Of a DNA stretch of 64,000 nt, positions 1 through 64,000 are shown one piece after another. Source of the DNA: a beta proteobacterium CB (GTDB lineage: Bacteria; Pseudomonadota; Gammaproteobacteria; Burkholderiales; Burkholderiaceae); contig CP004348.1 of NCBI GenBank assembly GCA_000342265.1, positions 1,612,001 through 1,676,000 on the forward strand, written 5' to 3'. Both the position numbers and the translations under genes were made by a program. The notes beneath the pieces are model-generated. The model was not told the DNA's origin and did not search any database. It saw only the letters and a program-made list of their open reading frames with translations. Each line of letters opens with the position of its first letter. Position 1 is the stretch's first letter.

Positions 1-495
1 TCGCAAAACCCAATCAGCATACTCGCGAACCTGCATGGATGAAATCTTAGATTCATCAATCGGAATGGCAATTTGCATAATCTCACCCATGATCGAACTA
101 ATGGGCCCCATGCGCGAAACAATGCCATCCGGAATTGCTCCCTCCATAGATGACAGTCTTTCTGAAACCATTTGTCTGGCGCGATAGATGTCTACAGTCC
201 AGTCAAAAGTAACGTATATGAAAGAGAGGCCGGCGCTAGATACTGAGCGAATAGCCTCTACTCCCGGTAAACCATTCATAGCCGTTTCGAGTGGGAATGT
301 AATGAGTTGTTCAACTTCTTCTGAAGCCATTCCGCCAGCCTCGGTCATGATGGTGACAGTAGGCTTATTCAGATCGGGAAAGACATCCACAGGCATCTTG
401 CTTAAGGTGTAGGCACCATAGAACATAGATATAGCACCGAGCAAAATCACTATCATGCGATTTTTTAAGCTGAAATCTAATAACCAAGTAAACAT
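1..495 (-). CDS. Heavy-metal RND efflux pump, inner-membrane permease (N-terminal part, cut by window edge)
   Basis: The frame is open from an ATG at 495 to the window edge and gives 165 residues. The start (MFTWLLDFSLKNR), a first membrane helix at about residues 10-30, and the stretch KMPVDVFPDLNKPTV are typical of CusA/CzcA-type proton-driven metal exporters, which pump metal ions from periplasm or cytoplasm through a TolC channel. It lies 10 bp after the adaptor gene and is the last visible gene of a minus-strand efflux operon. The remaining 850 or so residues, including the residues that would indicate the metal, are outside the window, so the substrate cannot be called. Confidence 0.9.
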   Translation of the reverse strand, partial: MFTWLLDFSLKNRMIVILLGAISMFYGAYTLSKMPVDVFPDLNKPTVTIMTEAGGMASEEVEQLITFPLETAMNGLPGVEAIRSVSSAGLSFIYVTFDWTVDIYRARQMVSERLSSMEGAIPDGIVSRMGPISSIMGEIMQIAIPIDESKISSMQVREYADWVLR

Positions 496-505
496 GTCTT
501 AATCC

Positions 506-1546
506 TTAACGAATTTGATTGATGAGGGATGCCCCATCAGTAATGACTCGTTCACCATCTTTAATACCACTAGTAATAACAATGCTCTGACCATCTAAAG
601 GCTCATATACAACTGTTCTTGGCTCAAATATTTCTGGGGACTTTTTAATCCAGACAATTGTTTGGTTCGAGCTGCTTTTGACTAATGATTTTGAAGGCGC
701 CTTTACTCCAGTGATCTTGCTATCGGTATTTACAAATACTCGAATGGGCTGACCTATGGGTAAAAATTGGAGATCGTCCGATTTAGCAGAAAAAGTTAGA
801 GGTAAGGCTTGCTCTCTGAGGGTCTGTCCACCACCAAGATACTTGAGCTCAATCACTTTGCCATTGACATCCACCTTGCCATCAGCAATGTTCTTACTCA
901 GACTTGAATCGTAGGCAAGCGCTTCTATTAATAGCTTGGATGGATTAACGACCTCAAAGATTAGATCTCTTGCTTGCACTACTTGGCCAGATACGACACC
1001 CGTAGTAGAAATAATTCCGCTGACTGGGGCTCTTAATTCTTCATTAGCAACAGCGGCTTCTGCCTCTTCAATAGTCTTACGAGGGACCGTATCGCTCAGA
1101 TCTCGCAAACGCTTTAGTCGACTTTCCGCAAGTGATCTTGATTTTCCTGGGCCAGCCTCTGGCGTTACATACGCCAAGACATCGCCTTTACTAACCTTCT
1201 GTCCGGGCAATGGAAAACCAGCTGGTCCCGGCGTAATACGGCCAGCAACAATCGCTTGCACCTTACCGCCAAAGTTAGGATCCATAATGACTTTTCCAGC
1301 TAAATCATAGGTTTTGGCATATTCGCCGAACTGGCCAGGAGCTGTCATCACGTGTAACTGGCGTTGCGCAGGCTTGGGAATAAAAAGACTGCCGTCCGAC
1401 TGTCTTTTAGGGGCGTCACCTTGAACTTGGGATACTTCCGACTCGCCATGACCCGGCCCAGCATAAACCTTAAAAGCAAATAGCGCCACAGATAAACTAA
1501 TGAGGACAATGGGGCGAAATACAAAATCTCTCTGTTTGCGATTCAT
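506..1546 (-). CDS. RND efflux periplasmic adaptor subunit (HlyD/CusB-like)
   Basis: This 346-residue protein has a signal peptide (about residues 1-30) ending before AGPGHGE. It is followed by a barrel/lipoyl-type segment (VAGRITPGPAGFPLPGQKVSKGDVLAYV), a short helical hairpin, and a second lipoyl half (LRAPVSGIISTTGVVSGQVV). This is the membrane-fusion protein arrangement that links the inner-membrane pump to the outer-membrane channel. The hairpin is short (about 40 residues), as in metal-type adaptors. Its start codon overlaps the stop of the upstream gene by 4 bp (ATGA), so the two are probably translationally coupled. The specific metal is unknown. Confidence 0.9.
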   Translation of the reverse strand: MNRKQRDFVFRPIVLISLSVALFAFKVYAGPGHGESEVSQVQGDAPKRQSDGSLFIPKPAQRQLHVMTAPGQFGEYAKTYDLAGKVIMDPNFGGKVQAIVAGRITPGPAGFPLPGQKVSKGDVLAYVTPEAGPGKSRSLAESRLKRLRDLSDTVPRKTIEEAEAAVANEELRAPVSGIISTTGVVSGQVVQARDLIFEVVNPSKLLIEALAYDSSLSKNIADGKVDVNGKVIELKYLGGGQTLREQALPLTFSAKSDDLQFLPIGQPIRVFVNTDSKITGVKAPSKSLVKSSSNQTIVWIKKSPEIFEPRTVVYEPLDGQSIVITSGIKDGERVITDGASLINQIR

Positions 1547-2112
1547 ACCCGCTCCTTAATTTGTTTGATTAGTTTTTTTGTATTCGTCATCAACACCTCT
1601 TTCTTGCGATAAGACAAATAGGCAATTGCCATCAAGAGGCTGAAATAAAGCAAGATCTTTATTGCTGATTTCCAAGTGATCAATGAGGAGCGCTCAAAGG
1701 AACTTAGATCTATAGTGGCTGCTAGTATGTCGGTAACATCATCATTAATCGTGATGGTGATCGCAGTAGGCTGATCTTTAATTTTATTTTTTAGGCGAAA
1801 GAGATACTCTCCATCGCCATGAGGCTCTGAACTAATTTTAGAGCCCTCAAGCTCAATTTCAACCTTGGCTCCTTTGACCAATTCATTGGAGGAGTAGCGA
1901 TCTAGGTAGAGCGTGATTTCCTTGCCGTTAATCACTCCTACCGCCTCATAGAGATCAGATTCAGCATAAAAGCGAGGTAGTGATTGAGTTTGTGCAGTGG
2001 TGGGTTTTTCCTCCCCATGACCAGGACCTGCATAAGTTGCCGATGCGATCGTCAGAAATAGCGCAATTAATAGTTTTGACGCCCACTGACTATATTTGTT
2101 CAATAAATTCAT
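1543..2112 (-). CDS. Small exported membrane-anchored accessory protein of the efflux operon
   Basis: I start this gene at the ATG at 2112, which follows AAGGT and lies 13 bp after the TolC-gene stop; an earlier in-frame start would overlap that gene by about 90 bp. The 189-residue product has a signal peptide ending at YAGPGHGEE, a soluble beta-rich middle part, one membrane helix at about residues 155-175, and a basic tail. The AGPGHGE motif at the mature N-terminus is also present in the adaptor encoded next door. Similar small proteins occur inside metal RND operons, but I do not recognise a named family. A periplasmic helper for adaptor or pump assembly is an inference. Confidence 0.75.
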   Translation of the reverse strand: MNLLNKYSQWASKLLIALFLTIASATYAGPGHGEEKPTTAQTQSLPRFYAESDLYEAVGVINGKEITLYLDRYSSNELVKGAKVEIELEGSKISSEPHGDGEYLFRLKNKIKDQPTAITITINDDVTDILAATIDLSSFERSSLITWKSAIKILLYFSLLMAIAYLSYRKKEVLMTNTKKLIKQIKERV

Positions 2113-2125
2113 AGTTAAAGTGACC

Positions 2126-3409
2126 TTACTCTGGTAACAGGCCAAGGGCCTGTCGTAAATTTGAAACTGAAACTGCGTAATTGATTTTTGCAATTGCAGC
2201 CTGCCTATTTGCATCCACTGCTTCTAGCTCAATACGTAGTCTTGTGGGCAAATCGGTTTCACCAAAGCGAAATGATTTGTCAAAAAATTGACGTGTTTCA
2301 TTGGCTAAGTTAGACCTCTTATCTGCAGCGCCAAGCTTCATTTTTGCCGACTTCACTAAAGCCACATTTGACTCCACATTACTTAATGCAGACTCTCGCT
2401 CATAGGACAATCGAACCTCTGAATCGACCATCTCAGCAGTAGCACTGGCCAATCTATTGGTATTGCGAGCATCAGAGCCAAAAGGAATTCTTAACCCAAC
2501 AGCAACTGATTGCTGATACGGAACGCCATAGACTTCACGGCCCTTAGTAGTCCATATTTGCAATTGTGGGGAAGCCCGAGTTTGAGACTTTGCTAGGTCA
2601 ACTGCTTTTTTAGCAACCTCTAACTGATCTACAAGGGCTGCAACGATTGGCAAACTAGAATCTAGTCCTGACAGGTTTTCAGGAACCTTAGGTAGCGGTT
2701 CAATATTTTTAGCAATGTCACCGAATTGAATTTTCTTGAGATACTCACTTCCTAATAAAGTACGCACCCTTTGCTCAGCATTAATTACGTTGGCCTGCGC
2801 TTCGACCAAAAAAGCTTCTGATGATGCGAGGGCACCATTAGCCTGATGAAGATCAGCGCGAGATAAGTCTCCAGCCTTAAATCTCTTTTCAACATCAAGA
2901 GCTAAGCTCTTTGCATTCTCATTTCTGCGTAGCGCTAAATCAGACTCAATTTTTGATTTCTGGTAATTCCAATAGGCATCCCTTACTTCAGCTGCAATTC
3001 TCAATTGGGATAGATAGTATTGAGACAAAAGCTTTTTATATTCAGCATCCGCTAAATTAATTGAGCTTGACCGCTCATTCCATAACCACAGGGGGATATC
3101 TAAACCCAGTATGGTTTCACTAGCGCCTTGATTGCTGTTAGTTCTATCGGTCTTTTGCGACACTTCAACCGAAGCTGGGCTTACCAAAAGGCTGCTAGCA
3201 ATTTTTTGCTTAGCAAGCGCGGCCTCTACTCGATACTGATAGGACTTGTAGTCAGGTTGGCGCTCCCATGAAGATTCATAGAAGGACTTTAAGGTCGATC
3301 CACCTTTGAGCTCGGCATTAGCCAGCGCTATTGGCGATCCCAATATAAATACCAATCCAGTAAATTGAATGACGCAGCGACGAACTACGCCCGAATACTC
3401 TCGCAACAT
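2126..3409 (-). CDS. TolC-family outer-membrane efflux channel
   Basis: The product is 427 residues long, with a signal peptide at about residues 1-30 and two repeated long-helix segments rich in Ala, Leu, Glu and Lys (for example around EVRDAYWNYQKSK and ALSNVESNVALVKSAK). This is the usual architecture and length of trimeric outer-membrane channels of RND systems. It is the second gene of the metal-efflux operon, after the CzcI-like gene and before the accessory protein and adaptor. It should let the pump expel metal directly to the outside. Confidence 0.9.
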   Translation of the reverse strand: MLREYSGVVRRCVIQFTGLVFILGSPIALANAELKGGSTLKSFYESSWERQPDYKSYQYRVEAALAKQKIASSLLVSPASVEVSQKTDRTNSNQGASETILGLDIPLWLWNERSSSINLADAEYKKLLSQYYLSQLRIAAEVRDAYWNYQKSKIESDLALRRNENAKSLALDVEKRFKAGDLSRADLHQANGALASSEAFLVEAQANVINAEQRVRTLLGSEYLKKIQFGDIAKNIEPLPKVPENLSGLDSSLPIVAALVDQLEVAKKAVDLAKSQTRASPQLQIWTTKGREVYGVPYQQSVAVGLRIPFGSDARNTNRLASATAEMVDSEVRLSYERESALSNVESNVALVKSAKMKLGAADKRSNLANETRQFFDKSFRFGETDLPTRLRIELEAVDANRQAAIAKINYAVSVSNLRQALGLLPE

Positions 3410-3437
3410 AAAAACTCCATTTGTTTGTTCAAAACAG

Positions 3438-3480
3438 AGTTAGCGAGAGGAGAAGAATTAGGTTAAGGCTCTCGCTAACT
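3438..3480. repeat. Perfect 12-bp inverted repeat between czcI-like and tolC-like genes
   Basis: AGTTAGCGAGAG (3438-3449) and CTCTCGCTAACT (3469-3480) are exact inverted repeats separated by 19 nt. They lie in the short gap between the stop of the CzcI-like gene and the channel gene, with no U-run after the stem. An mRNA processing or stability hairpin inside the operon, or a protein-binding site, fits better than a terminator. Confidence 0.6.
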
Positions 3481-3815
3481 TAGGCGAGAGCGAGCCAATT
3501 GGGTTTTTCGGGGCGGTGAGGAGAAATATCGACTAAAAACTCTACTCGTGCATCTTCATAATGAAAGATGGTAGAGGTAACTGAAATGCTAAAAGTGGAA
3601 TGCAATGCTGGAGAATGCGCCAAATGACAGACCCCACAATCAGAATCGTAGCTTGCAGAATCGCTAGCAGAGGCAATGCTGACTGGCTTCTCATGCTCGT
3701 GATGTGAAACATGAGAAGCTGCTGCCTGCTCTTCTTGGCAGTAAGCAGAAACCGTAGCATAGGATGTTTGTATCGATAAAGCTAGCAGGGCCAGAATTAT
3801 CAGGATTTTTCTCAT
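3480..3815 (-). CDS. CzcI-like periplasmic metal-binding protein
   Basis: This 111-residue protein has a cleavable signal peptide (about 1-20), a His-rich segment (SHHEHEK, about residues 36-42), two cysteines in DCGVCHLAH, and a C-terminal RPEKPNW motif. Together these match the small CzcI-type proteins that precede czcCBA-like efflux genes in betaproteobacteria. They are thought to sense or modulate metal in the periplasm. It is the promoter-proximal gene of this operon. Assignment rests on the motif pattern and position; which metal it binds is not visible. Confidence 0.75.
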   Translation of the reverse strand: MRKILIILALLALSIQTSYATVSAYCQEEQAAASHVSHHEHEKPVSIASASDSASYDSDCGVCHLAHSPALHSTFSISVTSTIFHYEDARVEFLVDISPHRPEKPNWLALA

Positions 3816-4243
3816 TAGCTAATTACAGCATATTTCTTCGTATTTTGCATTTAGAGCTTTTCCATACAAGTCAAATGGATTAATCACTCACATAGCTGCT
3901 GTAATGCCACAACCCCCTGAATACCCAATGACTTGGTGGAAGAGGCGGCTCAACAACTTCAGAAGGTCTCTTAGTGGCCGATAGCTCCCATTCCAAGTGT
4001 CGGTTAACCCGACAACATAAGCGTCCGGAAACGCGACACTCCAACAAGACGCTGTCGAAACCAATTGATCTCCACCTTACGCCAACCAAACCCGCTAGAC
4101 CAACCGCCGATATCACATCACTTTCTAAGCAGGTTTAAGCTAATGTTTTGATTACTGTTCAGCACAATTCTTAAGTCTTTTAATCCGTTGGTCGCGAGAG
4201 TTCTCGATCGTAAGCGTTACTTAAAGTAACGCTTGCATCTGAC
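3816..4243. other. 428-bp stretch without a convincing gene
   Basis: This region lies between the metal operon and the integrase gene. It should hold the upstream promoter of the czcI-like operon. The part at about 3940-4120 looks richer in G+C than its surroundings and includes a small hairpin (TGTCGG, five bases, CCGACA). A 78-codon open frame on the minus strand (3880-4116) has no recognisable domain, and I do not call it a gene. The segment ends with one copy of the island palindrome. No tRNA-derived attachment repeat is visible here. Confidence 0.5.
4212..4234. repeat. Island palindrome, copy 1 (perfect)
   Basis: Two 11-bp arms, AAGCGTTACTT and AAGTAACGCTT, flank one central base. It lies just past the 3' end of the integrase gene. 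It is the only perfect copy of four in the accessory zone, and it lacks the loop and U-run of a terminator. A binding site for a dimeric DNA-binding protein (integrase accessory or repressor) is the likely role. Confidence 0.7.
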
Positions 4244-5596
4244 CTATGCCGCACGTAGCTCTCGTTCAGCCCGCTTCTTACTTTGATAGCTCGCACTAAC
4301 TTTAGCGTCAGCCTCAATTAACCGCCTAGTTTCCGCACCACGGAGCTGTTCTGCTGCTTGGATAACCTTTAAGTGACTATAGTGGCGCTCAATCATTACA
4401 ACACTGGTACCCATTTGCTTGGCTAGGGTATGAATAGGTACTCGGTCATGGGTTAACGCTAAAGTGGCATACGTATGACGTAAGCTATAAAACACTCGCT
4501 TTTGATCTGTCTTTGGATCCTTTAATAAGTTGTGATCTTCCAAGAAGCACATAAACATCTTCTGAAATGACTCACTGACATCTTCCTTATTATCCTTAGT
4601 CCTAAATACATAATCTTCATTAGTAGGAACAATCAAGTCCTTAAGGGGCTCAGTTAATGAGCTATCAACCCCATAGTTTCTCTGGGCTATACGCTCCAGC
4701 ACCTTTACTGTGGGCTGCCTACCAATAATTTGCCTGGTGCCTGTTTTTCCAGTAACAGTAAGCTCACAACTACGGTTTAGGTTATGCACTTCAATGCGCT
4801 CACCCCGTTCATCGACTTGATCTGTCAAAGTTGAGGCAGGGCTCATCATGAAGCGAATCTGCTTCCACTTAATATCCAGTAGCTCAATCCCAGGTCTTGC
4901 GCCAGTATCGACTAGCATCTCAATATAGTCGCGCATGATTTGTCTACGCTCACGACTAGCCAGATTGCGAGCAGCATCAATCCAAGGTTCTAAGTTAGCC
5001 AATAGGGCCTTTAGTTCATGCAATTCAAAAGCTGGTCTACGATCACTCTTCTTGCCATTGTTGGCTACTAGCTTGGGACGATTGGCTTCAGTTAAAAAAC
5101 CTCGAATGACCGCTTCATCAAATACCCTGTTCATCGCAGCATTTTGAGTATGTAAGGTACTAGACGTAGGCTCTTTACCCATCAGCTCAATCCGATCTCG
5201 ATCAAACTGCTCTAGTGCTTCATAGTCAATATTAGTAATCATGCGATTACCTAGCGAGGGAATGATGTAATCCTTGATCACCCGAACGTAGTCTCTATAG
5301 ATGACTTTGCCTTTGCCAGCAGATAACTCTTGCTCCATACGTTCAACGGCTAGCTTGGCAATATCTTTAAAGCGACGAGTAACAACAGGCAAATTAGAGC
5401 GATTACGAATCTGCGCTTCAAAGAAGATTTCTTTAGCCCGATCTTTAGCCAGCTCGATCTTTCGCTCCTTGGTAGAAGCTCTTTGCCAAACTCCAGCAAC
5501 CTTATAGCGACATTGCCAGATGCCACTGCGCTCACGGCGATAGATCACCAGCTCCCTAGGTAGCAGCTCATGGGTAGTTTCAACGATTTTCGGCAT
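4244..5596 (-). CDS. Tyrosine-type site-specific integrase
   Basis: This 450-residue protein has the C-terminal catalytic pattern of phage-type tyrosine recombinases. The first arginine is in TGARPGIELLDIKW (about residue 233), the LRHTYAT box is at about residue 369, and the nucleophile tyrosine is in ERHYSHL (about residue 404). The histidine normally found before the LRH box appears to be tyrosine (FYSLRH). The N-terminal half should bind arm-type sites. Such enzymes insert elements into tRNA genes, which fits the tRNA-Ile repeats 3-7 kb away. Its start overlaps the end of a 62-codon gene, so it seems to be the last gene of a three-gene operon. Confidence 0.92.
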   Translation of the reverse strand: MPKIVETTHELLPRELVIYRRERSGIWQCRYKVAGVWQRASTKERKIELAKDRAKEIFFEAQIRNRSNLPVVTRRFKDIAKLAVERMEQELSAGKGKVIYRDYVRVIKDYIIPSLGNRMITNIDYEALEQFDRDRIELMGKEPTSSTLHTQNAAMNRVFDEAVIRGFLTEANRPKLVANNGKKSDRRPAFELHELKALLANLEPWIDAARNLASRERRQIMRDYIEMLVDTGARPGIELLDIKWKQIRFMMSPASTLTDQVDERGERIEVHNLNRSCELTVTGKTGTRQIIGRQPTVKVLERIAQRNYGVDSSLTEPLKDLIVPTNEDYVFRTKDNKEDVSESFQKMFMCFLEDHNLLKDPKTDQKRVFYSLRHTYATLALTHDRVPIHTLAKQMGTSVVMIERHYSHLKVIQAAEQLRGAETRRLIEADAKVSASYQSKKRAERELRAA

Positions 5597-5768
5597 ATCG
5601 TAACTTTAGTTTCTGATGGGGGCTTAGGACAACCGGTATCGGGCAAATCGCCTGGTCAATACGTCCAAAGCAGACTGGCTGATTAATAGCAATTCTTAGC
5701 ATCTCATAGCGATCTCTTGGCAATCTAAGTGTTACTTGAAGTAACGCTTGATAGTTACCCAAGCTCAT
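5580..5768 (-). CDS. Small protein of unknown function, coupled to integrase
   Basis: This 62-codon frame starts at an ATG that overlaps the stop of the upstream small gene (ATGA) and runs 17 bp into the integrase gene. The linked overlaps on both sides are the main reason to believe it is translated. The product is basic with several Arg/Lys residues (LRLPRDRYEMLR) and could be an excisionase-like or regulatory DNA-binding protein by position, but no helix-turn-helix is obvious. One copy of the island palindrome lies inside its coding sequence. Confidence 0.5.
   Translation of the reverse strand: MSLGNYQALLQVTLRLPRDRYEMLRIAINQPVCFGRIDQAICPIPVVLSPHQKLKLRYAENR
5727..5749. repeat. Island palindrome, copy 2 (one mismatch)
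   Basis: AAGTGTTACTT, one base, AAGTAACGCTT. It matches the perfect copy at 4212-4234 except at one arm position and the centre. It lies about 17 nt inside the 62-codon gene upstream of the integrase. Confidence 0.65.
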
Positions 5769-6007
5769 TGCGCCTCCAGATACATAATCCCGTGCTTTTC
5801 TAGTGCATCGCCAATGGCTGCCATTTCAATGCTAGAAAACACTGAATACCCCAGTCTTTGCTGGAAATAGTCATTTACAGCGAACAACGCACCCAAGTCA
5901 TCCATGTCTAATTCATTGCCAAGATTGATCTTGGCACTGGCAAAGGCTGACGTTTTTAAAGTGTCAAAAGAGATGATTTGATTAACTGCAAGATTGCTTT
6001 GATCCAT
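5765..6007 (-). CDS. Small acidic protein of unknown function, first gene of integrase operon
   Basis: I choose the ATG at 6007 because GGGAG lies at a good distance before it; an in-frame start 30 bp further upstream has no such site. The 80-residue product (starting MDQSNLAVNQ) is acidic and predicted helical in its second half, with no domain I recognise. Its stop overlaps the next gene's start (ATGA), placing it at the head of the integrase operon. A role in control of integration or excision is possible from position only. Confidence 0.55.
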   Translation of the reverse strand: MDQSNLAVNQIISFDTLKTSAFASAKINLGNELDMDDLGALFAVNDYFQQRLGYSVFSSIEMAAIGDALEKHGIMYLEAQ

Positions 6008-6027
6008 TTGCTTCTCCCGTATATATG

Positions 6028-6049
6028 AGGCTATCAATATCGATAACCT
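6028..6049. promoter_or_regulatory. Candidate operator before the integrase operon
   Basis: AGGCTATC, six bases, GATAACCT is an inverted repeat with one mismatch. It is centred about 30 bp upstream of the start of the first gene of the integrase operon, an expected site for repressor control. No regulator in this window can be tied to it. Confidence 0.4.
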
Positions 6050-6145
6050 ATAAGGAGAGCTTATAGAAATTGGGGTGTTTTTTGACTAAACAATCGATTC
6101 AAATCGAGTTTGTTAATGATAGATACAAGTCTTACGAACTAGGGC

Positions 6146-6168
6146 GAGCGTTACTTCAAGCAACGCTT
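6146..6168. repeat. Island palindrome, copy 3 (degenerate)
   Basis: GAGCGTTACTT, one base, AAGCAACGCTT. It sits 8 bp beyond the stop of the HEPN-motif gene and about 140 bp upstream of the integrase operon. Arm positions differ from the perfect copy at two places. Confidence 0.6.
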
Positions 6169-6176
6169 AAGAAATC

Positions 6177-7136
6177 CTAAAAATCAGGCTTCTGCTTTTC
6201 AGCTCGATCAATTAACTGTTTATCAATTCTGCTAGAGAACTTAAATATTTCTTCATGTAGCTGCTTTATGTCGGCAAGGGAAATCACAACTGGATTTCCT
6301 TTATTGTCATTTCCACTTCTATGCACAATGTCATGACGTTTAATTATTGAATCCTCAAAAACGCCAGGGTCGCCAATTTCAATGCCAAGTCCGTCTCTAT
6401 ACATTGGCACAACCTTGTTCCAATTATGCCAAGTGGTCTTTTGCAATACTCCTTTTATATGATCTTTTAATCCTTCATACTGATCATAAATTTCACCTAG
6501 GGTAATTTTTTTATCTCGGAATTCTGGTACTTTTGTAACAAAATTCTTCAATATATCCTGATCGTTTTCAACCCAATACTCTGCGGTCTCCCACAGAAAT
6601 GATTCAAGTATGGTTATCGCATGCCCAAAAACGAGTTGCTCGGCAATCTTTTTAGCCTCTAAACTTCCCTCTAAAGAAAGAATTTGTACTGCTTGATTAA
6701 TCCTATCTTGCAACCTCTTAAATGGATCGCCCGCATCAAGCAATTCCAAACCAAAGCGGTCATCGTAATCTTCTGGTTCATAATTTATAGGAGCCCACTC
6801 ATCGCCAACCTCAAAATAAAGATCAGCCACTACATCATTAATTACCTCGTCGCTTACAATACCTTCGAACTTGTCCTGAATTTCATCTGCGGGATCATAT
6901 GGTCCCCCATTAATATATAAGTAGCCATCTTCATGGTTATATGGAGTTTCAATGGCAGGATTACAGTACCTAGAAACGAACCAGGTTTTAACGGCTAGCC
7001 TTTGATCCTCCATGGATGCGGATTCAAGCCAATTGGCATCCGGGTTAAATGGGCCATTTACATCAAAAAACTGGTCATATGCCTCAATTGGCAATGCGGG
7101 CAATTGCTCCTCTAGAAGTCGCTTTACCAAACCCAT
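6177..7136 (-). CDS. Protein with HEPN-type RxxxxH motif, possible RNase toxin
   Basis: The start at 7136 has AAGGG at a suitable distance. The 319-residue product is acidic in its N-terminal half. Its C-terminal half is helical and carries RHDIVHRSGND (about residues 277-287), an Rx4H motif like the catalytic motif of HEPN ribonucleases found in many toxin-antitoxin and phage-defence systems. The long helix before it (about residues 155-190) fits a four-helix HEPN fold. It follows two other minus-strand genes, one a HipA-like kinase, with a 51-bp gap. The fold assignment is inference from the motif. A structural or non-nuclease HEPN role cannot be excluded. Confidence 0.6.
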   Translation of the reverse strand: MGLVKRLLEEQLPALPIEAYDQFFDVNGPFNPDANWLESASMEDQRLAVKTWFVSRYCNPAIETPYNHEDGYLYINGGPYDPADEIQDKFEGIVSDEVINDVVADLYFEVGDEWAPINYEPEDYDDRFGLELLDAGDPFKRLQDRINQAVQILSLEGSLEAKKIAEQLVFGHAITILESFLWETAEYWVENDQDILKNFVTKVPEFRDKKITLGEIYDQYEGLKDHIKGVLQKTTWHNWNKVVPMYRDGLGIEIGDPGVFEDSIIKRHDIVHRSGNDNKGNPVVISLADIKQLHEEIFKFSSRIDKQLIDRAEKQKPDF

Positions 7137-7187
7137 CTTTACCCTTGAGTTAGTGATGGTAGTTTTCTAATCGCCAAATAAATCACA

Positions 7188-8015
7188 TTATTCCGCAAAC
7201 TCAATTACCCTTAAAGCGCCTTCTAATGAACTATGAACAGGCAAGAAACGCATATCCCGACCATCAGCCTCTTTTTCGATCTCGCGAACATTTGCACTTA
7301 ATGATAATTTTTGTTTCGGGCCAAGAGTTGGATCGTCCTCTCTCGGAATACCTGTAATCAAAGCAGCCGAGTGAATATGGGCATATTGCTTAGCATTTGA
7401 TAACTCCCATAATCGAGCTCGCGCATCCCTTACGCCCGATGGCTGCCTTGATGCATGAATCACAGAAAAATGTAGGACAGCCCTAGGAGAAAGATATCCA
7501 AATTTAACCAACTGCCCATCCTCCGTCAGCCGGCCTGATTTATTAAAGTTTTTCACTAAATCTGGCCTTCGCTCCATGACCAAATCCTTTACTTCCGTCA
7601 CAAATCTTTTGTTAGTCTCTTCTTGCGTTGGCACATCTTGCTCCTCTAAATCATCAAATGCATCAAGGCTTGCTAAGCTTGAATGTAATAATGCAGCCTG
7701 TCGCATAAGATCATTGATAGAGATAACTTTAGTTATTCGCTTGCTACCTAGATGAAGCCCAAGTATTTCTGAGGATTTTTCCTTGGCTAAATCGAAACCA
7801 ACTTCTTTAATGACTTCTAATGAAATTTTTAAGGCTTCGTCTATTAATTTTTTAGGGTTTGCGGATTGCTTGCCATATAGGGCATCAATTACATCATCCC
7901 GAATAATTTTTTGGCGAATAAATTCATTTTGAAATTCAGCGACTACGCCTACCATGAGACGCTCACCAGTTCCATAAACAGGCTCCCAAAAAATTGGTAT
8001 CCAAGTTGCATTCAT
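7188..8015 (-). CDS. Unknown protein partnered with a HipA-like kinase
   Basis: This 275-residue protein starts at the base immediately after the kinase stop codon, so translation is almost certainly coupled. Its N-terminus (FWEPVYGTGERLMVGVVAEF, about residues 9-28) is faintly like DUF3037-type proteins, a family I recall as a neighbour of HipA-like kinases. I could not confirm this, and the rest is a helical middle segment and a conserved-looking C-terminal part (LPVHSSLEGALRVIEF). There is no signal peptide or membrane helix. It may be the antitoxin, substrate or regulator of the kinase. Confidence 0.55.
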   Translation of the reverse strand: MNATWIPIFWEPVYGTGERLMVGVVAEFQNEFIRQKIIRDDVIDALYGKQSANPKKLIDEALKISLEVIKEVGFDLAKEKSSEILGLHLGSKRITKVISINDLMRQAALLHSSLASLDAFDDLEEQDVPTQEETNKRFVTEVKDLVMERRPDLVKNFNKSGRLTEDGQLVKFGYLSPRAVLHFSVIHASRQPSGVRDARARLWELSNAKQYAHIHSAALITGIPREDDPTLGPKQKLSLSANVREIEKEADGRDMRFLPVHSSLEGALRVIEFAE

Positions 8016-8741
8016 TTATATATTACTCAGTAAATCATCTGGTTTAGGGAATCGGTTTACAACTAATGTAGTGACCGATGCAATCCTCTGTAGTACGAAC
8101 TTTTGAAAATCGACTAAATCCTCTACTCCTTGAATATTTTGAGTTGAATCAACAATTAATTCCGAAGAAAGCGTTAAAGCAGTAGCGGTTGCCGCAACCT
8201 TGATTTTCTCAGCTTCACCGGACATTAAAGCAAGCGACACAAGTACATTTAAATCTTTAGAACCAACATAACCTAATGCTCTTTCATGGTCAATCCAGGA
8301 AACATTATTTCCGTCCCACAAGATATTCCCAAGATTCCTATCTCTGTTATTTATCGCCTCATCTACTGCAATAGCCAATGGAGTAGATGAAAATGTTGAA
8401 ATTAGTTTGGCGCCATTAACAACTAAAGCTTGCTTGATTGACTCAGGTAAATCATCAGTCAAATTTAATCGCTGCTTTAAATTTGGATAACCGACGTCAA
8501 TGCTTGCTACGAGAAACTCTCTATCCTTAATTATTACAATCTCAGGGACACTCAACCCCCAGGCACGACATAGCACCGAGCAAAATATTTCAACAGAAAA
8601 ACCTCTGGCATCTAATTTTTTAACTATTGCTGTCGATATTGTTTCATCTTCAAAGCGTATTAAACACCTCCAAGCGTGATTTACCCCCTCACCAACCGGA
8701 GATTCAGTCCCGCCAATTATTACTGCTTCCCTTAGGCTCAT
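8016..8741 (-). CDS. HipA-like kinase domain protein
   Basis: I use the ATG at 8741; an in-frame GTG at 8747 is also possible. The 241-residue product carries kinase landmarks of the HipA group: a candidate ATP-binding lysine in AIVKKLDARG (about residues 40-45), the catalytic loop NNRDRNLGN (Asp and Asn present, about residues 130-140), and the metal-binding Asp in SWIDHE. It lacks the long N-terminal domain of classical HipA and is about half its length. It heads a three-gene unit with an unknown partner and an HEPN-motif protein. Classical HipA phosphorylates a tRNA synthetase; the target here is unknown. Confidence 0.72.
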   Translation of the reverse strand: MSLREAVIIGGTESPVGEGVNHAWRCLIRFEDETISTAIVKKLDARGFSVEIFCSVLCRAWGLSVPEIVIIKDREFLVASIDVGYPNLKQRLNLTDDLPESIKQALVVNGAKLISTFSSTPLAIAVDEAINNRDRNLGNILWDGNNVSWIDHERALGYVGSKDLNVLVSLALMSGEAEKIKVAATATALTLSSELIVDSTQNIQGVEDLVDFQKFVLQRIASVTTLVVNRFPKPDDLLSNI

Positions 8742-8803
8742 CAGCACATATCACCACTTACGTATATTCATGTATCTTCTCATATTCTCGGAGCAGCTGA
8801 AGA

Positions 8804-8835
8804 TAAAAAAATACCAACCCGAAGGTTGGTATTTT
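8804..8835 (-). terminator. Rho-independent terminator beyond the tRNA 3' remnant
   Basis: ATACCAACC and GGTTGGTAT form a 9-bp stem around a 4-nt loop at 8811-8832, followed on the minus strand by a run of seven T. It sits directly downstream of the partial tRNA-Ile copy, as expected for what was once the tRNA gene terminator. Confidence 0.8.
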
Positions 8836-8837
8836 CA

Positions 8838-8923
8838 TTTCTGGTGGGCCCACCAGGACTTGAACCTGGGACCAAAGGATTCCGGTTTGCGTAGCTTTCA
8901 CTACTCCCTGGACTATGCCTTCA
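8838..8923 (-). pseudogene. Partial tRNA-Ile copy: intron 3' end plus 3' exon (attachment-site repeat)
   Basis: These 86 bp are identical to 12249-12334. Read on the minus strand they contain the last 42 nt of the group I intron (8882-8923), the whole 40-nt 3' exon with CCA (8842-8881) and 4 flanking bases. The intron core and 5' exon are absent, so it cannot make a tRNA. Such a duplicate of a tRNA 3' end marks an att site left by integration. It separates the kinase/integrase segment from the haloacid cassette. Confidence 0.85.
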
Positions 8924-8925
8924 AA

Positions 8926-9627
8926 CTATCTTTTTAGTGTTTGATGGACAAACTTTTCCAGACTCTCAAATAACTCATCCGAAGCCCTTTCAGCGGCTTT
9001 AGAGTCGCCATTAGAGATTGCCAAAGCGAGGTTTGCGTGCAGTTTTCCAGATTCCGCATCATCCTGGCTTTGATGATAAACAAACCAAAATCTCCGCGAT
9101 AAAGAATCTAAAGAATCTAATGCCCTAGATGCAAATTCATTTCTCACGCAAGTGGAAAAATGATCATGAAAGGCTTTATCAGCCTGCAAAAGTGCATGAC
9201 CGTCTCTTGTTTTGACTGCACCCAAAAGCTGATCAGCAATTGCTTGCATTTGCTTACGCTCTTCATCACTTGAACGTCTTGCAGCAGATCCGGCAGCAAA
9301 TCGAGATACTACACACCTAAATTCCAAAAGCTTTAACTGATCAGCAATATTGATTTCGGTGACAACAATTCCCCGACGCGGAAGGATGTTAACTAATCCC
9401 TCCCTAGCTAATCGTTGGAGAGCCTCTCCAATCGGCGTTCTGCTGACTTGAAGCATCTCGCCCAACTCTGACTCAGAAAGCATCTGTCCCGGCTTAAATT
9501 GAAGAGTGACGATCATTTCCTCAAGCTCAGCGTACACCTTATCAGCCAAGCTGATGATGTCAGTCTTTTGCAAGACTAGTCGCTTCTTTTTTCCGGTATT
9601 TTTTAATTCAGTATTTTTTAATTTCAC
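8926..9627 (-). CDS. GntR-family (FadR-type, FCD domain) transcription regulator
   Basis: The 233-residue protein has an N-terminal winged helix-turn-helix (LSESELGEMLQVSRTPIGEAL, about residues 50-70) and a helical C-terminal FCD ligand domain with metal-site residues in DKAFHDHF (about 149) and near LHANLA (about 198). This subgroup usually represses or activates genes for organic-acid use. It is the third gene after a haloacid dehalogenase and a permease, and its stop codon lies 2 bp from the attachment repeat, so the element boundary coincides with the gene end. Regulation of the adjacent cassette is inferred. Confidence 0.85.
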   Translation of the reverse strand: MKLKNTELKNTGKKKRLVLQKTDIISLADKVYAELEEMIVTLQFKPGQMLSESELGEMLQVSRTPIGEALQRLAREGLVNILPRRGIVVTEINIADQLKLLEFRCVVSRFAAGSAARRSSDEERKQMQAIADQLLGAVKTRDGHALLQADKAFHDHFSTCVRNEFASRALDSLDSLSRRFWFVYHQSQDDAESGKLHANLALAISNGDSKAAERASDELFESLEKFVHQTLKR

Positions 9628-9694
9628 AGCAGGATTTAGGTATTGAAAATAGTGAGGATATTAAACCCCACCATTTTCGCCTGAAACTAGGTTT

Positions 9695-11365
9695 TTATAA
9701 TTTTATATCCACATTTTTAGTTTCCGGTAAAAATATCAAGCCAAAAATTACAGTCACTGCCGCAATAATTACCGGGTACCAGAGTCCATAGTAAATATCG
9801 CCCTCTAAGGCCACTAGAGCAAAGGCTGTTGTAGGCATTAGGCCCCCAAACCAACCAGTGCCAATATGATAGGGCAGCGAGAGGGAAGAATAGCGAATTT
9901 TGGTTGGAAAGAGCTCAACCAAGGCTGCCGCTGTTGGTCCATAAGCCATCGTTACATAGATTACAAGCAAAAATACCAGCAAGAAAACCATTGGTTTATT
10001 GATCTCATCTACATTTGCTTTTTGAGGATAACCAGCCTCTGAAATGGTAGCGCTCAGCTCTTTTGCAAAATTATTCATTTTTAGTGCAGCCTCTTCTTTT
10101 GAGAGTCCCACTGAGTCAAATGAATTAACAATCTTATCGCCAACTTTAACGCTCGCAATTGTTCCGGGCACCGCATTCTCAACATGATAGTTAACTGATG
10201 CAGCTACTAACTTTGCCTTAGCAATATCACAAGAAGAGGTAAATTTCTTAGTTCCAGTGGGGTTAAATTGAAATTGACAATCCCCAGGATCTGCTACCAC
10301 AACTACAGGGGAATTTTTTAATGCCATCTCTAGAGCAGGATTCGCATAATGTGTCAGACCTTTAAATATTGGGAAATAGGTCAGCACAGCCAATGCCATT
10401 CCAGTCAGAATAATTTTTTTTCTTCCAATACGATCTGATAGCGTGCCAAATATCAAAAAGAATGGGGTGGCGAGTAAAAGCGCCCCAGCCACAATTAAAT
10501 TCGCAGTAACGCTATCAACCTTAAGTGTTTGCGTCAAGAAAAGTAGTACATAAAATTGACCCGTATACCAAACACACCCTAATCCGGCGGTGATACCAAA
10601 CAATGCTATCAATACAATTTTCAAATTTTTCCAACGCAGGAATGACTCTGTTAATGGGGCTTTTGACTCAGCCCCCTCCTCTTTCATTTTGGCAAACACA
10701 GGCGACTCGCTCATAGACATGCGAATCCATACAGAGATTCCTAGCAAAATGATGGATACCAAGAACGGGATGCGCCAACCCCAATCTCCAAAGGCCGCCT
10801 CACCCAAGAATAGTCTTGTTGATAGGATTACTAACAGTGATAGAAATAGCCCCAAGGTTGCGGTAGTCTGTATCCAAGCAGTAAATTGCCCCCGTTGATT
10901 ATTCGGCGCATGCTCCGCTACATAAACTACAGCACCGCCATACTCTCCGCCAAGCGCAAGACCTTGCAACAACCTAAGCGAAATCAGAATAATCGGCGCT
11001 GCAATACCTATACTTTCATATGCAGGCAGCAAACCAACACCAAAGGTCGATAAGCCCATAATGAGGATGGTCATTAAAAAGGTATATTTGCGACCGATCA
11101 TGTCCCCAAGTCGACCAAATACGAGGGCGCCAAATGGGCGAACGATAAAGCCTGCCGCAAAGGCTAATAAAGCAAAAATAAGTCCCGTTGTTGGATCGGC
11201 CTTGGCAAAAAATTGCTTCGCTATTACAGCTGCCAAAGATCCATATAAAAAGAAGTCATACCATTCAAATACAGTACCTAAAGATGAAGCAATGAGTATT
11301 TTTCGCTCCGCCTCAGTAATGACCCTTTTGCTGTTTACAGAATTATTTGTGCTTTGAGTTGACAT
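9695..11365 (-). CDS. MHS-family MFS organic-acid/proton symporter, haloacid permease-like
   Basis: This 556-residue protein has the MHS-type signature (SSLGTVFEWYDFFLYGSLA near residue 28; GRLGDMIGRKYTF near residue 85) and about 12 membrane helices. An unusual soluble insert of roughly 120 residues lies between late helices (about residues 340-455), with two Cys. Length and insert resemble the haloacid permease Deh4p of Burkholderia, which is encoded beside a type II haloacid dehalogenase, as here. The gene lies 28 bp after the dehalogenase gene. Uptake of short (halo)carboxylates is inferred from family and context. Confidence 0.82.
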   Translation of the reverse strand: MSTQSTNNSVNSKRVITEAERKILIASSLGTVFEWYDFFLYGSLAAVIAKQFFAKADPTTGLIFALLAFAAGFIVRPFGALVFGRLGDMIGRKYTFLMTILIMGLSTFGVGLLPAYESIGIAAPIILISLRLLQGLALGGEYGGAVVYVAEHAPNNQRGQFTAWIQTTATLGLFLSLLVILSTRLFLGEAAFGDWGWRIPFLVSIILLGISVWIRMSMSESPVFAKMKEEGAESKAPLTESFLRWKNLKIVLIALFGITAGLGCVWYTGQFYVLLFLTQTLKVDSVTANLIVAGALLLATPFFLIFGTLSDRIGRKKIILTGMALAVLTYFPIFKGLTHYANPALEMALKNSPVVVVADPGDCQFQFNPTGTKKFTSSCDIAKAKLVAASVNYHVENAVPGTIASVKVGDKIVNSFDSVGLSKEEAALKMNNFAKELSATISEAGYPQKANVDEINKPMVFLLVFLLVIYVTMAYGPTAAALVELFPTKIRYSSLSLPYHIGTGWFGGLMPTTAFALVALEGDIYYGLWYPVIIAAVTVIFGLIFLPETKNVDIKL

Positions 11366-11393
11366 TTACAGCCCCCTTTAAAAGTTTATTTGC

Positions 11394-12068
11394 TTAGCCA
11401 AGAAGATTTGGAATTTCGGCTATCGAAGTTAATGCAACATCAGGAAGAAGGCCCACCTCGTCAGGGATTGCACCATTCCGATTAATCCAAATCACCTGAA
11501 ACCCGAATGCTTTGGCACCAGCTACATCAAAGTAATTTGATGTAACAAATCCAATTTCATGTCTTTGGAGATCGAACTTATCAGTTGCCAACTGATAAGT
11601 TCTTGGATGTGGCTTATAAACTTTGACCTCATCCACACTTAATAAGGCGTCAAATTGATCCGTAATTCCTGCGTTGCCAACTAAATTTGTTAGTAATGAT
11701 GGGGTTCCAACAGATAGGATTGCCCTCTTAAGTCCACTCAATTTAGGAAGAGTCTGCCTAGCATCCTCAAAGGGAGATAACCTTTCGTAGGCATCCATTA
11801 AGGCACCTCTCTCACTTGTTCCTCCAGGAAGCCCTAAATATTTCAATGAATACTTAAGGCCTGCTTCTGTATTTTGGTTATGGGGTATATATCTACCCAT
11901 AATGGTTCTCAAAAACATATATTCAATTTGCTTTGATCTCCAAAGTTGACTTAACTCCTTGCCTTTCCCTGGGTACATCTTTTCAGCCAAAGCAACAACT
12001 GAGTGAACATCAAACACCGTTCCATAAGCGTCAAACGCAAGAGCTTTAATTCCGTGCAATTTTTTCAT
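11394..12068 (-). CDS. Type II (S)-2-haloacid dehalogenase-like hydrolase
   Basis: I start at the ATG at 12068, preceded by AAGGA; the frame could extend upstream but without a ribosome site. The 224-residue HAD-superfamily protein has the nucleophile Asp13 in FDAYGTVFD, the arginine of LWRSKQIEY (residue 44), a Ser in LSVGTPSLL, the lysine of VYKPHPRTY, and the acidic end SNYFDVAGAK. These correspond to the L-2-haloacid dehalogenase catalytic set. One oddity is Val after the Ser, where L-DEX-type enzymes have Asn. Together with the permease it suggests use of 2-haloacids such as chloroacetate. The true substrate is untested. Confidence 0.82.
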   Translation of the reverse strand: MKKLHGIKALAFDAYGTVFDVHSVVALAEKMYPGKGKELSQLWRSKQIEYMFLRTIMGRYIPHNQNTEAGLKYSLKYLGLPGGTSERGALMDAYERLSPFEDARQTLPKLSGLKRAILSVGTPSLLTNLVGNAGITDQFDALLSVDEVKVYKPHPRTYQLATDKFDLQRHEIGFVTSNYFDVAGAKAFGFQVIWINRNGAIPDEVGLLPDVALTSIAEIPNLLG

Positions 12069-12186
12069 ACATTCCTTACTGAAGTTCAATTGGGATTTCA
12101 GTAGGATACTAGTAAAAAATGGGAAAAACATAGCCAATCAAGCTAGTGAAAACCCTTGTTTGCAAAAATTTTTACTTCGAATTGCT

Positions 12187-12209
12187 CAGCGTTACTCAAA
12201 GTAACGCTC
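12187..12209. repeat. Island palindrome, copy 4
   Basis: AGCGTTACT, three bases, AGTAACGCT (perfect 9-bp arms at 12188-12208). It lies between the start of the haloacid dehalogenase gene and the terminator of the tRNA-Ile gene. It is the only copy in the haloacid segment. Confidence 0.65.
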
Positions 12210-12213
12210 AAAA

Positions 12214-12248
12214 GACAAAACCCCCACCATTTCTGATGAGGGTTTGCT
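12214..12248 (-). terminator. Terminator of the intron-containing tRNA-Ile gene
   Basis: On the minus strand AAACCCTCA (12245-12237) pairs with TGGGGGTTT (12226-12218), with one G-T pair, and is followed by TTGTCTTTT. It starts 8 bp after the encoded CCA end of the tRNA. Confidence 0.7.
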
Positions 12249-12334
12249 TTTCTGGTGGGCCCACCAGGACTTGAACCTGGGACCAAAGGATTCCGGTTTG
12301 CGTAGCTTTCACTACTCCCTGGACTATGCCTTCA
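12249..12334 (-). repeat. 86-bp attachment repeat inside the tRNA-Ile gene
   Basis: It is identical to 8838-8923, and the two copies are 3,411 bp apart in direct orientation. It covers the intron 3' end, the 3' exon and 4 bp of flank. It is the tRNA-side end of the haloacid cassette. Confidence 0.85.
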
Positions 12335-12540
12335 TCATATCGATTGCTCGACTTAGATGGGTGCCGTCTAGTCTCTACACCTTCAACAGCACTTTCATAC
12401 TGAAGCTTGGCTCGGCGTTAGCTTGGATATTTCTACCTTTAGCTTTCTCCGAATTTGACACCATCCCATATACAGTTTCCACGTATATGGCACAACTTAC
12501 GCCATGAGTCCTCTGCTCTAACCAACTGAGCTATAGGCCC
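12253..12540 (-). tRNA. tRNA-Ile (CAU anticodon), interrupted by a group I intron
   Basis: The 5' exon is 12540-12504 (37 nt, ending with the anticodon CAT) and the 3' exon is 12292-12253 (40 nt, with encoded CCA). Joined, they give a 77-nt cloverleaf: acceptor GGGCCTA/TGGGCCC, D-arm GCTC/GAGC, anticodon stem GAGGA/TCCTT with loop CTCATAA, and T-arm CCAGG/CCTGG with TTCAAGT. A CAU anticodon with this body is the minor isoleucine tRNA whose C34 is changed to lysidine to read AUA. The intron sits between positions 36 and 37. A terminator follows. This appears to be the only complete copy in the window, so splicing would be required. Confidence 0.92.
12293..12503 (-). ncRNA. Group I self-splicing intron (211 nt, no ORF), Azoarcus tRNA-Ile type
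   Basis: The guide GTG (12493-12491) pairs with exon CAT. P2 is CCATATAC/GTATATGG (12490-12483 with 12473-12466) with a GAAA tip. The core has GGATGGTGTCAAATTCGG, AACGCCGAGCCAAGCTTC and GTGTAGAGACTAGACGGCAC, with P7 strands GACTA (12373-12369) and TAGTC (12326-12322). P9 is GTAGT-GAAA-GCTAC (12315-12302). It ends CAAACCGG with a final G at 12293. These blocks are almost the same as in the 205-nt Azoarcus intron in the same tRNA at the same position. No homing endonuclease is encoded. Confidence 0.92.
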
Positions 12541-12600
12541 TAAAACTACACTTTTTAACCCGATAAAACTGGGCTAAAACTACTGCTTTACAACTTGCCT

Positions 12601-12622
12601 CGGTGTGTAAGCGGTGTGTAAG
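12601..12622. repeat. Two tandem 11-bp repeats upstream of the tRNA
   Basis: CGGTGTGTAAG occurs twice back to back, between the lone 5' exon and the complete tRNA gene. Short direct repeats next to an att site are often integrase arm-binding sites, but that is conjecture here. Confidence 0.5.
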
Positions 12623-12701
12623 CAAACTTATCCACCCTTACCACGCTAAGACCCTTATGTTTATTAGGTTCTTAGCAAAATACAACGAGGTTATCTCTCT
12701 T

Positions 12702-12738
12702 ATGAGTCCTCTGCTCTAACCAACTGAGCTATAGGCCC
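12702..12738 (-). pseudogene. Lone 5' exon copy of tRNA-Ile (CAU)
   Basis: These 37 bp are identical to the tRNA 5' exon at 12504-12540, from GGGCCTATAG through the anticodon CAT. The following two bases (AA) match the spliced 3' exon, after which similarity stops. It lies 13 bp past the rpoD stop codon. It is most likely the chromosome-side remnant of the original tRNA gene, split in the anticodon loop when an element carrying its own complete copy integrated. Confidence 0.8.
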
Positions 12739-12751
12739 GTTAGTCTTTGGA

Positions 12752-15313
12752 TCAATCTTCTTCTAAGAAGGTCTTGAGTTTGTCGCTACGGCTTGGATGA
12801 CGCATTTTTCTCAAGGCCTTGGCTTCGATTTGACGGATACGCTCACGAGTAACGTCAAACTGCTTGCCCACTTCTTCGAGAGTATGGTCTGTGCTCATCT
12901 CAACACCAAAGCGCATACGCAATACTTTTGCCTCACGCGGTGTCAATGAATCCAATACATCTTTAACCACATCACGCATCGAGTCATGCAATGCCGCTTC
13001 AGCCGGAGCCAATGTATTGCCGTCCTCAATGAAGTCACCTAAATGAGAATCTTCATCGTCACCAATTGGTGTTTCCATGGAGATAGGCTCTTTAGCGATC
13101 TTCATAATCTTGCGAATCTTGTCCTCAGGAATTTCCATCTTGAGGGCTAAGGTTGCAGCATCTGGCTCATGACCAGTTTCTTGCAAGATTTGACGACTAA
13201 TACGGTTCATCTTATTGATTGTTTCAATCATATGAACTGGAATACGGATGGTACGTGCTTGGTCAGCAATAGAACGGGTAATTGCCTGACGGATCCACCA
13301 AGTTGCGTATGTGGAGAACTTATAGCCACGACGGTATTCAAACTTATCTACCGCCTTCATCAAACCGATATTACCTTCTTGAATCAAATCCAAGAACTGT
13401 AAACCACGGTTGGTGTATTTCTTAGCAATCGAGATAACCAAACGTAAGTTGGCTACAGTCATCTCGCGTTTTGCTTCGCGTGCACGCTTCTCGCCAGCAA
13501 TCATTTGCTTGTTTACTTCTTTTAATTCTGGGAGTGGCAACACAACGCGAGTCTGAATATCAATCAACTTCTGCTGAAGCTCCTGAATCGCTGGAACGTT
13601 ACGTTGCAACAATGCTGTGTATGGCTTATTTTCTTTCAGAAGCTTGGTAGTCCACTCGAGGTTCATGGACATCTTTGGGAAGTCTTTGAGTACTTCACCA
13701 CGATTGACGCCAACCTTATCGACCAACAAGCTCACAATACCGCGCTCGAGTTTCCAAACTTGGTCTACTTGTGAACGCATGGTGTCGCATAACTTCTCAA
13801 CACTCTTCGCAGTCAAACGGAACCCAAGCAACTCGCCACGAATCGCCTCTTGCGCTTTGATATAAGCTGGGCAGTTGTAGCCTTCTTTATCAAAAGCACG
13901 ACGCATCTTGTCAGCTTGTGTGCGAACAATTGCAAACTTCTCTAATGAGATTTGCTTGAGCTCTTCCAATTGCTTAGCGTTAGCTGTAGCTGCACCGCCG
14001 CCACCGCCGCCGCCTTCATCTTCAACACCTTCTTCGTCACTCTCTTCGGCATCCGGGTCGACTTCCGGCTCTTCTGGTCCAAGCTTAATATCTTCAGCAT
14101 TAGGGTCAACCAATCCGTCAACGAATTGATCAATCTCCATCTCACCACTAGCAATCTTATCTACGTTCGTTAAGATCTCGCCAATCGTAACTGGGCAAGC
14201 GGCTAATGCCATCACCATGTCTTTAAGACCAGCCTCAATCTTCTTCGCAATGACGATCTCGCCTTCGCGAGTCAACAAATCAACAGTACCCATCTCACGC
14301 ATATACATACGCACTGGGTCGGTTGTACGTCCGAACTCCGAATCAACAGTAGCTAAAGCAGCCTCCGCCTCTTCTTCAGCCTCTTCTTCAGAGGTGGTTG
14401 CTGAAGCATTCTCATTTAAGAGAAGTGTCTCAGCATCTGGAGCCTGCTCATAAACAGTGATGTTGATGTCATTTAAGAGGCTGATCAATGTTTCTAATGC
14501 ATCTGCATCTGACAACTCATCTGACATCACGTCATTCATTTCGCCATGAGTTAAATAACCCTTGGACTTACCCATCTTGATCAATGTCTTCAAACGGGTA
14601 CGACGTAATTCTTGTTGCTCTTCAGAGCCTAACTGCTGTGCTGCGAATTCTTTTAAGAGGGCTTTTTCTTTTGCTTTGCGCTCACGTGCTTTTTGACGAT
14701 CGGTCAAAACGGGCTCAGCACCTTCCGCTGGAGCATCCGCTTTTGGCTTGCGACCTTTTTTAACTTCCTCGGTTGCAAGCGCCTCAACTTCAACTTCCTT
14801 GGCTTTTTTACTATTGGCTTCTTTAACTTCTTTTGCTGGCTTAGCCTCCTTCACCACTTCAACTTTAGGAGCGGCAACCTTATCTTTTTTAGGAGTCTCA
14901 AGCTTTGTGACTTTAACTGGCGCTTTTGCGGGAGCCTTGGCAACTGGTTTAGCTGGAGCTTTGCTTGGCTTAAGCGCTGCCTTCGCAGCAGCCTTAGGTA
15001 CTGGCTTGGCCGGGGCTTTTGCGACTGGCTTTACAGGTGCCTTTGCTTTTACTACTGGCTTAGCTGGTTTAGCTGGAGCCTTAACGGGTTTAGCAGGTGC
15101 TTTCGCTTTGGCCACAGGTTTAGCTGGAGCTTTTGCTTTCGGTGCTGGTTTTACTGCTGCCTTAGCGGGTTTAGCGCTAGCCTTCACTGGCTTCGCTGGC
15201 GCTTTCGCTTTAGCAACTGGTTTAGCCGGCGGCTTTGCTTTTGCTGCTGGCTTAGCTGCTGCCTTTGCTGGCTTGGCGGCGGGTTTAGCTGGTTTTTTCT
15301 TAATATTTGGCAT
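12752..15313 (-). CDS. rpoD: RNA polymerase primary sigma factor 70
   Basis: At 853 residues it is longer than the usual 610-780. The first roughly 160 residues are a Lys/Ala/Pro repeat tract (AKPAKAP-like), histone-H1-like and very basic, followed by a Lys/Glu-rich linker. The conserved parts follow: region 1.1, region 1.2 ([12 protein letters not shown]), an acidic segment with a run of seven Gly, regions 2.3-2.4 ([17 protein letters not shown]), and region 4.2 ([17 protein letters not shown]). It directs housekeeping promoter recognition. It follows dnaG, as in the macromolecular-synthesis operon, but has a 224-bp leader with its own likely promoter. Confidence 0.97.
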
Positions 15314-15363
15314 TTATTAGCACTTACTCACGTTACTGATGATTGTTCTCGACTGATTAGGCA

Positions 15364-15417
15364 CAGCCACTTTTTCCACTTGCCCCAAATTTCTTCAAAA
15401 TAAAGCGCAAGTGGCTG
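15364..15417 (-). promoter_or_regulatory. Hairpin in the rpoD 5' leader
   Basis: CAGCCACTT (15364-15372) and AAGTGGCTG (15409-15417) are exact inverted repeats about 50-100 nt before the rpoD start. A second GCAAGTGG inside the loop could compete for the same arm. A leader RNA structure controlling rpoD translation is possible. Confidence 0.4.
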
Positions 15418-15448
15418 AATTAAATCGGTTTTTTTCTGGGAATAGAGG

Positions 15449-15482
15449 ATTATAGTCGATTGCGACTTTTTGACCCCCACTC
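15449..15482 (-). promoter_or_regulatory. Likely rpoD promoter
   Basis: TATAAT on the minus strand (15454-15449) lies about 140 bp upstream of the rpoD start. The -35 position is weak (GGGTCA, 17-bp spacing). AGTCG, four bases, CGACT is an inverted repeat overlapping the spacer. Confidence 0.5.
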
Positions 15483-15537
15483 TTAGTCAAAATATGGAGT
15501 AAATTTCCGGTTTTTCTAGGGTCAAATCAGAAAATTC

Positions 15538-17487
15538 TTAGGAGAATTTCAATCTTTCGCCCAACTCGCGATATCGAGCCCGATCTTGCTCTGTAGCACT
15601 GCTACTGGCGATCTTTTTAGCGATTTCCGTCATTTCTGTTTTAAGGTGGGTGAGTTCAAGCTTTTTGAAGGCGCCATCCAAATCTGCAATCGCGCCCTCG
15701 ATCTCCAAATCAGAGCCCATGACCCGTTTTCTTAGTACTTCATAGAGTGGAGCCAACTCACTGCGAGATAGTTGCTCTTGAAATAGAGCAAATGCCCCAG
15801 CACCAACTGCTGGTGGCTTGCCATTCTCACCAGGAATCAATTCAACCAAATCACACTGAGCCAATAAGTCCTTCATGAGCTCAAATGCTTTTTCTGAACG
15901 TAACTCGGAGGCCTGCAAAGCAAGCGCCCGTTTGTTGGCGTCCAAAGCTTTTCCTAAATGTGGAAACTGAATGAGCACTCTCAACATCTGCTCGGCTAAA
16001 TCGGTAGGAGCTTGAGGTGGCGGAATATTTTGTAAGGGAGCTCTTTTGGCTGACCCCTTAGATGCTTGCCAAGGAGCGCCTTGTGTCCTATTCCCACTAT
16101 TGGCTTGCACAAAATTGGGGGCGCGTTGATTCGTTGTTGCATAAGAACCTTGCTGCACCGGTGCAGGCGCTACCGTCAATCCACAGAAAGACTCTAACTC
16201 TGCAGGCGTTGAATTGGTGCGAATAGCCAGCTCACGCAAAATTTGCGTGCGTAAAGCAATTGGCGGCATCGAGAGTAATAAAGGCTTTGCTGCATGATGC
16301 GTTTGCGCCCTACCTTCAGGAGTTGTCAGCTCGTGATCTTGGCTGGCTATCTTGAAGAAGAAACTCGAAATTGACATTGCCTCTTTGATGACTTTTTCAA
16401 AGGCAGGTGCGCCATAAGCACGGACATAACTATCGGGATCATGCTCGGTCGGCAAGAATAAGAAACGAATCTCTTTGTCATCGGACATTAAAGGAAGACA
16501 TGCCTCTAATGCGCGTTGAGCGGCGCGCTGACCAGCAGAGTCACCATCAAATGAAAACACAACACGATCAGTTTGACGCAACAACATGCGCACGTGATTC
16601 GCAGTGCATGCCGTACCTAAGGTAGCCACAGCATTGGGGAAGCCCAATTGCGCAAGCGCCACAACATCCATATAGCCTTCACACACGAGCACATATTCTT
16701 GAGAGCGAATCGCTTGCCTTGCTTCAAACAATCCGTATAAGGTATTGCCCTTGGAGAACAATGGCGTCTCTGGAGAATTTAAATATTTCGGCTCACCTTG
16801 ATCTAAGATGCGCCCACCAAAGCCAATCGTCTGACCTTTGGGATTGCGAATCGGGAACATAATGCGATCCCGAAAGCGGTCGTAGCGTCTTGCGGTCTGA
16901 TTATTCTCAGCCTGCTCACTTTGAATGAGTAAGCCGCCTTCAAGCAAAGTCTTTGCCACTTCATCATTGGCATAAGTACCAAAGACCGCTTCAAGACCCT
17001 GCCAACCATCAGGCGCATAACCCAAGGCATATCGCTTAGCGATTTCACCAGTCAGCCCTCGGCCCTTAAGATATTCAACGGCACGTGGCGCGACTTTAAG
17101 TTGTTGGCGATACCAGTCTGCAGCAGCACTCATGACTTCACTCAATGCCATGGTCTGCTGCTGACGAGCAACATCATTCGCAGTACGCTCTTCACGCGGC
17201 ACATCTAATCCCGCAGAGCGCGCCAAATCTTCAATCGCATCTACATAGCCAAGACCGGAATACTCCATGAGAAAACTAATGGCAGAGCCGTGTGCTCCGC
17301 AACCAAAGCAGTGATAGAACTGCTTGGTAGGTGATACCGAAAATGAAGGTGATTTCTCGGAATGAAAGGGGCACAAACCTTGATAGTTTGCACCCGCTTT
17401 TTTTAACTTCACATGCTGCCCAACCACATCTACGATGTCAACCCGATTTAATAAATCGGCAATGAAAGATTGAGGTATGAGAGCCAT
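15538..17487 (-). CDS. dnaG: DNA primase
   Basis: I take the ATG at 17487 rather than the preceding TTG. The 649-residue protein has the N-terminal zinc-binding domain (CPFHSEKSPSFSV, then FYHCFGCG, about residues 40-65) and a TOPRIM core with EGYMDVVALAQ (about residue 268) and FSFDGDSAGQ (about residue 310). A variable Pro/Gln-rich linker leads to a C-terminal helicase-binding region. It makes RNA primers for chromosome replication at the fork. It lies between yqeY and rpoD in the conserved order. Confidence 0.97.
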   Translation of the reverse strand: MALIPQSFIADLLNRVDIVDVVGQHVKLKKAGANYQGLCPFHSEKSPSFSVSPTKQFYHCFGCGAHGSAISFLMEYSGLGYVDAIEDLARSAGLDVPREERTANDVARQQQTMALSEVMSAAADWYRQQLKVAPRAVEYLKGRGLTGEIAKRYALGYAPDGWQGLEAVFGTYANDEVAKTLLEGGLLIQSEQAENNQTARRYDRFRDRIMFPIRNPKGQTIGFGGRILDQGEPKYLNSPETPLFSKGNTLYGLFEARQAIRSQEYVLVCEGYMDVVALAQLGFPNAVATLGTACTANHVRMLLRQTDRVVFSFDGDSAGQRAAQRALEACLPLMSDDKEIRFLFLPTEHDPDSYVRAYGAPAFEKVIKEAMSISSFFFKIASQDHELTTPEGRAQTHHAAKPLLLSMPPIALRTQILRELAIRTNSTPAELESFCGLTVAPAPVQQGSYATTNQRAPNFVQANSGNRTQGAPWQASKGSAKRAPLQNIPPPQAPTDLAEQMLRVLIQFPHLGKALDANKRALALQASELRSEKAFELMKDLLAQCDLVELIPGENGKPPAVGAGAFALFQEQLSRSELAPLYEVLRKRVMGSDLEIEGAIADLDGAFKKLELTHLKTEMTEIAKKIASSSATEQDRARYRELGERLKFS

Positions 17488-17540
17488 CAATAGTGTGTGA
17501 GGCTTTGTTTGTACGTGTTTAGTGTGAGCTTGTTTTTAAC

Positions 17541-17987
17541 TTACTTAGCAAGCGCCGCTTTTACTAAACCAGAAACTTTACCCATATCGGCCTTACCAGC
17601 CAACTGGCCTTTAAGCACACCAATTACTTTGCCCATATCTTGTGGGCCAGCAGCACCAGTCGATGCAACTGCTGCAGCTACAGCCGCCTCTACCTCTGCA
17701 TCAGATAACTGAGCTGGCAAGTAGTCCTGCAGAATGGCCATCTCAGCCGCTTCAATAGCAACTAAATCATCCCGATTGGCTTTTTCAAATTGAGAGATTG
17801 AGTCTTTACGCTGCTTAATCATCTTCTCAACGGTAGCGATGACGCTCGCGTCATCCATCACAATGCGATCATCTACTTCACGTTGCTTAATCGCTGCAAG
17901 TAAAAGGCGGATCGTTCCCAAGCGCGCTACTTCTTTTGCGCGCATCGCGTTTTTCATATCTTCGGTGATTTGATCTTTCAGGCTCAT
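17541..17987 (-). CDS. GatB/YqeY domain protein
   Basis: The start is the ATG at 17987 (MSLKDQITEDMKNAMRAK); an upstream in-frame start lacks support. The 148-residue protein is made of two helical halves and shares the YqeY fold, related to the tRNA-binding tail of the GatB amidotransferase subunit. A role in tRNA-dependent amidation quality control has been proposed for the family but is not proven. It sits between rpsU and dnaG, as commonly seen in Burkholderiales, with a terminator-like hairpin separating it from rpsU. Confidence 0.92.
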   Translation of the reverse strand: MSLKDQITEDMKNAMRAKEVARLGTIRLLLAAIKQREVDDRIVMDDASVIATVEKMIKQRKDSISQFEKANRDDLVAIEAAEMAILQDYLPAQLSDAEVEAAVAAAVASTGAAGPQDMGKVIGVLKGQLAGKADMGKVSGLVKAALAK

Positions 17988-18036
17988 AGCATTTTTCCCG
18001 GTATTCAATATCTAACAAATTGCTGGCGATTCAAAA

Positions 18037-18073
18037 GCAAAAACCCGCTGCGTTTCACCGTCAGCGGGTTTCA
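18037..18073 (-). terminator. Terminator or attenuator after rpsU
   Basis: AAACCCGCTG (18041-18050) and CAGCGGGTTT (18062-18071) form a strong 10-bp stem, followed on the minus strand by TTTTTG. It lies between rpsU and yqeY. Partial read-through here would set the ratio of S21 to the downstream primase and sigma factor. Confidence 0.8.
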
Positions 18074-18106
18074 AAGCCTCTCGGTGAGGAGAGCTTTTAA
18101 ATTCGA

Positions 18107-18319
18107 TTAGTAAAGCTTTTTAGGCAACATCTGGCTGCGAATACGCTTGTAATGGCGTTTAGCAGCAGCGGCCTTCTTGCGTTTACGTTCAGCCGTTGGC
18201 TTCTCGTAGAACTCGCGGGCACGCAAGTCTGTCAAAAGACCATTTTTTTCAATGGTGCGCTTGAAACGGCGCAATGCCACTTCAAAAGGTTCGTTCTCAC
18301 GGAGGCGGACTGTAGTCAT
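18107..18319 (-). CDS. rpsU: 30S ribosomal protein S21
   Basis: The 70-residue basic protein ([20 protein letters not shown], then a Lys/Arg-rich end) has the standard S21 length and sequence. S21 binds the 30S platform near the anti-Shine-Dalgarno end of 16S rRNA and helps initiation. It is the first gene of the rpsU-yqeY-dnaG-rpoD group and is followed by a terminator-like hairpin. Confidence 0.97.
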
Positions 18320-18372
18320 ACTTGTTTAACTCGTATATGCTCGAAAAATATCGAAAAATTAACTGAAACGCG

Positions 18373-18381
18373 ATTCTAGCA
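18373..18381 (-). promoter_or_regulatory. Extended -10 promoter for rpsU
   Basis: TGCTAGAAT on the minus strand has the extended TGn motif before a -10 hexamer. It lies about 55 bp upstream of rpsU, in the 77-bp gap shared with divergent tsaD. Confidence 0.5.
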
Positions 18382-18396
18382 CGACCAAGCAAAAAA

Positions 18397-19470
18397 ATGA
18401 TTGTTTTAGGCATAGAAACTTCTTGTGATGAGACCGGGGTAGCTGTTTATGACACCTCCCCCTGGGAAAACCACGCCCCAGCCCATCAAGGCATCCTTGG
18501 ACAGGCTTTGCACTCCCAAATCGCCATGCACCGCGACTACGGGGGCGTTGTCCCAGAATTGGCCTCCAGAGACCATATACGACGGGTTTTACCCCTCTTG
18601 GGCGATGCTTTGCATGAAGCTGGGCTCAAATTAAAAGATATTGATGCCGTGGCCTATACCCAGGGCCCCGGATTGGCTGGCGCGCTACTTGTAGGTAGCG
18701 CATTTGCCAAATCCCTGGCTCAAGGCCTCAAATTACCCTCGATTGGGGTGCACCACCTCGAAGGACACCTACTTTCACCGCTTTTAGGGGTTTCCGTACC
18801 GGAATTCCCCTTTATTGCCCTCCTAGTCTCAGGCGGGCATACCCAGCTAATGCTAGTTAGCGGGGTTGGTAAATACCAACTTCTAGGCGAAACCTTGGAT
18901 GACGCCGCCGGCGAAGCTTTTGATAAAACCGCCAAATTACTGGGTTTGGACTACCCGGGCGGTGCCGCTATCTCGAAATTGGCAGAAAAAGGGCAATCTG
19001 GACGATTTGACTTGCCTAAGCCAATGTTGCATTCAGGGGATTTGGATTTTTCCTTCTCCGGCCTCAAAACGGCCGTCCTAAATCAAGTGAAAAAATTTGA
19101 AGCCCTGGGCATTACCGATACCAATGAGATTGCAACTTTTCATGCGGATCTCGCACGAAGCTTTGTCGATTCCCTGGTAGCAGTCTTGGTTAGTAAATCC
19201 GAGAAAGCACTAAAGCAAACTGCTTGCAAACATGTAGTACTGGCTGGTGGCGTGGGAGCCAATTTGCAATTACGCGCAGCTCTCAATGCCAGCGCCAAAA
19301 AGAATCGGTTTGAGGTTCACTATCCACCAGTCGATCTATGTACCGATAACGGTGTGATGATTGCTTTTGCTGGTGCACTGCGTATGTTGGCAGAAAATAA
19401 TGGCTCGACCACCTCAGGTGCTTTTGATATCAAACCCCGCTGGGATTTGGCGAGCAATAATCTCGCTTAG
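18397..19470 (+). CDS. tsaD: tRNA threonylcarbamoyladenosine transferase subunit TsaD
   Basis: The 357-residue protein has the ASKHA ATPase fold with [15 protein letters not shown] at the N-terminus, the metal-binding histidines of [10 protein letters not shown] (about residue 117), and LVSGGHTQL (about 147). It transfers the threonylcarbamoyl group to A37 of ANN-decoding tRNAs together with TsaB and TsaE. It is divergent from rpsU and convergent with folE2, with a 2-bp gap. No clear Shine-Dalgarno is seen before the ATG, which follows a run of A. Confidence 0.97.
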
Positions 19471-19472
19471 AG

Positions 19473-20300
19473 TTATTTGGTAAGACTAATTTTGGCGTAG
19501 GCGCTGTGATTGTGAATCGATTCGAAGTTCTCAGCCTCAACCACTAAAGAGAAAATACGATCATCGTCTTTGAGCTGACCAGCAACATCGCGCACTAAGT
19601 CTTCAACAAACTTCGGATTGTCATACGCGCGCTCGGTAACCCACTTCTCATCAGGCCGCTTGAGCAAGCCCCACAGCTCGCTTGAGGCTTGACTCTCAGC
19701 AGCCGCAACCAAATCTTCCACCGTCATCTTGGTCTGTGGATCCAGCACAACAGACATAGTCACATGTGAGCGTTGATTATGTGCGCCGTACTCAGAAATC
19801 TCTTTAGAGCAAGGGCACAAACTCATGACTGGAACTAAAGCGCGAAGATTCAACTCAACATCGATTGCACCAGACGCATTTTGCTTTGCTTTTGCAGTCC
19901 AAGTCACTTCGTAATCCATTAAGCTTTCAACACCAGAGACTGGTGCAGCTTTTTTTACGAAGTGCGTATATGTAAATTGAATGCGACCTTCACTTGCATT
20001 CAGTAGTGGCAACATCTCACGCACCATGGCAACTACAGATGCGCTATCAATAGGCTCATTGTGTTTTTGCAAAAGCGCAATGAAGCGGGACATATGCGTG
20101 CCCTTCACATGGGCTGGCAAAGCGACATCCATTTCAAAATTACCAACAGCAGGCATGACACCAGTCTGAGTGCGAATGCTTAAGGGATGACGTAGTCCTC
20201 GAATCCCCACCTGCTCAATTGGTAAGGCACGCTCATCATGCGAGGACTGAATGTCCGGCATGGCTTGAGGTTTGAGAAAGGCGGTGTTGATGTCGTTCAT
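19473..20300 (-). CDS. folE2: GTP cyclohydrolase I, type IB (FolE2)
   Basis: I start at the ATG at 20300; an in-frame TTG 18 bp upstream is less likely. The 275-residue protein shows FolE2 features: LRHPLSIRT near the N-terminus, the metal-ligand Cys in MSLCPCSKEIS (about residue 155), and the glutamate in VVEAENFESIHNH near the C-terminus. It converts GTP to dihydroneopterin triphosphate, the first step of folate synthesis. The FolE2 form is not related to zinc-dependent FolE and can use other divalent metals. Confidence 0.95.
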   Translation of the reverse strand: MNDINTAFLKPQAMPDIQSSHDERALPIEQVGIRGLRHPLSIRTQTGVMPAVGNFEMDVALPAHVKGTHMSRFIALLQKHNEPIDSASVVAMVREMLPLLNASEGRIQFTYTHFVKKAAPVSGVESLMDYEVTWTAKAKQNASGAIDVELNLRALVPVMSLCPCSKEISEYGAHNQRSHVTMSVVLDPQTKMTVEDLVAAAESQASSELWGLLKRPDEKWVTERAYDNPKFVEDLVRDVAGQLKDDDRIFSLVVEAENFESIHNHSAYAKISLTK

Positions 20301-20325
20301 AGCTCTATTTTCAGGCAAAAATGAC

Positions 20326-22230
20326 TTATTTGCCTGCGGCCACAGGATTTGCAGCAGTTTTTACTGGAAAACGCAGGGAAATAGCCTTTGCAATCCCCTC
20401 AGAGTCCAGGCCGCATTTACTCATCAAGAGTTTGTAATCGCCATGCTCCACAAATTGATCTGGAAGACCTAGTTGTAATAGGGGCTTATTGATACCCATA
20501 GCGGAAAGCGCTTCTAAGCACGCACTACCAGCACCACCCTGAATCGCACCATCCTCAATCGTCACAAAATAATCATGGTCTTGTGCCAAGGATTTTAGAA
20601 GCTCAAGATCTAATGGTTTTACAAAACGCATATTGGCAACAGAGGCATCCATTTGCTCAGCCACTTCAAGCGCTGGGTAGAGCAAAGTTCCAAAAGCCAA
20701 AATCGCTATGCGCTGACCAGTAGGTGCATTGGACTTACGACGCAATTCACCTTTGCCCAATGGCACAGTACGTAATTCTTTTGAAGGGATAGTTCCAATA
20801 CCCGCGCCACGTGGATAGCGAACTGCGCTTGGGTGGGGCTGATGGAAAGCTGTCGTTAATAAATCACGGCACTCTGCTTCATCTGCCGGCGTCAAGACCA
20901 GCATGTTCGGAATGCAGCGTAAGAATGGAATGTCATACGCGCCCGCATGCGTCGCACCATCCGCACCAACTAAGCCAGCACGATCCAATGCAAACAGCAC
21001 TGGTAAATCCTGAATCGCCACATCATGAATCAGCTGATCGTAGGCGCGTTGCAAGAAAGTTGAATAAATCGCGACCACAGGCTTCATACCTTCACATGCC
21101 ATACCGGCAGCAAAAGTGACTGCATGTTGTTCCGCAATACCCACATCGTAGTAGCGCTTCGGAAAATTCTGCTCAAACTCCACCAGACCTGAGCCTTCAC
21201 GCATTGCTGGCGTGATGCCAATGAGTAATGGATCAGCATGCGCCATATCGCACAGCCATTCACCAAATACCTGAGTAAAGGTTTTTTGAGAAGAGGTAGT
21301 GGATTTCTTAACACCCTCTTCAGGATTAAATTTGCTAGGCCCGTGGTAGAGAACTGGATCTGCTTCTGCCAACTCATAGCCTTGGCCCTTACGCGTGACA
21401 ACATGCAAGAACTGAGGGCCGCGACCCTCAAGCGCTAAGCGGCGGACATTTTGCAGCATCGGAATGAGGGCATCTAAATCATGGCCATCAATTGGTCCGA
21501 AGTAGTTAAACCCAAACTCTTGAAAAATCGTAGAGGGCGAGACCATGCCCTTGGCATGATCTTCTAAACGTTTAGCAAACTCACGCAAAGGAGGGGCAAT
21601 AGATAAAACGCTATCGATACCCTTCTTGGTGGCTGAGTAAATATTGCCACTTAATAATCTAGCAAGGTGTCGATTGAGCGCGCCCACTGCTGGCGAGATC
21701 GACATGTCGTTGTCATTCAGAATCACCACCAATGGCAAGTCGTCATACACACCGGCATTGTTCATGGCCTCAAACGCCATTCCGCCAGTCATGGCGCTAT
21801 CGCCAATCACCGCAACGGCAACCTGTTTTTCACCCTTAGTTTGAAAGGCGCGTGCCATACCCATCGCTGCAGAAATACTCGTTGAAGAGTGGCCAGTACC
21901 AAAAGCATCGTATTCACTTTCAGCGCGACGTGGAAAACCAGACAAGCCATCAAACTGACGCAAGGTATTCATGCGTTCACGACGACCAGTCAAAATTTTA
22001 TGCGGATAACTTTGATGACCCACATCCCACACAATCCGATCCTGCGGCGTATCGAATACATAATGCAGCGCAATCGACAGTTCAACCGTGCCTAAGTTGG
22101 AGGAAAGATGTCCACCCGTCTTAGAAACAGAATCCAATACAAACTGACGTAACTCATCTGCGAGCGCAGGAAGTTGCTCACGAGGAAGTTTTTTTAAATC
22201 TGCAGGGGAGTGAATGGAATTTAAAGTCAT
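20326..22230 (-). CDS. dxs: 1-deoxy-D-xylulose-5-phosphate synthase
   Basis: The 634-residue thiamine-diphosphate enzyme condenses pyruvate with glyceraldehyde 3-phosphate, the first step of the MEP isoprenoid pathway. Visible landmarks are the [12 protein letters not shown] start, the thiamine-diphosphate motif [16 protein letters not shown] (about residue 150), the transketolase middle domain ([18 protein letters not shown], about 370) and a C-terminal domain. It follows ispA and xseB on the same strand, an arrangement common in proteobacteria, so precursor supply and chain elongation are co-expressed. Confidence 0.97.
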
Positions 22231-22246
22231 CAAATCTTCAGTAATC

Positions 22247-23140
22247 TTATTTGCCTCTATTAACCACCAACAGAGCCAAATCTTTCAGGGCTTGGGCTTT
22301 GGTGCCAAAACTCTCTAAGCTAGCAATTGCCGTTTCTTGCAAATCTTTTGCCGTCTTCTTGGCATAGTCTAAACCCATCAAGGTCACATAGGTCGGCTTG
22401 TCATTCGCAGCGTCTTTCCCCGCGGTTTTACCCAAGGTTTGACTATCCGCAGTGGCATCAAGCACATCATCCACAATCTGAAAGGCTAAACCTAAGGCTT
22501 GGGCGTAGTTTTGGAGATGCTGCATTTGAGTGGAATTGAGTTTGGCGACAATACCCCCCATCTCCACCGAACACGAGAGCAACGCTCCTGTTTTCATCGC
22601 ATGCATTTGCTTTAAGCCAGCTAAATCTAATTTCTTTCCCACGCTCTCCAAATCGATCGCCTGTCCGCCTGCCATTCCCCGCGAGCCAGAGGCGCCAGCC
22701 AATGTACTGATCATGGCTAAGCGCGTATCCGCATCACACTGTGCATTTGCCAAAATCTCAAATGCGCGAGTCTGCAATGCATCGCCAACCAATAAAGCAG
22801 TTGCCTCGTCATAGGCTTTGTGTACGGTAGGTCGTCCACGACGCAAATCATCATCATCCATGCAAGGCAAATCATCGTGCACCAATGAATAAGCGTGGAT
22901 ACATTCGATTGCCACTGCAGCAGCATCCAATGCATTTTGATTAGCGTCATCACTCAACGCACCAGCGGCATAAACCAATAAAGGACGAATACGCTTTCCA
23001 CCACCTTGAGCGGCATAACGCATCGCTTCGTGCAAACGCGCAGGGTTGGTATTGACGGCATCAAGCAAATTATCTAAAGCCAACTCAGTGCGCTGCCCGT
23101 GAGCGCGAACCCAATCTTCAAATGAAAATGCTTTATTCAT
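22247..23140 (-). CDS. ispA: Farnesyl diphosphate synthase (short-chain polyprenyl synthase)
   Basis: I use the ATG at 23140 rather than the upstream TTG. The 297-residue protein has both Asp-rich motifs: [14 protein letters not shown] (about residues 90-103) and DDVLDAT (about 225), plus GGKRIRP. It extends allylic diphosphates with isopentenyl diphosphate to farnesyl diphosphate, for quinones and cell-wall lipid carriers. It sits between xseB and dxs, 16 bp before dxs. Confidence 0.94.
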
Positions 23141-23162
23141 AAAGGTCAAATCTCAGCCGGAC

Positions 23163-23396
23163 TTACGCCTCGAATACACGTACTTGCTGCTCAACCTGAG
23201 CAAGCATGGCCTGGCAATGCTTCAAGAGCGCTGCACCCCGTTGATAAGCCAAAAGTGTCTCTTCTAAAGAGAATTTGCCCGACTCCATGTCAGAAATGAG
23301 CTTTTCTAGCTCCTTCACAGCCTGCTCGTAACGCAAGTTTGGGTCGATTTGAACCTCAAGACCGGGTTTCTGACCCTCAGATTTCTTTGCTGGCAT
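23163..23396 (-). CDS. xseB: Exodeoxyribonuclease VII small subunit
   Basis: The 77-residue acidic helical protein has the family core LRYEQAVKELEKLISDMESG and SLEETLLAYQRG. It forms a complex with XseA and tempers its single-strand DNA nuclease activity. It is the first gene of the xseB-ispA-dxs set, a very common linkage. Confidence 0.95.
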   Translation of the reverse strand: MPAKKSEGQKPGLEVQIDPNLRYEQAVKELEKLISDMESGKFSLEETLLAYQRGAALLKHCQAMLAQVEQQVRVFEA

Positions 23397-23465
23397 TGGC
23401 GTATTTCCTTCAAATTTCTTACAGATATAGCCCTACATATTAAAGCGAGACGGGGGTCAGATGGG

Positions 23466-23471
23466 TATAAT
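23466..23471 (+). promoter_or_regulatory. -10 element before the Rieske oxygenase gene
   Basis: TATAAT lies in the divergent gap between xseB and the oxygenase gene, about 88 bp before the ATG. No good -35 is visible. A small hairpin (AGC TTCG GCT) lies in the implied leader at about 23527-23536. Confidence 0.4.
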
Positions 23472-23558
23472 CCCCTCCTTCCTTTCCAATATCGATCCGT
23501 CGATAGTTGGATTGGTTATTCCGCTTAGCTTCGGCTGACGTTTTCGGGGGTGGGGAGA

Positions 23559-24665
23559 ATGACTAATCTGGCTACCGCGCAGCAGCTTGCGCCGTCCAAC
23601 TTACAACTGCCGGTTTCGGCCTATTTTGACGTTGATCTCTATCAGCGTGAAATTGAACTGCTTTTTAAGCAGGGCCCAGGCTATGTTGGTCACGAACTCA
23701 TGGTTCCCGAGATTGGCTCCTATCAAACCTTGATCTCAGAAAATGAAGGTCGGCTTTTAGTTCGAAACCAAACGGGCGTTGAACTACTCTCCAATGTCTG
23801 CCGACATCGCCAAGCACTGATGCTCAATGGCAAAGGCAAAGCGGACAACATCGTTTGCCCCCTGCATCGCTGGACCTATGATTTAAACGGTCAGTTAATG
23901 GGTGCCCCCCATTTTGAAGATAAGCCTTGCCTGAATCTTGGCAAGTCACCTTTACAGAATTGGCAAGGCCTCTTATTTGAAGGTGCACGCGATGTGCGAA
24001 CTGATCTTGCCAAACTTGGCGTCGCTGATGATCTCAATTTTGAAGGCTACGTGCTGGATCATGTTGAAGTTCATGAATGTAATTACAACTGGAAGACCTT
24101 TATCGAGGTGTACCTCGAGGACTATCACGTCGTTCCATTCCATCCGGGCTTAGGTAAGTTTGTTTCTTGCGAAGACTTGCGCTGGGAATTCGGTGACTGG
24201 CATAGCGTTCAAACCGTTGGTATTCATAAAAATTTAGAGAAGCCTGGTTCACCGGTTTATCAAAAATGGCATGAAGCAGTATTACGCCACCATGAGGGCA
24301 AAACACCGCGCCATGGCGCCATCTGGCTTACCTACTACCCAAATGTGATGGTCGAGTGGTACCCGGGCGTTTTGTGCGTTTCGACATTGCACCCCATGGG
24401 TCCAAATAAGACGCGCAACATCGTTGAGTTCTATTACCCAGAAGAAATTGCCCTTTTTGAGCGTGAGTTTGTGGAGGCGGAGCGCGCTGCTTATATGGAA
24501 ACCTGCATCGAAGATGACGAAATTGCAGAGCGTATGGATGCCGGGCGCGCCGCCCTGCTAGCTCGCGGTCAAAATGAAGTGGGGCCATATCAAAGTCCGA
24601 TGGAAGACGGCATGCAGCATTTCCATGAATGGTACCGCCGCGCCATGAGCTACGAAGGCGCATAA
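23559..24665 (+). CDS. Rieske-type aromatic ring-hydroxylating oxygenase, alpha subunit-like
   Basis: I start at the ATG at 23559, directly after GGGGAGA. The 368-residue protein has a Rieske [2Fe-2S] site (CRHRQ then CPLHRW, about residues 83-107) and a C-terminal catalytic domain with iron ligands in DYHVVPFHPG (about residue 190). It should hydroxylate or demethylate an organic substrate using electrons from a separate reductase, which is not encoded next to it. No beta subunit is nearby, so it is probably of the one-component alpha type. The substrate is not inferable. Confidence 0.88.
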   Translation: MTNLATAQQLAPSNLQLPVSAYFDVDLYQREIELLFKQGPGYVGHELMVPEIGSYQTLISENEGRLLVRNQTGVELLSNVCRHRQALMLNGKGKADNIVCPLHRWTYDLNGQLMGAPHFEDKPCLNLGKSPLQNWQGLLFEGARDVRTDLAKLGVADDLNFEGYVLDHVEVHECNYNWKTFIEVYLEDYHVVPFHPGLGKFVSCEDLRWEFGDWHSVQTVGIHKNLEKPGSPVYQKWHEAVLRHHEGKTPRHGAIWLTYYPNVMVEWYPGVLCVSTLHPMGPNKTRNIVEFYYPEEIALFEREFVEAERAAYMETCIEDDEIAERMDAGRAALLARGQNEVGPYQSPMEDGMQHFHEWYRRAMSYEGA

Positions 24666-24703
24666 TTTAGCAACATCCATCCCGCTATCAATAGGAAGCC
24701 ATC

Positions 24704-25534
24704 ATGACGCCTCTCATTACTGCAAATCAGTTAGAAGAAATCATCAACAGTGGCGAGAATGTATTGCTCTGTGATTGCCGCTTTGATTTAGTTGACCCCC
24801 TAGCAGGCCGCAAATCTTATCTTGAGGGTCACATTCCAGGCGCTCTCTATGTTGATCTAGACCAAGATTTATCTGGTTCAAAGACAGGCAAGAATGGTCG
24901 TCACCCGCTACCTAGCCCTGAAGCTTGGGCGCAAACCAAATCTCGCTTAGGCATCGACACCAATACTTTAGTGATTGCCTACGACAATCAGGGCTCTGTG
25001 TATGCCAGTCGCTTATGGTGGATGCTCAAAGCTACTGGCCATGCCAATGTGCAAGTCTTAGATGGTGGCCTAGATGCCTGGAATGGCCCGATTGGCACAA
25101 TGCCCCGTGAAACAAAACCAACAACCACTCCAGTACCTCCAATGCCTTATGTTGGCCTAGTAACGGTAGAAGAAGTTGTTCACAATCTCCAAGCCAAAAT
25201 GAATGTCGTTGTTGATGCTCGTGCAAATGATCGCTTCCATGGTCAAAATGAAACCTTAGATCCTGTTGGCGGACATATCCCCAATGCGATCAATTATTGC
25301 TTCAGAGAAAATCTTTCCAGAAAAAGTTTTAAGACCCCAGAACAACTTTACAAAGACTTTGTAGGCCTCCTAGGCTCAACCAAAGCTTCTGAAGTCATTC
25401 ATCAATGCGGCTCTGGAGTGACGGCTTGCCATAACCTTTTAGCAATGGAAGTTGCTGGCCTCAAAGGCTCACGTCTGTATGCGGGCAGTTGGAGTGAATG
25501 GTGCGCCGACCCGAGCCGGCCAGTCGCACTTTAA
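24704..25534 (+). CDS. sseA: Two-domain sulfurtransferase (rhodanese / 3-mercaptopyruvate type)
   Basis: The 276-residue protein consists of two rhodanese domains. The inactive N-terminal one has DCRFDLVDP and GHIPGALYVDLD. The catalytic C-terminal one has VDARANDRFHG and the active-site loop QCGSGVTAC (about residue 230). A CGSGVTA loop fits the 3-mercaptopyruvate sulfurtransferase group, which moves sulfur from mercaptopyruvate to thiol acceptors or cyanide. It lies 38 bp after the oxygenase gene, with AGGAAG before the ATG. Confidence 0.88.
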   Translation: MTPLITANQLEEIINSGENVLLCDCRFDLVDPLAGRKSYLEGHIPGALYVDLDQDLSGSKTGKNGRHPLPSPEAWAQTKSRLGIDTNTLVIAYDNQGSVYASRLWWMLKATGHANVQVLDGGLDAWNGPIGTMPRETKPTTTPVPPMPYVGLVTVEEVVHNLQAKMNVVVDARANDRFHGQNETLDPVGGHIPNAINYCFRENLSRKSFKTPEQLYKDFVGLLGSTKASEVIHQCGSGVTACHNLLAMEVAGLKGSRLYAGSWSEWCADPSRPVAL

Positions 25535-26313
25535 TGCAGTAGCGAGAGCAAGATTACAAAGCCAACACCACAGGCAATCAAAATCGTTTGACGTAAAGAC
25601 TCAGCCCAATGAGGGCGGCGATGCATTTGTGGAATGAGATCACTCACTGCTATGTAGATAAAACTGCTTGCAGCAATCACGAGCAAGTAAGGCATTGCTG
25701 CATGCGCCCTCTCTAAGAAAAAGTAGGCCAATACCCCACCCACTACAGCAGACAAGCCGCAAATGAGGTTGTACATCAATGCACGAGTGCGAGTAAATCC
25801 GGCATTGAGTAATACGATGAAATCCCCAATTTCTTGAGGGATCTCGTGAGCGATGATGGCAATTGCAGTAAAGATGCCCACCTGGTAATCAGCCATAAAT
25901 GCAGCAGCGATCAGAACACCATCGACAAAATTGTGCAGGCCATCACCGACCAAAATCATCCAACCACTACGGCCTGCTACTTCTGCATCATGACCATGAT
26001 GATGATCATGGCCATCGCCTTCGTGATGATGGCTGTGGCGTAGCAAGGCAATTTTCTCGAGCAAGAAAAAACCTAAGAGGCCTGCTAGCAAGGTAGCAAA
26101 TAACAGCTGCGGATTGACACCTGGCATCGTAAATGCCTCGGGCAATGAATGTAGCAAGGCCGTTGCCAGCAAAATACCCACTGACACACTGACCATGCTA
26201 TGAACCATCTTCGACAGCAGGGACAAAGAAAAACTCGCAGCAATAAGAACGCTAACGGTTCCCGCTAGCGCTGTTACCAACAAGATGCTTTGCAGTACTG
26301 ACATAGAGATCAT
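25531..26313 (-). CDS. ZIP-family divalent metal transporter
   Basis: The 260-residue membrane protein has about eight helices, a His-rich cytoplasmic loop (HSHHHEGDGHDHHHGHD, about residues 95-110), and the metal-site helices HNFVDGVLIAAAF and HEIPQEIGDFIVLLN (about residues 128-170). ZIP proteins import zinc or other divalent metals into the cytoplasm. The ATG overlaps the stop of the dienelactone hydrolase gene (ATGA), so they are cotranscribed. A second possible start lies three codons later. Confidence 0.9.
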   Translation of the reverse strand: MISMSVLQSILLVTALAGTVSVLIAASFSLSLLSKMVHSMVSVSVGILLATALLHSLPEAFTMPGVNPQLLFATLLAGLLGFFLLEKIALLRHSHHHEGDGHDHHHGHDAEVAGRSGWMILVGDGLHNFVDGVLIAAAFMADYQVGIFTAIAIIAHEIPQEIGDFIVLLNAGFTRTRALMYNLICGLSAVVGGVLAYFFLERAHAAMPYLLVIAASSFIYIAVSDLIPQMHRRPHWAESLRQTILIACGVGFVILLSLLH

Positions 26314-27206
26314 GCAACCCCGTTTTGCTTAAACCAGGCAATGCATTTTTCCCAGCCATCCTTAGCGGGACCTTCGCGATAAGTAGCGCGATAGTCGGCA
26401 TGGAAGGCATGCGGTGCATCAGGGTAGATTTCAAAACGGCACGCTTTAGCAGCTGGATTTTTTGGGGCTGCCTTTGCAAGTGCTTCACGCATTTGCTCAA
26501 CACTCTCCAAAGAGATGCCAGTATCAGCGCCACCATACAAGCCCAGTACTGGAGCCTTCAGGTCAGCGGCAATATCCACCGGATGACGCGGGTTTCCTTC
26601 GGTTTTCTCACCAATGACACGCCCGTACCAAGCTACACCCGCCTTAACCTGGGGGAGCGTGGCTGATAGCCAAGTAATGCGACCACCCCAGCAAAATCCA
26701 GTAACGCCAACTTTTTTCAAGTTACCGCCATTCTTACCAGCCCACACTAAGGCTGCTTGTAAGTCATTGAGAACTTGGGTATCCGTAGTTGGGGCAACGA
26801 TATTTTTTTGAATCTCAGCAATAGTGCCGTAAGTGTTCGGATCACCAGCACGAGTAAAGAATTCTGGGGCAATAGCCAAGTAACCCAATTTAGCAAAACG
26901 TCTAGTGACGTCAGCAATGTATTCATGCACACCAAAGATTTCGCTAGCGACAATCACAATCGGCAAATTACCTTTGGCTTTTTCTGGGCGAGAAACATAA
27001 GCGGGCATCTGAAAGCTTCCCACTGGGATCATTTGCTCACCCGCTTTAATGCCGGTGAAATCGGTTTCGATCGCTGCAGCCATGACTGGCTCAGAAGCGG
27101 CCACAAAACCAATTCCCAAGCCTGTTGCCGTAATAGCGGAGGCTTTCATAAAACCTCTTCTATCGCTAGAAACCATTTTCGAATTCTGATCTTTTTTAGT
27201 TGTCAT
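26310..27206 (-). CDS. Exported dienelactone hydrolase-family protein (Tat signal)
   Basis: The 298-residue alpha/beta hydrolase has an N-terminal twin-arginine signal (DRRGFMKAS, about residues 15-23, then a hydrophobic stretch) and so should be folded before export. The catalytic cysteine is in VTGFCWGGR (about residue 165) and the histidine in PDAPHAFHAD (about 265). Family members hydrolyse dienelactone in chlorocatechol breakdown, but many have other ester substrates. It lies 16 bp after polA and is coupled to the ZIP transporter gene. Confidence 0.88.
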   Translation of the reverse strand: MTTKKDQNSKMVSSDRRGFMKASAITATGLGIGFVAASEPVMAAAIETDFTGIKAGEQMIPVGSFQMPAYVSRPEKAKGNLPIVIVASEIFGVHEYIADVTRRFAKLGYLAIAPEFFTRAGDPNTYGTIAEIQKNIVAPTTDTQVLNDLQAALVWAGKNGGNLKKVGVTGFCWGGRITWLSATLPQVKAGVAWYGRVIGEKTEGNPRHPVDIAADLKAPVLGLYGGADTGISLESVEQMREALAKAAPKNPAAKACRFEIYPDAPHAFHADYRATYREGPAKDGWEKCIAWFKQNGVA

Positions 27207-27222
27207 CTTTTAGTCTCCTGAT

Positions 27223-30051
27223 TTAGTGTGCTTCTTCCCAATTATCGCCAATCCCAATACCAACCACCAAAGGAACCTTCAGTTCGGCCACCTTACACAT
27301 TAAGTCCGGCAACTTTGCCTGTAAGAGCTCCAATTCATCCAAGGGTACGTCAAACACCAGTTCATCGTGAACCTGGAGCAGCATACGGGTCTTAAGACCC
27401 TCGTTTTCAAGCCAGTTTTCGACTGCCACCATGGCCAGCTTGATGAGATCAGCTGCCGTTCCTTGCATAGGAGCATTAATCGCAGCCCGCTCCGCACCTT
27501 GGCGACGAGGGCCATTCGAACCCTTAATCTCAGGGAGCCATAAACGTCTACCAAAGACTGTCTCGACATAGCCATTCTCTCTAGCCTCTAAGCGCGTGCG
27601 CTCCATGTATTGAGCAACCCCTGGATAGCGATCAAAGTACTTGGCAATATAGTTTTGGGCTGCCGAGCGTTCAATGCCCAAGTTACCTGCCAAACCAAAA
27701 GCACTCATGCCGTAGATCAAGCCAAAGTTAATCACCTTGGCATAGCGACGTTGCTCTGAATTGACGCTCTCCAGTGGCACTCCAAAAATCTCAGAAGCAG
27801 TTGCTTGGTGCACATCCTTACCAACAGCAAATGCTGCCAATAGATTTTCATCTTCAGCAATATGCGCCATGATGCGCAATTCAATCTGGGAATAGTCGGC
27901 AGAAAGTAACTTACAACCTTCAGCCGGAATAAATGCCTCACGAATACGACGCCCCTCTTCGGTGCGCACAGGTATGTTTTGCAAGTTCGGATCGCTTGAA
28001 GCCAAGCGTCCTGTCACTGCAGTTGCTTGAGAAAAACTGGTGTGAACGCGACCCGTCTTAGGGTCTGCCATACGTGGCAGTTTCTCGATATAGGTCGACA
28101 TCAATTTAGCGAGACTACGGTAATCCAGAATACGCGCAGGCAGAGGATAGTCTTCCGCCAACTTCTGCAAAACCTCTTCATCAGTTGATGGTGCGCCCGA
28201 TGGGGTCTTCTTAATCACCGGAAGCTCTAGCTGACCAAACAAAATTTCTGCAATCTGTTTGGGGGACTGAATGTTAAACGGCTGTCCAGCAAGCTGATGA
28301 ATCTCGCCCTCTAAAGCAAGTAGACGTTTACCCACCTCTTGCCCTTGCTGGGATAACAACGCTGAATCAATCCGAATACCGTTGCGCTCCATGATACCCA
28401 ATACACGCATTGCTGGCATCTCAATATTTTTATAGACATAAAGAAGGCCTGGACTTGCCTGAATTTGCGGCCAGAGCGCTTGATGTAAGCGCAAGGTAAT
28501 GTCGGCATCTTCTGCCGCGTAATCGGTGGCGATCTTTAGATCTACTTGATCAAAGCCAATTTGGTGCACGCCTTTGCCACATACCTCTTCGTACTTAATG
28601 GTCTTCATGCCGAGATGTCGCTCAGCTAAGTTATCCATGTTGTGCGGCATATGTGATTCCAACACGTAAGACTCCAGCATGGTGTCAAACGCAATGCCCT
28701 GCAGAGTAATGTCGTAGTTCGCAAAGATGTGGCTGTCGTACTTGAGGTTTTGACCCACCTTCAGATGGGTAGCGCTTTCTAGCCAGGGCTTCATGCGTGC
28801 TAAAACCAATTCGCGACTGAGCTGAGCTTCTCCATTGCGATGCGCCACAGGTATATAGCAAGCCTCTCCAGGAGTGGTACACAGTGAGATGCCCACAAGC
28901 TCTGCCGCTAGGGCATCTAGGCTGGTGGTTTCTGTATCGACAGCCGTGAGTTCTGCGCCTTCAATTTTTTTAATCCAACGATCGAGCGCCACTTCATCAA
29001 CAACGCATTCATAGTGCTTAGTTATCGCACCTTGCAGATCTGTAGTTTCTTGCGATAAGGCAGTGGTTGCTTCTGTAGCGGTAGGGCCAAATTTCTTAGC
29101 TGCAGCTTTTACATTTTCTTCTGAAATATTTTTAATAGGGCTGCCAGCCAAATCAAAATCACCGCCAGTTTCAGGAGTCGCTCCACCCAACTGCTTCTCC
29201 ACATCGCGTAACCAAGTCTTAAATGCGTAACGCTCAAACAGCTCGCGCAAGAGTGGCGCATCTTCTGGTTTTGCATGCAGGTCATCCAAGCCCGGAAGAT
29301 GAGGAGATAAATCACAATCCGTTTTGACAGTAATCAGTTGGCGTGCTTGTGGAAGCCATTGCAAACTATTGCGTAAATTCTCACCAACAACGCCTTTCAC
29401 TTGATCAGCATTTGCCATCAAGTTATCTAGGTCGCCAAACTCAGCCAACCATTTATTAGCTGTTTTAGGCCCAGCCTTAGGAACACCCGGCACGTTGTCG
29501 ACTGCATCGCCAATGATTGAAAGATAATCTACGATGCGCTCGGGAGGTACGCCAAACTTGGCAATCACACCATCGATATCCAGCTTTTCATTGGTCATCG
29601 TATTAATCAAAGTGACGGAAGAATTGACCAACTGAGCCAAATCTTTGTCACCAGTAGAAATAATCGTTTCCCAACCAGCCTGAGTTGCCTGGCAAGCTAA
29701 GGTACCGATCACATCATCTGCCTCAACTCCAGAAACCATCAGTACTGGCCAGCCCAGAGCCTTCACCATGGCATGAATCGGCTCAATTTGTTTGACCAAA
29801 TCTTCTGGCATGGGAGAACGGTGTGCCTTGTACTCAGAGTACATTTCGTCTCGGAAAGTCTTGCCTTTGGCGTCAAAAACACAGGCAATATGGTCGGCCT
29901 TGAGTTCCGAGCGAGCCCGGCGCATCATGTTGACCATCCCATAGATTGCCCCCGTCGGGTCGCCAGCTCCATTTCTGAGGTCTGGCATGGCATGAAAGGC
30001 GCGATAGAGGTAGCTAGAGCCATCTACCAACAAGAGTCTATGTTTAGTCAT
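27223..30051 (-). CDS. polA: DNA polymerase I
   Basis: I start at the ATG at 30051 (MTKHRLLLVDGSSYLYRAF); the frame runs upstream without a good start. The 942-residue protein has all three domains: the 5'-3' exonuclease (with GVEADDVIGTLA), a 3'-5' exonuclease-like domain (VDTETTSLDALAAELVG, with DTET present), and the polymerase with motif A DYSQIELRIMAH and motif C QVHDELVFDVP. It removes RNA primers and fills gaps in replication and repair. Confidence 0.97.
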   Translation of the reverse strand: MTKHRLLLVDGSSYLYRAFHAMPDLRNGAGDPTGAIYGMVNMMRRARSELKADHIACVFDAKGKTFRDEMYSEYKAHRSPMPEDLVKQIEPIHAMVKALGWPVLMVSGVEADDVIGTLACQATQAGWETIISTGDKDLAQLVNSSVTLINTMTNEKLDIDGVIAKFGVPPERIVDYLSIIGDAVDNVPGVPKAGPKTANKWLAEFGDLDNLMANADQVKGVVGENLRNSLQWLPQARQLITVKTDCDLSPHLPGLDDLHAKPEDAPLLRELFERYAFKTWLRDVEKQLGGATPETGGDFDLAGSPIKNISEENVKAAAKKFGPTATEATTALSQETTDLQGAITKHYECVVDEVALDRWIKKIEGAELTAVDTETTSLDALAAELVGISLCTTPGEACYIPVAHRNGEAQLSRELVLARMKPWLESATHLKVGQNLKYDSHIFANYDITLQGIAFDTMLESYVLESHMPHNMDNLAERHLGMKTIKYEEVCGKGVHQIGFDQVDLKIATDYAAEDADITLRLHQALWPQIQASPGLLYVYKNIEMPAMRVLGIMERNGIRIDSALLSQQGQEVGKRLLALEGEIHQLAGQPFNIQSPKQIAEILFGQLELPVIKKTPSGAPSTDEEVLQKLAEDYPLPARILDYRSLAKLMSTYIEKLPRMADPKTGRVHTSFSQATAVTGRLASSDPNLQNIPVRTEEGRRIREAFIPAEGCKLLSADYSQIELRIMAHIAEDENLLAAFAVGKDVHQATASEIFGVPLESVNSEQRRYAKVINFGLIYGMSAFGLAGNLGIERSAAQNYIAKYFDRYPGVAQYMERTRLEARENGYVETVFGRRLWLPEIKGSNGPRRQGAERAAINAPMQGTAADLIKLAMVAVENWLENEGLKTRMLLQVHDELVFDVPLDELELLQAKLPDLMCKVAELKVPLVVGIGIGDNWEEAH

Positions 30052-30110
30052 ACCGCAATCGTACAATCTAGTTGATAACTGCCTACAGATCAGGCTCAAA
30101 AAGGTGAAAA

Positions 30111-30518
30111 ATGATGCACGCTCTAACTAACTTACTCCACTCTTCTGTTAGCCAAACCCTTGTTCTAACAAGCTTTTTAGTGGCTTTTGCCTCTTTTGGT
30201 CTGCATTCAGCGCATGCCCAGAGCAATTCTCAAGCGCTGAGCCCATCCGAGCTACAGCGCATTAATAACCAGCCATTAGCCCCAGCCGTTAGCGCATCTC
30301 AAGTCACCAATGCTCCTGAAGGTCGTAAACCGAGCTTTCAGCATAAAGAGGCAACCGGCACTGAAATTACTGAATATAAAGATACAAATGCGCCCACCCA
30401 GGTGGATGTCAAGACACGCTACACCAGCTATGAAATGGCACCTCCAGCAACAGTAATGCCTGGTGTGCCAAAAGAAACTGATCTCATTAGCGTTCCCAGC
30501 GTCAGCATTCCTTTTTAA
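30111..30518 (+). CDS. Exported protein of unknown function between polA and thrB
   Basis: The 135-residue protein (or 134 from the second ATG) has a signal peptide (about residues 1-35, ending at AHA), a Ser/Gln/Pro-rich stretch, and a short conserved-looking segment EITEYKDTNAPTQVDVKTRYTSYE. A small DUF2782-type protein is often encoded at this position in betaproteobacteria, and the segment resembles it weakly. A periplasmic location is likely; the function is unknown. Confidence 0.65.
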   Translation: MMHALTNLLHSSVSQTLVLTSFLVAFASFGLHSAHAQSNSQALSPSELQRINNQPLAPAVSASQVTNAPEGRKPSFQHKEATGTEITEYKDTNAPTQVDVKTRYTSYEMAPPATVMPGVPKETDLISVPSVSIPF

Positions 30519-30537
30519 TCGCTGATTACGCTTAATT

Positions 30538-31515
30538 ATGGCCGTCTTCACACCTGTTGAACTGAGTGATATCTCAGATTGGATCGCAAAAGATTTTGAT
30601 ATTGGGCGAGCAATCGATATTCGCGGCATTCATGGTGGCATCGAGAACTCGAATTTCTTTCTCGACACCGAAAAAGATGGCAAAAAACAAGAATACGTTC
30701 TCACTATTTTTGAGAGGCTTTCAGCCGCACAGCTTCCTTACTATCTGGAGTTGATGCGTCACCTGGCCGATAGAGGCATTGCAGTGCCTAAACCTCTTGA
30801 AAATAAACAGGGGAAAATTCTACTTACTCTCAAAGGCAAGCCTGCAGCTATTGTGAGTAAGCTCCCAGGTCTTTCAAGACTTACTCCTGAAGCAAAGCAT
30901 TGCGCCTTAGTTGGTGAAAATCTAGCGAAGATGCATTTGGCTGGTAGCGACTTCAAGCACACTCAAGAAAATCTAAGAAGCTTGTCTTGGTGGCAAAAAA
31001 CAGTTCCACAAGTTTTGTCACACCTGAGCGATTCTCAGAAAGAATTACTCACAACTGAGCTGGCTACTCAAGAACAGTTTTTTGCCTCCGCTGTTTTTGC
31101 GTCGCTGCCTGAAGGGGCAAGCCATTGTGACCTGTTTAGAGATAACGTACTGTTTGACCCTCAGGGTGCAAGCGATAGCTCTCAAGACCAGCTTGGCGGC
31201 TTCTTTGACTTTTATTTCGCCGGAACAGATAAGTGGTTGTTTGATTTGGCGGTGACGGCGAATGATTGGTGTCTTGCTGAAAACAAACAAGATTTAGATC
31301 CCACCCTCTTCAAAGCGCTGATGGATGCATATCAGTCTGTTCGACCACTTACTGACGAAGAGCAAGCAAGTTGGCCGCTAATGGTACGCGCTGCGGCTCT
31401 ACGTTTCTGGATTTCTCGCTTGTGGGATTTTTACTTGCCACGTGATGCGCAAATGCTGACCCCACATGACCCCCGTCATTTTGAAAATATTCTCTTAAGC
31501 CGCAAAGCAATATGA
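30538..31515 (+). CDS. thrB: Homoserine kinase (type II, phosphotransferase fold)
   Basis: The 325-residue protein has the aminoglycoside-phosphotransferase-like kinase fold: N-terminal GGIENSNFFLDT, the catalytic loop SHCDLFRDNVLFD (about residues 197-209), and FFDFYFAGTDKWLFDLA. It phosphorylates homoserine in threonine synthesis and is unrelated to GHMP-type ThrB. Its stop codon overlaps the next gene by 4 bp. Confidence 0.93.
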   Translation: MAVFTPVELSDISDWIAKDFDIGRAIDIRGIHGGIENSNFFLDTEKDGKKQEYVLTIFERLSAAQLPYYLELMRHLADRGIAVPKPLENKQGKILLTLKGKPAAIVSKLPGLSRLTPEAKHCALVGENLAKMHLAGSDFKHTQENLRSLSWWQKTVPQVLSHLSDSQKELLTTELATQEQFFASAVFASLPEGASHCDLFRDNVLFDPQGASDSSQDQLGGFFDFYFAGTDKWLFDLAVTANDWCLAENKQDLDPTLFKALMDAYQSVRPLTDEEQASWPLMVRAAALRFWISRLWDFYLPRDAQMLTPHDPRHFENILLSRKAI

Positions 31516-32294
31516 AACTTAACTCCGTTGCCCCAAAAGAGGGCTACACCTGGATTCGTCAAGGCATTTGGCTGTTTAAACAAAATCCCTTAGGGTTTTT
31601 GATGCTAGTGTTCATGTATGTGTTTGTGGCGCAGCTAGCAGTGCTCGTACCCGTGATTGGTATTTTTGCTGTTTTATTACTTACGCCCACTTTGTCGGTT
31701 GGCTTCATGACTGCCTGTCGCCAAGCAATTCAGAAAGAGCGCATTCGCCCATCAGTCTATTTGGCCGCACTTCAGTCAACGCCTGTCGTCCGTAAACGTA
31801 TTCTGCAACTAGGCTTAGTCTATGCAGCACTCATTCTGGCCCTGAGTTTTATCTTAAGCTTACTAGTGGATTTTGAATTACTCATCCCACTCATGACGAA
31901 CGATAAACCCATCACTGCTGAAGCTATTCGCCAGATCTATCTCATTCTCTTTTTTGGTGGCTTGCTGTATGTCCCAGTTGCGATGTTGATGTGGTTCTCA
32001 CCAGTACTCGTTGCTTGGGCGGATATGCCAGTTCCTCAGGCGCTCTTTTCTAGCGCTATTGCCTGCTGGGCAAATCGTGGGGCGTTCTTTTTATATATCG
32101 CTATTTGGGGTGCGATATTAATCGCCATTCCCTTAACGATTGGCTCCATCTTTGATGCGCTAGATTTAGGTCAAGCTGCATCATTCATCATTGCCCCTAT
32201 CTCCATGGCGGGACTCACTGTGATGCATTGCTCTTTCTTTGCAACTTGGAAGGCATGCTTTGCTGAAAAAGAATCGGCAAGCTTGATTGCTTAG
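31512..32294 (+). CDS. Multi-pass membrane protein, BPSS1780 family
   Basis: The 260-residue protein begins GYTWIRQGIWLFKQNPLGF and then has about six membrane helices in pairs, including long hydrophobic segments near residues 30-60, 100-120, 145-170, 190-220 and 225-245. It matches what I recall of the BPSS1780-type membrane proteins of Burkholderiales, whose function is not known. It is coupled to thrB (ATGA overlap) and converges on uvrD with a 4-bp overlap. Confidence 0.75.
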   Translation: MKLNSVAPKEGYTWIRQGIWLFKQNPLGFLMLVFMYVFVAQLAVLVPVIGIFAVLLLTPTLSVGFMTACRQAIQKERIRPSVYLAALQSTPVVRKRILQLGLVYAALILALSFILSLLVDFELLIPLMTNDKPITAEAIRQIYLILFFGGLLYVPVAMLMWFSPVLVAWADMPVPQALFSSAIACWANRGAFFLYIAIWGAILIAIPLTIGSIFDALDLGQAASFIIAPISMAGLTVMHCSFFATWKACFAEKESASLIA

Positions 32295-34678
32295 TCTATC
32301 GCAGCAAGCTTGGCAATACTGAGCTGTAACCATTTCACGCCATGGCGCTTGAAGTTCACCTGAGCCCGCGCATCAGCATCATTACCCTCTAAGCCTGTAA
32401 CTCTTCCTTCACCAAACTTGGTGTGGAAAACATTTTGTCCAATCGTAAATGGGTAGTTGCCGCGTGGTGGGGAAGCCATTCTAGTAATAGAGGTAGAGGC
32501 AGAGCCTACGCGCCCAATTTGTCTAGCAGGTCGCTCACGCTCATTTCCGCTATCAAAGAAATCATTTGATCCAAACTCCCGCTGACGCGTGTAGCCATCT
32601 TGCCAAGTTGATCCTGCACGACCGCCATTTCCACCAGTAGTACCACCCCAGCGGGCATCCTTCACTTTTGGGGTGAGCCACTTTAGTGAATCTGATGGCA
32701 ACTCTTCCAAGAAACGGGAGGGCATGTTATAGCGTACTTGGCCATGCAACATTCTTGACTGCGTATGAGAAAGGTAGAGGCGCTCTTTTGCACGAGTAAT
32801 CGCAACATACATTAAGCGACGCTCTTCTTCTAAACCATTCTGCTCATTGATGCTGTTCTCATGTGGAAAGAGGCCTTCCTCTAAGCCCGTAATAAATACG
32901 GAGGTGAACTCCAAACCTTTGGCAGAGTGCACTGTCATCAATTGAACAGCATCTTGTCCCGCCTGAGCTTGGTTATCACCAGCCTCAAGAGAGGCGTGCG
33001 AGAGGAATGCTGCCAGTGGGGAAATCTCTACTGCGCCAGGCGCATTTTCACCTGGTAGCGTGGCGGCAGTGGCATCTTGGCCATAACCCTCTTCCGCAAT
33101 AAATGCAGTTGCGGCGTTAATTAATTCTTGTAAGTTTTCTACGCGGTCTTGGCCTTCGCGCTCCGAGAGGTAATGTTGAATCAAACCGCTATGCTGAATC
33201 ACAAACTCCACCGTTTCGGGCAAGGTGTTGTGACGAGTGGCCTCACGCATGTGATCCACTAGACGCACAAAGCCGCCTAAAGCTGCGCCTGCTTTACCAT
33301 CTAATGTCGATGCCGCTAGGTACAAAGAGCTGTTTTGTGCACGAGCTGCATCTTGCACCGCTTCAATCGATCTCGCCCCGATACCGCGTGTTGGGAAATT
33401 CACTACACGGGAGAAAGAGGTATCGTCATTTGGATTTTCTAGAAGGCGTAAATACGCTAAGGCATGTTTAATCTCAGCGCGCTCGAAGAAGCGCAGTCCA
33501 CCGTACACGCGATACGGGATCGCTGCAGAGAACAAGGCATGCTCGATGATGCGTGACTGAGCATTGCTTCTATAGAGCAAGGCAATTTCAGTACGCTTGA
33601 TACCGCTGTTCACCAGTGCTTTGATTTCATCTACGAGCCAAGCTGCTTCAGCGTGATCGCTCGGTGCATCATAGATGCGGACTGGTTCACCATGGCCTGC
33701 ATCGGTACGGAGGTTTTTGCCCAGACGATCCGTATTATTGGAAATAAGATAGTTCGCGGTATCTAAGATGTGGCCATGTGAGCGATAGTTCTGCTCCAAC
33801 TTCACCATCATAGGATGGTATTGCTTTTCATAAAGACGCATGTTCTCTACATCGGCGCCACGGAAAGCGTAAATACTTTGATCATCATCGCCCACTGCGA
33901 AGACTGCGCTACTTCCCATACCGCTGACATTGACACGACTAGCATCATGGCCTGAGAGTAATTTGAGCCAAGCGTATTGCAAGGCATTGGTATCCTGAAA
34001 CTCATCAATCAAGATATGGCGGAAGCGCTCTTGGTAGTGTGTCCGAATCGCCTCGTTATGTTTGAGCAATTCATAGCTACGTAATAAGAGCTCGGCAAAG
34101 TCGACCACACCTTCACGCTGACACTGCTCGTCATAAGCCTCGTATAACTGGGCCATCTTGGCCTGGAAATCATCCCCTACGGATAATTCTTTGGCGCGCT
34201 GACCACGCTCTTTGGCATGTGCAATGAAGTATTGCAACTGCTTAGGGGGATATTTCTCATCGTCAACCTTTAAACCCTTCAAAAGGCGCTTAATGGCAGA
34301 AAGCTGATCTTGGGTGTCCAAAATCTGGAAAGTGGACGGCAAACCCGCTTCTTTGTGGTGCGCACGGAGCAAACGGTTACAAAGACCATGGAACGTGCCA
34401 ATCCACATGCCGCGGGTATTGATAGGCAACATGGCGCTTAGGCGCAACATCATCTCTTTGGCAGCCTTATTCGTGAAGGTCACCGCAAGGACACCAATGG
34501 GCGAAACCTGCCCTGTTTGGATCAACCAAGCTATGCGGGTCGTGAGGACGCGGGTCTTTCCGCTACCTGCACCAGCCAAAATCAGTGCTGACTGGGCTTG
34601 GCCATTTGAATTGACAGGCGGGAGGGTCACTGCCTCGCGTTGTTCTGGATTAAGGTTTGCGAGCAAGTCTGAGTACAT
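32291..34678 (-). CDS. uvrD: DNA helicase II, UvrD/PcrA family
   Basis: The 795-residue SF1 helicase starts [17 protein letters not shown] and shows Walker [14 protein letters not shown] (about residue 36), DEFQDTN (motif II), [14 protein letters not shown] (motif III), and [14 protein letters not shown] (motif V). A Gly/Arg-rich linker precedes a C-terminal Tudor-like segment ([16 protein letters not shown]). It unwinds DNA 3'-5' in excision and mismatch repair. Its start is only 24 bp from divergent valS. Confidence 0.96.
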
Positions 34679-34684
34679 CGCCCC

Positions 34685-34694
34685 AATTATAATT
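34685..34694. promoter_or_regulatory. Symmetric -10 element shared by uvrD and valS
   Basis: AATTATAATT is palindromic, so it gives TATAAT on both strands (34688-34693 for valS, 34691-34686 for uvrD). Transcription starts about 7 nt away on each side would fall within 3 nt of the two start codons. Neither gene has a clear Shine-Dalgarno. Confidence 0.5.
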
Positions 34695-34702
34695 TGCCTC
34701 TT

Positions 34703-37594
34703 ATGCCAAATGCTTCGAATACCCCTAATTCACCAGCGGCCAGTTCCTTAGACGAACTAGCCAAATCCTACGAACCCGCCCCAATTGAAGCTTATTGGGG
34801 TCCGGAATGGGAACGCCGAGGCATTGCCGACGCCACCCTAGATGAGGGCAAGGGAGATTTCTCGATCCAACTGCCTCCACCAAATGTGACAGGCACCCTT
34901 CACATGGGCCATGCCTTTAATCAAACCATCATGGATGGTTTAGTGCGCCATGCTCGTATGTCTGGAAAAAATACCTTATGGGTTCCAGGCACTGATCACG
35001 CTGGCATTGCAACGCAAATTGTTGTTGAACGTCAGCTTGATGCACAGAAAGTTTCTCGTCACGATTTAGGTCGTGAGAAATTTTTAGAAAAAGTGTGGGA
35101 GTGGAAAGAAACTTCCGGCAATACCATCACCCGTCAGATTCGTCGCTTAGGCGCTTCAATTGATTGGGGTAAAGAATATTTCACGATGGACAGCAAGATG
35201 TCCAAGGCGGTTGTTGAAGTATTTGTGCGCTTACATGAGCAGGGCTTAATTTACCGCGGTAAACGTTTGGTGAACTGGGATCCCGTTTTAGGAACTGCGG
35301 TCTCTGATTTAGAAGTAGTGAGCGAAGAAGAAGATGGTTCCATGTGGCACATCCACTATCCATTAGCAGATGGCTCTGGACACCTGACTGTTGCCACCAC
35401 CCGTCCAGAAACCCTATTGGGCGACGTCGCCGTCATGGTCAATCCAGAAGATGAGCGCTACAAACACCTCATTGGTAAGTCAGTGCAACTGCCGCTGTGC
35501 AATCGTGAAATTCCGATTATCGCGGACGACTACGTGGATTTAGCTTTTGGTACTGGCGTAGTTAAAGTGACGCCTGCCCATGACTTCAACGACTATGCCG
35601 TCGGACAACGCCACCAATTGCCGCTCATTAATATTTTGACGCTCGATGCCAAGATTAATGAGAACGCGCCCGTCGCTTATCAGGGTCTTGAGCGCTTTGC
35701 TGCACGCAAACAAATCGTGGCTGATTTAGATGCTGCTGGTTTATTAGAGAAAGTACAACCCCATAAGTTAATGGTGCCCCGTGGCGATCGTACTCAAACC
35801 ATTATTGAGCCAATGCTCACTGATCAATGGTTTGTTGCAGTATCTAAGCCGAGCCCCGATAACAAATATCAACCGGGTTCATCTATCGCTGGTGCAGCAT
35901 TAGACGCAGTCACTAAAGGTGATATCAAGCTCGTTCCAGAAAACTGGATTAGCACTTACACCCAGTGGCTAGAAAACATTCAAGACTGGTGTATCTCGCG
36001 CCAACTCTGGTGGGGCCATCAAATCCCCGCTTGGTATGGCGATGACGGACAGATCTTTGTAGCCCGCTCTGAAGAGGAGGCCAAATCTAAAGCTGCTGCA
36101 GCGGGCTATACCGGTCAACTCCATCGTGACCCTGATGTCCTGGATACCTGGTTTAGCTCCGCCTTAGTGCCTTTTAGCTCCTTAGGTTGGCCTGAAGAGA
36201 CCCCGGCCCTCAAGCACTTCCTGCCTTCATCAGTATTGGTCACTGGCTTTGACATCATCTTCTTCTGGGTAGCCAGAATGGTCATGATGACTTGCCACTT
36301 CACCGGCAAGGTGCCGTTCAATACGGTGTATGTGCATGGCTTAGTTCGCGATGCGGAAGGTCAAAAGATGAGTAAGTCCAAAGGCAATACTTTGGATCCA
36401 ATCGACCTCATTGACGGCATCAAGATTGAAGACTTAGTTGCTAAGCGCACTACTGGCTTGATGAATCCAAAGCAAGCTGAAAGCATTGGCAAGAAAACCA
36501 AGAAAGAGTTTCCAGAAGGTATTCCTGCATTTGGTACAGATGCACTACGCTTTACCTTCGCCTCACTCGCATCACTTGGTCGCAACATTAACTTTGATCA
36601 GAAGCGCTGTGAAGGCTACCGCAACTTCTGCAACAAACTCTGGAATGCCACTCGCTTTGTGCTCATGAATTGCCCTGGCAATGATGAAGAGAATGGTTTT
36701 GCACCGTGTGACAACCAATGCGGGCCCGAAGGTTATCTCGATTTTTCTGCAGCAGATCGCTGGATTGTTTCTTTATTACAAAGAACCGAAGCTGATGTTG
36801 CCAAGGGTTTCCAAAACTATCGCTTTGACAATATTGCTACCAGCATCTATCAGTTTGTTTGGGATGAGTATTGCGATTGGTACTTAGAATTAGCCAAGGT
36901 TCAACTGCAAACCGGTACACCTGCACAGCAACGCGCTACTCGCCGCACTCTACTGCGCGTTTTAGAAACGATCTTGCGCATGGCGCATCCACTGATTCCA
37001 TTCATCACCGAAACTCTCTGGCAAACCGTTGGGCCAAAGATTGGCAAAGAGCTCGCCAAGCAGGATAAGCAAACGATTGCCCTACAGCCCTATCCTGTTG
37101 CTCAGCTCGATAAGATTGATGAGCAAAGTGAAGCTTGGGTAAATCAGATTAAAGCGATTGTGGATGCTTGTCGTAATTTGCGTGGCGAGATGCAAGTCTC
37201 TCCTGCACTTAAGGTGCCACTCTGGATTAGTGGGCCACAAGATTTCTTGAAAAAGGCAAGCCCTTATCTGACTGCCTTAGCCAAGTTATCGGAAGTCAAA
37301 ATTTACGATGATGAATCCGCTCTAGAAAAAGATGCTCCAGACGCTCCAATGGCCTTGGTTGGCAATCTCAAGTTATTGCTCAAAATCGAAGTGGACGTGG
37401 CAGCTGAGAGAATTCGTCTAAGCAAAGAAATTGAGCGTCTAGCAAATGAAATTACCAAAGCACGCAGCAAGCTTGGTAATGAAAGCTTCGTAGCTCGCGC
37501 TCCAGAAGAGGTTGTTGCGCAAGAGAAACAACGTCTCGCTGGCTTTGAGCAAAACCATGAGAAGCTTGTTGCACAATTAGAGCGACTGAAATAA
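34703..37594 (+). CDS. valS: Valyl-tRNA synthetase
   Basis: I start at the ATG at 34703. The 963-residue class I synthetase has the HIGH-type motif [11 protein letters not shown] (about residue 55), the editing domain ([13 protein letters not shown], about 230), the KMSKS motif [10 protein letters not shown] (about 555), and a C-terminal coiled coil ([20 protein letters not shown]) that binds tRNA. It charges tRNA-Val and hydrolyses mischarged Thr-tRNA. It is divergent from uvrD. Confidence 0.97.
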
Positions 37595-37622
37595 AACAGT
37601 AATCAAACTGATCGGAATTGCC

Positions 37623-38507
37623 ATGCCATTAAGCACTAAAGCCGTTACTAAAGCAGTCTTCCCTGTTGCAGGCTTGGGGACACGCTTCTTGCCAGCTACC
37701 AAGGCCAGTCCGAAAGAAATGCTCAATGTAGTGGATAAGCCCCTTATTCAGTATGCGGTTGAGGAAGCGATTGCTGCCGGCATTACTGAAATGATTTTTG
37801 TGACTGGTCGCAGCAAGCGCGCAATCGAAGATCACTTTGATAAGGCTTACGAATTAGAAGCTGAGCTCGAAGCAAAAAATAAGCAGGCTCTTTTAGAGAT
37901 TGTGCGCAGCGTTAAACCAAGTCATGTGGATTGTGTGTACGTTCGCCAACCAGAAGCGCTGGGTTTAGGTCACGCTGTCTTGTGCGCAGAAAAGCTCGTG
38001 CGAGATGAACCTTTTGCCATCATCCTGGCTGATGACTTACTCGATGGCCACCCGCCGGTTCTAAAGCAGATGCTCAAAGTGTTTGATGAGCAAAATGGTT
38101 CCGTCTTAGCAGTGGAGAAAATTGATCCATCTAAAAGCAGCTCCTACGGCATTATTTCTGGAGAAGAGGTATCAAAAGGGATCTATCGCTTAAATGGGAT
38201 TGTGGAGAAGCCGCAACCTCAAGATGCACCATCTAACTTAGCGGTAGTTGGTCGCTATGTTCTGTCTTCAGACATCTTCAATCACATTCGTAATCTCAAG
38301 CCAGGTGCTGGTGGAGAAATCCAGCTCACCGATGCCATTGCCTCACTACTTAAAGAAGAGCCAGTATTCGCTTATGAATACGATGGTGTGCGCTATGACT
38401 GCGGCAGTAAACTTGGCTACCTCAAGGCTTCCGTGGAATTTGCTTTACGCCACCCAGAGGTAAGCACTGAGTTTGCAACGTATTTAAAGAGCCGCTCTCT
38501 AACCTAG
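37623..38507 (+). CDS. galU: UTP-glucose-1-phosphate uridylyltransferase
   Basis: The 294-residue nucleotidyltransferase has [24 protein letters not shown] at its start (nucleotide-binding loop), [11 protein letters not shown], and [13 protein letters not shown] (about residue 140). It makes UDP-glucose for cell-surface polysaccharides. It follows valS by 28 bp and ends at a bidirectional terminator. Confidence 0.95.
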
Positions 38508-38540
38508 GCTTCAGAATGAAGCTCCGACAGGAGAAAAACA

Positions 38541-38574
38541 AAAAAGGCAGAAATCACTTTCTGCCTTTTTCTTT
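38541..38574. terminator. Bidirectional terminator between galU and tusA
   Basis: AAAAAGGCAGAAA and TTTCTGCCTTTTT (38541-38570) form a stem with a short loop, with T-runs on both strands. It serves the converging galU and alaS-tusA transcripts. Confidence 0.85.
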
Positions 38575-38598
38575 GCTACTGACGGTTGGCGGAATGCC

Positions 38599-38838
38599 TT
38601 ACCTTCTCTTGAGGAAGAAAACCAATACATCGCCCTCTGTAGTACTGGAAAGGAGCTCATTACCAGTCTGCTTTGCAAATGCGGGGAAGTCATGAGCCGC
38701 ACCAGAATCCGTTGCTTTTACCTTCAGCACTTCACCAGACTGCATGGTGGCTAAGGCTTTCTTGGTACGTAAAATTGGCAGCGGGCAGTTCATGCCAATC
38801 GCATCGACCTCAAGATTAAATTCGATAGCATTACTCAC
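38599..38838 (-). CDS. TusA-family sulfur carrier protein
   Basis: The 79-residue protein has the family signature [20 protein letters not shown] with the active cysteine at residue 17, and the C-terminal strand VLVFFLKRR. TusA-like proteins relay persulfide sulfur, for example to tRNA thiouridine synthesis. The start is GTG overlapping the alaS stop (GTGA), so it is coupled to alaS. Confidence 0.9.
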
Positions 38839-41459
38839 TTAGAGGCCACCCAATCTTTAACGCCAGCTAATGCGGCGCCCAATTTGCTTGGATCAGTGCC
38901 GCCAGCCATTGCCATTTCTGGCTTGCCGCCACCTTTACCGCCAACCTGCTGAGCAACATAGTTGACCAAATCACCTGCTTTGACTTTGGCAATCGAGTCT
39001 GCAGTCACACCAGCGATCAAACTGACTTTATCGCCCTGCACAGAAGCCAACACAATCGCTGCTGTTTTCAGCTTGGCCTTTAAAGCATCCATAGTCTCGC
39101 GAAGCACTTGAGCATCTGCGCCATCCAAGCGGGCCGCTAATACTTTGATGCCATTGACGTCAATTGCTTGCGTTGCCAACTCATCACCTTGGCTGGCAGC
39201 GAGTTTGGAATTCACCTTATCCAACTCACGCTCAGCCTGACGCAGGCTTTCTTGTAGCTGAACAACGCGATTCACTAAATCACCAGGATGGGTTTTAAGG
39301 ACTGAGGCCGCTTCATTGACCTTGTCTTCTAAACCTTGCAAGAAGTTCAAGGCATTTCTGCCAGTCACAGCCTCAACGCGACGAATACCAGCAGCTACGC
39401 CACTTTCAGACACAATCTTTAAGCTACCAATGTCACCAGTGCGACCCACGTGGGTGCCACCGCACAACTCTTTAGAGCTGCCGATTTCTAATACGCGAAC
39501 CTCATCACCATACTTTTCACCGAAGAGCATCATCGCACCAGTCTTTTGCGCGTCATCCAAAGACATCACTTTTCCGGAAGTCGCGGTATTGGCCAAGATT
39601 TCCGCATTCACAATATCTTCTACGCGACGAATTTCTTGTGCGGTGATAGGTGCGTTGTGAGTGAAGTCAAAACGGGTTTTGCTGGCATCAACTAAAGAAC
39701 CTTTTTGCTGCACATGATCACCTAAGACTTCACGCAATGCTTTATGCAAAATATGCGTAGCACTATGGTTGCGCATGGTTTCAGTTCTTTGCTGCACATC
39801 TACCAAGGCGTTGATTGCATCACCCACCTTGAGTTCGCCCTCTTGTATTTCACCTTGATGACCAAAAACATCAGCCTGAATCTTGAAGGTATCTTCAACT
39901 GCAAAACGCACTGCTTCATTGCGCAACTCACCCTTATCGCCAACCTGTCCACCAGACTCAGCGTAGAAGGGAGTGTTATCCAGTACAACGACTGCAGCAT
40001 CTCCAGCCTTCACCGATTGGACAGCAGAGCCATCAACATAGAGCGCAGTTACCTTAGCGCCTTCATGTTTCAAGGTATCGTAACCATGGAATTGGGTTGG
40101 TTTGCCAGAGTACTCCAGGCCTTGCGCCACCTTGAACTTACCAGCCGCTCTGGCTTGATCACGCTGCTTTTGCATTGCCAAATCAAAACCTTCAGCATCT
40201 ACCGTGACATCACGCTCACGGCAAACGTCTGCAGTTAAATCCAATGGGAAGCCAAAGGTATCGTGTAAACGGAAAGCAGTTTCACCATCAATAGTCTTGG
40301 CACCACCAGCAAGCGCGCCTTCCAAAATTTCCATACCGTTAGCAATGGTCTGAAAGAAGCGCTCTTCCTCCTGCTTAATGACATCGCTGACCTTATCTTT
40401 TGCTGCTTGCAACTCTGGATAAGCGAGACCCATCTCTTTTACAAGAGCAGGAACAAGTTTATAGAAGAATGGTTTGCGTGCACCCAATTTATAACCATGA
40501 CGAATAGCGCGGCGTGTAATACGGCGCAGTACATAGCCACGACCAGCGTTACCTGGAATCACGCCATCCACTACGATAAAACTACATGCACGAATATGAT
40601 CAGCAATCACTTTGAGTGATGGGCTGCTTGGATCGCAATTCTCACCGCCAGCCGCATCAACAGCCTCTTTCGCCGCCTTCAGTAAATTAACAAAGAGGTC
40701 AATCTCGTAGTTGGAGTGCACATGTTGCAACACGGCTGCGATACGCTCAAGACCCATACCGGTGTCCACGCTAGGCTTAGGCAATGGATGCATATTGCCT
40801 GCTTCGTCGCGATTGAACTGCATGAATACGTTATTCCAAATCTCAATGTAGCGATCACCATCTTCATCAGGACTTCCTGGAGGGCCGCCTGCAATGTGCG
40901 GACCATGGTCGTAGAAGATTTCTGTACAAGGACCACATGGTCCTGTGTCACCCATCATCCAGAAGTTATCTGAAGCATAGCGGCCACCCTTGTTATCGCC
41001 GATGCGAATAATCCGCTCAGTTGGCACACCAATTTGCTTATTCCAAATCTCATAAGCCTCGTCGTCTTCCGCATACACAGTGACAAGCAACTTTTCTTCT
41101 GGCAATTTAAAGACTTCAGTCAATAAACCCCAAGCAAACTGAATGGCATCTTTTTTAAAGTAATCACCAAAAGAAAAGTTGCCCAGCATTTCGAAGAAGG
41201 TGTGATGACGGGCTGTATAGCCAACGTTATCCAAGTCATTGTGCTTGCCGCCGGCACGAATACACTTTTGGGCAGTGGTTGCGCGGTTATAGGGGCGCTT
41301 ATCAAAGCCTAAAAAGACGTCCTTGAACTGATTCATCCCAGCATTGGTAAATAGCAGGGTTGGGTCATCTCCAGGCACTACGGGGCTGGAAGGGACAATT
41401 TGGTGGCCTTTTTGGGCGAAGTAGTCCAGGTATGCCTGGCGAATTTGGGAGACTTTCAT
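38835..41459 (-). CDS. alaS: Alanyl-tRNA synthetase
   Basis: I start at the ATG at 41459 ([19 protein letters not shown]); the frame extends 12 codons upstream without support. The 874-residue class II synthetase has the catalytic core ([18 protein letters not shown]), the tRNA-recognition domain, the editing domain with [11 protein letters not shown] and [11 protein letters not shown], and the C-Ala domain with a Gly-rich [15 protein letters not shown] tail. It charges tRNA-Ala by recognising the G3-U70 pair. Confidence 0.97.
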
Positions 41460-41466
41460 GCGAATA

Positions 41467-41495
41467 ATTATCGCATTGGCACTAGTCGGGGGCAA
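41467..41495 (-). promoter_or_regulatory. alaS promoter
   Basis: TTGCCC (41495-41490), a 17-bp spacer and GATAAT (41472-41467) on the minus strand, with TG one base before the -10. The expected start site falls about 1 nt before the alaS ATG, so the mRNA may be leaderless. Confidence 0.6.
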
Positions 41496-41582
41496 ACCCT
41501 AGGCAAACCCACTCAATCCTGCCTTACAATCCCGTAACATTAATAAATAGATCGGCATTTAAGTCGATATAAGGAGCTCAAC

Positions 41583-42044
41583 TTGAAAATTCGCAATCAA
41601 CGGGATTTTGGTGCCGGAATCATGTACATGGTTATTGGCCTATTTTTCACAATCGTAGCAACGCAATATCCTATGGGTACTGCCGCCAAAATGGGCCCAG
41701 GCTACTTTCCCTTCTATTTAGGGATCCTCATGACTCTTTTGGGCCTTCTAGTACTGGTGAAGTCCATGGGTGCTAAAGCTGCGATTGAGTCGATTCCCAA
41801 GTTCAACTGGAAGATCATGGCGCAAATTACTGGCGCTGTAGTCCTTTACGGCTTATTACTTCCGAAAATGGGTTTCTTAGTGGCCGTAGTGGTTCTGGTA
41901 TTTGTAGCAGCAAGCGCAAGCAAGGAATTTACCTGGAAAGGCACTGCAATTAATGCCGCCTTTTTGGTGACCTTCACTTACTCAGTCTTCGTTGTGGGCC
42001 TCAAGCTTCAGTTCCCACTGCTACCTTTCTTCTTACAACAATAA
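41583..42044 (+). CDS. tctB: Tripartite tricarboxylate transporter, TctB small membrane subunit
   Basis: The start is a TTG at 41583 preceded by AAGGAG. The 153-residue protein has four membrane helices and the TctB-type opening (NQRDFGAGIMYMVIGLFF) with the MGPGYFP motif. With TctA it forms the membrane part of a sodium- or proton-driven carboxylate importer that needs a periplasmic binding protein, TctC. No TctC gene is seen here. Confidence 0.9.
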   Translation: MKIRNQRDFGAGIMYMVIGLFFTIVATQYPMGTAAKMGPGYFPFYLGILMTLLGLLVLVKSMGAKAAIESIPKFNWKIMAQITGAVVLYGLLLPKMGFLVAVVVLVFVAASASKEFTWKGTAINAAFLVTFTYSVFVVGLKLQFPLLPFFLQQ

Positions 42045-42063
42045 CGAACCGGGACTCTGAAAA

Positions 42064-43566
42064 ATGGATTTATTTGCTAATTTAGCCCTCGGTTTCGATA
42101 CCGCATTTACCTTGCAAAACCTGATGTACTGCCTGGTAGGCTGTATTTTGGGCACCTTAATCGGCGTTTTACCAGGTCTTGGCCCTATCGCAACGATCGC
42201 GATGTTATTGCCAGCCACTTATGCACTGCCTCCAATTGCCGCCTTGATTATGTTGGCCGGTATTTACTATGGATCACAATACGGTGGATCCACAACAGCG
42301 ATTTTGCTCAACATTCCGGGGGAGACGTCCTCGGTGGTGACGGCGATTGATGGCTACCAAATGGCTAGAAATGGCCGAGCAGGTGTAGCCCTCTTTACCG
42401 CAGGTATGGGCTCATTCTTTGCTGGTTGCGTAGCAACACTGGTTTTGGCTGCATTTGCCGCACCACTCTCAGAGCTAGCATTTAAGTTTGGTCCTGCTGA
42501 ATACTTCTCCCTAATGGTTTTAGGGTTAATCGGCGCGGTTGTACTAGCCTCAGGCTCCCTGATCAAAGCGATCGGCATGATCATTTTGGGTCTGTTAATG
42601 GGCCTGATTGGTACTGACGTGAACTCTGGCGTGTCACGCTATGCCTTCGACATTCCTGAGTTGAGTGACGGTATTGGCTTTGTGAGCGTAGCAATGGGTG
42701 TATTCGGTTTTGCTGAAATCATGGGTAACCTGGAAAAAACAGGGGATGACGAGGGCTTCCTCAACAAACTCACCAGCATGGTTCCTACGAAGCAGGACAT
42801 CAAGCGCATGGTCCCATCAATCTTGCGCGGTACAACCATTGGCTCCATCCTGGGAATTCTGCCAGGCGGTGGTGCAGCTTTAGCCGCTTTTGGCGCCTAC
42901 TCTGTTGAGAAGAAATCCTCCAAGTACAGCCATGAATTCGGCAAGGGTGCGATTGAGGGTGTGGCAGGTCCTGAAGCAGCTAACAATGCAGCAGCTCAAA
43001 CCTCTTTCATTCCGTTGCTCACCTTGGGTATTCCACCAAATGCTGTGATGGCATTGATGGTTGGCGCGATGACGATTCATAACATTCAACCAGGCCCACA
43101 AGTAATGACCAGCAACCCAGCGCTGTTCTGGGGTCTGATCGCTTCCATGTGGATTGGTAACGTGATGTTGATTCTCTTGAACTTGCCGCTCATTGGTATT
43201 TGGGTAAAGCTCTTGAGAATTCCTTACCGCTTCCTCTATCCAGCGATCCTCGTGTTCTGCTGTATCGGCGTGTACACCGTCAACAACACGGTATTTGATG
43301 TTTACGTGACTGCAGCCTTTGGCTTAATTGGTTACCTTTTCTTCAAGCTGGGTTGCGAACCTCCTCCATTGCTCTTGGGCTTCGTGCTCGGACCAATGAT
43401 GGAAGAGAACTTCCGTCGCGCCCTACTGTTGTCACGCGGCGATTTCACAACCTTCATAACCCGCCCACTATCCTTAGGTCTACTCATCGCAGCAGCCCTC
43501 TTGGTTGTGATCGTGGCCTTGCCAGCGGTTAAGAAAACCCGTGAAGAGGCTTTCGTAGAAGATTAA
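42064..43566 (+). CDS. tctA: Tripartite tricarboxylate transporter, TctA large membrane subunit
   Basis: The 500-residue, roughly 12-helix protein has the conserved GVLPGLGPIATIAMLLP (about residue 38), YYGSQYGGSTTAILLNIPGE (about 68), and the second repeat ILGILPGGGAALAAFGAY (about 263). It is the transport subunit paired with TctB, 19 bp upstream. In Burkholderiales many Bug-type binding proteins encoded elsewhere can feed such a pair; the carboxylate is unknown. Confidence 0.95.
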   Translation: MDLFANLALGFDTAFTLQNLMYCLVGCILGTLIGVLPGLGPIATIAMLLPATYALPPIAALIMLAGIYYGSQYGGSTTAILLNIPGETSSVVTAIDGYQMARNGRAGVALFTAGMGSFFAGCVATLVLAAFAAPLSELAFKFGPAEYFSLMVLGLIGAVVLASGSLIKAIGMIILGLLMGLIGTDVNSGVSRYAFDIPELSDGIGFVSVAMGVFGFAEIMGNLEKTGDDEGFLNKLTSMVPTKQDIKRMVPSILRGTTIGSILGILPGGGAALAAFGAYSVEKKSSKYSHEFGKGAIEGVAGPEAANNAAAQTSFIPLLTLGIPPNAVMALMVGAMTIHNIQPGPQVMTSNPALFWGLIASMWIGNVMLILLNLPLIGIWVKLLRIPYRFLYPAILVFCCIGVYTVNNTVFDVYVTAAFGLIGYLFFKLGCEPPPLLLGFVLGPMMEENFRRALLLSRGDFTTFITRPLSLGLLIAAALLVVIVALPAVKKTREEAFVED

Positions 43567-43590
43567 TTCTCGAATACTTCCCAGAAACGA

Positions 43591-43619
43591 GCCCGCAGTA
43601 ATTTGCGGGCTTTTTTCTT
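43591..43619 (+). terminator. Terminator after tctA
   Basis: GCCCGCA and TGCGGGC (43591-43610) form a hairpin followed by TTTTTTCTTT. It lies 30 bp before the glnS start, insulating glnS from tctBA. Confidence 0.85.
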
Positions 43620-43638
43620 TGTGGACGGGGGTTTTCTC

Positions 43639-43644
43639 TACAAT
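43639..43644 (+). promoter_or_regulatory. -10 element of glnS
   Basis: TACAAT ends 6 nt before the glnS ATG at 43651, with no Shine-Dalgarno between them and a terminator just upstream. The -35 is weak. The implied transcript would start at or next to the start codon. Confidence 0.4.
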
Positions 43645-43650
43645 GAGCAC

Positions 43651-45423
43651 ATGTCCCAAGATAGCAAACCATCTAAATCGCCTGCCGGCACTGTTACCGA
43701 GCCTTCTAACTTTTTGCGCCAGATCATCGATCATGACCTAGCGAGTGGCGCCTATCAGAACCGCAGTAATCGAGAGGGCCAAGCTATTCCCTCCATCATT
43801 ACGCGCTTCCCACCAGAGCCCAATGGTTATCTCCATATTGGCCACGCCAAAAGTATTTGCCTTAACTTTGGCTTAGCTGCTGATTACAACAATCAAGCAG
43901 GTGGTGCACGTTGCAATATGCGACTAGACGATACCAACCCAGTCAAAGAAGATCTTGAGTATGCCGACAGTATTTTAGATGCGGTCAAATGGCTCGGTTT
44001 TGATTGGGGTGAGCACCTGTATCACGCGAGTGATTACTTTGATCAGCTCTATGAGTTTGCAGAAATTCTGATTCAAAATGGTAAAGCCTATGTGGATAGT
44101 CAAAGTGCAGATGACATCCATACCAATCGCGGCAACTTTGGCCAAGCTGGAAAAAATAGTCCATACCGTGATCGCACTGCCGATGAAAACCTTGCCTTAT
44201 TCCGCGAGATGCGCGATGGCAAATATCAAGATGGCGAACATGTTCTGCGTTTGAAGATTGACATGGCGCACCCGAATATCGTGATGCGTGATCCTGTGGT
44301 CTATCGCATTCGCCATACCGATCACCACCGCACCGGTAACAAATGGTGCATCTATCCTTTGTATGATTTCACGCACTGTATTTCCGATGCGCTAGAAAAT
44401 GTTTCACACTCTATTTGCACTTTGGAGTTTGAAAACAATCGCCCACTCTACGATTGGATTGTTGCCTCGTTAGCAGAGCTAGGGATCTTCAAAAACCCCG
44501 TTCCGCACCAATATGAATTCGCTCGCCTCAACTTAACTTACACCATCACCAGCAAGCGCAAGCTACTGCAATTGGTAGAAGAAAAACATGTGGATGGCTG
44601 GGATGATCCTCGCATGCCAACCATAGTAGGTATTCGGCGTAGGGGTTACACACCCGAGAGCATTCGCTTGTTCTGTGAACGCATCGGCGTTTCTAAAGCG
44701 GATAGTTGGATCGATATGAGCACTCTGGATCAAGCCCTGCGCGATGATCTTGAAGCTAAGGCCCCACGGGCCACAGCGGTCCTTAAGCCACTCAAACTCG
44801 TGATTGATAATTTTGATGCTTCTGCGAGTGAACCTTGCTCGGCCCCACGTCATCCTCAGCATCCTGAATGGGGTAATCGTGACTTTCATTTCACAAAAGA
44901 ATTGTGGATTGAAGAAGATGACTTTATGAAAGAACCCATCAAGGGATTCTTTAGACTTTATCCACCGATTGGCGATCAAGCTGGTGGACGTGTGCGCTTG
45001 CGTCATGGCTTTGTCATTGAATGCACTGGATTTGAAGTGGATGCTAACGGTAATGTGACGCAAGTGAATGCGACCCACTTCCCAGACAGTAAGAGCGGCA
45101 CTCCCGGCTCAAACAATTACAAAGTAAAGGGCAACATTCATTGGGTTAGTGCGGCAGAGGCTGTACCAGCACAAGTACGTTTGTACGATCATCTATTCAA
45201 TGATCCACATCCAGATAGCGGTGATAAGAACTTCCTTGACGCGATTAACCCAAGCTCTAAGCAAACTATTACTGCGTACTTAGAACCTTGCATGAAAGAC
45301 ACTAAGGCAGAGGAACGTTTTCAGTTTGAGCGCCATGGTTACTTTGTAGCAGACCAGAACGATTCCAAGCCAGGTCAACCCGTATTTAATCGTACGGTCG
45401 GACTTAAGGATTCTTGGAAATAG
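43651..45423 (+). CDS. glnS: Glutaminyl-tRNA synthetase
   Basis: I start at the ATG at 43651 (MSQDSKPSKS); an in-frame start further up lies inside the terminator. The 590-residue class I synthetase has the HIGH motif EPNGYLHIGHAKSICLNFG, DDTNP, the KMSKS-like loop TSKRKLLQLV, and the C-terminal anticodon-binding barrels. The protein charges tRNA-Gln directly. Its end overlaps the converging SDR gene by 20 bp. Confidence 0.96.
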   Translation: MSQDSKPSKSPAGTVTEPSNFLRQIIDHDLASGAYQNRSNREGQAIPSIITRFPPEPNGYLHIGHAKSICLNFGLAADYNNQAGGARCNMRLDDTNPVKEDLEYADSILDAVKWLGFDWGEHLYHASDYFDQLYEFAEILIQNGKAYVDSQSADDIHTNRGNFGQAGKNSPYRDRTADENLALFREMRDGKYQDGEHVLRLKIDMAHPNIVMRDPVVYRIRHTDHHRTGNKWCIYPLYDFTHCISDALENVSHSICTLEFENNRPLYDWIVASLAELGIFKNPVPHQYEFARLNLTYTITSKRKLLQLVEEKHVDGWDDPRMPTIVGIRRRGYTPESIRLFCERIGVSKADSWIDMSTLDQALRDDLEAKAPRATAVLKPLKLVIDNFDASASEPCSAPRHPQHPEWGNRDFHFTKELWIEEDDFMKEPIKGFFRLYPPIGDQAGGRVRLRHGFVIECTGFEVDANGNVTQVNATHFPDSKSGTPGSNNYKVKGNIHWVSAAEAVPAQVRLYDHLFNDPHPDSGDKNFLDAINPSSKQTITAYLEPCMKDTKAEERFQFERHGYFVADQNDSKPGQPVFNRTVGLKDSWK

Positions 45424-46291
45424 TTTTCAAAAACTCTGCGACGCTGGGATAGCGTAGCGGGGTTTTTAATTCTGCTAGTCGTGTATTTGTTACGCGCCGC
45501 GACTCCCGCATAAAAGACCACAGCATTGGGGATACGATTTTTTCTAACTGCTCAGCCGGCAATCTTGGTGGTCGCTCTAAACCAAAAGCATCCGCTACTT
45601 CATCAAAGTAATCACCCATCTTGGTTTCGCCGCCGTCACAGGCATTAATGACGCGCTGTGGTTTACCGTGATAAACAGCGGCGCAAACCAATCTCGCCAA
45701 ATCATCGCTTTGTATGTGGTTTGAGTAAGCGTCCTCGGCCCGATTTAAGGCGGGTGTACCGGCCTGTATGCGCTCCACTGGTAATCGGTCAGCAGCATAA
45801 ATGCCGGGCACTCGCAGAATGGTCAGAGCGACTCCATGAGCTGGAGCCCATAGACGTAGACAATTTTCTGCATCCACTCTTCGCTTGGCTCGCTCGCTTT
45901 GGGGGTTGACGGGGGTTACTTCACTCACTCTGCCACCCGCATGATCCCCGTAAACACCAGTAGTGCTCACATAAATCAGGCGCCCAACCGTATCGGAGCC
46001 TTGGGCTAAAATTCGTAGGAGGTTGCGAGTTCGGCAATCACGATGACCTGTATTTTGGGGTGGTGCTAAGTGGATCACAGTTTGCGCTAATCCACTTAAG
46101 CGCCACAAGCTATCGGGCTTATCCAGATCCCCCAAAACCGGAATCGCGCCAACTGCCCTCAACTCCTGAAAACGGGTTTTCTGGGTAGTTAAGGCATATA
46201 CGCGATGACTTCGAGCGAGCTGCTTGGCAACGCGGAGACCAATGTCACCACAGCCGACGATCAGGATTCGAGATTTACCAAAAGATTGCAT
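45404..46291 (-). CDS. NAD(P)-dependent SDR/epimerase-like protein
   Basis: The 295-residue protein has an N-terminal Rossmann motif ILIVGCGDIGLRVAKQL and the SDR-type sequence VSTTGVYGDHAGG (Ser and Tyr of the catalytic region, about residue 110). It resembles the YeeZ-like atypical extended SDRs, for which no substrate is established. It is divergent from the flavin reductase gene with 30 bp between start codons. Confidence 0.8.
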   Translation of the reverse strand: MQSFGKSRILIVGCGDIGLRVAKQLARSHRVYALTTQKTRFQELRAVGAIPVLGDLDKPDSLWRLSGLAQTVIHLAPPQNTGHRDCRTRNLLRILAQGSDTVGRLIYVSTTGVYGDHAGGRVSEVTPVNPQSERAKRRVDAENCLRLWAPAHGVALTILRVPGIYAADRLPVERIQAGTPALNRAEDAYSNHIQSDDLARLVCAAVYHGKPQRVINACDGGETKMGDYFDEVADAFGLERPPRLPAEQLEKIVSPMLWSFMRESRRVTNTRLAELKTPLRYPSVAEFLKTISKNP

Positions 46292-46321
46292 AGGTCACAT
46301 CGTAACGATTTATTGAAAGGA

Positions 46322-47368
46322 ATGAGAGTGTCTTACCAAGTCACGCTCAAGGCGAGCGGCAAACAATTTACCGTCCAGAAGGATGAAACCCTTCTAGAGG
46401 CAGCCTTTCAACAGGGCATCACCCTGCCCTATGGCTGCAAAAATGGCGCTTGCGGGTCTTGTAAGGGCAAGATTCTAGAGGGCCAAGTAGAGCATGGCCA
46501 ACATAGCGCTGCCGCTTTAAGTCCCGCTGACGAAGCTGCTGGTGGAACCTTATTTTGCTGCGCCTATCCCCAGTCGGACCTTCTCATTGAGGCTCGTGAA
46601 GTTCAAGGTGCGGGTGACATCGCCATCCGTAAAGTACCCTGTCGCGTGAATGCCATTACTAAACCCAGCACTGATGTGGTAATTCTCAAACTGCAATTGC
46701 CAGCTGCTGAGCGCTTTCAATTTCTGGCGGGGCAGTATTTAGAATTTCTGCTCAAAGATGGGCAGCGCCGCGCCTACTCGATTGCCAACCCCCCCGATCA
46801 AGAAGGCCCTCTGGAATTGCATATTCGTCACTTGCCAGGCGGACTCTTTACCGACTTTGTCTTTGGAGCAAAAGACCCCGCCTTAAAAGAAAAAGATATT
46901 TTGCGTTTTGAAGGTCCTTTGGGCAGCTTCTTCTTGAGAGAAGATTCCAAAAAACCCATCATCTTTGTTGCAGCAGGTACTGGCTTTGCGCCCATCAAAT
47001 CCATCATCGAACAAATGCAACTCAAAAAGATCCATCGCCCAATTTACCTGTATTGGGGTGGACGGCGCCCGAGCGACCTCTATCTGGATGCGCTCTGTCA
47101 GTCATGGGCAAGGGATATTCCAGACTTCAAATACATCCCCGTTATCTCGGATGCCCTCCCAGAGGATCAGTGGACTGGCCGTACAGGCTTTGTGCACCAA
47201 GCTGCGATAACTGACCATCCTGATATGAGTCTTTACCAGGTCTACGCCTGTGGCGCCCCTGTCATGGTCAATGCTGCCCGCCAGGACTTCGCATCTCAGT
47301 GCAGCCTGCCTGAAGAGGAATTCTTTGCAGACTCCTTTACCAGCGCTGCTGATCTCGCGACAAACTAG
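46322..47368 (+). CDS. Ferredoxin-fused NAD(P)H flavin reductase (CDP-6-deoxy-delta-3,4-glucoseen reductase-like)
   Basis: I start at the ATG at 46322, preceded by GAAAGGA. The 348-residue protein has a plant-type [2Fe-2S] domain (CKNGACGSCKGK, later FCCAYP, about residues 40-85), an FAD domain (RRAYSIANPP, about 150) and an NAD domain (FVAAGTGFAPIKSI, about 220). It passes electrons from NAD(P)H to a partner oxygenase or dehydratase. The family name comes from sugar biosynthesis; in Burkholderiales the partner is usually unknown. It could serve an unlinked oxygenase such as the Rieske enzyme at 23559. Confidence 0.88.
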   Translation: MRVSYQVTLKASGKQFTVQKDETLLEAAFQQGITLPYGCKNGACGSCKGKILEGQVEHGQHSAAALSPADEAAGGTLFCCAYPQSDLLIEAREVQGAGDIAIRKVPCRVNAITKPSTDVVILKLQLPAAERFQFLAGQYLEFLLKDGQRRAYSIANPPDQEGPLELHIRHLPGGLFTDFVFGAKDPALKEKDILRFEGPLGSFFLREDSKKPIIFVAAGTGFAPIKSIIEQMQLKKIHRPIYLYWGGRRPSDLYLDALCQSWARDIPDFKYIPVISDALPEDQWTGRTGFVHQAAITDHPDMSLYQVYACGAPVMVNAARQDFASQCSLPEEEFFADSFTSAADLATN

Positions 47369-47419
47369 CCCGCTAAGCGCGATAATAGATCCCTCAATTG
47401 ACCTCACTTTGCTCACGAC

Positions 47420-48613
47420 ATGAATAAGCCAGCCCAATCCGTAGATGCCCACTCAGTGATGTTTATTACACCGCGACCAGAAGTGATGATGGTTGAGGGC
47501 AAAGGCTCATGGCTCACCGATAACAATGGCAAGCGTTACTTGGACTTTTTGCAAGGTTGGGCCGTGAACTGTCTAGGTCATAGCAATCCAGGCATGATTG
47601 AAGCACTCAATACGCAAGCAAAGAAATTGATTAACCCGAGTCCAGCGTTCTATAACGAACCAATGATTCGCCTATCCAATCTGCTGACCGAGAACAGCTG
47701 CTTCAACAAAGTGTTTTTTGCTAACAGTGGGGCTGAAGCTAATGAGGGTGCCATCAAGCTGGCACGCAAATGGGGTCAACTGAATAAGTCAGGCGCCTTT
47801 GAGATTATTACTTTTGACCACAGCTTTCATGGTCGCACCTTAGCAACCATGAGCGCGTCTGGTAAGCCAGGCTGGGACACCATGTTTGCCCCACAAGTTC
47901 CTGGTTTTCCAAAAGCGGATTTGAATGACTTAGATTCCGTCAAAAAACTGGTGACTGATAAAACCGTTGCAGTCATGCTCGAGCCGGTTCAAGGCGAAGG
48001 TGGCGTGATCCCAACTACGAAAGAATTTATGCAAAGCCTGCGTAAATTCACCAAAGAAAATAATATTCTGCTCATAGTAGATGAAGTGCAAGCCGGCTGC
48101 GGTCGCACCGGAAAACTCTTCGCCTATCAACACTACGGCATCGAACCCGACATCATGACTCTGGGCAAAGGTATTGGTGGTGGTGTTCCCCTTGCAGCAC
48201 TAATGGCAACTGATGCAGTTGCTTGCTTCGTCCCAGGTGATCAAGGTGGTACCTATAACGGTAACCCATTGATGACTGCAGTAGGCGTCAGTGTGATCGA
48301 ACAACTATTAGCACCAGGCTTTCTAGAATCCGTTCGCGCCAAAGGTGAGTTACTCAGCAAAGAGCTGCTTGCGATCTCCGCAGAATTTAATTTAAATGGT
48401 GAACGTGGCGAAGGCTTGTTGCGCGCCCTCATGTTAAGTAGTGATATTGGTGGCAAGCTCGTTGAGCTCGCGCGCGATAGAGGCCCAGAGGGATTGTTGA
48501 TTAACTCACCAAGACCCAACCTCTTGCGCTTCATGCCAGCATTGAATGTATCTGATGATGAAATCCGTCAGATGTGCAATATTTTGAGAGAGTTACTCAA
48601 GCAAGTTGTCTAA
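47420..48613 (+). CDS. argD: Acetylornithine aminotransferase (class III PLP enzyme)
   Basis: The 397-residue class III aminotransferase has YLDFLQGWAVNCLGHSNP, ANSGAEANEGAIKLAR (about residue 95), DEVQAGCGRTGKLFAY (about 210) and LGKGIGGGVPLAAL with the PLP lysine (about 242). Transfer of the amino group in arginine synthesis is the likely role; succinyldiaminopimelate aminotransferase activity is also common in this family. It is followed by a strong terminator. Confidence 0.9.
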   Translation: MNKPAQSVDAHSVMFITPRPEVMMVEGKGSWLTDNNGKRYLDFLQGWAVNCLGHSNPGMIEALNTQAKKLINPSPAFYNEPMIRLSNLLTENSCFNKVFFANSGAEANEGAIKLARKWGQLNKSGAFEIITFDHSFHGRTLATMSASGKPGWDTMFAPQVPGFPKADLNDLDSVKKLVTDKTVAVMLEPVQGEGGVIPTTKEFMQSLRKFTKENNILLIVDEVQAGCGRTGKLFAYQHYGIEPDIMTLGKGIGGGVPLAALMATDAVACFVPGDQGGTYNGNPLMTAVGVSVIEQLLAPGFLESVRAKGELLSKELLAISAEFNLNGERGEGLLRALMLSSDIGGKLVELARDRGPEGLLINSPRPNLLRFMPALNVSDDEIRQMCNILRELLKQVV

Positions 48614-48633
48614 AAGCATCTAGATAGAATGCA

Positions 48634-48662
48634 ATAAAGGAGCCTTAGGCTCCTTTATGTTT
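48634..48662. terminator. Bidirectional terminator between argD and ispH
   Basis: ATAAAGGAGCC and GGCTCCTTTAT are a perfect 11-bp inverted repeat with a 3-nt loop, followed by GTTTT on the plus strand. It serves both converging genes. Confidence 0.8.
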
Positions 48663-48667
48663 TGTGG

Positions 48668-49621
48668 CTAGCCAACTAAATTCTTTGGCAGTGAGAACGT
48701 GATGTCTTCAACCACACCTTCAAGATTACGAATGCTACGCGGACCAAATTCTTGAATCCTCTCGACAATCGAGAGGGCCAAGCTTTCTGGGGCTGATGCA
48801 CCTGCAGTGAGGCCCACCCGTTTCTTACCAACAAACCATTCAGCCTGAAGTTGTTCTGGGGCATCCACCATGTAGGCGGGTACACCTAACTTTTCAGCTA
48901 ATTCACGCAAGCGATTCGAGTTCGAGCTTGCTTTGCTTCCCACCACAATAACAATTTCAACCTGAGGCGCCATAAATTTGACGGCATCTTGGCGATTCTG
49001 AGTGGCATAACAAATATCTTGTTTGCGAGGTTGAACAATATTTGGGAACTTTTGAGTCAATGCATCAACGATTTCTTTTGTCTCATCTACGGAGAGGGTG
49101 GTTTGCGTTACAAACGCCATTTTTTCATGCTCGCTAAAAGGCAGCTGAGCAACATCCGCTACTTTTTCAATCAGATGAACACCCTCTTCCACCTGCCCCA
49201 TCGTGCCCTCAACTTCTGGATGTCCGGCATGACCAATCATCAAGACAGTAAACCCATCCTTACACATCTTGACAACCTCAAGATGAACCTTTGTGACCAA
49301 AGGACAGGTAGCGTCATACACCTGCAGTCCTCGCATCTCAGCATCTTGGCGAACCTCTTGAGAGACACCGTGAGCACTAAACACCACGATGCCGCCTTTA
49401 GGAACTTCATGCAACTCATCGACAAATACGGCGCCTTTTTCACGCAGGCCGTTGACGACGTAAGCATTGTGAACAATTTCATGACGCACATAAATTGGTG
49501 CGCCAAAACGGGTCAAGGCCTCATTCACAATATTGATCGCACGATCTACGCCTGCGCAAAAACCGCGAGGCTGCGCCATCAAAATTTCTCCAGTGTCTTG
49601 CGCGCTAGATGGATTGCTCAT
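48668..49621 (-). CDS. ispH: 4-hydroxy-3-methylbut-2-enyl diphosphate reductase
   Basis: The 317-residue iron-sulfur enzyme has the three cluster cysteines in [24 protein letters not shown] and [10 protein letters not shown], plus [11 protein letters not shown]. It performs the last step of the MEP pathway, giving isopentenyl and dimethylallyl diphosphate, and so works with dxs and ispA elsewhere in the window. It follows the FKBP-type isomerase gene by 3 bp, as in the common fkpB-ispH linkage. Confidence 0.97.
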
Positions 49622-49624
49622 GAG

Positions 49625-50071
49625 TTACAGAATCGCAACGATTTCAGCTTCGAAGGTAACGGGCCTTCCAGCAAGCGGGTGGTTGAAATCAAACCACGCA
49701 CCCTCCTCGTTAATGGATTGCAATACACCAGCATATTGCGCACCACCAGGAGCATTAAATTCAATTACGTCACCAGGATTAAATTCCACATCATCATCGC
49801 GACCCTCTTTGAGCGCGCCCAAAGAAACCCACTGAATCAATTCTTCCTTGCGCTCGCCAAAACTTTCTTCCGGCGGCAATAAAGCGCTTTTCTTTTCACC
49901 CACAGCCAATCCGATCAACACCTTTTCAAAACAAGGCGCAAATTGACCCGAACCCATCAGCACCGTCGCAGGACGATCGATAAAAGTATTGATGTAATCA
50001 TCCCCGCTAGGCAAAGTCAGCCGGTAGTTGAGAGTCAGGAAGGAGTTGGGCAAAACCGTAAGCTTAGTCAT
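49625..50071 (-). CDS. fkpB: FKBP-type peptidyl-prolyl isomerase (FkpB/SlpA-like)
   Basis: I start at the ATG at 50071 (MTKLTVLPNSFL). The 148-residue protein has the SlyD/FkpB pattern: a short FKBP core (TVLMGSGQFAPCFEKVLIGLAVGEK) and an inserted flap domain (FNPGDVIEFNAPGG and the segment after it), with DFNHPLAGRPVTFEAEIV at the end. It is a cytoplasmic folding helper. Its 5' region faces the divergent radC gene. Confidence 0.92.
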   Translation of the reverse strand: MTKLTVLPNSFLTLNYRLTLPSGDDYINTFIDRPATVLMGSGQFAPCFEKVLIGLAVGEKKSALLPPEESFGERKEELIQWVSLGALKEGRDDDVEFNPGDVIEFNAPGGAQYAGVLQSINEEGAWFDFNHPLAGRPVTFEAEIVAIL

Positions 50072-50101
50072 AAGGTAATTGTATCTAGGCCTGACCGCAG
50101 C

Positions 50102-50797
50102 GTGCACTCACCGATTACAGAGTGGCCAAAAATGGAGCAGCCTCGCGAGAAACTGCGCGCCCTTGGAGCCTGCGCCTTGAGTGATGCCGAATTACTTGCG
50201 ATCTTTCTACGCGTTGGGGTCAAAGGCAAAACTGCTGTGGATTTAGCCGGGGATCTTCTTCACCATTTTGGCAATTTGCCTCGCCTACTGTCCTGCACAC
50301 CAGAGGAATTAACCCAGATTCACGGTATGGGTATTTCCAAGTGGTCACAAATTCAGGCGGCATATGAGCTTGTCAAGCGTAGTCTTGAGGAGACCCTCTC
50401 CCAGGAATCGGTATTCTCATCGCCAGGGTATGTCAGGGAGTTCTTGCAAGCCCGATTTGGCCGTCTGCCACACGAAGTCTTCCTCTGCCTATACCTTGAC
50501 TCTCGCCTACACCTGATTGAGTGCCAGGAACTCTTTAGAGGCTCCCTAACCCACACCGCGGTCTACCCCAGAGAAATCCTCAAGGAAGCCCTTGCAAGGA
50601 ACGCTAGCGCCCTCATCGTGGCCCATAACCACCCCAGTGGTAACCCACTACCCAGCCTTGCTGACCAGGAATTAACCAAAACGCTGTCAAAGGCCTTGCA
50701 ATTGGTGGATATTCCGCTCTTAGATCACTGCATAGTCAGTGACAGCGGATTTTTCTCATTTTCAGATGCAGGCCTTATGAAAAATGACCATAAATAG
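50102..50797 (+). CDS. radC: RadC-family JAB1/MPN domain protein
   Basis: The reading frame extends far upstream across fkpB, so I place the start at the GTG at 50102 because the protein then begins VHSPITEWPKMEQPREKL, the usual RadC opening. The start is uncertain. The 231-residue product has a helix-hairpin-helix part (LTQIHGMGISKWSQIQAAYEL) and a metal-dependent JAB domain with HNHPSGNPLPSLAD (about residue 180). Despite the name, its role in DNA repair is unproven. Confidence 0.88.
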   Translation: MHSPITEWPKMEQPREKLRALGACALSDAELLAIFLRVGVKGKTAVDLAGDLLHHFGNLPRLLSCTPEELTQIHGMGISKWSQIQAAYELVKRSLEETLSQESVFSSPGYVREFLQARFGRLPHEVFLCLYLDSRLHLIECQELFRGSLTHTAVYPREILKEALARNASALIVAHNHPSGNPLPSLADQELTKTLSKALQLVDIPLLDHCIVSDSGFFSFSDAGLMKNDHK

Positions 50798-50901
50798 AAG
50801 TGATCACTAACTTAATAGGAGATTTTGACCAATATTCGAGCATGGATTGCAACATCCTCAAAACTAAAGCCAATTAGGGGTAGATCAAAGTGCTCGGAGA
50901 C

Positions 50902-50910
50902 TGATACAAT
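50902..50910 (+). promoter_or_regulatory. Extended -10 promoter of rpmB-rpmG
   Basis: TGATACAAT combines a TGn extension with a good -10 hexamer about 32 bp before the rpmB start. GGAG lies before the ATG. Confidence 0.6.
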
Positions 50911-50941
50911 CTTCTTTTTTCGCAATTAATGGAGTTATGTC

Positions 50942-51175
50942 ATGGCAAAAGTTTGCCAAGTCACTGGGAAGAAGCCGATGGTTGGCAACAATGTATCCCA
51001 TGCAAACAATAAAACGAAGCGTCGCTTTTTGCCGAATTTGCAAAATCGTCGTTTCTGGGTTGAATCTGAAAACCGTTGGATTAGCTTGCGCTTAACCAAT
51101 GCTGGTTTGCGCGTTATCGACAAAAACGGCATCGATGCTGTGTTGTCTGATCTTCGTGCACGTGGCGAAATTTAA
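50942..51175 (+). CDS. rpmB: 50S ribosomal protein L28
   Basis: The 77-residue basic protein ([23 protein letters not shown]) has the standard length and the L28 opening. It is a late-assembling large-subunit protein. It is cotranscribed with rpmG 11 bp downstream, the usual pairing. Confidence 0.97.
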
Positions 51176-51186
51176 GGAGCGCAGAA

Positions 51187-51354
51187 ATGGCTAAAGGCGG
51201 CAGAGAAAAAATCAAATTAGAGTCATCAGCAGGTACTGGTCACTTCTATACAACTTCAAAAAACAAGCGTACGAAGCCTGAAAAAATGGAGATCATGAAA
51301 TTCGATCCAACCATTCGCAAGCACGTTGCTTATAAAGAAACAAAGCTGAAGTAA
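51187..51354 (+). CDS. rpmG: 50S ribosomal protein L33
   Basis: This 55-codon gene is found by reading after rpmB: it begins ATGGCTAAAGGCGGC after a GGAG site and ends TAA at 51352-51354. The product ([19 protein letters not shown], ending in a Lys-rich tail) is L33 of the zinc-free type, as it lacks the CxxC pairs. It is followed by a strong terminator. Confidence 0.95.
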
Positions 51355-51385
51355 TTTATCGATTCGATATTTATTTGCAGCAAAT

Positions 51386-51416
51386 AAAAAACCCGCTACA
51401 TCAGCGGGTTTTTTAT
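51386..51416 (+). terminator. Terminator of rpmB-rpmG
   Basis: ACCCGCT (51391-51397) and AGCGGGT (51403-51409) form the stem, extended by A/T pairs on both sides, followed by TTTTTATT. The A-run upstream may also let it work for the desaturase gene on the other strand. Confidence 0.85.
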
Positions 51417-51455
51417 TGCCTTGATTTTCACCAAGATCAAAACTGAACTCCTCTC

Positions 51456-52649
51456 TTAAGCGTAACGACGCAGTCTCAAAGAGAAGTCACGCAGGCTCGA
51501 TAAACCACTCTCTTCAGCGCGCTGACACCAAGTGTGCAATTGAGATACCAGTTGATCGCCTGTGGCATTAGAGCGACTCCAAATCGCCTGCAAATCACGA
51601 CGCATCTCAATCATCTTTCGGAGCTGCGCATTACTTGCCATCAACTCTTCTAACTTGATTTTCTCTTCTGCCGTCAAACGAGATTCATCTTTACCCAACC
51701 AAGTACGCGCATCCTTAAGATGAGCAGCCAACACTTGCATATGCTGAACTTCATTACTGAAGAAAGCGCTCAGAGTCTTACTGTAGCGGGCCATGATTTC
51801 ATAACGGTTTGCAATGATGGCTTCGAGCGTGCCTTGATCGGCGGGACGTAAATCACTCAGCACTGGCTTAGGAGAAGTCTTCTTCACTTTAGCTAAGCCT
51901 ACTGCACTCATCATCTGAATGTACATCCAACCAATATCAAACTCATACCACTTACTAGAGAGCTTGGCGCTAGTAGCAAAGGTGTGATGGTTGTTATGTA
52001 ACTCCTCGCCACCAATCAAAATACCCCAAGGGAAAATATTTCTTGAGGCATCCTCGCAGTCGTAATTACGATAGCCCCAATAGTGACCAATGCCATTAAT
52101 AATTCCAGCAGCAGTGATTGGGATCCACAACATTTGCACTGCCCACACGGTTAAACCAATTGCACCAAATAAAGCGACGTCGATGATCAACATCAAGGCC
52201 ACGCCTTGCCATGAGAACTTGGAGTAGATGTTGTGCTCAAGCCAATCATCTGGCGTGCCGTGACCAAACTTCTCCAAAGTCTCTTGATTGTGTGACTCTT
52301 GTTTGTACAACTCAGCGCCACGTGACAGCACGGTGTTGATGCCTAGAACTTGCGGACTATGCGGATCATCCGCAGTCTCGCACTTGGCATGGTGTTTGCG
52401 ATGAATTGCCGCCCATTCTTTAGTCACCATCCCGGTGGTTAGCCATAGCCAAAACCGGAAGAAGTGAGACATGATTGGATGTAGATCTAAGGCACGGTGC
52501 GCTTGGCAACGATGCAAGAAAATGGTCACACTGGCAATCGTGATGTGAGTAGCCACCAAAGTAAAAACGAGGATCTGCCACCACGCCCAATTTAAATAAC
52601 CATGGGAAAGCCAATTAAGGAATAAATCAAAACCAGAAGCTGTGTTCAA
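51456..52649 (-). CDS. Membrane fatty-acid (acyl-CoA type) desaturase
   Basis: The start appears to be a TTG at 52649, as no ATG is near. The 397-residue di-iron protein has the three His boxes HRCQAH, HRKHHAKCE and EELHNNHH and four to six membrane helices, matching delta-9-type desaturases that put double bonds in acyl chains for membrane fluidity. The last 130 or so residues (from about 270) are soluble, helical and charged, and go beyond the usual catalytic domain. Confidence 0.88.
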   Translation of the reverse strand: MNTASGFDLFLNWLSHGYLNWAWWQILVFTLVATHITIASVTIFLHRCQAHRALDLHPIMSHFFRFWLWLTTGMVTKEWAAIHRKHHAKCETADDPHSPQVLGINTVLSRGAELYKQESHNQETLEKFGHGTPDDWLEHNIYSKFSWQGVALMLIIDVALFGAIGLTVWAVQMLWIPITAAGIINGIGHYWGYRNYDCEDASRNIFPWGILIGGEELHNNHHTFATSAKLSSKWYEFDIGWMYIQMMSAVGLAKVKKTSPKPVLSDLRPADQGTLEAIIANRYEIMARYSKTLSAFFSNEVQHMQVLAAHLKDARTWLGKDESRLTAEEKIKLEELMASNAQLRKMIEMRRDLQAIWSRSNATGDQLVSQLHTWCQRAEESGLSSLRDFSLRLRRYA

Positions 52650-52676
52650 AGGGTATCCCTAAGGAGGTCTAAACCC

Positions 52677-54278
52677 TTATTTTAGTTCTTTAGGAGCCTT
52701 CTTGGTTTTGACCTTAGTCTCTTTTTCCCCATCTTTTGCTTCGGCCTGGTCACTCTTTTCTACTGGAGCGGCCGCCTTCTTCTGGAAAACAGCCCCAAAG
52801 AAGCCATCCGTACCGTGAATATGAGGCCAAAGCTGCCACCAAGGATTGTCAGGACTACATCCCATAGGAATTTTATCCTTTGGAAACAATGGCTTAAGAA
52901 CCTCAGCCGCTGGAACAACCTCAAAATTAGGGTGCTTTGCCAAGAAGTCTTCTGCAATTTGCTGGTTTTCTTGGGGCAAAAGACTGCAGGTGGCATAAAC
53001 CAAGCGGCCACCCGGCTTGAGTAAGCGACTTGCAGAGGCCAAAATATTCATCTGCTTTTGATTGAGCTCCAGCACACCCTCAGGGGTCTGACGCCATTTG
53101 AGATCTGGATTGCGGCGCAAAGTACCCATACCACTACAAGGGGCGTCTACCAACACGCGGTCAATCTTGCCGGCCAAACGTTTGATCTTGGTGTCATTCT
53201 CGCTATCAATCCAGACAGGATGGACGTTAGAAAGGCCGCTACGGGCCTGACGTGGCTTTAAATTAGCCAAGCGGCGCTCAGATGTATCCAGGGCATATAA
53301 ACGCCCTGTGGAGCGCATGATTGCACCGATTGCCAAAGTTTTACCGCCTGCACCTGCACAAAAGTCCACCACCATCTCACCACGTTTAGGGGCGAGCAAA
53401 TAGGCTAGCAACTGACTACCTTCATCTTGCACTTCGAACATTCCCGCTTTAAAGCCAACGGTATTCTGTAAGGCAGGCTTACCCATGATGCGAACACCAT
53501 CAGGTGCATATGGAGTTGGAATGGCTTGATAGCGACCGCCTAAGGCATTCATCTCGGCAAGTAATTGCTCACGAGTTGTCTTCATGGTGTTCGCACGCAA
53601 ATCCAAAAGAGCTGGATGCATTAATGATTTGGCCAGTGCTTCACGCGATTCTTCGCCAGGATACTTTCCGAAAGCTTCCCACAACCATTCCGGCAAATTA
53701 TTGCGAACCAAAGGATTGAGCGCTGATGGATCAACTGTCGCAAAACGTTGCAACCATTCATACTCACCCGTCTTCAGCACGTGAGCTAAATCAGCAATCG
53801 CACTCTCAGCACGGTTAGCGGAACCCAGACCACCTTCAGACAGGGCGGACAGCAAACCCAATAGGGCTAAGCGTCTAGCCTGTGAACCCTCGCCGCTTGA
53901 AGCAAATTGTGAGAATTCATTTTTACGACGCAGGATTGCAAAAGCACTCTCCGCAATTAAGGCGCGATCACGATTACCCAACTGCGGCTCGGAGCGGAAA
54001 TACCGACTCACAACACGATCGGCAGGTTGCTCGAAATTGAGCAACTCTGGAAGTAAACGCTCTAAATGAATCGCATGCTGAGGCAAAGCCTTGGCATTCG
54101 AAAAGTTTTTCTGACCTTCGGGCGCAATGATGTTGCCACTCGCATTACGACGCTCTGGGCGACGCAATGGATCTTTAGATTTAGCGGCGTAACTTTTTTG
54201 TGGGCCTAAGCGTGATCCAGATCTTGATCCGGATTTACTGCCAGCGCTGGCTCCGCGGGATGAACGTTCTTTACTCAT
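52677..54278 (-). CDS. RsmB/NOP-type rRNA cytosine methyltransferase
   Basis: The 533-residue protein has a basic, Ser/Gly/Arg-rich N-terminal tail, an N-terminal RNA-binding part, and an SAM-dependent methyltransferase core with VDFCAGAGGKTLAIGA (about residue 305), DAPCSGMGTLRRNPDLKW (about 380) and ATCSLLPQENQ with the two cysteines used in m5C catalysis. A Lys-rich tail closes it. It is probably a 16S rRNA m5C methyltransferase like RsmB. Its ATG overlaps the purN stop. Confidence 0.88.
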   Translation of the reverse strand: MSKERSSRGASAGSKSGSRSGSRLGPQKSYAAKSKDPLRRPERRNASGNIIAPEGQKNFSNAKALPQHAIHLERLLPELLNFEQPADRVVSRYFRSEPQLGNRDRALIAESAFAILRRKNEFSQFASSGEGSQARRLALLGLLSALSEGGLGSANRAESAIADLAHVLKTGEYEWLQRFATVDPSALNPLVRNNLPEWLWEAFGKYPGEESREALAKSLMHPALLDLRANTMKTTREQLLAEMNALGGRYQAIPTPYAPDGVRIMGKPALQNTVGFKAGMFEVQDEGSQLLAYLLAPKRGEMVVDFCAGAGGKTLAIGAIMRSTGRLYALDTSERRLANLKPRQARSGLSNVHPVWIDSENDTKIKRLAGKIDRVLVDAPCSGMGTLRRNPDLKWRQTPEGVLELNQKQMNILASASRLLKPGGRLVYATCSLLPQENQQIAEDFLAKHPNFEVVPAAEVLKPLFPKDKIPMGCSPDNPWWQLWPHIHGTDGFFGAVFQKKAAAPVEKSDQAEAKDGEKETKVKTKKAPKELK

Positions 54279-54904
54279 AATTTAATTAATTGCGACTCCG
54301 GTGGTTGAACCTGAACTTGATTACCTTCTATTCGCAATCGTCCATCAAGGAACCATTTTACGGCCCGCGGGTAAATTTGATGCTCAGCAGCTAAAACGCG
54401 CGCCGCCAAACTATCCACATCATCGCCCGGAAGCACTGGAACCGAGGCTTGGCAGATGATGGGGCCTTCGTCTACACCCTCAGTAACAAAATGCACACTA
54501 GCGCCATGTTCAGCTACGCCCGCCTCCAAAGCCCGCTCATGGGTATGCAAACCCGGGAAGGCTGGCAGTAAAGCAGGGTGAATATTAATCAGGCGACCCT
54601 CAAAATGACGGATAAAGCCAGGGGTCAGAATCCTCATAAAACCAGCTAGAACCACTAAATCCGCCCCCAATTCATCGATTTTTGCGATCAGGGCAGCATC
54701 AAAGGACTCGCGTGTAGCGTGTTCTTTATGCTCAATAGCAAAGGCTGGAATGCCCTGGGAGCGAGCAAAATCAAGGCCCTTAGCCGCAGAGTGATTAGCA
54801 ATCACCCCCGCAAAAGTGACTGGCCAGTGCTCTTTTTGGGCTGTTTTGACGATGGCCTCGAAATTGGATCCGCGGCCTGAGATTAAGGTGACGATAGATG
54901 GCAT
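54275..54904 (-). CDS. purN: Phosphoribosylglycinamide formyltransferase
   Basis: I take the ATG at 54904 over the GTG two codons upstream. The 209-residue protein has VTLISGRGSNFEAIVK, LVVLAGFMRILTPGF and NIHPALLPAFPGLHTHERAL, with the catalytic Asn and His. It transfers a formyl group from formyl-tetrahydrofolate in purine synthesis. It overlaps rsmB-like by 4 bp and is divergent from ribF. Confidence 0.95.
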   Translation of the reverse strand: MPSIVTLISGRGSNFEAIVKTAQKEHWPVTFAGVIANHSAAKGLDFARSQGIPAFAIEHKEHATRESFDAALIAKIDELGADLVVLAGFMRILTPGFIRHFEGRLINIHPALLPAFPGLHTHERALEAGVAEHGASVHFVTEGVDEGPIICQASVPVLPGDDVDSLAARVLAAEHQIYPRAVKWFLDGRLRIEGNQVQVQPPESQLIKL

Positions 54905-54910
54905 GCCCAC

Positions 54911-54919
54911 AATATAATT
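54911..54919. promoter_or_regulatory. AT-rich divergent -10 element between purN and ribF
   Basis: AATATAATT reads TATAAT on the plus strand (54913-54918, for ribF) and TATATT on the minus strand (for purN). The purN start codon is only 7 bp away. -35 elements are weak. Confidence 0.4.
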
Positions 54920-54955
54920 GATGGTTACCCCGAAAGCGACCCTGAAAGCGATTTA

Positions 54956-55906
54956 GTGAACGTATTCCGTGGCCCCACCCAGTTTTCTGCAGGACCGGCT
55001 TGTGCCTTAAGCATCGGTAATTTCGATGGCGTGCACAGGGGTCATCGCGCCCTGCTTAAGCAATTGAAAGATGGCGCACAAGATCGTAACTTGGTTAGCT
55101 GCGTGATGACTTTCGAGCCGCACCCCAAAGAATTCTTTTCCCCAGAACAAGCTCCACCGCGGATTCTGAATTTGCGTGACAAGCTTGCCGCCTTTGCCGA
55201 CATCGGCATCGATCGTGTAGTGGTAGAACATTTCAATACAGCATTCGCCCGACTGACTCCAGAAGAATTTGTTTCTGAAATTATTGTCAAACAACTCAAT
55301 GCCAAATGGATTTTGATTGGTGATGATTTTTGCTATGGCGCAAAACGTGCCGGCAACTTTGCAAGCCTGAAGGCAGCGGGTGAAAAATTTGGTTTTGAAG
55401 TTTCTAGTATTCATACCGTGCAAGAAGATGGCGAGAGAATTTCCAGTTCCGCACTACGCAATGCCTTGGCCAATGGAAAGATGGATCAAGCTACTAAATT
55501 ATTAGGTCGTCCTTACGGCATCTCTGGTCATGTGATTCATGGACAAAAGCTTGGGCGTACCTTAGGCTTCCCAACACTCAATCTCGCTGTTGCCAATCAC
55601 CTGCATCACCGTAAGCCTGCTTGCTCTGGCATCTTTACTGCACAAGTCTTGGGGCTTGGGGGCAAGCCACTGCCTGCTGTAGCTAGCCTTGGCGTAAGGC
55701 CAACGGTCGAAGACGAAGGTCGCGTTCTCCTAGAAACGCATATCTTTGATTACAACGCAGATGTTTACGGAAAAATTATTACCGTAGAACTCTTAGAAAA
55801 AATCCGTGACGAGGCGAAGTACTCTGACCTCGAAACCCTTACCAAAGCAATTGCATCCGATGCAGCGCATGCCAGAAATTATTTCCAGAAAAAAGCTTAT
55901 GTCTGA
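54956..55906 (+). CDS. ribF: Bifunctional riboflavin kinase / FAD synthetase
   Basis: The start codon is GTG at 54956. The 316-residue protein has the N-terminal adenylyltransferase domain ([17 protein letters not shown] with a GxFDGxHxGH nucleotide site, and [13 protein letters not shown]) and the C-terminal kinase domain ([20 protein letters not shown]). It makes FMN and FAD from riboflavin. It overlaps ileS by 8 bp, opening a ribF-ileS-lspA-coaBC-dut run. Confidence 0.95.
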
Positions 55907-58760
55907 AAAAGAAAACTCTTATCCCGTCAATCTTTTAGAAACATCGTTTCCGATGCGCGGCGATCTACCGAAGCGTGAGCCACAATGGGTTGCGCAATGG
56001 CAGAAAAATAAACTCTACGAAAAGATTCGTGCAGCACATGCTAACCAACCAAAGTTTATCCTGCATGATGGTCCTCCATATGCAAACGGTGATATTCATA
56101 TTGGTCATGCGGTAAATAAGATCCTCAAGGACATGATCATCAAGTCTCGCTGGTTGATGGGCTTTGACTCTGTTTACGTCCCGGGCTGGGATTGTCACGG
56201 CATGCCGATTGAGATTCAGATTGAAAAAGAATTTGGTAAAAATTTACCGACTGCTGAAGTCCAGTCAAAAGCACGTGCCTACGCTAAGGTGCAGGTAGAC
56301 AAGCAGAAGAAAGACTTTGAGCGTTTGGGCGTATTGGGTGACTGGAATAATCCTTATCTCACTATGAACTACCGCAATGAGGCAGATGAAATTCGTGCGC
56401 TTGGAAAAATCTGGGAAAAAGGCTACGTCTTCCGAGGTCTAAAGCCAGTGAACTGGTGTTTCGATTGCGGCTCTGCTCTGGCTGAAGCTGAAGTGGAATA
56501 TCAAGACAAGACTGATCCAACGGTAGATGTTGGCTTTGCTTTTGACGATGCCCAGCGCCCACAACTTGCAAAAGCTTTTGGTCTGCCCGAGATTCCAGCT
56601 AAACCTGGAATGATTGTGATTTGGACTACAACTCCTTGGACCATTCCATCAAACCAAGCGCTGAATGTTCACCCAGAACTCACTTACGCTTTGGTGGATA
56701 CCGGCGATAAGTTACTCATCTTGGCAAAAGATCGAGTAGAGACTTGTCTGGAAGATTTTGGTCTTGAAGGCAAAGTAATTGCTACTTGCCTGGGCAGTCA
56801 GTTAGCCAATATCTCTTTCTGGCATCCGCTTGCTCCATTGCATGATGGCTACAAGCGTCTTTCACCAACCTACCCAGCTGAATACGTCACGCTCGATACT
56901 GGTACTGGTGTAGTGCACTCCGCACCAGCCTACGGCGAGGAAGACTTCAAGTCTTGCAAAGCAAACAAACTGGCAGACAAAGATATCTTGAACCCAGTTA
57001 TGGGTAATGGGGTCTATGCATCTTGGTTACCGCTCTTTGCTAATGAATATATTTGGAAAGCCAATCCAAAGATTGTGGAAGCAATGCGCGAAGCAGGCAG
57101 CTTACTGAGAGATAAAACCTATACGCACTCTTACATGCACTGCTGGCGCCACAAGTCGCCGATTATTTATCGTGCGACCTCACAGTGGTTTGCAAGTATG
57201 GATAAGAAACCATCTGATGGCAGTGCAAGTTTGCGCGCTACTGCACTAGCAGGCATCGAGAACACCGAGTTCTTCCCAGCCTGGGGTAAGCAGCGCCTCA
57301 ACAGCATGATTGCCAACCGTCCTGACTGGACTTTGTCACGTCAACGCCAATGGGGCGTACCGATGGCTTTCTTTGTTCATAAGGAAAGTGGTGAACCACA
57401 TCCACGTACAGTGGAATTGCTTGAAGAAATTGCGAAGCGTATTGAAAAAGAAGGTATTGAGGCTTGGCAAAAACTTGAAGTAGCCGAACTACTCGGCGAA
57501 GAAGCGGCTCAATACGAAAAGAATCGCGACACATTGGATGTCTGGTTTGATTCTGGCACTACGCATTGGCACGTCATTCGTGGCTCACACCGCAATGAAC
57601 TCTATCGCCCAGAGGCTGAGAATGCAGATGGCCGTTTAGCTGACTTGTATCTTGAAGGTTCCGACCAACATCGCGGCTGGTTCCACTCATCCTTACTAAC
57701 GGGCGCTATGCTCGATGGCAAGCCACCTTATAAGGCACTGTTAACGCACGGCTTTACCGTTGATGGCCAAGGCCGCAAGATGAGCAAGTCTGTTGGTAAT
57801 GTAATTGCTCCGCAGCAAGTTGCCGATAAGTTGGGCGCAGAAATTATTCGCTTATGGGTGGCCTCTACTGACTATTCCGGTGAAATGACGATCTCTGATG
57901 AGATTCTGAAACGGGTAGTTGAAAGCTATCGCCGTATTCGTAATACATTGCGTTTCTTATTGGCTAACCTATCTGACTTTGATCCGAGCAAGCATGCGAT
58001 GCCTGCAAGCGAATGGCTAGAGATTGATCGTTACGCCGTTGCACTCGCCAATCAATTACAGCAAGATGTGCAAGCACACTACAAAGCTTATGAGTTCCAG
58101 CCAGCTGTAGCGCGCATGCTGACTTTCTGCTCAGAAGATTTAGGTGGCTTCTACTTGGATATTCTGAAAGACCGCCTCTATACCAGCGCACCAGATTCGA
58201 AAGAGCGTCGTGCAGCGCAGAACGCTCTCTTTCACATCACTCGCAACTTACTCAAGTGGCTTGCCCCCTTCCTCTCCTTTACCGCTGAGGAAGCCTGGTT
58301 GTCATTCCCGCATGGTGCGGATGATAAAGCTAAAGAGTCGATCTTCATGGAAGAGTTCGGCGCTTTCCCAGAAATCGCCCAAGCTACTGAACTCCTAGCC
58401 AAGTGGAACCGTATTCGAGAAATTCGTTCCGAGGTCACTAAGGCCATTGAGATCGAACGTGAAGCTGGCAATGTAGGCTCATCTCTACAAGCGGAACTCA
58501 CTATCAAAGTGGGTGATATCGATTTTGCAATCTTGCATTCTCTTGAGGATGACTTGCGCTTTGTAACCATTACCTCCAGCGCCAACTTGGAGCTGAGTAA
58601 CGTAGGTCTTGAAGTGCTGGTGCGTGGTAGCCAATATAAGAAGTGTGGTCGTTGCTGGCATCACACTCAAGATGTCGGTGCTAATGCTGAACATCCAGAG
58701 TTGTGCGGTCGTTGCATTAGCAATCTTTTTGGAAACGGCGAAGCACGCTTGTTTGCATAA
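55899..58760 (+). CDS. ileS: Isoleucyl-tRNA synthetase
   Basis: I start at the ATG at 55899 ([19 protein letters not shown]). The 953-residue class I enzyme has HIGH motif [17 protein letters not shown], the editing domain ([17 protein letters not shown]), KMSKS motif [10 protein letters not shown], and a C-terminal zinc finger ([11 protein letters not shown] then CGRC). It charges both tRNA-Ile species, including the CAU form encoded at 12253-12540 after lysidine modification. It follows ribF and precedes lspA in the conserved order. Confidence 0.97.
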
Positions 58761-58778
58761 GCTGGTCTATAGATTGAT

Positions 58779-59273
58779 ATGAGCACAAGCCCATCCCTTC
58801 TGCGTTATCTAACGATTGCTGTTGTTACGCTATTGCTAGACCAACTGAGTAAATGGTCTGCCTTGAGCAATCTGCAATTAGGTGTGCCCGAACCTGTTTT
58901 GCCATTTATGAACTGGTTGTTGCTTTTCAACCCAGGAGCAGCTTTTTCATTTTTAGCGCAGAGCTCGGGTTGGCAGCGCTGGTTCTTTACAGTCCTTGGC
59001 TTAGCGGCTTCGGCTTATATCGTTTGGCTATTGCGTAAGAGCCTTGGTGACAAAATGCTCTGCTGGGCCCTCAGCCTCATTCTGGGGGGCGCACTAGGTA
59101 ATGTCCTTGATCGCATCATGTATGGCGCTGTAGTGGACTTCATTGACCTACATTACGCCAACTGGCATTGGCCAGCTTTCAATATCGCTGATAGCGCTAT
59201 TTGTATCGGCGCCGCCCTCATCATTTGGGGCGAGTTACGCAAGTCATTTGGCAAAACCTCCCAATCCCTTTAA
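58779..59273 (+). CDS. lspA: Lipoprotein signal peptidase
   Basis: The 164-residue protein with four membrane helices has the two catalytic aspartates in NVLDRIMYGAVVDFIDLH and FNIADSAI. It cleaves signal peptides of lipidated prolipoproteins in the inner membrane. It lies 18 bp after ileS. Confidence 0.96.
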   Translation: MSTSPSLLRYLTIAVVTLLLDQLSKWSALSNLQLGVPEPVLPFMNWLLLFNPGAAFSFLAQSSGWQRWFFTVLGLAASAYIVWLLRKSLGDKMLCWALSLILGGALGNVLDRIMYGAVVDFIDLHYANWHWPAFNIADSAICIGAALIIWGELRKSFGKTSQSL

Positions 59274-59282
59274 GCTGGCGCC

Positions 59283-60494
59283 ATGCAATCACTTTTAAAT
59301 AAGAAAATCGTTCTTGGCATTTCTGGTGGCATTGCGGCCTATAAGTCCGCTGAGCTAGCGCGACAGTTAATGCAAGAAGGTGCCAGCGTTCAAGTGGTGA
59401 TGACGGAAGCTGCTCAGCAATTCGTAACACCCGTCACAATGCAAGCACTCACAGGTAATCCGGTTTACACCAGCCAATGGGATAGCAGTATTGCTAACAA
59501 TATGGCTCATATTGAACTTTCCAGAGCGGCAGATGCAATTTTGATTGCGCCAGCAAGCGCGGATCTGATGGCCAAACTTTCTCTGGGCTTGGCAGATGAC
59601 TTACTCTCCACTCTTTGCCTGGCAAGAGACTGTCCTTTATTACTTGCACCCGCTATGAACAAGCAGATGTGGGAGCACGCAGCAACTCAAAGAAGCGCTG
59701 AGCGACTCATTGCAGACAAAGTCACATTACTTGGCCCAGCAAGCGGCTTTCAGGCATGTGGCGAAGTTGGCTTTGGGCGTATGCTCGAGCCGACTGAGAT
59801 TACTGAGCAACTGATCGCCTTCTTCCAGAAGAAGCCATTGGCAGGCAAACGGGTACTCATTACTGCAGGTCCTACCTTTGAAGCCATTGATCCTGTCCGT
59901 GGCATAAGCAATCGTAGCTCCGGAAAGATGGGTTTTGCGATCGCACGTGCAGCGGTTGAAGCTGGCGCAGAGGTTCAACTCATTGCAGGCCCTTGCGATC
60001 TGGCCACCCCACTACAGGCAACTGGAAAAATCGTCCGCACCAATGTTATGAGCGCTAAAGAAATGCACGCAGCTACGATGCAATCAACTGATTGCGATAT
60101 TTTCTTTGCAGTTGCTGCGGTGGCAGACTGGGGTATTGCCAAGCCAGCCAAAGAAAAGATTAAGCGCCAAGGAAAGCAGGCTCCAGCCCTAGAATTCGTA
60201 GCCAACCCAGACATCCTTGCTGATGTGGCGAAAACAGTGAAAACCAAAGGTGGCAAGTCACACCCCTATTGCGTTGGCTTTGCAGCTGAATCCACTGATC
60301 TCCAAAAGCATGCCGAAGAGAAGCGCAAACGCAAAGGTATTCCAATGGTCGTCGGTAATATTGGCCCAGATACCTTTGGTAGTGATCTCAACCAATTACT
60401 CATCATTGATGAGAGCGGTAGCAAGAAAATTGCAAAAGCTGAAAAACTTCAGCTTGCACGCCAGCTCATTCAGCTAGTCGCCAAGAAAATTTAA
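59283..60494 (+). CDS. coaBC: Bifunctional phosphopantothenoylcysteine synthetase/decarboxylase
   Basis: The 403-residue flavoprotein has the CoaC half ([18 protein letters not shown], the His of [23 protein letters not shown]) and the CoaB half ([20 protein letters not shown], about residue 190). It performs two consecutive steps of coenzyme A synthesis. It lies 9 bp after lspA and 19 bp before dut. Confidence 0.96.
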
Positions 60495-60513
60495 ACTCGC
60501 TTTAGGAAATTCC

Positions 60514-60963
60514 ATGCAACAACTTCAAGTCAAAATTCTCGATGAGCGTATGCGCGACCAATTGCCTGCATATGGAACACCTGGTAGTGCCGGTTTAGAT
60601 CTGCGCGCCTGTATTGATGAGGCTATTGAAATCGCCCCAGGGCAAACAGTGCTCGTCCCAACAGGTTTGGCGATTTATGTAGAAGACCCACGCTATGCTG
60701 CATTCATCCTGCCACGCTCCGGCCTGGGCCATAAGCATGGAATTGTTCTCGGAAATTTAGTCGGATTGATTGACTCAGATTACCAAGGTCAACTGATGGT
60801 CAGCACCTGGAACCGAGGCTCTACTGCATTTAAGCTTGAGCCAATGGAGCGCTTAGCTCAATTAGTTGTAATGCCCGTTCAGCAAGTGGAGCTCAAGGTA
60901 GTTGAAGAGTTCACTGAGAGCAGTCGTGGCGCTGGTGGGTTTGGTAGCACGGGTAGAGCCTGA
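60514..60963 (+). CDS. dut: dUTP diphosphatase
   Basis: The 149-residue protein has the five dUTPase motifs, including [39 protein letters not shown] and the C-terminal [12 protein letters not shown]. It hydrolyses dUTP to dUMP to keep uracil out of DNA. The coaBC-dut order is widespread. Confidence 0.97.
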
Positions 60964-61650
60964 TCATCTCGTGACAATGGGGCGCACAAGCGTTCCTCGA
61001 GTATCAATGATTGTTTTATATCCCGTGACTGGATCGACAGTTTCAGAATAGACACCCAATAGGTTAACTGACACAAGTTGCTGTGGTTTTTCATATTGAG
61101 CAGATTGAGTTCCTTGCAACTCCTTCTCATACTGCTGACGTAACCTAATGCAACTAGGTGCTGCCGCAGAATACTTACTAGTGCATTTAATTGCTAGAGC
61201 ATCTTCATACATACCAGCCTGATCAAATGATCTTGCTGCCTCAAAGGTCATGCATTCCGTCGCCTCCCAGGATGAGCCAGCGCTAAAACCAAAGAGCACT
61301 GCAGTGCCGCCAATGGATGTAGAGCCCATACATGGAGCAGTAGGATGATTTGCCGGGGAAAATGCCGTGGCGACAGGAATCTTAGGCGCGGCATACGTTG
61401 ATGTAACTGTTGTATTGCCTGAGGTGTTCCCCTGCGAGCTTGAAGCACCTGTTGTGATGCTACCCACCGAACCACCAGTGCCACCCTGAGATGTTGATGA
61501 AGAGGCTCCAGTTGTTGAAACGGAATTGCTAAGTGGACTACTCGTTACAGCACCACCAGTAGTGCCGCCAGTAGTGTCAACTGTAATTTGGGCATAAGGC
61601 TTGTTAGATACGAGCATAATCAAACTTGCCAATGCAAGTTTTTTAAACAT
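60964..61650 (-). CDS. Secreted low-complexity protein of unknown function
   Basis: The 228-residue protein has a signal peptide (about residues 1-20, ending PYAQ), then about 70 residues made almost only of Gly, Ser, Thr and Val (TTGGTTGGAV-like), and then a region with four cysteines and a helical segment resembling a degraded tetratricopeptide unit (FEAARSFDQAGMYEDALAIKC). I recognise no family. It starts at the base after dut ends and runs in the opposite direction. Confidence 0.7.
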   Translation of the reverse strand: MFKKLALASLIMLVSNKPYAQITVDTTGGTTGGAVTSSPLSNSVSTTGASSSTSQGGTGGSVGSITTGASSSQGNTSGNTTVTSTYAAPKIPVATAFSPANHPTAPCMGSTSIGGTAVLFGFSAGSSWEATECMTFEAARSFDQAGMYEDALAIKCTSKYSAAAPSCIRLRQQYEKELQGTQSAQYEKPQQLVSVNLLGVYSETVDPVTGYKTIIDTRGTLVRPIVTR

Positions 61651-61885
61651 AAAAGAATTTTCTGAGAGGGGTGAGACCTACTCTAATTCGCTAGAGAGGA
61701 CGACTGTTACGTGAGGTTGAAAAGCCCAGTGCTGTAACAGTTATCAGTTGTGGGTTGCCCTCAAGATACTCTCTAAGCGCAGCAATAGATACAACTCATT
61801 GCTAAAGACCTTCTGGGTGCCTGAATAAGACTTAAGTCACACATTGTGTGGGTAACATTAATTATCTAAGGTCATTATGAAATGC
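61651..61885. other. Intergenic region upstream of the secreted protein
   Basis: No gene is seen here. It should hold the promoter of the minus-strand secreted-protein gene. Two inverted repeats are visible: CACACA-T-TGTGTG (61838-61850) and CTGTTAC/GTAACAG (61704-61710 and 61734-61740). Either could be an operator. Confidence 0.4.
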
Positions 61886-61910
61886 AAAAACCACCCGAAG
61901 GTGGTTTTTA
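61886..61910 (-). terminator. Terminator of clpA
   Basis: AAAAACCACC, a 4-nt loop and GGTGGTTTTT form a hairpin 7 bp past the clpA stop codon, with a T-run on the minus strand. Confidence 0.85.
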
Positions 61911-61916
61911 TTTTCC

Positions 61917-64000
61917 TTAAATCTCCTCGGCAGGAGCTACATCAGCCTTAGGCCGCTTACCCGGAACTACTGGGGCATCGAACTGAAGTTGAACTTTGCC
62001 ATCAGCATCAATGTCGACATCCACATGACCACCCTGCGCTAACTTACCAAATAGCAGTTCATCAGCCAAGGCTTTGCGTACCGTGTCTTGAATGATGCGT
62101 TGCATTGGTCTTGCACCCATAAGTGGGTCAAAGCCGTGTTTCGCCAAATGCGCGCGTAATGCTGAGCTAAATGTGGCATCTACCTTCTTCTCATGAAGCT
62201 GCTCTTCTAACTGCATCAAGAACTTATCCACTACGCGCATGATGATGGTCTCGTCAAGCGCCTTGAAAGAAACAATCGCATCTAAACGGTTACGGAACTC
62301 TGGTGTAAAGAACTTCTTAATATCGGCCATTTCATCGCCGGACTCACGCGCATTGGTAAATCCGATAGTCGACTTCTGCATCGCTTCAGCACCAGCATTC
62401 GTTGTCATGATGATGATGACATTGCGGAAGTCAGTCTTTCGACCATTGTTATCCGTGAGGGTGCCGTGATCCATGACCTGCAAGAGGATATTGAAAATAT
62501 CTGGATGCGCCTTTTCAATTTCGTCTAGCAAGAGAACGCAATGCGGCTTCTTGTTAACAGCCTCAGTCAATAGACCGCCCTGATCAAATCCTACGTATCC
62601 TGGAGGCGCACCGATTAAGCGACTGACGGCATGACGCTCCATATATTCGGACATATCAAAGCGCAGGAGCTCAATACCTAGGATGTATGCAAGCTGCTTA
62701 GCAACCTCAGTCTTACCTACACCCGTTGGGCCAGAGAATAGAAACGAGCCAATAGGTCTGTCGACCTTACCAAGCCCAGCACGAGTCATCTTAATAGCGC
62801 TGGCCAAGGCCTCAATTGCAGGATCCTGACCAAACACCACACTCTTAATATCGCGATCTAGCGTTTGCAGCTTACTGCGGTCATCCACGGTGACAGACTG
62901 AGGCGGTATACGAGCGATCTTCGCAACGATCTCTTCAATCTCTGGACGACCGATGGTTTTCTTCTGCTTAGACTTCGGCAAGATACGTTGCGCTGCACCT
63001 GCCTCATCAATCACATCGATTGCCTTGTCTGGCAAATGGCGATCGTTGATATAGCGTGAAGATAGTTCAGCAGCAGCTACTAAAGCAGCTGAAGCATATT
63101 TGACGCCGTGATGCTCTTCGAAGCGGGACTTTAGGCCACGCAAGATTTGCACAGTCTGATCAACAGTTGGCTCAACTACATCCACCTTCTGGAATCGACG
63201 TGACAATGCAGCATCTTTTTCAAAAATGCCACGGTACTCAGTAAAGGTAGTTGCACCGATACATTTCAGTTGGCCATTTGATAGCGCAGGCTTTAATAAG
63301 TTACTTGCATCCAATGTGCCCCCCGATGCAGCACCCGCACCAATTAAGGTGTGAATCTCATCAATGAACAAAACACCATGGGCACTGTCTTTTAAAGACT
63401 TCAGCACACTCTTCAAGCGTTGCTCAAAATCGCCACGATACTTCGTGCCAGCCAATAACGCACCCATGTCCAATGAATACACTGTGGCATCAGCCAAGAT
63501 CTCAGGCACATCGCCTTTGACAATTCTCCAAGCTAGGCCTTCAGCAATTGCTGTCTTACCCACACCAGCCTCACCGACTAATAGTGGATTATTTTTACGA
63601 CGACGGCACAGCACCTGAATCACGCGCTCAACTTCGCTATCGCGACCGATGAGTGGATCAATCTTGCCCTGCTTAGCCAGAACATTCAGGTTCTGGGTGT
63701 ATTGATCCAATGGACTTTCTTTACCACCAGAAGAGGCATCTTCGGTCTCTTGAGTAGCCTCAGCAGGCTTCACGCTCTCAGTTTGATCTTTACGCACACC
63801 GTGACTAATAAAGTTCACTACATCTAAGCGTGTCACACCTTGCTGTTGCAAGAAATAGACCGCATGCGAATCTTTTTCACCAAAGATGGCCACAAGTACA
63901 TTCGCACCAGTAACCTCTTTCTTACCATTTGAAGTGGATTGCACATGCATGATGGCACGCTGAATAACACGCTGAAAACCTAAGGTTGGCTGCGTATCAA
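61917..64000 (-). CDS. clpA: ATP-dependent Clp protease ATP-binding subunit ClpA (5' end outside window)
   Basis: The frame is open to the window edge (codons read [19 protein letters not shown]), so the true start lies beyond 64000. The 694 residues seen include the end of the N-terminal double Clp-N domain, AAA module 1 with Walker [17 protein letters not shown] module 2 with [13 protein letters not shown] and [16 protein letters not shown], and a loop with IGF near [12 protein letters not shown] that may bind ClpP. It unfolds proteins for ClpP. clpS, its usual adaptor, would be expected just upstream outside the window. Confidence 0.95.

Follow-up and report, generated by a model that had tools for sequence, protein, structure and literature searches.

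A group I intron in the probable rescue tRNA-Ile(CAU) gene of an integrative element beside rpoD in beta proteobacterium CB

Beside rpoD in the freshwater bacterium beta proteobacterium CB, a tRNA-Ile(CAU) gene is interrupted by a group I-like intron, and an exact copy of its first exon stands alone just upstream. How did the intron-bearing gene and the truncated copy come to lie side by side, and does the cell depend on the interrupted gene? To answer, we analysed a 64,000-nt stretch of the genome (the window) together with related genomes. Judging from the comparison of sequences, we consider it very probable that an integrative element of about 40.7 kb split a resident, intronless tRNA-Ile(CAU) gene, and that the intron-bearing gene is the rescue copy brought by the element.

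The intron-bearing gene and AUA decoding

The gene is made up of the following features.

12504..12540 (-): exon 1 of the intron-bearing (putative rescue) tRNA-Ile(CAU), 37 nt, ending in CAT
12293..12503 (-): group I intron after U36, 211 nt, ending in G; RF00028 match of 53.4 bits and covariation
12253..12292 (-): exon 2 of the putative rescue tRNA-Ile(CAU), 40 nt
12218..12245 (-): hairpin resembling an intrinsic terminator, 3′ of the tRNA; weak (one found, 0.8 expected in shuffles)

The two exons of the gene at 12540-12253(-) join to 77 nt and the first ends in the anticodon, in agreement with the original prediction of a 77-nt joined tRNA interrupted right after CAT. ARAGORN called no tRNA in the window when run without introns. 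With introns, its call at 12540-12253 (loci L001 and L034) was a tRNA of anticodon cat, interrupted by 211 nt and labelled Met(cat), as it generally labels CAT genes.

The class of the insert had also been predicted, and the Rfam covariance model bears it out: RF00028 is covered in full at 12508-12300(-) with 53.4 bits (gathering cut-off 50, E 9.6e-11), the sole gathering-level match in the 64 kb window. Read by eye, P1 pairs CAU with GUG, with a U.G at the splice site, and the P2 and P9 hairpins are both capped by GAAA, as expected from the guide pairing, the P2 tip and the GNRA hairpin proposed earlier. The terminal G is found at 12293, where it had been predicted, and is present in 89/89 distinct U36-type introns collected. 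In a selection of 30 of the introns found, both sides have changed in 21 of 52 predicted pairs; P1 and P7 do not appear as such in this predicted structure. The fold of the precursor beats 198 of 200 shuffles (z -2.70). The insert thus looks like a self-splicing group I intron, its self-splicing being predicted; it may belong to the Azoarcus-like subgroup IC3, in line with the likeness to the Azoarcus tRNA-Ile ribozyme proposed in the original prediction. Its 211 nt offer at most 70 codons, too few for the gene of a homing endonuclease.

TilS makes the CAU anticodon read AUA, and the genome encodes TilS (186.1 bits, cut-off 93.6). In the single contig of 2.05 Mb, 36 contiguous tRNAs score above the tRNA-model cut-off; their CAT genes are one initiator-like and one elongator-like Met tRNA, and none of the 36 has a TAT anticodon. 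The interrupted gene is therefore a third CAU tRNA besides the initiator and the elongator, in a genome that encodes TilS, and we infer that it is a tRNA-Ile. The exon 1 pattern, allowing up to three mismatches, occurs at two sites genome-wide, both at the rpoD-linked locus. The original prediction had raised as a condition that this be the only tRNA-Ile(CAU) gene, and the searches agree with it: neither the whole-genome scan with the tRNA model nor the pattern search found a second complete copy, and we rejected a second intact gene as a candidate. Since no other complete tRNA-Ile(CAU) was found, AUA decoding should rely on splicing of the intron-bearing gene. In the five window genes counted, AUA makes up 14 of 157 Ile codons, nine of the 14 in one transporter.

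Elsewhere in the genome, a weaker RF00028 match (35.7 bits, below gathering) is located at G000:C1:374605, where the intron copy retains only the CTCAT of exon 1 and a damaged exon 2. This degenerate copy lies at L033:4300-4870 (G000:C1 about 374.3-374.9 kb), just after a frame that, by eye, resembles a reverse transcriptase with a YMDD motif. It has a near-identical relative in Polynucleobacter sp. GWA2_45_21 (L122), and RF00028 matches equal to it in length and score are present in G044 and G040.

The probable split of the resident gene and the proposed ends of the element

Upstream of the gene and inside the island, the following features matter for its origin.

12702..12738 (-): orphan exon 1 of the presumed resident tRNA-Ile(CAU), truncated after the anticodon; identical over all 37 nt to the rescue exon 1
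12700..12706 (-): CTCATAA, the 7-nt anticodon loop; left junction and putative recombinase overlap, marked by the break in homology and repeated at the right junction and at the junctions of tandem elements
12541..12699 (-): presumed left end of the element, with spacer and leader of the rescue tRNA; layout similar in nine spacers examined
8842..8922 (-): partial second copy, with the last 41 nt of the intron (8922-8882) and the whole of exon 2 (8881-8842), followed by a terminator-like hairpin (by eye)

The orphan exon 1 at 12702-12738, which the original prediction overlooked, adjoins rpoD and lies 198 bp upstream of the rescue exon 1 (start to start), in surroundings that differ on both sides. 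In 13/13 intronless relatives fetched, drawn from 39 genomes classed as direct and intronless, homology to the window runs from rpoD through the orphan exon and breaks at 12700. As all 13 align through it, the resident locus continues in the orphan and not in the intron-bearing gene, which suggests that the latter arrived with an inserted element.

The other half of the resident gene would lie outside the window. CTCATAA recurs at G000:C1:1584000-1583994, 40.7 kb from the first copy, and this right junction reads ..CTGCTCTCAT|AATCC.., joined to a perfect, intronless exon 2. The island runs on for about 28 kb past window position 1, where this orphan exon 2 is found. In G080, the gene is unbroken and intronless, and identity to the right junction starts at CTCAT and extends into the flank (86% over 1.2 kb). 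The core is identical at both ends and each boundary has an empty counterpart, the left in the 13 relatives and the right in G080, so that the two were established against different relatives. In G040, the right flank (93%) directly follows an intron-bearing gene and the second flank comes about 0.2 kb further on, which is the arrangement expected if the body of an element had been lost by recombination between exon 2 copies. This order of flanks makes 1584000 the likelier right end; a further right-end-like junction is found 16 kb on, at G000:C1:1567533. We infer that 12700 and 1584000 are the two ends of one element. The exact repeat of exon 1, the break in homology at the loop and the intronless exon 2 at the far junction make insertion of an element the likeliest origin.

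Tandem copies indicate what such an element would carry. In ten genomes (G078, G012, G076, G079, G071, G086, G007, G073, G050 and G072), found by a pattern scan that also took in at least 120 stretches of a further listing, a right end (..CTCAT) is joined straight to a left end starting AAGAAAG or AAGAGAG, which continues through arm-like repeats into a complete intron-bearing tRNA-Ile. The predicted circle junction accordingly joins the right end CTCTCAT to the left end AAGAGAGATAACC. We had also considered an element that supplies only the exon 1 half; this idea was dropped once these junctions were found, and it still suits the smaller elements of 5.5-5.8 kb described below. The spacer of the left end carries two arm-like repeats, GCTTACACACC, at about 12602-12623, replaced by repeats of the CTTCTACA type in two of the nine spacers examined; these repeats presumably act as arm sites. 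From the orphan to the second exon 1, start to start, the distance is 197-256 bp, genomes with the 5.5-5.8 kb elements apart. A chance tandem duplication of exon 1 was rejected, both because the repeat stops at the loop where the homology of the relatives ends and because G086 has two different spacers in tandem. In G086 (L173:6263-6762), these two left-end spacers, each with its own exon 1, precede the intron-bearing gene, with copies 233 and 231 bp apart.

We propose the following course of events. Site-specific recombination would place the element of about 40.7 kb into the CTCATAA of the resident intronless gene beside rpoD, leaving the orphan exon 1 (12738-12702) and the orphan exon 2. 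The left end would supply a complete replacement gene, with its own leader and terminator-like hairpin and with the endonuclease-free intron in the same anticodon loop. Transcription of this gene, GTP-dependent self-splicing and modification by TilS would then yield the sole AUA-reading tRNA. The intron would spread by integration of the element. Deletion between exon 2 copies would remove the element body (the state seen in G040), and deletion between exon 1 copies would reduce the locus to a plain gene with the intron next to rpoD (the state seen in G023); these two states come from different genomes and do not form a time series.

The locus has been struck by insertion more than once, given the second right-end-like junction, the partial copy inside the island and a right flank with a recombinase-like start. 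The partial copy at 8842..8922 records a further event within the island. In many genomes, recombinase genes of the 450-aa family described below have 5′ ends that match roughly the first 100 bases of the right flank, so that the resident gene, too, may derive from an older insertion. A remnant of an older insertion is visible at the start of this flank, L394:18700-19890 (G000:C1:1582699-1583889), to the right of the far junction.

In the window, the cargo comprises the following genes.

11394..12137 (-): HAD-family hydrolase
9695..11365 (-): MFS/sugar transporter
8926..9627 (-): GntR/FCD regulator
2126..3409 (-): outer-membrane efflux protein (PF02321)
506..1546 (-): HlyD/CusB-like membrane-fusion protein

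Among ten island proteins scanned, those that resemble metal-handling proteins are the HlyD/CusB-like protein, two outer-membrane efflux proteins, a MerR regulator, two heavy-metal-type P-ATPases and a multicopper oxidase. These metal-resistance-like genes sit in G000:C1:1584000-1612000 (L395 and L396) and in positions 1-3409 of the window.

Intron and presumed attachment site in one anticodon loop

Why should intron and recombinase share the same loop? Among 54 distinct introns in our set of 101 genomes of the genus, which is probably Polynucleobacter, 47 are of the U36 type and start with AG (41) or GG (6); as all do so, no U36 intron of the genus set leaves CTCATAA intact. Seven of the 54 end in CAT: six belong to a second, U33 type and the seventh, L210, which starts like the U36 type, may be a hybrid of both. 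The U33 site lies one codon earlier in tRNA-Ile, and introns of this type sit in second genes of the same elements. The U33-type insertions (L216, L197, L138, L175, L225 and L135) are group I-like, 245-251 nt long, and match RF00028 with 31-34 bits, below gathering.

We lean towards the view that the intron is a neutral passenger, which came into a rescue tRNA gene on one or a few occasions and rides along without benefit to the element. The anticodon loop is the usual place for introns in tRNA genes, and four second genes carry no intron. The presence of introns at two loop positions (U36|A37 and U33|C34) in the second genes of these elements sits less well with this view, as does the alteration of CTCATAA by the starts of 47/47 distinct U36 introns.

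Alternatively, the intron could be an adaptation of the element, which interrupts the CTCATAA overlap and so shields the rescue gene from recombinases, both that of the element and those of rivals, with self-splicing keeping the tRNA working. We hold this idea tentatively and think it rather unlikely. Besides the four intronless second genes and the general commonness of anticodon-loop introns, it has against it that 11 of 42 introns outside the genus set start with AA, and that in G007 a right-end junction is followed by the intron, with a comparable CTCAT-intron junction at G000:C1:374605. As a probe of the idea, we counted displaced halves and obtained few right junctions, whether intronless or intron-bearing. 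If it were true, the intron would have been recruited at least twice, as U36 and as U33 introns, and the ribozyme would be a camouflage of the attachment site, the recombinase counterpart of an intron that abolishes its own homing site.

Recombinases, distribution and known systems

The island in the window encodes a candidate for the enzyme.

4244..5596 (-): 450-aa tyrosine recombinase-like protein, presumed integrase from alignment and gene neighbourhood

By BLASTP, this protein is 34% identical over 402 aa to a protein that matches PF00589, and the catalytic-type Arg, Arg-His and Tyr are in register in the alignment; the protein itself has no Pfam match. Twenty full-length homologues with at least 66% identity were drawn from the 101 genomes, and 18 lie 1.0-15.3 kb downstream of an exon 1 copy, on the same strand and contig; the other two are in G096 and G009. 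When the 27 genomes with an rpoD-linked orphan and U36 intron were examined by hand, a homologue of at least 42% identity was located within 20 kb downstream in 13, six ended at a contig edge and eight had no homologue, which we read as scars. These associations suggest that the 450-aa protein is the recombinase acting at CTCATAA.

The same site is also used by other elements. Elements of 5.5-5.8 kb in G006, G027 and G040, with paired recombinases of 406 and 222 aa, sit between exon 1 copies at the same CTCATAA, and the right part of the G000 island contains frames of 188 aa (PF00589), 149 aa and 208 aa that resemble parts of these elements. The island and its rescue gene could be real and have been inserted by another recombinase, such as this pair. 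We regard this as unlikely, since the 450-aa family tracks the tRNA-Ile copies and since in G006 and G027 the small element's own exon 1 precedes an intronless exon 2 and the end sequences differ. The 5.5-5.8 kb elements (L211:1419-7236, L181 and L215) encode tyrosine recombinases of 361-406 and 221-222 aa and a DUF6641-type protein. In G006 and G027, the right end of the element carries a copy of the rpoD 3′ end with exon 1.

The intron type is more widespread than the original prediction's "few bacteria". RF00028 matches occur in 39 of the 101 genus genomes (above gathering in 29), with two to four matches in 13, and the core motif is exact in 63 stretches of a collection of named genomes that overlaps this set. 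With up to three mismatches, the motif is present in 13 of 399 genomes of the order, three from this genus.

We classed by hand the 82 genus genomes with a readable rpoD locus; for the other 19, no rpoD-linked locus was fetched. An orphan exon accompanies a U36 intron in 27 and a U33 intron in three, three have an intron in the rpoD-linked gene and no detected orphan (G023, G003 and G025), four have the orphan and an intronless second gene, 39 have neither, two have only a 5.5-5.8 kb element and four are cut off. Orphan and intron are strongly linked in the 76 genomes that can be tabulated (30 both, 4 orphan only, 3 intron only, 39 neither; Fisher p 2.7e-13, a test blind to phylogeny). In 11 independent pairs, a mean of 9.1 differ in the same way, 0.0 in opposite ways and 1.9 do not differ.

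The original prediction had also suggested vertical retention, which we reject within the genus. On a quick rpoD tree of 79 of the 82 loci (three loci were set aside for having under 400 nt of rpoD; support was good for 19 of 76 inner branches), the U36 intron needs 25 changes for 29 bearers, the mean for shuffled labels is 23.3 and 427 of 500 shuffles are as low; the well-supported branches force at least 12 changes. The distribution of the intron on this tree is no less scattered than that of shuffled labels and lends no support to vertical retention in the genus.

Among 18 Polynucleobacter loci in the named genomes, 16 have either an upstream orphan exon (11) or an element junction (5), and the remaining two are without an intact CAT exon. 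Outside the genus, the orphan was found in 5 of 45 named stretches; the 45 include several that are truncated or belong to another tRNA. The least probable account, for which we see little room, is that the host's own tRNA gene took up the intron by homologous transfer, reverse splicing or inheritance and that the orphan is an unrelated partial duplication: it would accommodate the three introns without a detected orphan and the 40 of 45 stretches lacking one, and it leaves aside the linkage in the genus, a duplication that stops at the very loop where the homology of the relatives breaks, the intronless exon 2 at the far junction and the random presence of the intron on the rpoD tree.

The element that splits a resident gene and brings its own rescue copy very probably remains the right explanation, with several observations counting against it. 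These are the lack of a Pfam match in the 450-aa protein, the eight genomes without a recombinase homologue, the four orphans with an intronless second gene, the three introns without a detected orphan, the junction at 1567533 with the internal partial copy and the recombinase-like start of the flank, and the rarity of the orphan outside the genus. In addition, a simple scan upstream of the rescue tRNA found no sigma-70-like promoter.

Seven viral contigs from IMG/VR (L237-L243), some of them near-duplicates, carry the same intron type in tRNA genes whose anticodon is CAT. A further tRNA gene lies after the interrupted one in L237 and L238, and in L243 a different tRNA is host to a second group I-like intron. 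A related core occurs in an alphaproteobacterial MAG (L113:700-1200), in a gene that by eye resembles tRNA-Lys(CUU) and is split inside the anticodon. In a contig labelled as a Klebsiella pneumoniae MAG (L081), perhaps misbinned, the start of a tRNA-Ile intron is nearly that of a Nevskiaceae MAG (L102).

The tRNA-Ile intron of Azoarcus sp. BH72 is about 200 nt long, is inserted after CAU as here and is likewise not known to contain an endonuclease gene. The setting differs, since the intron described here belongs to the probable rescue gene of an integrative element, with a split tRNA gene next to it. In IStrons, splicing takes the inserted element out of the RNA; the large island described here is not removed in this way and houses the intron in one tRNA gene. 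The likeness to IStrons is that a group I intron is made mobile as DNA by a recombinase-bearing element (PMC4227781). Crystal structures of the Azoarcus intron are mentioned in a review (PMC3984707).

Islands described in Islander (PMC4383910) share with this one tyrosine integrases, crossover in the anticodon loop and displaced gene fragments. That work tabulates anticodon-centred sites and islands with 5′ fragments, so that both features are already known. Its abstract has the split gene restored from island sequence, whereas in the present case the two halves stand orphaned and the island brings a complete gene with its intron. The word "intron" does not occur in its main text. Tycheposons, as described in a paper on islands of Methylophilaceae (PMC10872708), measure 4-200 kb and carry cargo, a tyrosine recombinase and a tRNA gene at the border, a description that the element proposed here would fit; their border tRNA is Met, whereas here it is tRNA-Ile(CAU). 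Again, "intron" is absent from that text. Group I introns in the T-loop region of tmRNA (PMC11915505) resemble the present one in being mostly endonuclease-free and in residing in a gene also used by islands. In the passages covered, no link is drawn between those introns and islands. Among the matches listed in our literature searches, with partial coverage of subscription journals, no title or start of an abstract joins group I introns to tRNA-targeting islands, and no paper on Polynucleobacter with a group I intron was found under similarly partial coverage.

This locus bears on the open question of how group I introns that lack an endonuclease pass from one tRNA gene to another. The RNA route, reverse splicing, is described in the review as lacking direct experimental support (PMC3984707). 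The element proposed here would offer a DNA route of which genomes show the traces: the intron would travel in the rescue tRNA of an island that has its own recombinase, and could stay behind in the chromosome after simple deletions between repeats. A tRNA needed for decoding would thereby have been made dependent on a mobile element and a ribozyme. The possible camouflage of the attachment site, for its part, offers a testable reason why intron and recombinase may share one 7-nt loop.
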